Shown here piece after piece: positions 1 through 15,640 of a stretch of DNA of 15,640 nucleotides. The position numbers and the translations under genes were made by a program. The stretch comes from Rodentolepis nana (taxonomy: Eukaryota > Platyhelminthes > Cestoda > Cyclophyllidea > Hymenolepididae), in assembly GCA_900617975.1 (NCBI GenBank), contig UZAE01013108.1, positions 1 to 15,640 of the forward strand, given 5' to 3'. The notes beneath the pieces were generated by a model. That model saw only the letters and a list, made by a program, of their open reading frames with translations. It was not told where the DNA came from and did no database searches. Position 1 is the stretch's first letter. Every line of letters begins with the position of its first letter.

Positions 1-474
1 GGCGTTAAAGTCTCCTACTACTATAGTTTTGTGTGAGATGTTCAGAAAGTCAAAGTTGGGTCAATTCTGGGGTGGATTATAGACCGCATATACCTTGAAG
101 TGGTTTTGACATTTCCAAACATTTAATCTGATTATTTCACATATGTCTTGTGTCGAGCCCATACTCTTGATTAGTTCGTACTGTGAGGTGAGGCCTTCTT
201 TTACTCCAGTTAGAATTCCATTTGAAACTTGCCGGTATTTAGATAGAAGGTACATGGTGTAACCTGGGAATCGGTAGTACTTTAGTTTGTCATCCGAAAT
301 GTTTGCTTCCATAATTGTGAAAATGTCTACATCATAGGTTTGTAGGATTTTCTGTACTTGGATCTTTTTGTCCAGTGACATCCCCACAGCATTCCACTGG
401 AGGATCTGAAGACGTTGCGGTTCACCCTGACGAGGGCGATTTCTCTTATAGCCTTTTTTCAAGTTATTAATCAT
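1..474 (-). pseudogene. LINE apurinic-type endonuclease ORF with an in-frame stop
   Basis: This is the N-terminal part of a retrotransposon polyprotein whose endonuclease nicks target DNA to prime reverse transcription. After about 21 basic residues comes LQILQWNAVG (residues 22-31) with the motif-I Asn28, then IMEANI with Glu57, then YNPP around residue 132. Residue 137 is followed by a TGA stop at 63-61, but the same frame continues to the window edge and ends in IVVGDFNA, the Asp/Asn motif of this endonuclease family. All visible catalytic motifs are therefore in one frame, broken by a single nonsense codon, so the copy is most likely dead. The ATG at 474 is chosen because it is the first after the ribozyme and the endonuclease follows at once. 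The reverse transcriptase would lie beyond position 1. Confidence 0.85.
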
Positions 475-505
475 GATAAATCGAAGTCAAATCAAATGCC
501 GAGTG

Positions 506-577
506 ATAGACTTTTTTGCCGTAAGAAAATACGTTGTCCAGGGTGCACCGCGTGAAGGTAATTCTATCGCGCACCTC
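506..577 (-). ncRNA. HDV-like self-cleaving ribozyme, 5' end of the LINE
   Basis: Read 5' to 3' on the minus strand: P1 GAGGTGC (577-571) pairs with GCACCCT, with one mismatch at the second position and a G-U at the cleavage-site pair. P2 ATAGAATT pairs with AAGTCTAT (513-506) with one mismatch. P3 is ACC/GGT with loop TTCACGC. The P1 strand is followed by GGACAAC, a P4 hairpin CGTA/TACG, and GCAAAA carrying the putative catalytic C (position 518). The order and nesting are those of the hepatitis-delta ribozyme family. Such ribozymes are known at the 5' ends of R2, RTE and L1Tc retrotransposons, where they release the element 5' end from a longer transcript. The mismatches in P1 and P2 and the G to A change in the GGGCAAC strand suggest weakened activity. 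Confidence 0.8.
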
Positions 578-937
578 TCTTTATGCTATAATGAATGTTA
601 GGTAGCGTATAGCATTTGGTTAAATTATTTTAAAATTAATTTATTGAATTAGTTACAAGAAGATTAATATCACAGGTCTACAAAAAATCCGACGGTTTAT
701 TAATTCAAAGAACTTAAAAAGCCAATTAATGTTTTCATTATTTTTATTTTGCAAAAATGTCTTTTTTTGTTTAGCTAAGTGAAATTTTTCTTATGTTTGC
801 CCTTCAGTGTATGGCAATTTTACAACATTTAGAATCATTATTTGACGTCAAGGGATTCAATATGTTAGTTTTATATTTTCGCTTACTAATCCTATATTTT
901 TATATTTATCAGTATTCTAAAACATTAGCATCCGAAA
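578..937. other. AT-rich upstream region of the syntenin gene
   Basis: This stretch between the LINE 5' end and the syntenin start codon must hold the promoter and 5' leader of the gene. No convincing TATA box or repeat was identified. An AG at 911-912, after a T-rich run, could be a 3' splice acceptor for a 5'-leader intron or for spliced-leader addition; that is inference only. Confidence 0.4.
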
Positions 938-1906
938 ATGCCTGCTCAATCAAGTCTTGAAGGAGTCATTGCAGCCAAGGAAAATGCTAAAAATAATTCT
1001 AATGATTCACAAAAATCCAATACGTTTTTGGGTCTTGATTGGAATAACCTCAAAAACAATGAAAATGGTGATAAAGTTCATTTTCCTATGCCTGAAAATG
1101 GTGCTACCCTTTTTAACACTATGGGAATAGCTATACCAGGTAATAAAACGCCCGAACCCAGAGATCCCATCCCAGTAAATCAGGAGGTTCGCGAATTGAT
1201 TATTAAAAGCAAGTGCAATTTTGGAATGACTCTTCGAAATTTTGAAAATGGAATATTTGTTTCGCATGTGAGGGCAGGCACCCCTGCCGCTAAAGTTGGA
1301 CTTCGATTTGGTGATCAAATCTTAAGAATTGGTGATAAGAATGTTGCTGGAATGAAGGGAAAGGATGCTTATGAATATGCGTTAAGTTTGAAATTACGTG
1401 CAGTTTCATTTATAATTCGTGACAGGTACTTAATTCTTTGCCCATTAAGCTTTCAGTTTCTGTTTTTTACTGATTATTACATTTCGATATGCTTTCACTT
1501 AGACCACTGGAACGCGTTGTTGATCTGACGAGAAATGATCAGGGACAAGTGGGCATGTTTATTGTTAAAGGAGGAGTCGTCGAAATTCTTAATGAAAGCA
1601 GTGCAGAAAATAATGGAGTCATCAAAAGAAGTCAAATTTGTGAAATTAATGGAATAAACGTCATTGGCTTTCCTGATGAAAAAATTGCTGAAGTGATCAA
1701 GGCTGCTGAAAATGACTTAATTCGAGTCACGATCATTCCTCAAGATTTCTACCGGCATCTCACAAAGCGGTTAGTTTTATCCAATGCAGCTTCTTATTAG
1801 TAGTCTTCTTTTCCGGTAATGTAACTTTTATTTGTTTTGTAATAGATTGACAAAAGATGTGCTGACAACTTTTAATCGACTGGCTCCGGTACCTCTAGAT
1901 CCATAA
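938..1906 (+). CDS. SDCBP: Syntenin (tandem PDZ scaffold protein), complete, 3 exons
   Basis: Exons 938-1425, 1503-1769 and 1846-1906 join into 271 codons plus TAA. Syntenin is a cytoplasmic and membrane-associated adaptor whose two PDZ domains bind C-termini of syndecans and other receptors, with roles in trafficking and exosome formation. PDZ1 is about residues 84-162 (binding loop FGMTL near 95-99, then NGIFVSHV and GLRFGDQIL); PDZ2 is about 165-242 (loop VGMFI near 179-183, then ICEINGINVIG). The joined sequence IIRDRPLERV across intron 1 matches the inter-PDZ linker of human syntenin (IRDRPFERT), which fixes the splice. The C-terminal tail IKR-type segment is also conserved in position. 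The start is supported by SLEG near residue 6, matching the SLED of vertebrate syntenin, followed by FNTMGIAI matching the SQYMGLSL block. Human syntenin has 298 residues. The N-terminus lacks recognisable LYPxL motifs. The divergent C-terminus ends LDP. Confidence 0.93.
1426..1502 (+). other. Syntenin intron 1 (77 bp)
   Basis: The donor GACAG/GTACTT and acceptor TTCACTTAG/ACC give a GT..AG intron in phase 2, splitting an Arg codon (AG/A). Reading through it without splicing would replace PDZ2 with a hydrophobic tail ending at 1528. Confidence 0.9.
1770..1845 (+). other. Syntenin intron 2 (76 bp)
   Basis: The donor AAGCG/GTTAGT and acceptor TTTTGTAATAG/ATTG make a GT..AG intron in phase 2, again splitting an Arg codon (CG/A). 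Splicing restores LTKDVLTTFNRLAPVPLDP as the C-terminal tail. Unspliced, the frame ends at 1800. Confidence 0.85.
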
Positions 1907-1950
1907 ATCCTGACATTCAACTATGGTGTTATCTCTAAATCAGAATTTTC

Positions 1951-1956
1951 AATAAA
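1951..1956 (+). terminator. Poly(A) signal of syntenin
   Basis: A canonical AATAAA lies 45 nt after the stop codon and is followed by a T-rich stretch. This implies a very short 3' UTR. Confidence 0.75.
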
Positions 1957-2923
1957 GTTTTGCTCTTTGAATCCTTTTTAACATTTATGACTCGGTGATT
2001 CAAACTTGCTTGTCATTTGAGGTGCATTTGTTCCATCATTTTTGAAATATCAAACAAAGTCAGGGTGTGCGCGATCATATAGTAAATTTATATGAATTTG
2101 TCATTTTTCGCGATTAAAGTTACTATTTGGGAAAAACATTTCCTTGTAGAAATCGGTACCACTTCATTCGCCATCAACTTTGAATTTGATTATTGCTTCA
2201 AAATTAAAACCTTATATTAACCTCATATGATAATTCCATGGAAACTCCGTTACATGTCGCCTCAAATAAGTTTTTTCAAACACTGAAACCCTACCATTTT
2301 ATCCATAAAGTATTTTATCTACCTAATTGTTCTTCTTAAGCGCTGTTGACAACGAAAGCTTTAAAGGCTGTTGTGTTAAAGGCTCCAATAGAGCATTGGT
2401 ATCCATTCTCCAAACCACTAATTGTTTTTTACAATACATTTTCCAAAAACAGTGCTAAAAAAGAGAAATTATATAAACTTTGAATTGGATGTGAAATTAA
2501 ATAAAGAAGGAAATTTGACATATGGAATCTGGTTGGGTCATATTTATCCTAATGTGTAGTCCTTTGTTTCATTCTAATAGTTTTAAAGATAAATAATAAA
2601 CATTTCTTAGCTTGCTGAACATATTTAATTCCCCTTTATTTTAAAAATATTAGGAAAATGCATTCATTATTTTCATAGTTTAGTGAAAGAGTCCAGCAGA
2701 ATCATCTAGATGGTATGTTTTTAACTTTACCAAACACACTTGACTCTGTATCCACTATGTTCAGGTGTAAAGTGTTGACTTTTTCATTTACGGCAGCGTC
2801 TTCCAAGCTAGAACTCAATTTTTATCAATTTATAAAGAGCGAAGGCAGCAGAGAAACTAATTCAATTCAATTGTTTAGTTCAATAGAAATTTGATATGCT
2901 ATCTCACAAACTTTATGGAACTC
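1957..2923. other. Intergenic DNA, nothing recognised
   Basis: AT-rich sequence between the syntenin poly(A) signal and retroelement copy A. Both strands were read; no exon-like stretch, RNA gene or repeat was recognised. A second AATAAA occurs near 2500 and may be chance in AT-rich DNA. Confidence 0.5.
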
Positions 2924-2931
2924 TAGAAGTA

Positions 2932-3215
2932 TTTATTTATATCAAATGGCAGGCATTTTGGTAGTTATCATTAGCCCTTTTGTTGACTTTAGGCTTCACA
3001 GAGGGGAAGGAACATCAAAGTGAAAAAAGTCGAGAGTGGGGGGGGGGGGGAACAGAAAAGTGTTTCAAAGATGTAAAAGAGACAGACACAAAGATAGAAA
3101 AAAGGTGAGGTGAGTACTGTGAAAGTTGTGGAATATGACATACAGTGAGGTGATGGTAGTTTGAAGTCAGAAGTCAACTGCCGGTTTATAGACTTTTTTG
3201 CCGTATGAGTATACA
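2932..3215 (-). mobile_element. Short ribozyme-bearing retroelement, copy A, 5'-truncated
   Basis: The minus-strand element ends 3' in a short A/T tandem tail (TTTATTTATATC read on plus at 2932-2943). It is flanked by an 8-bp direct repeat TAGAAGTA at 2924-2931 and 3216-3223. Its 5' end stops inside the ribozyme P4 hairpin, so only the P4 3' side, the GGCAAAAAAG strand and P2' remain (3214-3188). 5' truncation with a target-site duplication is the hallmark of target-primed reverse transcription. A 13-nt C tract (minus strand, 3050-3038) lies in the body. The apparent ORF across it on the minus strand is element sequence, not a host gene. Confidence 0.85.
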
Positions 3216-3223
3216 TAGAAGTA

Positions 3224-3444
3224 GAAAGGTCGATGCACATGGTCCAAGAGTCAGGTTCTTTACCGTGGGTGGCACTCAATTACCAGATCATTTTTTAATG
3301 TGTAGAAGCTGACTTCAGCCGTAATAATGGCTATTGTGCAACCATAAAGCTGTCGTATTAATAACAAAGCGTAAAATCAATATGAAGCAATAAGTGAAGA
3401 AGTAATTAATAACATTCAGTTTGACCAAAGAATGAATTTTATTG
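3224..3444. other. Spacer between retroelement copies A and B
   Basis: About 220 bp of AT-rich DNA separates two minus-strand copies of the same element. Nothing else was recognised in it. Confidence 0.4.
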
Positions 3445-3455
3445 TTATAAGATAT

Positions 3456-3769
3456 TTATTTATTTATATCAAATAGCAGGCGTTTTGATGGTTATCATTA
3501 GCCCTTTAGTTGACTTCAGGCTTCACAGAGGGAAGTGAACAACAAAGTGAAAAAGTCTAGATTGAGGAAGGGGGAGTGTTTCAAAGACGAAGGTAGAAAT
3601 GGTAGAAAAAAGGTGAGGTGAGTACTGTAGAAGTAGTCGAATATGACATACAGTGGGGTCATGGTAAGTTGAAGTCAGAAGTCAAATTCCGATTTATAGA
3701 CTTTTTTTGCCGTATGAGTATGCGTTGCCCAGGGTGCACCACGTGGAGGTAAGTCTATCGCACAACCCC
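3456..3769 (-). mobile_element. Short ribozyme-bearing retroelement, copy B, full length
   Basis: This full-length minus-strand copy is flanked by a perfect 11-bp target-site duplication TTATAAGATAT at 3445-3455 and 3773-3783. It begins with the HDV-like ribozyme, continues through a leader homologous to the LINE leader, a pyrimidine-rich body, and ends GCCTGCTATTTGATATAAAT plus a short TAAA-type tail. An ATG at 3662-3660, aligned with the LINE start codon, opens a 48-codon frame ending at 3516; other copies have lost this frame through indels. No tRNA-like A and B boxes were seen, so it is not a typical tRNA-derived SINE. Confidence 0.88.
3696..3769 (-). ncRNA. HDV-like ribozyme of copy B
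   Basis: P2 (ATAGACTT, 3758-3751, with AAGTCTAT, 3703-3696) is perfect, P3 is ACC/GGT, L3 is TCCACGT, and the strand GGGCAAC (3730-3724) is intact. L3 and GGGCAAC closely resemble the HDV genomic ribozyme (TCCTCGC and GGGCAAC). The P1 strand GGGGTTG carries an extra T relative to the other copies, so P1 needs a bulge. P4 CGCAT/ATACG has one internal mismatch. The putative catalytic C is at 3709. Confidence 0.8.
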
Positions 3770-3783
3770 TTTTTATAAGATAT

Positions 3784-4685
3784 GACTAGACGACAATCTT
3801 TGTCGGGTGAAGAGTCTTCAACGGTAATAGGGAAAAAATTCTAAGTAAAAATAATACACAAAGAAGAAGAAGCTGAGGGAGAGAGAAGTGAAGGGTGAGC
3901 TGGGAATTTCTTTCCTTCAATAGTTGGGTTGTCAGAGGAGTGTACATGATATTCCGCTGTTTACAACTTTAACGTGGCGGAGATGAGATAACTAAGCATT
4001 TTTACTAGTAGTCTCTATTTTCAAGCATGAAGGTTCAGTTAGCTCCACGATATAAAACCTGTGACAGTTAAAAGGTGAGGGCAACAGGTCAGCATTCCTG
4101 AAGGCATCATGTGGAACAGTTAGTAGGTTTAATCGTTCACTGTCATCTTTCTGCACAATAAGTTATTGCACTCCGCATTTTCAATGTTTGCTCAATATTA
4201 TCTCCAACTTTAATTAAACTACTGTACTTATTGACTACACAAACTTTGCTGTCTTAGGAAAGCATTAAGACAGAGTTGATGAGGGGCTGGTTTTCAAGAG
4301 AAGAGCAGAGAAGATGCACGAACCTTACGATTAGCAATCTGAAAAGCTATTCGAATGGGAAATAGTGCTTACGGACGTTGGATAAAAAAGCAAATCGATA
4401 TATTGATTAAAGGCAAAGGATGAGTCATACTCACGGCAATGGGATAAGGATAAAAAAATCAATAGGCAAATAGAGAAAGTAAATGGCAGAAATCTGAAAT
4501 TACTTAGCTATCAACGGTTTTTAGAGCAGAAAATTATTGCTTTCTACTGTTTCAAGAATGTAATTCGTACTAAAATCTTGCAGTAAGCGAATTTCTAGAT
4601 TATCAGCTCCATTGTACTCCGATCATCAGAAAGTAAGTTCCTTTGATTCATTTTGTTGCTTAGTTGTAAGACGGGTACAAAAGAC
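3784..4685. other. Intergenic DNA, nothing recognised
   Basis: No exon, RNA gene or named repeat is seen here on either strand. Short purine-rich stretches occur (for example near 3860-3890) without a recognisable function. Confidence 0.45.
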
Positions 4686-4739
4686 TCACCAACGTGTCTC
4701 ACTGGAGTCATTAACCCCAGTCAGGTAAACCCTGCTATA

Positions 4740-5140
4740 GAGCAAAAAGCATTTCCACTTGCCTCCTGAAATATTGGTGAAAAACATTTTTGCAAAAAAC
4801 TTATGAATGAAAATGCTTTTCCCCAGACTTCGACTTTTCAACGGCTTAGTCAATTCCTCTCTCGTAGTCAGTGGAATTAATTCAGAAAATATAGTTAGAA
4901 TTATGCAATAGATCATTCCTTAAAGGTAAATGAGTCAGAAGGCTTCTTTTCATGTGAGTTCACATTGGTTGAACTATGCAAGAACCTATGCTATTAATAT
5001 TACTTACCGTCTATTGCAATTCTACTTTCCTGTCGTGGCGTTAAAGCCTCTAAAGAAAGTTCACAAATATTTCATGAGAAAAATTTTCTGTAAACAAATA
5101 TTTCAAAACAGGGATTGGAGCTTTGAGGAAATTCCCATTT
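4740..5140. repeat. Weak inverted repeat (foldback) around position 4960
   Basis: The reverse complement of about 4740-4915 resembles 5010-5140. TCTATTGCA followed by ATTCTA(A)CT occurs in both arms, and both contain an AAGCC..AAAG block and an ATATTTCA block at corresponding places. Conceptual translations of the two arms share KPLK followed by an FxxKxF..K.F pattern. The arms are strongly diverged with several indels. It could be an old inverted duplication or a decayed foldback element. The open frames on either side (4686-4916 minus, 4930-5181 plus) match no protein I recognise. Confidence 0.35.
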
Positions 5141-5181
5141 CAAAACAAAAAATTTCCAAATTTCCATTCATTATTCCCTAG

Positions 5182-5983
5182 GAAAATTGGCACAGAAACA
5201 GATATACCCCAGTGAAAATTATGTCTTTGGTTCGACACTTCATTCGGACGAATTCTCTCTTATCTAGTAAAGATACGAAATTCAAAAAGAATAATTCAAA
5301 AGAAATCTATCATTATGGGTTTGAACAAATAATAAATAAATAAATAATCCTCATTCTTCGAAACTACGTGCCAAATAAAACAACGAACGCATCTTGAAAA
5401 TTGAAATAGGAATATATTTAAACCTTCATTTTCTCAATCCCGAGTTAAATAATTTATTTTGATTTCGAATGACTAATGCAAAAAATAATTAAAAAATGAC
5501 ACTAGGAAAGCATACACAGATTTATATTTGGCATAAAATAATGGAGAATTAGCAACGATAAAGGTCCGTGGATTATTAATAAACAAATGAATTTTATATT
5601 TTCTACTTATAAAATGTTAGTAACGTAAATTCTTGAAAATTGAATAATCGTTAAATGAAAGCTGACAGATGACGCATTTATCAAAATACTTTAATTAGCA
5701 GAATTTCATGCGTACGTCAAATTGTGGTCATTTGATATGTCAAGATACTGCTAATTGGTTCTTACTTCAATAATGTATGAATGCATGTGAAGTGAAAATG
5801 CGGTCAGGACCTGGATCCTTCACCTCAACAAAAAAATATGACCACATAATAAGTCAACAGAGCCACATTGTTCTCTTTGACTTTGTACCAAATTAAAAAT
5901 ATTTGACTGATAATGCTGCAAAGCTGAAGAGCATAAAGCTCACGGGCCAACTGTCGAGGTTCACAATGGTGGTAACTTCAGGA
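5182..5983. other. AT-rich intergenic DNA with a TAAA microsatellite
   Basis: No gene was recognised. An AATAAATAAATAAATAAT run at about 5328-5346 is a simple repeat. It resembles the 3' tails of retroelements but no element body was identified upstream of it. Confidence 0.45.
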
Positions 5984-5994
5984 GACTGAAGAGC

Positions 5995-6274
5995 GTTAAT
6001 GGTAGTTGCCATAAGCGCTTTAGTTGACTTTAGTTTTCACAGAGGGGAGGAGGAACATCAAAGTCACGAAAAGTCGACAGGAGGGGGTAGGAATAGAAGA
6101 GTGACTCAAAGAAACAGACACAAAGGTAGCGAAAAGGGTGAGATGAGGTGAGTACTGTGAAAGCGGTGGAATGTGCCATGGTAGTTTGAAGTCAAAAGTC
6201 AATTGACGGTTTATAGACTTTGTGAATACGCTGCCCAGGGTGCATCACGTGTTGATAAGTCTATCGCACATCCC
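5995..6274 (-). mobile_element. Short ribozyme-bearing retroelement, copy C, no 3' tail
   Basis: This minus-strand copy begins precisely at GGGATGT (6274) next to GACTGGAGAAC (6275-6285). A similar GACTGAAGAGC at 5984-5994 (9 of 11 matching) is the likely other half of a target-site duplication. The body matches copies A, B, D and E but is shorter, with internal deletions, and the TAAA tail is missing at the 3' end. The divergence suggests an older insertion. It lies on the same strand as, and about 0.6 kb downstream of, the TBC gene poly(A) signal. Confidence 0.8.
6213..6274 (-). ncRNA. Decayed HDV-like ribozyme of copy C
   Basis: P1 GGGATGT/GCACCCT and P2 ATAGACTT/AAGTCTAT are recognisable. 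P3 is ATC/GAT instead of ACC/GGT, a compensatory double change that keeps pairing. The 3' half of P4 and the GGC strand with the catalytic C are deleted (GTATTCAC runs directly into AAAGTCTAT), and L3 has lost its CC. It should be inactive. Confidence 0.7.
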
Positions 6275-6285
6275 GACTGGAGAAC

Positions 6286-6855
6286 AATAATTTGCCATTC
6301 CAAACGTTTTATCTACTACTTGGTATTGTAAAACTGCTCATGAATAAGTAAAACAGGTTAGGGAACTGCCAAACATGATGTGCCCACACACATATGGAGA
6401 TATTTATGCTTAATTGGTGTCATTGAAAATTTATCATGAGATATTTATTGCACAATTGCAAAGGCTTGGTCCTACTTTCATGAAAACCTTGGAAATTGAT
6501 AAATAGACACGACATCAACAACAAATAGAGCCTATTCGAGACCCTGATCATGAAGCTCCGTGTATCCACGAACTTGAGGGTTAAATGGTGAATGTTGAAC
6601 ATTATGGACGTCAAAACGCGAATACTCTCGCTTGGACAGCTCAACACTCCATAATTCAAATGTCAGCTCACGATACTCCCACCTCATTATTCGCCTATAG
6701 CTGACACAAATCGCATTCCACAACTTATTGGACGCATTAGCTATTCCCACCCCATATTTTGATGCTTTCTCATGAAATGTGCAATAAGCATCATTATTCC
6801 ACAAACAAAGTGGTTGTATACATTTAAAAAAACCGATGCAATAGAATGTAGACCA
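6286..6855. other. Intergenic DNA downstream of the TBC gene, nothing firm
   Basis: Two overlapping minus-strand frames (6420-6659 and 6532-6804, the latter 90 codons) are open here. They match no family I recognise and have no splice or domain support, so they are left uncalled. Confidence 0.4.
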
Positions 6856-6861
6856 TTTATT
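6856..6861 (-). terminator. Candidate poly(A) signal of the TBC gene
   Basis: TTTATT on plus reads AATAAA on the minus strand, about 145 nt past the stop codon of the last TBC exon. It is the nearest canonical hexamer to the stop that I noticed. Confidence 0.5.
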
Positions 6862-7006
6862 AAATTAATTAAATCAGAATGCGACAATTAGCATTATCAT
6901 GTATCGAAAAGAGGAGCAAGGAGATAAATATGTAACCGTTCAAAGTACCCCACCAATGCGTATTCATCTATGTACAACCAGACAGGCAAGCGAAAAAGCC
7001 CTACTA

Positions 7007-7369
7007 CTATGGGTCTCCAGAGGATTCTGCCATAGTGTGGGCATTCGTCATCAAATTAGTGGCGTCTTCGCCAACTTCCACTGCGCTTATCGATTTGTCA
7101 TTAGCGTTGTCGTTGAGGGGAGGGCTATTTGAAGAGGGAAAAGCAGATTCCAGGGAGAAATTGCAGGTTGCTAGGAGTCCTTCCTCGTCAACACTACTTC
7201 GATGGCGACCATCGCCAGGAGGACCGGATGAGGGTGGAGGAGCGAAGCCGAGGAAAACGGCTACTTCATTGGGAAGACAGTCGCGAACTTCCGAAAGCTG
7301 ATTGAAGATGCCTTGAGCACGACTCAGAACATTGTTTAGATTGATCATCTCACTCAGGTTGTTGATGTA
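7007..7369 (-). CDS. TBC1D15: TBC gene terminal exon and C-terminal tail
   Basis: 363 nt: 120 codons plus TAG, followed by two more in-frame TAG codons. The acceptor is ATGCATAG/TACATC. The first ~42 residues (YINNLSEM to AVFLGF) finish the TBC domain. The remaining ~78 are rich in Ser, Pro, Asp and Glu, with no domain, as in the human tail. The 5' part of this exon and the adjoining intron are duplicated in inverse orientation near 12150. Confidence 0.87.
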   Translation of the reverse strand, partial: YINNLSEMINLNNVLSRAQGIFNQLSEVRDCLPNEVAVFLGFAPPPSSGPPGDGRHRSSVDEEGLLATCNFSLESAFPSSNSPPLNDNANDKSISAVEVGEDATNLMTNAHTMAESSGDP

Positions 7370-10300
7370 CTATGCATAAAGAAGGTGCAGAAAAAAAATG
7401 ACATTTGGTGAGAACACCCCAACACACTTGGAGATAAGCGACTTCATCAGACTCAGGCATTAGCCCAACAACCCATTATTGTCGGCACCATATTTAAAGA
7501 CCACTCATTAACTCCACTTCCATAGTACCACACAATTAGCGCTTCCTGCTGCTAAACAACGATGCCTAGGATAGATAACGCCTATCCATGGATCACTAAA
7601 CTGCCTGCCCTAATCTACGCTAATTCAGAAGTCGGAAGAATGGTGTGACTAGTGGATTCACAAATTAAATACTTCCAGAGATCTCCACAAGTGTAGTTAT
7701 CAATGTGGCATTTAATGTGAAAAAAAAGAATCATTGCAAAGAGTGGACATAGTTTTCAGTTAGTCTCAAAGGGGTTAATCTAGAACTCATTCACAAATGG
7801 ACATATATACGAGTAGAGTGGCTTTTCATTACCTTGGACGAAAGCACCCAAAAGTACATACTCTATCAACAATATAACTTATGTGCAGTTCGAAATTATA
7901 AAGCAAATGCACAGAGGATAGAATCTTTTTTGTTCTAGCTTGGGGGATTTGAATGACAGCCAAAATTGGACCTAAAATAGATCCAGTGTCATATCTTGAA
8001 CCCAATCAGTGCAGATCAACCAAAAGATAAAAAGGGAGAACTAGGCAATTAGGAATAAGGAACAAGGCATGCATTTCAAGGACATCATCGGGATACAAAT
8101 CCGAAAGTCTCTCTCATTGACACGAAAAAAATTATTTCTAGACTTAATTAGCATTCATTTTGCTCCCTTGTAAAAATCAAATCTACCAAATGACAATTTC
8201 ACTTCCTATTCATCACAAGTGGTGGCAAAGCCCCTGTAGAACAGGACTAGAAATTGCCAAAGATGGTTGGTCAAAGATTTTCAATTGTTACAAGTGACAA
8301 TTGCCCATTCATTCAGGCTGCATGCATTAACAATCGTATTTTTTTTAAGAAATAGAATCAACAGACGCATGGAAATAAAAAATAAGAAAATCAATCAAAT
8401 CTCAAACATTTGTTTCCCATTCTATCCTCTGTTTGAAAAGTCGATTCAAAACAGATTTACTACCCATTCATTCTTAAATTATAAGACGGAAAGTTAGTTG
8501 TGACTGGGATAGAGCTCTAACACCCCCCCCCCACTCCCCATCGCACCGGTGACAGTCAATTCAATTTCAAAGCCATTGGGCAACTCTAATCCAGTTACTC
8601 TTAACGACAATTATTATTAATAAATCTAATGATAGATGAAAAAAACAATTGTGTGTGCCTACCTGCAGAATTTGACTCATATCCTGGCAGGTTCGCATGA
8701 TAGAATCCGCCTCAGCATCAAAAATGGCCACTGCAATGAGCAGGTGGAAATTCTTGGGAGCAACACCACTGAAGAGGGTCTAAAAGAGAGGGCGAAACAA
8801 AAGAAAACTGAAAAGAGGTGAATACACACACGTACAATGCCTACGTAACACCTCAATTTACTAAATAGATAAATATGATTGCTTTTAGTAAATGAGTGCC
8901 AGATTCATAAGACAAGCAACAGTAATCTTCTAAGAACTCAAGTGAGGCATAGTGCGGTAAAATTTATCTAACGTCGGATTTGATGGACACACTGACAAGC
9001 TTCAAACCGATCGTTTGCGTCCATGATTCATTTTTGCTTTTATAATGGCTAGTGAGATAAGTCCGTTAGGTATACTACAAAAATACAGTGTGCTTAGAGC
9101 GCTCGTCTAATGAATAAGTAGTTATGAGACCTTAACTCATCGATGAACATTCGGTGATGTGGATGACCAACCACACCGGCACAATCTCGCAAACGTTCGG
9201 AATGAGAGGAAGTGACTTTCTACCTTCCGATTGCCATAAGAGACATGGAAAGCAACTAAACGTTACTACAACACGGTGACAAGAAAGAGGTTGTGGAAAA
9301 GACGAGTTTATCTATAGGATCAAAACACATATTTCTACGAGAGAGACAATCGAGCTGTCTGCTCTGCTCTGCTCATTGAAGCCACTTCGATTACAAGGGA
9401 ATAGCTTCATGCCAAAAAAGCACCGGCACTCACCTCCCAAAGTATCTTGATATCATCGTAGGAGAACTCTCGCTTGAAGATAATGAGGAACCACTTGAAG
9501 CAAAAGCTCATCGACGTTGCCTCCTTTTCGCCTGAAGATGGTTCAACAAACAAACAAAAATATGAATAAACACATAATTTTGGAAGTATATGCGATAGGG
9601 AAAAAAAGTTGATTACTTACGTAAAAAGTGAGCAAAGTTTGGCATTAGGATTTCAATTAGTTTGAAGAGATTGTGGAATTGACTGTAGAGACTTGACGGT
9701 CCATCAGAAAAGTTGTCAGCCTGAACAGGGAAGCAAATGAGCACACATGAGTTGGAATAATGCTAATCAGCATTTATTTTCATTCAGGTGTATATTTCAC
9801 AAAGGGGGGTGTGCGATAGACTTACCTCCACGTGGTGTATCCTGGGCAACGTATTCTCATACGGCAAGAAAAGTCTATTAATCGGCAGTTGACTTCTCAC
9901 TTCAAACTATATTGACCTGGCTGTATGTCATATTCGACTACTTTCACAGTACTCACCTCACCTTTTTTCTACCTTTGTGTCTGCCTCTTTAACATCTTTT
10001 AAACACCCTTCTGTTCCCCCCCCCCTCTCGACTTTTGCCCTTTGATGTTTCTTTCCCTCTGTGAAGCCCAAAGTCAGCTAAAGTGCTATTGATAACTATC
10101 AAAACGCCTGCCATTTGATATAAGCATTTCAGAAAGGATAATGATGACAAATGTCCTTACAAATAAAACGCATAGCAAATTCAATGCAATAGAATGGGGC
10201 AGAGCAGAATTACAGACTTAGTACATTCCCCAAAATTGTCGGAATTGCACTCTACAAGGGAGGGAGAGAGCGCGAAACGAATGAGAGGGCCAAAACCCAT

Positions 10301-13300
10301 CACGAATCCGCTTCTAACGATTAATATACGGAAGAAGGGTCCTAGCGAGAATAATTAAAGTCACACTGAAAAGACCCGCTTTTAGACGACTAACATGCCA
10401 ATCCTTTAATAAAAAGCATGATTAAACAGCTGTTTGTACGGTAGAAAACAGTACTCAGTGACTATTTAAACACTCGGGAGATACTCCGTATCTCCATCTT
10501 ATTGAATCTATTAAATCACTTTGAAAATGTCCTAACAGCATTACCCAATCAGTTACCGTGATCGTAGACGAACTTAGCCTCCCATTTCCCAAAACACAAT
10601 AAGCAAGTTAGATATCCGAAAGGAATTTTTAATTAACCCAATCGAGAGTAAATACGGCTCATTTTACATCTTGCTGATAAGGGTGCGCGATAGACTAACC
10701 TCCACGTGGTGCACCCTGGGTAACGTATACTCACATGGCAAAAAAGTCTATTATTCGGCAGTTGACTTCTGACTTCAAACCATAATGGCCCGACTGCATG
10801 TTATATCCTACCACTTTCACAGTACTCACCTCACCCTTTTTTCTACCCTTGTGTCTGTCTCTTTCACATCCGTGAACCACTCTTCTGTTCCCCTCCCCTC
10901 GACTTTTTGTGACTTTGATGTTCTTCCGCCCCTCTATGAAGGCCAAAGTCAACTAAAGGGCTAATGATAACTATCATAAGGCCTGTCATTTGATATAAAT
11001 AAATAAATATCTTGCTAATTAACCCGTAGGTGGTGAGTTACTTATCACATTGCTACTGAATTATTGAAAGTAAGCAAGGCTAAGCTAATAAACCTCGACA
11101 AATGGTAAACCAATTAGAGTAACATTGGAAAACAGTGGACCAATGAGAGCCTTGAAATCCGGATACATTCAACCACACGTCCCACACTGGAGAGATAGAA
11201 ATAGCATTATGACGAGTGGCCATTCATTCAGAGCTTAATGGCCTTTAATTAGACAACGTTTTATCTGCAGGCTATACTTTAGAAGACATTAAAGCGGCAC
11301 TCCACACAGTCCCTTCACTTGAGATTTTGGTACATTTTAAGCCGATAGTTTGATTTCAAAATATCTACGAACAGCTAAAAGGTCAAATATAACTACACCA
11401 TGGAGTAAGCACTATCGATCCTGTAAAACTCAGGAAAGAAATTCAACTGTTCATTCCTCGAAATAAGCAACCTCCCTTGTGAACAAGCATCGTGTTTTAC
11501 GTTCGCACAGCACTAGGCTGGGGTGGCCAAGTTCACATCTAACAGCCCCTAAATTAAGATGTTCAAAGCACACGTCAAGTTAGAAAATTGGAAGATAGAT
11601 GAGTATGATCCAATAAGGGACTGAGTTTCTGGGTCTCCATTCGACTTAGCTTTAACAGATCGAAGTAAATGCAGTGTGTCTGTGTTACTTAAATCCTCCA
11701 CTAAAAAGAGGATTAAAGGTTCAACCACTACTTTGCCAGAATGTTACGGTAATCCACTAACAGTGGGAGGATGGTGGGGTGAGTGGTATTAAACGAGAGG
11801 GCCATCAAAGAGCAATAAAAGAATGACTAGTGGCTCCAATTGTCGAAAGCACACTAAGCCTCCACACAAGATGAATTTTGTACTTATTAAAAGGTAAAAG
11901 AAATAATGATGCCGACCCCCGCCCCCCCAACCTCCCCCCGCCCCCACAAAACTGTGCTCCAGTTAGCAGTAGGAAGCGCTAATCGTGGGGGCACTATGGA
12001 AGTGGAGTTAGAAGAATGGTCGTCAGGTTTAGCACTGGCAACAATGAGTTGTTGGACTATTCATGTCTGTTGGGCAAATGTCTGAGTCTGATTAAACTTG
12101 AATATTTTTTACGAAATTTCATTCTTTTGTACTTTCTTTCAGTCTGCATAGTGCATCAGCAGCCTGAGTGAGATTATTAAACTGCGTCATTCTCAAGGTA
12201 CATGGATTTGTGACGCCCCAATGATCATCAACCTTCATCATTTGATAACCCATGTGCATGGGTAAAGATTTGGTTCCAATCTTAGTGATGCAACCGCCTG
12301 TATCTAATGATGAATCCTCTCTGTCAAGTGCAAGCAGATGAGTCTAGCAACAGAGCATTCTAGTCAAGCTGAACTCGAATGCAGTGCTGACCTCAGTAAT
12401 AATGGAGTTCCTACCTTCTCAGTCATTGCTTCAAATCAAAATGCCTCGTAAAATGAGAAATCGTTAGGCAAGAAGGCAAGCTGAAAACTGAAACCGAGAC
12501 AAAGAGGAATGAGTCATTGAATGCTGCCAACAACTTCAGTAGAATCCAAAGGATGAATTTACATTAAAACTGCCCTCAAATGACCTAGATTTTTTATGAT
12601 TGGAACCCGCGGAGTGTCTGTCATCTGGCAAGAGGGTGATCGGGTGGTAGAAACCAACTGACTAGGTTATAAGAGCTCGTTGGATTGAGCTGAGCCTTGG
12701 CTATTGAGTTTAACTACAATTAGAGACATCAATCGGAGACCCGATCGAGAGGTGAAAGTTGGCATCATTTGTTGCTGAGGGAAATTTTACTACAACACCA
12801 ACCCCAATGGTTGACCTCCCAACTCCCTCACCCCCCCCCCCCAGGTCATAACCCCGATCGATCATAGCGCATGCATTGGGCTCTACCGGGAAAAACATCA
12901 ATCGCTCAACAAGAACTACAAAAGTCTACCCGGTTAATGGGCAGAGTTAAATCAAATTATGAGACCCTTCTAGGTGGAAGGATAAAAGCATCTTGCCCCA
13001 AATTACGGAGCCAAATGCACAACCAAGGACGGATTGTGGCTCTAGCATTTTGAGCAAAACAATGTCACGAGAGTGCAATCTCCTGACTTATCGATTTTCG
13101 CAAATTGAACGGAATTGTTTACTTAGCAAGCACATTGTTCTTTTTTCAGAACATCAAGAACTTAGACATTAGAATTCTAAAAATAGCGTCTTTTTCACAA
13201 AAATCTAGATTATCAAATAAAGTTTCATGACAATTATACACTAACCCACAAGCATTATCTATTACTCTATGCATTTATAACGTACTTTTAAACAATTTGG

Positions 13301-14511
13301 ACATTTGACGACTCTCTCTATTAAAATGCAGAAAGTGCAAAATAAGAAGAGTGCAGAACCAACTCGGTTTAAATTTTAGTTCTTTGCTGTATTAAAAATT
13401 TTTTATTTGATGAAAGTGTCATAAGGAAATAAGTAAGTAAGGAGGAGTAATAACAGGGGGTTGTAAGCTTTAGAGCCTCCAAAATAGCCAGAAAAGTAAT
13501 AAATCCAATTTACAAAACTGTGACCGCTAATGCTACTAAAAGTGTAAATAGTACTACTAACAAATTTCAAGTTAAAGGGGGAAGTTGAAGATGCCAAATG
13601 GAAAATGCTCCAACGTGATAAACACAAATAAGTTCAAGGTCAAAGAGTTAGATATTCCCTCTATTTTGCGGTAAAATTCCAGATGAGAAAGTGACATTTC
13701 GCGTCATCAATAGCCCCATAAAAGTATTTCGACAGACCAGCTTCTAACCACCGACGACTCTATTCATCACCCCAGCCCGTAAAAGATGTTTGTGAATAGA
13801 TGCGATTCTGGCAAGTCTGAATCACACACGAAGTGACCTAGAATACACGCGTTCTTTAGTCGCCGACTTCAAGTGATAATTGTGGATTCGGAGGCTACAA
13901 ATAGGCGTCCAGCAATGATTTTGATTCGTGCGATCTTCTCTCATCGATCAATAACAGTCACACGCAAAAAAATTATTGCCCAAGTATGCACCCCATGGAG
14001 AATAAATCGAGGGGGTCCTAGAACGCACAAAAATAGGACACAGGGGGGGGGGGTCCAATATGAATCTTAGTAAACAAAGAAGACGGGATCTATCATCACA
14101 TGATCGTCTATTTTGCAAATTAGCATTTAGTAGGATGATGTGAGATGATAAAACTTCAAAAAAAGGATGCCGCGTGGAATAGCAGACCTAATAACTCTCA
14201 ATTAAGGAAGATATTTTTCCAAAACCATAAAAATCCATCATGTGGAAATACGATCAGTCTTAAAATGGAAGTAAAGTTGATCCCGACTGCGCGTTCGAAA
14301 ATGCATTCGCTAATAAAATCTCAAGAATAAGCACCATCATCATCATCATCGCGTGGAGACTAATGTTGGGGCTAATAAAATGCAAAGAGCAAGAGAAGGT
14401 AGAAACGTACAATGAGTTCAAGAAGTCCAGCAAAACACCAGAAAGCATCCTCTTCACCCTCGATAATTGTCATGATAACGGCGAGAAGATCGTTCATACC
14501 CTGGAAGTAGC
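7007..14511 (-). CDS. TBC1D15: TBC1D15/TBC1D17-type Rab GTPase-activating protein, 3' five exons (partial)
   Basis: Exons on the minus strand are 14511-14411, 9720-9621, 9531-9434, 8779-8663 and 7369-7007. Phases agree at every junction and all introns are GT..AG. TBC proteins stimulate GTP hydrolysis by Rab GTPases using an Arg finger and a Gln finger; TBC1D15/17 act on Rab7-like GTPases in late-endosome and mitochondrial quality-control traffic. The visible protein (256 residues) starts at the Gln finger, GYFQGMND, then EDAFWCFAG, FCFKWFLIIFKREFSYDD, NFHLLIAVAIFDAEADSIM and YINNLSEMINLNNVLSRAQ, the same blocks in the same order as human TBC1D15, with near-equal spacing. The Arg-finger region and N-terminal regulatory part are missing and must lie upstream. 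The C-terminus is a Ser/Pro-rich, acidic tail. TBC1D17 or an invertebrate single ancestor of both are equally good names. Confidence 0.88.
7370..8662 (-). other. TBC gene intron (1293 bp)
   Basis: The part next to the terminal exon (to 7556) is one arm of an inverted duplication. A C10 tract at 8523-8532 reads as G10 in the transcript. No other feature was recognised; the short open frames are chance. Confidence 0.75.
8663..8779 (-). CDS. TBC1D15: TBC gene exon with the NFHLLIAVAI block
   Basis: 117 nt, 39 codons, phase 0 at both ends, acceptor CTCTTTTAG/ACC and donor CTGCAG/GTAGGC. It encodes the NFHLLIAVAIFDAEADSIM helix near the C-terminal end of the TBC domain. Confidence 0.88.
8780..9433 (-). 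other. TBC gene intron (654 bp)
   Basis: Nothing conserved was recognised apart from a short CTGCT/CTCTG-type tandem run at about 9358-9374. Confidence 0.7.
9434..9531 (-). CDS. TBC1D15: TBC gene exon with the CFKWFLIIFKREF block
   Basis: 98 nt between acceptor ATCTTCAG/GCG and donor TGGGAG/GTGAGT: two bases of the split Arg codon plus 32 codons. CFKWFLIIFKREFSYDDIK is the most diagnostic stretch, matching CFRWLLIRFKREFSFLDIL in human TBC1D15. Confidence 0.9.
9621..9720 (-). CDS. TBC1D15: TBC gene exon, helical middle of the TBC domain
   Basis: 100 nt between acceptor CCCTGTTCAG/GCTG and donor TTTTTAC/GTAAGT: 33 codons plus the first base of an Arg codon. It includes LFKLIEILMPNFAHFL, matching the LSTLLRLLD block of human TBC1D15. 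Confidence 0.87.
9806..9878 (+). ncRNA. HDV-like ribozyme of copy D, core intact
   Basis: P1 GGGGTGT (9806-9812) pairs with GTATCCT (9837-9843), using several G-U pairs and beginning with the G-U pair typical of HDV. P2 ATAGACTT (9816-9823) pairs perfectly with AAGTCTAT (9871-9878). P3 is ACC/GGT (9824-9826, 9834-9836), and L3 TCCACGT holds CC that can form P1.1 with the GG of GGGCAAC (9844-9850). P4 CGTAT/ATACG (9850-9854, 9859-9863) is perfect, followed by GCAAG with the putative catalytic C at 9865. Cleavage would occur just 5' of 9806. Confidence 0.87.
9806..10125 (+). mobile_element. Short ribozyme-bearing retroelement, copy D, full length
   Basis: This plus-strand copy is flanked by ATTTCACAAAGG (9794-9805) and ATTTCAGAAAGG (10126-10137), an 11-of-12 target-site duplication. 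It therefore starts exactly at G9806, the predicted first nucleotide of the ribozyme product. The 3' end is GCCTGCCATTTGATATAA with almost no tail. A C10 tract (10016-10025) lies in the pyrimidine-rich body. It sits 85 bp from the 3' splice site of a TBC exon, in the orientation opposite to that gene. Confidence 0.9.
10138..10667. other. Intron DNA between copies D and E, nothing recognised
   Basis: Read on both strands; no exon, RNA gene or repeat was identified. Confidence 0.45.
10681..10751 (+). ncRNA. HDV-like ribozyme of copy E
   Basis: P1 GGGTGC (10681-10686) pairs perfectly with GCACCC (10711-10716), and A10680 could add a pair with T10717. P2 ATAGACT (10690-10696) with AGTCTAT (10745-10751) is perfect, P3 is ACC/GGT and L3 is TCCACGT. 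The strand GGGTAAC differs by one C to T change from GGGCAAC. P4 has decayed (CGTAT opposite ACATG). The catalytic C would be 10739. Confidence 0.82.
10681..11008 (+). mobile_element. Short ribozyme-bearing retroelement, copy E, full length
   Basis: This plus-strand copy runs from GGGTGCGCG at 10681 to ATAAATAAATAA at about 11008. ATCTTGCT at 10668-10675 recurs at 11009-11016, and the following bases are partly similar, so the target-site duplication may originally have been about 13 bp. It has the longest TAAA tail of the set. The minus-strand frame across 10731-10952 is element sequence, not a gene. Confidence 0.88.
11017..11915. other. Intron DNA, nothing recognised
   Basis: No gene, repeat or RNA was identified on either strand between copy E and the G-quadruplex motif. 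Confidence 0.45.
11916..11945 (-). other. G-quadruplex motif on the TBC sense strand
   Basis: On plus there are C runs of 5, 7, 6 and 5 (11916-11920, 11922-11928, 11934-11939, 11941-11945), giving four G runs of at least five on the minus strand with loops of 1, about 5 and 1 nt. This satisfies the usual four-run rule with ease. It would be present in the TBC pre-mRNA. Confidence 0.75.
11962..12198 (+). repeat. Inverted partial duplicate of the TBC terminal exon and its intron edge
   Basis: The reverse complement of this segment matches 7311-7556 in blocks that look about 80-88 percent identical: ATCTCACTCAGG with GATG.ACTATGCA, AATCAGACTCAG with GCCCAACA, and AACTCCACTTCCATAGT with ATTAGCGCTTCCT.CTGCTAA. 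A 20-nt insertion lies in this copy. Intron sequence is included, so it arose by DNA duplication, not by retrocopying of a spliced mRNA. Confidence 0.75.
12152..12262 (+). pseudogene. Decayed duplicate of the TBC terminal exon
   Basis: After an AG at 12150-12151 the plus strand reads CISSLSEIIKL, against YINNLSEMINL in the real exon. Then there is a deletion of about 10 nt (ending in TCTCAAGG, matching CTCAAGG), loss of similarity, and a stop codon near 12263-12265. It lies on the opposite strand to the functional gene and has no recognisable upstream exons, so it is non-functional. Confidence 0.6.
12199..14042. other. Remainder of the large TBC intron, nothing recognised
   Basis: The sequence holds a C12 tract at 12831-12842 and several short chance frames. 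A GGTTCGA-type tRNA B box was looked for and not found. Confidence 0.45.
14043..14053 (+). repeat. G11 homopolymer
   Basis: A run of eleven G residues on plus (C11 in the TBC transcript), one of five G or C tracts of ten or more in this otherwise AT-rich window. Confidence 0.8.
14333..14350 (+). repeat. CAT trinucleotide microsatellite
   Basis: About six tandem CAT units within the TBC intron. Confidence 0.85.
14411..14511 (-). CDS. TBC1D15: TBC gene exon with the Gln finger
   Basis: 101 nt: two bases completing a split codon, then 33 codons. The acceptor is CATTTTTAG/GCTAC and the donor is CTCATT/GTACGT. It encodes YFQGMNDLLAVI, containing the catalytic Gln of the YxQ motif, and EDAFWCF. 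A preceding exon must end in phase 1, presumably supplying the G of the conserved Gly. Confidence 0.88.
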
Positions 14512-14520
14512 CTAAAAATG

Positions 14521-15640
14521 ACGAAAGAATAAGAAAGGGGGGTTAAGAAACTCTGCCTATGTGTAGAAAGTGGAGTATGGTTTAATATTTCATTTTGATG
14601 AGGTCATCGCAACAAACACTAGATGTAACTAGAGCCACCGGGAAAAAATGGTTAAATTCAATCTGTTGATAGAGCTGGTCTGCAGAGATGAGTTCCAACC
14701 CTTTAGCGCCCTGCAGGACCGTACGATCCTCTTTCAAAATAACCACCATTGGTACTCGACCCGTAATAGATAGCGCGCTTTTGCCGTTTGAAACATGTTC
14801 AATACGTGTCTATGTAGCCTTCACCTTTTGCCACCAAATCTCATCACATCGGTGGCATCAGTCTGCTGTGAAATACGCGTGGGTGTGGTTGGATGTTAAA
14901 GGGGGTAAGCTACATATTTCTTCAACTTATGGGTTAATATGAATTCATTAAAAATGAAATGAGAGCCACTTAGTACGAGAAGCCACACCACTAGGTCCAA
15001 TAGAACGACGAGACACATCAAAGTGGCAATGGAAGGGTGACTACTACTTATGGAGTTCCACACATATAAGGTGTAAAAAATGCATGGATGACGAGAGAGA
15101 GAGATAGTGGCCTAAATGTGGATACGCAGAGGATCGGGACCTGTCATACATAATTTAAAGCCCTACAATGAAATTCCGGGTTGCTTTAAGAATTGTAGGC
15201 AAACGATCATAGACAAATCGATTTACCCAAAACACTTCATTTTAAGTGCCCTTCTATGACAGCCAATTACTTTACTGGGGATTCTCAAAGTAGAAAGTCA
15301 TTTCTCAATAATTTCGTACATTTATTAAAGGATAATTATAATTGAATCGCATAACATTTTTTTGCCCCACCTTATTTCTTGCAATAAAAAACCTGATAGC
15401 CATAAGGCGATGAAATATAGGCTAATATAATTACATCGATGTCACGTGAAAATTGCAATACAAGGCAGCGATCTATTGCAGAGCAATAGCAAAAAAAGCG
15501 TATTACATAACATCTTATGCAGTGATTACAAATAACCACCACCCACTAACTGAAGGCGGGTATCTCAAAGTGCCTCTTGACCGTCAAATACTCAAATGCA
15601 AAAGAGAGTCGATTCATTAACATGCTTGCTCTGCATTGGG
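14521..15640 (-). other. Upstream TBC intron or further 5' exons, unresolved
   Basis: The exon carrying the Arg finger (an R-T-D-R type motif upstream of GYFQG) should precede 14511 on the minus strand, ending in phase 1. I could not find it here, so it probably lies beyond the window. A minus-strand open frame at about 14803-14580, including MVVILKEDRTVLQG, looks protein-like but has no TBC match, and its possible donor is in the wrong phase. A GA repeat lies near 15091-15106. Confidence 0.4.

Follow-up and report, generated by a model that had tools for sequence, protein, structure and literature searches.

The closest precedents for the element described here are the L1Tc/NARTc/SIDER elements of trypanosomatids and the SIDEs of Drosophila R2. 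According to parts of PMC4035085, the L1Tc/ingi LINEs, which encode endonuclease, reverse transcriptase (RT), and RNase H, and the short elements NARTc, RIME, and SIDER carry an HDV-like ribozyme (L1TcRz) in their first ~77 nt, the Pr77 hallmark. Drosophila R2 SIDEs, as sections of PMC3414825 describe them, combine a 5' ribozyme with the 3' end of the autonomous element, have a precise 5' end, and show 5' template jumps. The HDV-like ribozymes of RTE, R4, and L1-type LINEs are described in part of PMC3774820 as cleaving at the element 5' junction. Hammerhead retrozymes, in the portion of PMC7761336 used here, are likewise short, non-autonomous, and equipped with a self-cleaving ribozyme, whose class differs from that of the tapeworm element.

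We analyzed a stretch of 15,640 nt of the tapeworm Rodentolepis nana (contig UZAE01013108.1), referred to below as the window. We consider it highly probable that an HDV-like ribozyme, self-cleaving by prediction, heads a non-autonomous retroelement of ~320 nt, and that the same ribozyme heads an autonomous LINE that moves this short element. As in the L1Tc/ingi system, so far as the parts of that literature cited above describe it, the LINE and its short partner are both ribozyme-headed and the LINE domain order is alike. SIDER2 signatures occur as two in tandem, and some tapeworm copies have repeated cores. The tapeworm system differs in its flatworm host and in the middle of the short element (~100–265), which is unmatched in eight LINE loci; the likeness drawn here is one of layout. 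Like R2 and the R2 SIDEs, the tapeworm element has a 5' ribozyme, the 3' end of a LINE, and a precise 5' end; R2, however, is site-specific in 28S genes, whereas the flanks of the tapeworm element are diverse.

A predicted delta fold at 9806–9878

An earlier note on this DNA, made from the sequence alone, had proposed an HDV-like self-cleaving ribozyme here and had listed P1, P2, P3, L3, the strand GGGCAAC, P4, and the catalytic C. The sequence and the pair counts show every one of these in place.

9806..9878, + strand: predicted HDV-like ribozyme; all pairs form; sole match to the strict descriptor in the window; RF02682 33.1 bits, E 0.0061, below gathering

P1 pairs 9806–9812 with 9837–9843 (7/7 pairs, G·U first), P2 pairs 9816–9823 with 9871–9878 (8/8), P3 pairs 9824–9826 with 9834–9836 (3/3), and P4 pairs 9850–9854 with 9859–9863 (5/5). 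The L3 loop, TCCACGT, lies at 9827–9833, and GGGCAAC at 9844–9850 has identical letters in the RF00094 consensus. A P1.1 helix is possible (2/2 pairs, C9828 and C9829 with G9845 and G9844), and the five helices are arranged in double-pseudoknot order. C9865, position C60 of the element, occupies the place of the catalytic C in J4/2, and cleavage is predicted 5' of G9806, position G1. Four of the seven P1 pairs in this copy are G·U wobbles, and the family therefore includes stronger copies. The minimum-energy fold of 9806–9879 drawn without pseudoknots is not the delta fold (−13.0 kcal/mol, versus −6.9 kcal/mol for P1, P3, and P4 alone), a comparison that decides little because the folding program cannot draw P2 and P1.1.

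The rarity of the fold was assessed with two descriptors. The loose one, with no P1 mismatch, matched the window only at 9806 and gave 14 matches in 400 dinucleotide shuffles, a rate of 0.035 per window; when one P1 mismatch was allowed, it matched the window at 9804, 9806, and 9808 (+) and at 3768 (−), and the matches in the shuffles rose to 113. The strict descriptor matched the window only at 9806 and gave no match in 1192 shuffles; it was written post hoc, when the site had already been seen, and thus measures rarity and is no blind test.

The covariance-model search that the note had suggested returned a significant score. RF02682 matched four copies in the window (32.2–33.5 bits, E 0.005–0.01), all below its gathering threshold of 44 bits, and RF00094 matched three of those four (E 0.27–9.5), also below gathering. 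In 12 of 12 further loci, chosen among those fetched, RF02682 matched at 30.2–40.9 bits, with all 18 rows below gathering. Across the genome assembly (107,105,815 bases in 4701 contigs), a first look gave 25,212 candidates, of which 61 were scored with RF02682; 37 of these 61 places lay above gathering, with a best score of 54.5 bits (E 1.1e-7). Ten of the 61 were fetched and rescored at 46.4–54.5 bits, and all ten head copies of this short element. RF02682 matched none of 14 control genomes. The RF00094 scan across the genome gave no match; RF00094 is silent even where RF02682 matches, and its silence therefore decides nothing. The matches to both models are full length. RF02682 is named for a bacterium, and its P1 register lies two bases off ours for most copies. 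With an independent curated model and, as described below, a predicted cleavage site at the insertion boundary both in agreement, the structural tests support 9806–9878 as an HDV-like ribozyme, with self-cleavage as a prediction.

Copies of the short element and their boundaries

The ribozyme makes up the first ~73 nt of the short element, which occurs in the window as follows.

9806..10125, + strand: short non-autonomous element with ribozyme; ends GCCATTTGATATAAG; delimited from repeats; aligns with 39 other places scored in the genome
9794..9805: 5' target-site duplication of the 9806 copy (ATTTCACAAAGG); 12 nt, one mismatch versus 10126–10137
10126..10137: 3' target-site duplication of the 9806 copy (ATTTCAGAAAGG); directly after the element tail
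10680..11008, + strand: second short copy; ribozyme 10680–10751; duplication 10668–10678 / 11009–11019 (11 nt with a single mismatch, two bases before 10680)
3456..3769, − strand: third full-length short copy; ribozyme 3768–3696; duplication 3770–3783 / 3442–3455 (14 nt, one mismatch)
5999..6275, − strand: damaged short copy, read from the sequence; P4 region and catalytic C gone
2930..3214, − strand: 5'-truncated short copy, read from the sequence; starts within the ribozyme

Against the five local copies counted earlier, we find three full-length short copies (9806 and 10680 on the + strand, 3768 on the − strand), one damaged (~6275, −), and one 5'-truncated (3214, −), along with the autonomous element, whose 5' end lies at 577 (−).

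The start of the element is sharply defined. With a query that began five bases upstream of G9806, the alignment started at exactly 9806 in 30 of the 39 other places, one to five bases earlier in eight, and later in one. In a core-aligned set of 106 copies, which includes tandem-core loci without the usual start, the commonest base reached 31–58% at the 22 positions before −1 and 41% at −1. Inside the element, G accounted for 77, 82, 82, and 85% at positions +1 to +4, T for 89% at +5, and G for 91% at +6. Upstream, T at position −10 was present in 62 of the 106 copies, the peak among upstream positions, perhaps reflecting an insertion-site preference of the endonuclease.

Target-site duplications place the boundary at the same base. 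Loci found by searches favoring full-length copies, taken with their flanks, gave 44 copies with a recognized start and tail; 21 had exact duplications of 8–17 nt, against 0 of 196 mismatched control pairs, and in the other 23 no exact duplication of at least 8 nt was found. The duplication ended zero (13 copies), one (4), or two (4) bases before G1. According to the relevant part of PMC3414825, the 5' junctions of R2 in Drosophila ambigua likewise carry between zero and two extra bases. Since duplications and alignments both have their boundary at G1, the first inserted base is the predicted cleavage site. The earlier description of a short dispersed retroelement fits these dispersed, duplication-flanked copies.

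The partner LINE

A further ribozyme on the − strand of the window stands directly upstream of a LINE reading frame.

506..577, − strand: ribozyme heading the autonomous LINE; RF02682 33.5 bits, E 0.005; P1 6/7, P2 7/8, P4 4/5
61..486, − strand: N-terminal endonuclease frame of the LINE, identified from protein relatives; 141 aa up to the stop; first ATG 474–472

This frame has 45 protein relatives, 39 from Rodentolepis nana and five from Hymenolepis microstoma, many with PF14529/PF03372; the 61–486 (−) piece alone scored 11.9 bits with Pfam, below the cut-off. A genome search with the frame gave 1019 candidates, 150 of which were scored, and all 150 match. In 29 of 30 fetched loci, the ribozyme lies directly upstream of the frame on the same strand. 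The matched core starts with GGGG in 21 of the 29 LINE loci, and the core of L056 is doubled. In L052, the ribozyme is inverted relative to the endonuclease frame (741–812 and 1923–1994), as after 5' inversion or rearrangement.

Single-locus LINE frames matched PF14529 at 63 and 56.9 bits and the start of RVT_1 at 29.3 bits, slightly below the cut-off of 29.6. RNase_H was matched in the frames of L064, L067, and L068 at 63.5, 53, and 30.4 bits (cut-off 25.8). An RT-side search gave 263 relatives; among the 120 listed, the named non-tapeworm ones were mostly spider proteins labeled transposon BS or X-element. Frames that span N gaps were set aside, namely one of 781 aa in L061 and long ones in L063 and L065. 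The ATAA-repeat tail had pointed to RTE, but this assignment was dropped on the RNase H match, which distinguishes the tapeworm LINE from RTE; RTE-clade LINEs have endonuclease and RT and are not known to carry RNase H.

Positions 1 to 82–98 of the short element match the LINE in eight of eight loci (in pieces in L068). The 3' end matches in seven of the eight, from position 266 in six and from 275 in L062, with no match in L066. The middle (about 100–265) has no match to the eight LINE bodies at E 1e-3, some of these loci containing N gaps, and because of this the element falls outside the strict definition of a SIDE; a pure SIDE, produced by internal deletion of the LINE, was accordingly set aside as a candidate. 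Target-site duplications and both ends in common with the LINE were found, as looked for in a LINE-dependent short element, and on these sequence grounds the LINE very probably moves it.

Abundance and tandem cores

Allowing at most three mismatches, we count 17,022 occurrences of a 26-base core in the 107-Mb assembly (8537 forward and 8485 reverse), or one ribozyme core per ~6.3 kb with LINE heads and doubled cores counted; R2 SIDEs, by comparison, are called rare in the part of PMC3414825 that treats them. The core pattern read backwards has no occurrence in the genome, and a 21-base core had none in IMG/VR.

Some loci (L056 and L069–L075) have mosaic 5' leaders, in which short-element-type and LINE-type cores stand in series at 40- or ~81-nt spacing and which often restart at CGATAGAC. 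These leaders resemble the products of template jumps made at the 5' end to other element RNAs. L071 and L074 have one mosaic leader in common and different flanks; L069 and L070 have flanks in common as well and may be one duplicated region.

Conservation among copies

The 106 copies comprised 101 distinct sequences, of which 18 were left out of the alignment (15 from L070–L075, fetched for their tandem cores, two from L052, and one from L056), leaving 83. The catalytic position C60 is kept in 79 of these 83 copies and absent from four, and the G·U first pair is kept in 70 and absent from 13; 29 of the 83 failed a lenient competence rule. A replaces the catalytic C in L050:1411, L053:1407, L041:1410, and L068:5602. 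Three of these are LINE heads, and they would serve as natural inactive controls.

Covariation above shuffles was not found in these 83 near-identical copies. The share of pair cells that hold, 93.9%, equaled the shuffle mean; the three pairs with any two-sided change were reached by 163 of 500 shuffles; and the covariation score was ordinary, with 200 of 500 shuffles as high. This is what one young family of near-identical, neutrally decaying copies would show. The modeled fold is then carried by the covariance-model score and the boundary, without covariation support.

Alternative explanations

The ~80 nt at the start of the element might be maintained chiefly for DNA promoter activity, or for a dual role like that of trypanosome Pr77, with the delta fold secondary or disused. 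Pr77 is described, in parts of PMC4035085, as both internal promoter and ribozyme, and conservation among the 83 copies comes without a structural signal beyond shuffles. A transcription start site at G1 could yield the same boundary, and the boundary alone therefore does not decide between promoter and ribozyme. A promoter, however, need satisfy neither every delta helix nor an RNA model at 54.5 bits, and we regard this explanation as improbable. Still far less probable is a chance likeness to the delta fold multiplied by the abundance of the repeat: the loose descriptor does find such likenesses in shuffled windows at the rate of 0.035 given above, and the copies are non-independent and show no covariation above shuffles, but the strict descriptor found none in its 1192 shuffles, RF02682 reached E 1.1e-7 genome-wide, and chance would have had to put the predicted cleavage site on the insertion boundary.

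The series of partial or whole ribozyme cores in some copies also brings to mind a retrozyme-like element, spread via small circular RNAs excised by paired ribozymes. Close-spaced cores, however, were seen in seven contigs among the 100 places listed, the window copies examined carry a single 5' ribozyme, and retrozymes as described in the cited part of PMC7761336 carry hammerheads, so that we give this explanation very little credence. An HDV-like ribozyme heading a LINE-mobilized short element is the reading that we retain.

Proposed mechanism and significance

By analogy with R2 (parts of PMC3774820 and PMC3414825) and L1Tc (parts of PMC4035085), the ribozyme-headed element probably propagates as follows. 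It would be transcribed inside a longer transcript, where the ribozyme would fold and cut directly 5' of G1, leaving an RNA that starts at the first base of the element, as the fold and the boundary suggest. The LINE protein, acting in trans, would recognize the common 3' end with its ATAA-repeat tail. Target-primed reverse transcription of this RNA, with duplication of the target, would follow, a step consistent with the 3' end common to both elements and with the duplications found at target sites. Any full-length insertion would retain the ribozyme, and the cycle could be repeated wherever the new copy is transcribed.

At one mismatch or less, the 9806 copy contains neither an A box nor a B box; at two mismatches, four stretches resemble an A box and none a B box. 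More tentatively, and with considerable doubt on our part, the element may represent a class of SINE in which a self-cleaving ribozyme at the head replaces the Pol III promoter and which is present in thousands of copies in a compact animal genome. Such a SINE could be released from any sense read-through host transcript and could do without its own promoter, which may explain how a short element can spread although no Pol III promoter is recognizable in it. If so, many introns of the worm would contain, in sense orientation, sites capable of cutting host pre-mRNA, and the system allows a test of whether ribozyme insertions damage host transcripts.

In the open-access literature, a scope outside which most subscription papers lie, we found no publication combining ribozyme and retrotransposon with Hymenolepis or cestodes, and the titles found there for HDV-like ribozyme, SINE, and LINE concern trypanosomatids. 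The host phylum is new as far as that literature goes, and so are the abundance of the element and its unrelated middle; the underlying principle is already known. The pairing of a ribozyme-headed LINE with a likewise ribozyme-headed short element, known from trypanosomatids and R2, thereby gains a flatworm representative whose copy number is very high, with thousands of natural variants from which to learn which delta-type cores cut.

Other features of the window

A host gene with two PDZ-domain exons lies at 929–1900 (+), with PF00595 at 35.3 bits in the first exon; we take it to be syntenin-like. A RabGAP-TBC domain piece was matched at 9407–9535 (−) at 17.9 bits, below the cut-off. This piece, perhaps with 7007–7369, 8663–8779, and 14410–14511 (−), probably belongs to a multi-exon minus-strand gene, in which case the 9806 and 10680 copies would be antisense in its intron. 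Finally, 7338–7383 and 12138–12183 form a 46-nt inverted repeat, 80% complementary, that has no relation to the short element.
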